8,723 nucleotides of DNA from Candidatus Sumerlaeota bacterium (lineage in GTDB: Bacteria; CG03; SLGR01), in assembly GCA_007136585.1 (NCBI GenBank), contig SLGR01000073.1, positions 1 to 8,723 on the forward strand. Reading direction: 5' to 3'. Numbering within the stretch: the stretch's first letter is position 1; each line of letters opens with the position of its first letter. A program made the translations under genes and the position numbers. Positions 1 through 8,723 of the stretch are shown piece after piece. Below the pieces are notes generated by a model that saw nothing but the letters and a program-made list of their open reading frames with translations, made no database searches and was not told the DNA's origin.

Positions 1-211
1 CTGTATCGTCAGATACAGTAAAAATATCTTTTTTCTTTTTTATTACCCGGTGCAGATAAAGTCCGCCCCGGTCCCTGTAGCATATCAGATCCCCGGTCCT
101 GTATTTAAAAGTTTTTCTTATAAAAAGAACACTGCCGGACCTTATAAAAGGCCGCATACAGCCGCCCTTAACTTTTACCGGGATTATATTGTTCCTGAAA
201 CAAGTATCCAT
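1..211 (-). CDS. S24/S26 (LexA/signal-peptidase fold) peptidase-like protein, partial (N-terminal 70 residues)
   Basis: The frame opens at ATG 211, just after an in-frame TAA, and runs off the window at position 1. Visible motifs are VKGGCMRPFIRSGS (residues 14-27), RTGDLICYRD (38-47) and GLYLHRVI (50-57), followed by FTVSDD. These align with the GxSMxPxixxGD, GDixxy, HRV and GDn blocks of small S24/S26 proteins found next to HprK-like and PqqD-like genes. Two departures stand out. Cys18 occupies the position of the usual serine before Met, and SDD replaces the usual GD. His54 matches the His used instead of Lys by archaeal/eukaryotic-type signal peptidases. A peptidase role (cutting a leader or an envelope protein) is plausible but unproven, since the nucleophile differs and most of the C-terminus is outside. 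GGAGG (230-234) is 18 bases from the ATG, unusually far, so the start is less certain than the motifs. Confidence 0.7.
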   Translation of the reverse strand, partial: MDTCFRNNIIPVKVKGGCMRPFIRSGSVLFIRKTFKYRTGDLICYRDRGGLYLHRVIKKKKDIFTVSDDT

Positions 212-268
212 TTATATAAATTTTCTCACCCTCCAAAGTAACCTCTTACTTTATTATTCTACTTATCC

Positions 269-297
269 AGTATATTAAACCTGTATCATTACGGTAA
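269..297 (-). promoter_or_regulatory. Possible sigma-70-type promoter upstream of the peptidase-like gene
   Basis: On the minus strand, TTACCG (292-297) and TATACT (269-274) are separated by 17 bases. The -10 element matches consensus at five of six bases, but the -35 is weak. GGTAATGTTACC, a small palindrome, overlaps the -35. It lies in the roughly 100-base gap after the surface protein stop, so the peptidase-like gene could have its own promoter or simply read through. Confidence 0.25.
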
Positions 298-311
298 CAT
301 TACCCTCTTAA

Positions 312-2819
312 TTACCTTACAACCGCAAATTTTACCTTATTAAAAGAGTCCCCTGAACTTACAGCCAGTATGTATACCCCAGAAGCCAGTTTGCCGGCGC
401 CGGCCCAGTGGTAACTGCCGGAGCCATTATGAGAGAAACTGTCGATTAGTTCCCCGGCAATATTAAAGACCCTGATATCCGCAGAGGGAGGAAGAGCACC
501 TATAATAATACCGCCCCCGTCTGCTTCCCCGTAATCCGGGTCCCCCGGCTTTAAGGGATTGGGATAAACATACACAGATTTTGTACCCGTATAAGCAGTT
601 GCCAGAAGAGTATATATAGAAAGAGAGTCAAGGCGCCCCTCTACCCATCTCTTTTCACTGTCTATTGTGACTCTGCCGGGCGGGAGAAACTCCCATTCCA
701 AACCTGCCTGGTTAAGTTTTGCCAGCCGGAGCCTGTCAACATCCGGGTGCGGTAAACCCGCCGGATAGTGTATCCTGATAATTATATCACCCGATATGAT
801 TAAAGGAATTTCGTCCGGTTCCACAGGAGTTCCGTCAGGCCTCATAAGCACAAAATCTTTAGGAGCAACTATATCTTTTACCGTTCCCGGCGGCAGTTTT
901 TCATCAGCCGTTCTTCTGGCTTTTTCCTGTCCGGAATCAAGATCGCGGATAAGGGCAAATGTAGGGGTGCTTGTAGGCGGGATTTGCATTGATGAGTTCT
1001 CATCGTTATCCCGAACCAAATACTGAACATTATGATAAACCGGAGACGCATATGCTGTTAAATTATCCGATCGCCCTAAAAATTTACCGGACCCCCCGGC
1101 TTCCAAATACCTGGTCTGCGGAGTGTTGGGCTCAACTCCACCCTCAACCCAGCTGCCGGTACTGCCGTCCAGCTGCGAAATGAGGATATCATCACAGGAA
1201 TAAATCCTGTAATACGTTGAGCCGGGAATAAGATCCCACTCCCATCTTATAGAACTTGTTGAAAGAGCAGTGGCCCTGAAAGACGGCTTAGCCAGGGAGA
1301 CAAGAGAATATACTGAAAGAATGCTCAGGCGCCCCTCTACCCATCTGTTTTCCCTGTCTATTGTGACTCTGCCGGGTGAAATGAACTCCCATTCAGAATT
1401 CTCCAGGTTAAGTTTTACCAGCCGGAGCCTGTCAACATCAGAACCCGGCAAATCCGCAGGGTAGGGTATCCTGATAATTATATCATCTGATATTATTAAG
1501 GGGATTTCGCCCGGTTCCACAGGTGTTCCGTCAGGCCTCATAAGCACAAAATCTTTAGGAGCAACTATATCTTTTACCGTTCCCGGCGGCAGTTTTTCAT
1601 CAGCCGCTTTCCCGGCGCTTGCCTGTGAGGAATCAATATCGCGGATAAGGGCAAATGTAGGGGTGCTTGCAGGCGGGATCTGCATTGATGAGTCCTCATC
1701 GTTATCCCAAACCAAATACTGCGCGTTATGATAAACCGGCGATGCATAAGAGGTAAGGTTATCCGACCGTCCAAAACCCATAGCGGGACCTCCCGGTTTA
1801 GGCCCCCCGGCAAAGAGATACCTGGTCCGGGGGGTATTGGGATCAAGCCCATCTTCAACCCAGCTGCCGGTACTGCCGTGCAACTGCGAAAGGAGGATAT
1901 CTTCGCAGGAGTAAATCCTGTAATATGTTGCTCCGGGAATCAGGTCCCACTCCCATCTTATAGAACCCCTTGAAATAGCAGAGGCCCTGAAAGGCGGCTT
2001 ATACAACTCTCCCGTATCATCTCCGTCCTCAAATTCCCAGGACCAGTCATGACGGAATTTTTCCCGGGCCGCCTCAGGTGCTCCAAGGCTGTATTTTATT
2101 CCTTCAGCCCCAAAGTTAACCCCGGTTTTTTTTATATCAAGTTCAGACCAGGCTATAAGAAGTTTGTCGTAATTTTCGGTTGAAAACCCGGAGTTTGAGA
2201 GAAAACCCGTAAAATCAGAGACTTCCCTTATATTCCACCCTGAAATATCCCGGTCAAAGGCGGATGCGCCGTTAAACATATGCCTCATACTTGTGGAGTT
2301 TGAGACATCCCAGGAACTTATATCCTGATTAAAGCCGGCGGCGCCCTTAAACATGCTCCTCATATCAGTAACGCTTGAAGATATAACATCAAAAAAATCC
2401 TCGGCCGTAAACTCAGTTATGTTTTCCGCGCCGGCAAACATTTCCCTGGCGCTCGTTATGCCCGTTACCCCCGGGTATACAGGGGTAAGTATGTCTCTGA
2501 GAAGATGCGGCGTATACCCGTTTACACCTGAAAAACTGATCCTCCCGGCCTTCCCCGTAAGACTGATGGTATAGGTTCCGGTCGACTCATAATAATTGGA
2601 AGGGCTCCGGTCCCCGTCAGCTATTGGTTCAGTTCCGGCGCCGACTCCCCAGTCAATTACCATATTTTCAGCGCCGTCAATTATGAAAGTAAATGTTGAA
2701 CTTTCAGCTGTGGTTTTGATAACAAAATCGAAACTCTGCTCCTGGGCGTTAAGCTCAAAAACAGCAAATACTATAATAAGGATTGCTGTTATAATCCTGC
2801 AAAATATTTTTGCTCTCAT
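312..2819 (-). CDS. Secreted multidomain surface protein: DUF285/BspA region, two tandem FN3-like modules, FlgD/T9SS-type C-terminus
   Basis: This 835-residue protein starts with a signal peptide (MRAK, hydrophobic 8-22, likely cut after FELNA, residue 25). Residues 30-115 resemble the PKD-like domain that precedes DUF285, with DWGVG where DWGDG is usual. Residues 120-245 are DUF285/BspA-like, with repeats starting at M127, M156 and M181 and the phrase FNQDISSWDVSN. Two long modules follow, residues 275-510 and 511-741. Each has an FN3-like part (SSIRWEWDLIPGSTYYRIYS) and a second beta-rich part ending VEGRL followed by an aromatic-rich strand. Residues 748-835 form a FlgD/T9SS-like Ig domain (YPNP, IRVFNIAGELI, GVYILAV), often a surface-sorting or anchoring tail. 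No enzyme motif is seen; adhesion or an outer-surface role is likely. The weak ribosome site GGGGAA lies about 12 bases before ATG. It is probably in the same transcript as the peptide, 45 bases upstream. Confidence 0.9.
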   Translation of the reverse strand: MRAKIFCRIITAILIIVFAVFELNAQEQSFDFVIKTTAESSTFTFIIDGAENMVIDWGVGAGTEPIADGDRSPSNYYESTGTYTISLTGKAGRISFSGVNGYTPHLLRDILTPVYPGVTGITSAREMFAGAENITEFTAEDFFDVISSSVTDMRSMFKGAAGFNQDISSWDVSNSTSMRHMFNGASAFDRDISGWNIREVSDFTGFLSNSGFSTENYDKLLIAWSELDIKKTGVNFGAEGIKYSLGAPEAAREKFRHDWSWEFEDGDDTGELYKPPFRASAISRGSIRWEWDLIPGATYYRIYSCEDILLSQLHGSTGSWVEDGLDPNTPRTRYLFAGGPKPGGPAMGFGRSDNLTSYASPVYHNAQYLVWDNDEDSSMQIPPASTPTFALIRDIDSSQASAGKAADEKLPPGTVKDIVAPKDFVLMRPDGTPVEPGEIPLIISDDIIIRIPYPADLPGSDVDRLRLVKLNLENSEWEFISPGRVTIDRENRWVEGRLSILSVYSLVSLAKPSFRATALSTSSIRWEWDLIPGSTYYRIYSCDDILISQLDGSTGSWVEGGVEPNTPQTRYLEAGGSGKFLGRSDNLTAYASPVYHNVQYLVRDNDENSSMQIPPTSTPTFALIRDLDSGQEKARRTADEKLPPGTVKDIVAPKDFVLMRPDGTPVEPDEIPLIISGDIIIRIHYPAGLPHPDVDRLRLAKLNQAGLEWEFLPPGRVTIDSEKRWVEGRLDSLSIYTLLATAYTGTKSVYVYPNPLKPGDPDYGEADGGGIIIGALPPSADIRVFNIAGELIDSFSHNGSGSYHWAGAGKLASGVYILAVSSGDSFNKVKFAVVR
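597..1289 (-). repeat. Tandem module copy 2 in the surface protein (residues 511-741)
   Basis: This is the second copy of the module, directly following copy 1 and preceding the C-terminal FlgD/T9SS-like domain. Its 96-base stretch 815-910 matches 1511-1606 with one mismatch. The near-identity at DNA level indicates recent duplication or gene conversion within the coding frame. Confidence 0.9.
1290..1997 (-). repeat. Tandem module copy 1 in the surface protein (residues 275-510)
   Basis: This is the first of two adjacent long in-frame modules (236 residues here, 231 in copy 2) covering an FN3-like part and a second beta-rich part. It carries a slightly longer loop (PKPGGPAMG near residues 340-348) than copy 2. 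The stretch 1511-1606 differs from its counterpart in copy 2 by only one base, while the flanks have diverged further. Confidence 0.9.
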
Positions 2820-2864
2820 AAATTAATAATTTCCCCAGCGTTTTCTGAAAAAATCTACTGCGGT

Positions 2865-3020
2865 TTATGACCTCATAGGAAGTATGCCGCAGTTAAAATC
2901 CCAGATAGGAAGCCCCGCGCTGCATTTTCCGCAGGATAGAGCCGCCGTCTCGGTTATCTTCTCGGAGCTTACAGAGGGTTTCGTGTACTTTTTTTTCTTT
3001 CTGTTTTTCTTCTCCGCCAT
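2865..3020 (-). CDS. 51-residue cysteine-containing peptide, probable RiPP precursor
   Basis: ATG at 3020 with AAGGGG (3027-3032) six bases upstream, ending in TAA at 2865-2867. The N-terminal part is lysine-rich (residues 4-11) and leads into KYTKPSVSSEKITETAAL (residues 11-28). That has the layout of a leader, with a YxxP motif at Y12/P15 and a Thr at 25, as in leaders bound by PqqD-type recognition elements. The C-terminal part holds C30, C33 and C44 together with W40, D41 and N43, and ends PMRS. There is no signal peptide or membrane segment. It lies 34 bases after the radical SAM gene and 45 bases before the surface protein. Its position beside a PqqD-like protein, a radical SAM/SPASM enzyme and an HprK-like protein makes it the natural substrate. 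It is shorter than usual gene-calling cutoffs. The product, cleavage site and crosslinks are unknown. Confidence 0.78.
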   Translation of the reverse strand: MAEKKNRKKKKYTKPSVSSEKITETAALSCGKCSAGLPIWDFNCGILPMRS

Positions 3021-3035
3021 AAACTACCCCTTAAT

Positions 3036-3054
3036 AATAATAGTTACTATTATT
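3036..3054. promoter_or_regulatory. AT-rich palindrome between the radical SAM gene and the peptide gene
   Basis: AATAATAGT and ACTATTATT form a perfect 9-base inverted repeat around a single central T, immediately after the radical SAM stop and just before the ribosome binding site of the 51-residue peptide. It could be an operator for separate control of the peptide, or a weak hairpin (8-bp stem, TTA loop) protecting or separating the mRNA segment. It is pure low-GC sequence, so chance is a real alternative. Confidence 0.35.
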
Positions 3055-4089
3055 TTAACCTAAATCCTCTTTTATTTCAATACCCTGAGATGAGACTGTG
3101 TTTACAGGAACCCTAAGACGGTCAGCGGTATCGGAGGCGGCCCCGCAGAAAAAATCCGGTCCTTCAGCCGAGGCTATACCGGGGCAGATTCCGCAGTAAC
3201 TGAGAACCCCGCAGGAGAAACAATTCTCAAGGTGCGAATAATCCGGTTTCATCACTTCCCATATCCTCTCAAACCCTTCTTCCGCCGCTCTCCCGCACGG
3301 AACCCTCCAGGATAAGCAGGGAAAAACATTTCCACAGGAGTCAACCGCAGCCATATTAACCCCCGCCCCGCACTCCAGTTTCTCCCTGGGCCGGAAATCC
3401 CCTGTATCAAATATCCCGCTCTCAAAGACAGTCTCGCATACCTTCTCCCTGGATATTCTGCGGGAAATTATCCGGTCTTTATTTTTCCTGTAACAGGGAG
3501 ATATCACAGGGTCAATCTTATGGGTAAGGTTTCTTTTCCGCGCCCACCGGCGGAGCTTATCCAGGTCATTGTAATTCTCATCCATAAGCGGGGTTTTTAT
3601 AACAGGGCTTATACCGTTTAAAAGAAGGTTATCAATGCCGAGGGATGTTTTCTCAAAAGACCCCGGGACCCCCGTGATAAGGTCGTGCCTCTCAGGGTCG
3701 GAGGAATAGACCGAGATATGGACCGAAAACAGGGAAAACTCCGCCAGGCGGGCACCCTTCTCCCTGTTTATCCCGGTCCCGGAGGTAAAGAGCATTACGG
3801 CAAACCCCCTGAGCTTTGCTTCTTCAAGTATCTCCCAGAGATCGCTCCTGAGAAGGGGCTCCCCCCCGGTAAGTATCAGAAAAAGGGTCCCGGCGGTTTC
3901 CAGGGACTCAAGGAGTTCTTTTACCTGTTCCGCGTTCATCTCTCCGCTCTCCCTTGACGGGGCCCCGCGGTGAAAACAGTGTATACAATTTAGATGGCAC
4001 CGGGAGGTCAGCTCCAGATGCACCGTGAGAGGGACCCGGTTCTCAAAAGAGCATCTTCCAAGACGGGCGACCGGGGAATAAGAGGTCAC
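3055..4089 (-). CDS. Radical SAM/SPASM peptide-modifying enzyme
   Basis: This 344-residue enzyme has the radical SAM cluster motif CHLNCIHC (C31, C35, C38), GGEP at 75-78 for SAM binding, and a C-terminal SPASM domain. SPASM cysteines are C240 in CGAG, C258 after a CX13GX4C spacing, then C290, C293, C299, C302 and C315 in a CX2CX5CX2CX12C run; C252 and C265 are extra. This is enough for two auxiliary iron-sulfur clusters, as in PqqE, AlbA and anSME-like enzymes that modify peptides through a 5'-deoxyadenosyl radical. The first approximately 20 residues do not form a separate PqqD-like domain; that role is taken by the adjacent small gene. The start is GTG at 4089, overlapping the PqqD-like stop (GTGA) with AAGGGG eight bases upstream (4098-4103). 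The reaction could be a thioether, carbon-carbon or other crosslink; the sequence does not decide. Confidence 0.95.
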   Translation of the reverse strand: MTSYSPVARLGRCSFENRVPLTVHLELTSRCHLNCIHCFHRGAPSRESGEMNAEQVKELLESLETAGTLFLILTGGEPLLRSDLWEILEEAKLRGFAVMLFTSGTGINREKGARLAEFSLFSVHISVYSSDPERHDLITGVPGSFEKTSLGIDNLLLNGISPVIKTPLMDENYNDLDKLRRWARKRNLTHKIDPVISPCYRKNKDRIISRRISREKVCETVFESGIFDTGDFRPREKLECGAGVNMAAVDSCGNVFPCLSWRVPCGRAAEEGFERIWEVMKPDYSHLENCFSCGVLSYCGICPGIASAEGPDFFCGAASDTADRLRVPVNTVSSQGIEIKEDLG

Positions 4090-4340
4090 AGGAGTATCCC
4101 CTTCTCTCTTAAATCTTCCGTAAACTCTTCCATATCTCTTTCCGCTTCGCCACGGGATACTTCAAACTCTCCGCAGAGGCCGCGTATGATGGTTTCCGGC
4201 TCGCTCCCCTTCTTAAGCTCCGAGTATATGTAGGTTCCGGTATCGTTAAGCATATGAAGCATCCTGTTTCCAGGGTCAACAATATAATAGCAGCCGTCAA
4301 TGAGCCGGGCGGCCATATCGGGGTTTATACTGAAGCTCAT
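4086..4340 (-). CDS. PqqD-like peptide chaperone (RiPP recognition element)
   Basis: This is an 84-residue, stand-alone PqqD-like protein, the usual length for the family. The pattern fits: DMAARLIDGCYYIVDPGNR gives the first strands, HMLNDTGTYIYSEL (29-42) is the hallmark LN-x-x-G followed by a helix, and a C-terminal winged-helix-like segment ends DLREKGILL. PqqD proteins bind the leader of a ribosomally made precursor and present it to the radical SAM partner. It overlaps the HprK-like gene upstream and the radical SAM gene downstream by 4 bases each, so all three are probably made in fixed proportion. The likely ligand is the 51-residue peptide encoded immediately after the radical SAM gene. 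A shifted 63-residue reading frame inside it is a shadow. Confidence 0.86.
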   Translation of the reverse strand: MSFSINPDMAARLIDGCYYIVDPGNRMLHMLNDTGTYIYSELKKGSEPETIIRGLCGEFEVSRGEAERDMEEFTEDLREKGILL

Positions 4341-5080
4341 ACCCCGGCCAGAGCCCTGCTGTATACCCCCCGCCCCGGAATTAAAAGACTGAGTTCGCGG
4401 GCAATATCCGCAAGGGCGCCGAACCCTTCCGGGCTCGCCGAGTAGAAGAGAGTGTTCCGGAGTATCTCCCGGTAAACCCTCCCCGGTTCGAGATCCCCGT
4501 CAAGGCGGAGCATATTAAACCCCGTTAGCGGGCAGCTCCTGTTCTCAAACTCCCCGGCGAATTCCCCGGAAAAAGGGGTTGAGCAGACCCGCCAGGAACC
4601 CGAGACCTTCCTCAGGGCAGTTATATCATCAGATAAGATATTATCCCTGCCCCTGACAGAGGATGTCTTACCGCTCCCCGAAGGGCCCGTATAGACCTCC
4701 CCTCCAAGAGATGAAGCGTGCATAAGAAGCCCCCCCCGGGGGGGGAGAAATACAGAGTAAGCCGCTCTTAAAACTGAGTCAAGCGCATGTATATCCCTGA
4801 AGACCTCTCCTGATATCTCACCCTGCGATACCGTTATATTCATCCCGCGCCCCTTTAGAGACTCACCGTTATCAAGGCAGGATATCTCCACCTCTTCCGC
4901 GGCCGGAACCTCATCCTCAAGCGTAACCCGCACGGTAAAATCGGGGCTGACGGGGGATGAGAAGAACCCCCTGTATATTCTCTCTATACCCGGAAGGTCC
5001 TTATCAAGGGTTACGCGGCAGCAGACCCCGGCTATATCAATAGAAAAATCCGGTCCCCGTTCCAGGGAAGAAAGACTCAA
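4337..5080 (-). CDS. HprK-like (HPr kinase-related) protein of a PqqD/radical SAM cassette
   Basis: This 247-residue protein has the core of the HPr kinase/PEP-carboxykinase fold: a histidine in GLLMHASS (118-124), a P-loop GPSGSGKT (132-139), LSDD (149-152) and a later STPFSGEF (167-174). It lacks the N-terminal domain of true HprK and is nowhere near an HPr gene. It therefore resembles the HprK-related kinases found beside PqqD-like chaperones, including exosortase neighbourhoods and the kinases that tailor some lasso peptides. A role phosphorylating a peptide or a pathway component is inference. The start is TTG at 5080: the codon just upstream in frame is a stop, and GGGGAGGGG (5085-5093) lies at ideal spacing. 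The first 4 bases overlap the HD-GYP stop (TTGA), and the last 4 overlap the PqqD-like gene (ATGA). A C8G8 run at 4730-4745 encodes PPRGG just before the histidine. Confidence 0.85.
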   Translation of the reverse strand: MSLSSLERGPDFSIDIAGVCCRVTLDKDLPGIERIYRGFFSSPVSPDFTVRVTLEDEVPAAEEVEISCLDNGESLKGRGMNITVSQGEISGEVFRDIHALDSVLRAAYSVFLPPRGGLLMHASSLGGEVYTGPSGSGKTSSVRGRDNILSDDITALRKVSGSWRVCSTPFSGEFAGEFENRSCPLTGFNMLRLDGDLEPGRVYREILRNTLFYSASPEGFGALADIARELSLLIPGRGVYSRALAGV

Positions 5081-6108
5081 TCATCCCCTCCCCGGGAGAT
5101 TTTTTCCGGGATACTCTCTATGGTAAGAAGTTTTTCCCTTGAAAGGTCTATTATCTCGGGTTCTTCTCCGGAAGGCATATCCTCTATGATCTCAACCGAG
5201 GGCGAGGTCGGAGACTCCGGCCTGACCTCCACAACCCTGGCGGAGCGACCGTCGTCAAGGTTTACTATAGAACCCCTGGGGTAGAGGGTAAGCGTATCAA
5301 CCAGGACACGGACAACCCCGGCTGAGAACCCCCTGTCTCGTTCCGCGATCACCATTTCCATAGCCCTGGCCGGGTTGTAAGCCCCGCGCCAGGGGCGTTT
5401 ATGCGTCAGGGCTTCATATACATCGCAGACGGATATTATAGAGGCGAGACGGTTTATCTGATCTTTCTCAAGGTTATCAGGGTACCCGCTGCCGTCAAAC
5501 CTCTCGTGGTGCTGGGAGGCTACAGATATTATATCTTCTGTAAAATTCCTCTCCCGGGACGGGATGCTTTTTATAACCTCAGACGCTTCAGAGGCGTGTT
5601 TCTCAATTATCTTCTTCTCGCTTTTCTGAAGAACCCGCCCGGCAGAAGCTATATCCATATAACCTGCCATCCCCGTATCGTGAAGAAAAGAAGCCAGGGC
5701 AAGGCGCAGAACCTGGTCTTCGTTGAATATCATCCTTGAGACTACAGCAGCCGAGAGCATACAGACGTTCACCGAATGAGCGTAAAGATAGTTACCCGGA
5801 GTGTTCTCGTAAAAATACTCTTCCAGGAACCCGTTCTTACTCTCGGAAGCGGTACTGAAAAGTTTCCTGAGAAACTCAATATCATCCTCTGTAATAATAA
5901 CCCTAGCCGAAGATGCGGCGCTGTCTATCTTCTCCTTGGCCAGGAGCAGGGCCTCGTTATATATATCCTCCAGGCTCTCTTCATCCGAAGATACTTTTAC
6001 GGGTTTCTCCTCTGCGCGCTGATCCTTTTCGGGAAGGGTCTCCTCCACGCCGCGGCAGCGTTTATCCCTGCCCTCAGGGTCCTTATAGGCGTCTGATATC
6101 CTTATCAT
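5077..6108 (-). CDS. HD-GYP domain protein, putative cyclic-di-GMP phosphodiesterase
   Basis: This 343-residue soluble protein has a charged, probably disordered N-terminus (1-60), a helical linker, then an HD-GYP domain from about 105 to 270. Metal-binding and signature residues are present: H111, H143-D144 in LHDTGM, H171, H200-H201 and GSGYP at 206-210, followed by D229 in SVCDVYEALTHKRPWR. A C-terminal extension beginning YPRGSIVNL (277 on) matches the usual tail of the family. HD-GYP proteins hydrolyse cyclic-di-GMP to pGpG or GMP. One departure is visible: the lysine of the usual HDxGK motif is Met147, so activity is likely but not certain. No receiver or membrane sensor domain is present, so the input signal is unclear. 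The ATG has CGGAG eight bases upstream. Its TGA overlaps the TTG start of the HprK-like gene, which suggests translational coupling to the peptide-modification genes. Confidence 0.93.
   Translation of the reverse strand: MIRISDAYKDPEGRDKRCRGVEETLPEKDQRAEEKPVKVSSDEESLEDIYNEALLLAKEKIDSAASSARVIITEDDIEFLRKLFSTASESKNGFLEEYFYENTPGNYLYAHSVNVCMLSAAVVSRMIFNEDQVLRLALASFLHDTGMAGYMDIASAGRVLQKSEKKIIEKHASEASEVIKSIPSRERNFTEDIISVASQHHERFDGSGYPDNLEKDQINRLASIISVCDVYEALTHKRPWRGAYNPARAMEMVIAERDRGFSAGVVRVLVDTLTLYPRGSIVNLDDGRSARVVEVRPESPTSPSVEIIEDMPSGEEPEIIDLSREKLLTIESIPEKISRGGDD
5085..5093 (-). promoter_or_regulatory. Ribosome binding site that fixes the TTG start of the HprK-like gene
   Basis: GGGGAGGGG lies inside the last codons of the HD-GYP gene, with its GGAGG core six bases before TTG at 5080. 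Because the upstream in-frame codon is a stop, this site supports the unusual TTG start over a much later ATG, which would remove the N-terminal third of the protein. Confidence 0.7.
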
Positions 6109-6151
6109 AGTTTTTTCTCCGTTACGCTTAGCTCCGCCGGAACACCCCGCA

Positions 6152-6949
6152 TCAGATAAGATCGGTTACCACGTCGGTTACCGTATCCGAGTCAATCTTC
6201 TCCAGTTTTCCCGTGTACCCCGCAAGAAGGCTCAGGTCGCATATTGAGTTTATCCTCCTTGGTATGCCGTTTGAACTCCTGAATACAGTCTCAATCGCCT
6301 CATCGGTAAATATCCCGGATTTACCCCCGGCAACGGAAAGGCGGCAGGAAATATACCTACGGGTATCTTCGTACTCAAGGTTTTCCACAGAAGCCCGGAT
6401 CCCGACCCGCTGGTCAATCTGTTTTATATTGCGTATCTTGTCGGATATCTCGGGTTGTCCGGAAAGGACGAGACTCATAAGAAAATCCCCCTGCGCCTGG
6501 AGGTTTAAAAGCATCCTCAGCTCTTCAAAAACCCCGGGATCATCTATTACGTGGGCCTCGTCTATTATAATAACCGATTTCCTGCCGTCATTGTAATTAT
6601 CTAAAAGGGCTTTTTCAATACCCCGCAGCAACCCGGATTTACCCCCCTCCTCGGAAGCTGAGGTAAGTTTATAGAGAATATGAGAGAGAATCTCCTCCGG
6701 GCTCATCTGGGGGTTTGAAATATAGGCCGTCCTGTACCTTTCCTTCTCCAGGTCAATAGCAAGTTTCTTTAAGAGCAGCGTCTTACCGCATCCGAAAAGC
6801 CCGCTGAAGAGAACAAGCCCAAGGCTCTCTCCTATCCCGTAGACCAGCCTGGAGTAGGCCTCTTCGTGCTGGGGTGAGAGGTACAGGTACCTGGGATCAG
6901 GCGCGTTTCTGAAAGGTTTCTCGGTAAGCCCCCAGTAGGTTTCGTACAT
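6152..6949 (-). CDS. ExeA/GspA-type AAA ATPase (secretion or EPS-locus ATPase)
   Basis: The 265-residue protein opens with YWGLTEKPFRNAPDPRYLYL, close to the hallmark start of ExeA/GspA/MshM-like ATPases and of the ATPase of PEP-CTERM/exosortase exopolysaccharide loci. Walker A is GLFGCGKT (residues 50-57) and Walker B is VIIIDEAH (126-133). A sensor-1-like LSGQPE lies at 162-167, an Arg-finger-like QR at 180-181 and a sensor-2-like GIPRRIN at 228-234, so the ATPase looks complete. It lacks the C-terminal membrane segment and peptidoglycan-binding domain of true ExeA, so it is the short cytoplasmic form. Family members use ATP to drive assembly of envelope machinery; the partner here is unknown. 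Its start is one base after the stop of the coiled-coil gene, and the HD-GYP gene begins 43 bases downstream. Homology to the EPS-locus subfamily is from memory of its N-terminus. Confidence 0.92.
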   Translation of the reverse strand: MYETYWGLTEKPFRNAPDPRYLYLSPQHEEAYSRLVYGIGESLGLVLFSGLFGCGKTLLLKKLAIDLEKERYRTAYISNPQMSPEEILSHILYKLTSASEEGGKSGLLRGIEKALLDNYNDGRKSVIIIDEAHVIDDPGVFEELRMLLNLQAQGDFLMSLVLSGQPEISDKIRNIKQIDQRVGIRASVENLEYEDTRRYISCRLSVAGGKSGIFTDEAIETVFRSSNGIPRRINSICDLSLLAGYTGKLEKIDSDTVTDVVTDLI

Positions 6950-6950
6950 A

Positions 6951-8114
6951 TTATTCCAGCCCCCTGAGCCTCCGCGCCATTCTCATACGCAGCTCTTTAT
7001 CTCCCGGGATACCGCTTTTCTCAGGTTCATCGTGTTCCTCTCTTACGGGTTTCTTTTCATCCCCGGTTTCCCCAAAGAGCCCTAACTCATCTCCGTCGGG
7101 TATGGGCTTATCCTTCTTCACGTCCCGGCGCTCTTCCGCTTTTAAAGATTCCAGTTCAAGCTCCAGGCGGGTTATTTTCCGGACGTACCCGGCCTCCTCA
7201 ACCTCCTGCCGGCGGAGTTTCTCCTCAAGTTCGGATATCCTTTCCCTGAACCTCTCCCTGGCTGCCCTGAGGTTATCCTCCCTCTCGCTTAATTCTTTTT
7301 CCCGCTGCTCCAGGTCTATAAGCCCTGCTCCGGGTTCCGGGTCCCGGTTCTTTTCCGGGGAGGGTAATTTCTCAAGGAGCTCAAGTTTTGTCTCAAGTTC
7401 GGCAACGCGGGCCAGATGCTTTTCCTCCCGCTCCTCAAGGGAGCTGATCCGGGCTTTGAGGTTATCAATCTGCTCCTCGTAATTCCGCCTGGCATCCCTG
7501 AAATCTGAGTTTATCTCTGAGAAGAGCCGGTCTTTCTCTTTTATCTCAGCCTCAAGTTCCTGTATTTTTTTCTGTGACTCCGATTCCCTGTTTAAGGCCT
7601 TCCTGAGGTCTTCATCCCTGCCGGAGCTGCTATCGGTGAGTTTAAGGTTAAGTACTTTGATCCTGTTCTCATACTCTGAGCGAAGTTTCCGCAGGTTTCT
7701 CCTTTCCTGGAGAATAAGGTTCTCTTTCTCGTCAAGCTCTTTCTTAAGCTCGGCGACCATACCGGGGCTGGAGGAACTAAGGGCCTTCAAACGCTCGTTT
7801 AGCATCTCAACCTTTGTTTCAAGGGCAGCCCGGCGGGATTTATGCTCCTCTTTGAGTTTTTCAAACTCCGCTGCGTCAACCATATTCTCCGGGTACCCTG
7901 TCCTGTCACGGAGCATCTCTCTGAGTTTATCATTCTTCTCTTCAAGAAGACGGAGCTTTTTCTCATAATCACTGATGAGCTCGGTCTGTTTCTTCTTCAG
8001 ATAAGCGACCTCCTGCTGGCGCCGCTCACTCTCGGCCTTGAGTTTTATTGAAGACTCCTTTATAAGCCTTTCCTGAAACTTCTCAACCTCGTTTAAAATA
8101 TCATCTCTTACCAT
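6951..8114 (-). CDS. Long cytoplasmic coiled-coil protein of unknown function
   Basis: This 387-residue protein is dominated by Glu, Lys, Arg and Leu in heptad-like spacing. Coiled-coil stretches run roughly from residues 5-70, 82-255 and 275-332, broken by helix-breaking patches around TGYPEN (72-77), SSSSPG (about 115) and a Pro/Gly-rich linker near 258-272. A charged, probably disordered segment follows, and the protein ends in a short basic tail, RMRMARRLRGLE. No signal peptide or membrane segment is visible, so it should be cytoplasmic. The ATG is preceded by AAGGA with a 9-base spacer. Its stop is separated from the ATPase start by a single base, so the two are almost certainly cotranslated and may act together, for example as a scaffold or tether for the ATPase. 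Similarity to SMC or myosin-like proteins would be compositional. I do not recognise a named family. Confidence 0.85.
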   Translation of the reverse strand: MVRDDILNEVEKFQERLIKESSIKLKAESERRQQEVAYLKKKQTELISDYEKKLRLLEEKNDKLREMLRDRTGYPENMVDAAEFEKLKEEHKSRRAALETKVEMLNERLKALSSSSPGMVAELKKELDEKENLILQERRNLRKLRSEYENRIKVLNLKLTDSSSGRDEDLRKALNRESESQKKIQELEAEIKEKDRLFSEINSDFRDARRNYEEQIDNLKARISSLEEREEKHLARVAELETKLELLEKLPSPEKNRDPEPGAGLIDLEQREKELSEREDNLRAARERFRERISELEEKLRRQEVEEAGYVRKITRLELELESLKAEERRDVKKDKPIPDGDELGLFGETGDEKKPVREEHDEPEKSGIPGDKELRMRMARRLRGLE

Positions 8115-8223
8115 TTTTCAGTATCCTTAAAGCACGGTTACAGAAAACAGGAGACCTGCTCCGGCGGTCTTTTTATCCGGGACACCGCATTTTTCCGTGC
8201 GCGTAACTCCATTAAATGTTTCG

Positions 8224-8723
8224 TTACTCCGTTTCGCCGGTATTCTTTTTTCCGGCTATCATAAGAACCGTTATCAGAAGGTAGACCAGAAGGCTCTGCG
8301 CAAGTATGGCTATCGCGTTTAAGGGAGTAGCCCTCCGGATAACAAAAGCCGAGATGCCGAAGATCACCGCGCAGAGCCATATTATAATGACTGCGCGGGC
8401 CCTTGTAAAACCTATATTGGTCAGACGGTGATGGAAATGGTCCTTCCCCGTTACTTCAAACCACTCTTTAAGGTTTCTTACCGTATTATTCCTTATACGC
8501 GAAACCGTGGTGTATATCATATCAAATATATAGAGTGAAAAGATGAGAAGCGGGGTTACCACAGCGACCGGTGCGCTGGCAGCGTCCCAGGAGCTGGCAA
8601 TGGCAAGCGTGGCCAGAAGAAACCCTATTACCGTGGATCCGTTATCCCCCAGGAAGATTCCGGCCCGGGGAAAATTATGAATAAGAAACCCGGCGCAGCT
8701 TCCGGCAAGGGTTACTGAAAAAA
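8224..8723 (-). CDS. Polyprenyl-phosphate sugar-1-phosphate transferase, WecA/MraY family, partial (C-terminal part)
   Basis: The frame stays open to the right edge, so the start lies outside; about 165 C-terminal residues are visible. The family transfers a sugar-1-phosphate (GlcNAc-1-P in WecA and TagO) from a UDP-sugar to undecaprenyl phosphate at the inner face of the membrane, the first committed step of many surface glycans. Visible signatures are the segment FPRAGIFLGDNGS (plus strand 8635-8673), which carries the conserved Asp of the family, and DHFHHRL in the following cytoplasmic loop, matching the HxHHR-type motif of the WecA branch rather than MraY. About five hydrophobic helices flank these motifs, with the last near the C-terminus before a short charged tail (KKNTGETE). 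The HHR motif and the surface-protein context favour exopolysaccharide or O-antigen-like initiation over peptidoglycan synthesis. Sugar specificity cannot be read from the sequence. It ends 109 bases before the coiled-coil gene. Confidence 0.9.
   Translation of the reverse strand, partial: FSVTLAGSCAGFLIHNFPRAGIFLGDNGSTVIGFLLATLAIASSWDAASAPVAVVTPLLIFSLYIFDMIYTTVSRIRNNTVRNLKEWFEVTGKDHFHHRLTNIGFTRARAVIIIWLCAVIFGISAFVIRRATPLNAIAILAQSLLVYLLITVLMIAGKKNTGETE

Follow-up and report, generated by a model that had tools for sequence, protein, structure and literature searches.

A putative radical SAM peptide cassette with an HprK-like kinase and precursors that mostly end in serine

Introduction

Several described peptide systems share parts with the locus reported here. 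Among the closest are the linear polyphosphorylated peptides (LPP) of Bacillota (Popov et al. 2026, PMC13381572), in which phosphorylation of the precursor by an HprK-like kinase goes together with a cut after F-E-T, made by a signal-peptidase-like enzyme with the aid of a RiPP recognition element, RRE (PMC13381572). In kinase-bearing lasso peptides, the C-terminal Ser is phosphorylated, with the exception of BsfA, which ends in Asp and uses Ser3; the lasso kinase BsfK is accelerated by the B1 RRE (PMC10368454). NTP transferases are also carried by both LPP and paeninodin clusters, and the biological role of both kinds of peptide is stated as unknown (PMC13381572).

Two further systems deserve mention. 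The SynChlorMet cassette (NCBIfam TIGR04248-04251), known from bioinformatics only, likewise brings HprK-like, PqqD-like, and radical SAM/SPASM genes together. The SkfB and CteB sactipeptide maturases are the nearest radical SAM/SPASM enzymes by sequence and also act on Cys-containing substrates; neither system is known to use an HprK-like kinase. A search of mostly open-access literature for the combination of genes described here, and for SynChlorMet, found no report, which is weak evidence.

The window that we analyzed is an entire contig of 8723 bases from a Candidatus Sumerlaeota genome of 1.88 Mb in 257 contigs. It carries a small peptide gene that a first-pass annotation had proposed as the substrate of a radical SAM cassette.

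The precursor gene

The frame at 2865-3020 on the minus strand comprises 51 codons, begins with ATG, and translates as MAEKKNRKKKKYTKPSVSSEKITETAALSCGKCSAGLPIWDFNCGILPMRS. A ribosome site, AAGGGG, stands 6 nt upstream of the ATG, which itself lies 34 nt downstream of the radical SAM stop codon on the same strand; the HD-GYP, HprK-like, PqqD-like, and radical SAM genes run along one strand with consecutive 4-nt overlaps. The open frame, its Shine-Dalgarno site, homologues in three genomes, and a dN/dS of ~0.15 against the closest of them show that it is a real gene. At 51 residues the peptide exceeds the usual minimum length of common gene finders.

The predicted leader (residues 1-25; 2946..3020, minus strand) is conserved across the family and holds the RRE motif Y12-x-x-P15-x-V17. 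It ends in I-T-E-T, where relatives have F-E-T, and by analogy with the F-3 E-2 T-1 site of LPP (PMC13381572) cleavage is predicted between E24-T25 and A26. This would release a core of residues 26-51 (2868..2945, minus strand) with C30, C33, and C44 and a C-terminal S51 in a C-x6-S tail, as predicted from alignment and C-terminal statistics. The first-pass annotation had correctly described the 51-codon frame with its Shine-Dalgarno site, the position after the PqqD-like and radical SAM genes, the YxxP segment (Y12-P15), and the three cysteines. The residues it named all stand; its list left out Ser51, the most informative feature of the peptide.

Directly upstream of the gene, at 3052-3080 on the minus strand, is a promoter-like element, TTGAAA-17-TAAAAT, a consensus match only, that might give the peptide gene its own transcript. 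An AU-rich hairpin upstream of the gene scored no better than shuffled sequences.

Enzymes of the cassette

The radical SAM/SPASM enzyme (3055..4089, minus strand), the predicted Cys modifier, matches Pfam Radical_SAM with E 1.2e-21 and SPASM below threshold with E 0.02. The nearest solved structures to its family profile are SkfB, PqqE, and those of CteB type, and the CxxxCxxC site and a C-terminal Cys are invariant in the family. It also matches the mycofactocin maturase model, far below curated cut-offs. An AlphaFold2 model built from four rows gave a fair barrel, with pLDDT <50 over the SPASM part.

Next to it lies the PqqD-like discrete RiPP recognition element (4086..4340, minus strand; Pfam PqqD, E 1.3e-14), whose nearest PDB structures are the lasso-peptide B1 recognition proteins TfuB1 and TbiB1. 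Discrete RREs of this kind bind YxxP leaders (PMC13381572).

The HprK-like kinase (4337..5080, minus strand, with a TTG start as listed), for which we predict phosphorylation of the C-terminal Ser, carries H121, G132-P-S-G-S-G137-K138-T, and D151-D152, matching the residues H-G-G-G-K-S-D-D named for lasso kinases (PMC10368454). Across its family His121, Gly132, Gly137, and Lys138 are kept, and Asp151 almost always. The window protein matched no Pfam or NCBIfam model, ScmC included; among family members, 13/17 match ScmC, 9 match HprK-related kinase A, and 6 match HprK-related kinase B. AlphaFold2, run on three rows, returned a pLDDT of 36 for the window protein, which is unusable.

At the contig end, and cut by it, is an archaeal-type signal peptidase-like gene (2..211, minus strand; NCBIfam sigpep_I_arch, E 8.8e-8), the predicted leader peptidase. 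Proteins of this kind match sigpep_I_arch and PDB signal peptidases, and relatives occur in other cassettes. At the nucleophile position of the G-x-S-M-x-P block, all eight aligned relatives have Ser, and the catalytic Ser is kept in L046, L047, L093, and L097; the window has TGT, Cys, at this position. The Cys could serve as the nucleophile, or it could reflect a lost function or a mistake in the assembly. In L047 (10141-13680), a signal-peptidase-like domain is apparently fused to a giant surface protein; the two are separate in L046. As the fusion had contaminated the signal peptidase (S24) model, this was rebuilt from A7 for the kinase-side loci.

Closest relatives

The closest relative of the window peptide, in a genome of the same order (G003), shows 66-69% identity (E = 3.5e-18). 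The two genes differ at 8 first, 10 second, and 21 third positions of their codons, and so mostly at the third; dN is 0.23 and dS 1.47. In G003, the peptide gene comes after PqqD, radical SAM, Wza-like, and Wzc-like genes. An HprK-like gene sits at the edge of a different G003 contig; no overlap between the two contigs was found, and they likely join at this gene.

Further relatives occur in Endomicrobiales Zod_Metabat.202 (L046) and Elusimicrobia RIFOXYA2_FULL_50_26 (L047), both with the order HD-GYP, HprK, PqqD, radical SAM, peptide, and signal peptidase. The first-pass annotation had named a lack of homologues that keep Y, P, and Cys at related loci as grounds against its claim; such homologues were found, and the claim survived this test. 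All four precursors keep Y12, P15, SEKIxETAAL, C30-G-K-C33, P38, C44, and S51; the SEKIxETAALxCGKC block is common to these Elusimicrobia-type precursors, in loci with PqqD-radical SAM genes. Within the window's own phylum the distribution is patchy, with the PqqD gene in 2/16 genomes; a third genome, G005, has, at the edge of a contig, the ATPase and HD-GYP genes and a piece of HprK.

A search of viral contigs returned no relative. Some matches were rejected: L048 (Pirellula) as a chance similarity within a large frame, and weak matches of the single peptide in G008 and G012, from the same phylum, as lying inside or against conserved large genes.

The wider family and its C-terminal residue

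To go further, a profile of the four peptides (A2) was followed by a profile of leaders only (A3, 18 rows). The latter matched 12/386 bacterial genomes from many families, mostly beside radical SAM, PqqD, and HprK genes. These precursors share the leader YxxPx[IV]...ExxAL[AS]C; their cores differ greatly in both length and sequence and cannot be aligned between lineages. Pfam and NCBIfam contain no model that fits the window precursor and no convincing one for its relatives. The peptide family is widespread and, it seems, undescribed.

It is the end of these peptides that is most telling. Ser closes 33 of the 36 precursors found with the leader profile, Thr 2, and Asp 1; the background rate of a C-terminal Ser in the same loci is 5% among long frames and 12% among small ones. 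Profile A3 has no C-terminal positions, and the 18/36 precursors that helped to build it did so via their leaders alone; A2 did include the terminal Ser, and most of its distant matches stop short of that position. Ser forms the majority in 9/10 lineage groups. Because these groups are internally related, and the counts therefore not independent events, a plain binomial figure would overstate the evidence.

The distance from the last Cys to the end is similarly constrained: 7 residues in 16 cases, 5 in 11, 6 in 2, 8 in 1, 13 in 5, and 18 in 1, the usual tails being C-x4-S or C-x6-S. A distance of 5-8 is seen in 30/36 precursors, compared with an average of 7.3/36 and a maximum of 16 in shuffled cores. 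Exceptions to the terminal Ser/Thr are L095 (Asp) and L198 (Gly), L095 being the one clear exception with HprK adjacent among the leader-profile matches.

Several f154 precursors are situated away from any radical SAM gene. In genome G118 (L086-L091, L158), ~10 paralogous precursors, single or in tandem, are scattered away from the genome's HprK-PqqD-radical SAM cassette, and some adjoin proteins with PQQ-propeller-like repeats.

The same question can be approached from the kinase. A profile of the HprK-like proteins matched in 62/386 genomes, and 27/40 fetched loci contained radical SAM and PqqD genes. Selection of small frames followed a fixed rule (same strand, a distance of up to 200 bases, [KR]...[YWF]xxPx[hydrophobic], and a later Cys), and 19 frames with the same motif elsewhere served as controls. 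Ser or Thr ends 13/16 of the selected peptides versus 4/19 of the controls (Fisher p 0.0005), and an end of the form C-x4..6-[ST] is found in 12/16 versus 1/19; the L203 peptide was left out of these counts, the rule that selected it having demanded the tail. Many of the selected peptides have a second type of leader (...EEAVLxxCK...) and end in -GS or -GT. Two HprK loci with at least two radical SAM matches (L209 and L215) contain precursors of another type, built from Cys/Gly/Ser-rich repeats.

Genomic context

Upstream of the kinase gene are an HD-GYP protein (5077..6108, minus strand; Pfam HD_5) and an ATPase of the XrtA/PEP-CTERM-associated type (6152..6949, minus strand; TIGR03015, 205 bits against a cut-off of 324.5), both recurrent neighbors in exopolysaccharide contexts. 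HD-GYP also stands beside the cassette in L046, L047, L097, L189, and L200, and the ATPase is present in L097, L153, L189, and L200. The window HD-GYP keeps HD and HHExxDGxGYP; the catalytic motifs of the L046 copy (6351-7475) are apparently degenerate.

In the window, G003, G100 (L097), G165 (L092, L153), and G299 (L200), exopolysaccharide-type genes are found close to the cassette or its precursor. LPP loci are likewise located in capsule loci (PMC13381572). It is therefore likely that the peptide acts on the cell surface or within the matrix. An NTP_transf_5 gene was recognized by Pfam in L093, with related genes in L038, L145, and L190, which suggests, again from the described clusters, that in some relatives the phosphate may be built upon.

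The window also encodes, at 312-2819 on the minus strand, an 835-aa secreted protein with DUF285/PARCEL repeats and two long internal repeats, whose C-terminus resembles a T9SS sorting tail (21.9 bits against a cut-off of 23). A secreted surface protein beside the precursor was considered as a constant feature and rejected, as on checking it was not general. In L097 (1306-5349), a C25 peptidase/PorU-like T9SS sortase is directly upstream of the radical SAM-peptide-HprK cassette, in an exopolysaccharide locus.

How the locus compares with described systems

With LPP the window shares a discrete RRE, an HprK-like kinase with its catalytic residues in place, a YxxP leader with an (F/I)xET-like end, and a polysaccharide locus. 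LPP loci also have an archaeal-type signal peptidase; its candidate counterpart in the window is cut short and has Cys at the nucleophile position. There are differences as well. The LPP description covers Bacillota only and includes no radical SAM enzyme, whereas the window family has one and belongs to other phyla. Of the LPP leader YxxPxVLxHQxIxFETxxS, the window has Y, P, V, I, E, and T, without L, H, Q, and F, while several relatives do carry FET. The LPP acceptor is Ser3 of the core; the predicted window core starts AALS, with Leu at position 3, and offers several Cys and a C-terminal Ser instead. Finally, the 8.7-kb window contig contains no NTP transferase or MsbA-like exporter.

Paeninodin-like lasso systems resemble the window in their kinase, with the same residues, in an RRE to which the window's is closest (the B1 proteins), and in the C-terminal Ser found in most kinase-modified lasso precursors. 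However, the window cassette has a radical SAM enzyme, and no gene for a macrolactam synthetase (the lasso cyclase) or a B2 peptidase was found within the window. As for SynChlorMet, there is one radical SAM enzyme here rather than ScmE plus ScmF, and the models fall below their curated cut-offs (ScmE 71 vs 400 bits, ScmF 67 vs 400, and ScmD 12 vs 100). We rate the family as related to the kinase/signal-peptidase RiPPs, with a radical SAM enzyme, Cys in the peptide, and Ser at its C-terminus.

Proposed pathway and alternatives

Like other RiPP precursors, the peptide combines a conserved leader and a variable core with an adjacent RRE and modifying enzyme. Its proposed status as the substrate of the radical SAM cassette gains support from the leader and cassette kept in relatives, and we infer that the neighboring enzymes very probably modify it. 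Peptide, C-terminal Ser, HprK-like gene, and signal-peptidase-like gene are probably parts of one system, a link that the first-pass annotation had not drawn. On balance we favor, as reasonably probable, a RiPP precursor that undergoes Cys modification by the radical SAM enzyme, phosphorylation of the C-terminal Ser, and removal of the leader, to give a surface or matrix product.

The PqqD-like protein would bind the Y12xxPxV leader, and the radical SAM/SPASM enzyme would modify the Cys-bearing core, thioether links from C30/C33/C44 being most likely. The HprK-like kinase, aided by the PqqD-like protein, would phosphorylate Ser51, and the archaeal-type signal peptidase would cut off the leader, most likely after E24-T25, to leave a 26-residue core. 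The peptide would be produced beside exopolysaccharide/envelope genes and probably act on the cell surface or within the matrix. The sequences establish the gene and its conservation, the cassette, an almost universal Ser or Thr end, and the active-site residues of the kinase; the chemistry of each step, their succession, and the role are inferred. That the kinase phosphorylates the last residue is suggested by the fact that family members almost all end in Ser or Thr. A reading with RRE binding, radical SAM modification, terminal phosphorylation, and cleavage is the most economical one in view of the ET-like leader end, Leu3 of the core, the C-terminal Ser, and L095, which ends in Asp like BsfA. 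Counting against C-terminal phosphorylation, the acceptor in LPP and BsfA is Ser3 of the core, a position predicted to be Leu here. The cassette evidence should be read with a sub-threshold SPASM match and an incomplete window signal peptidase with Cys at the nucleophile position in mind.

The alternative that survives best, although we consider it unlikely, is a plain radical SAM peptide of the sactipeptide/ranthipeptide type, for example a bacteriocin, with an HprK-like protein that does not phosphorylate the C-terminal Ser and may instead phosphorylate another residue or serve as an ATP-dependent helper. The radical SAM enzyme is nearest to SkfB and CteB-type structures, the core bears Cys, LppK and BsfK phosphorylate Ser3, and L095 shares the Asp end of BsfA. 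Against this, the C-terminal Ser/Thr is conserved although the cores are otherwise unalignable, and the catalytic residues of the HprK-like protein are kept.

The strikingly fixed spacing of 5 or 7 residues from the last Cys to the C-terminus in most precursors raises another option, which we regard as doubtful: phosphorylation of the C-terminal Ser/Thr would lead to a link with the last Cys. This link (C-x4-S or C-x6-S) would form either through loss of the phosphate and addition of the thiol or through the radical SAM enzyme. No lyase gene was recognized in the cassettes, however, and phosphorylated lasso peptides retain their C-terminal phospho-Ser (PMC10368454).

It is very improbable that the peptide is largely destroyed to yield a small PQQ- or mycofactocin-like redox cofactor, as PqqD plus radical SAM/SPASM and the matches to PqqE and the mycofactocin maturase model might hint, for scores are far below the curated cut-offs for these families, cores vary widely between lineages, and neither a conserved C-terminal Ser nor a kinase would be needed. 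Just as implausible is a radical SAM enzyme acting on another protein, with the small frame not its substrate: two exopolysaccharide genes separate enzyme and peptide in G003 and some f154 precursors are far from a radical SAM gene, but leader and tail are conserved beside radical SAM, PqqD, and HprK in many lineages.

Beyond the favored pathway, we put forward a broader and decidedly tentative proposal, rather unlikely as a whole: a RiPP class across phyla that couples radical SAM chemistry on Cys with C-terminal Ser/Thr phosphorylation, in which the phosphate would join the peptide to another partner (a nucleotidyl or sugar group, the exopolysaccharide, or the last Cys, as a ring) and the product would be matrix-bound rather than a free toxin or cofactor.

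Conclusions

These findings point to a large RiPP family that Pfam and NCBIfam leave unannotated. Its members can be found by a simple rule: a YxxP leader, AL-x-C, a terminal C-x4/6-[ST], and adjacent HprK, PqqD, and radical SAM genes. The favored pathway makes a direct prediction of +80 Da on the last residue plus a radical SAM mass shift. The family would tie radical SAM peptides to the kinase/signal-peptidase peptides that were described recently and also, in several lineages, to exopolysaccharide loci.
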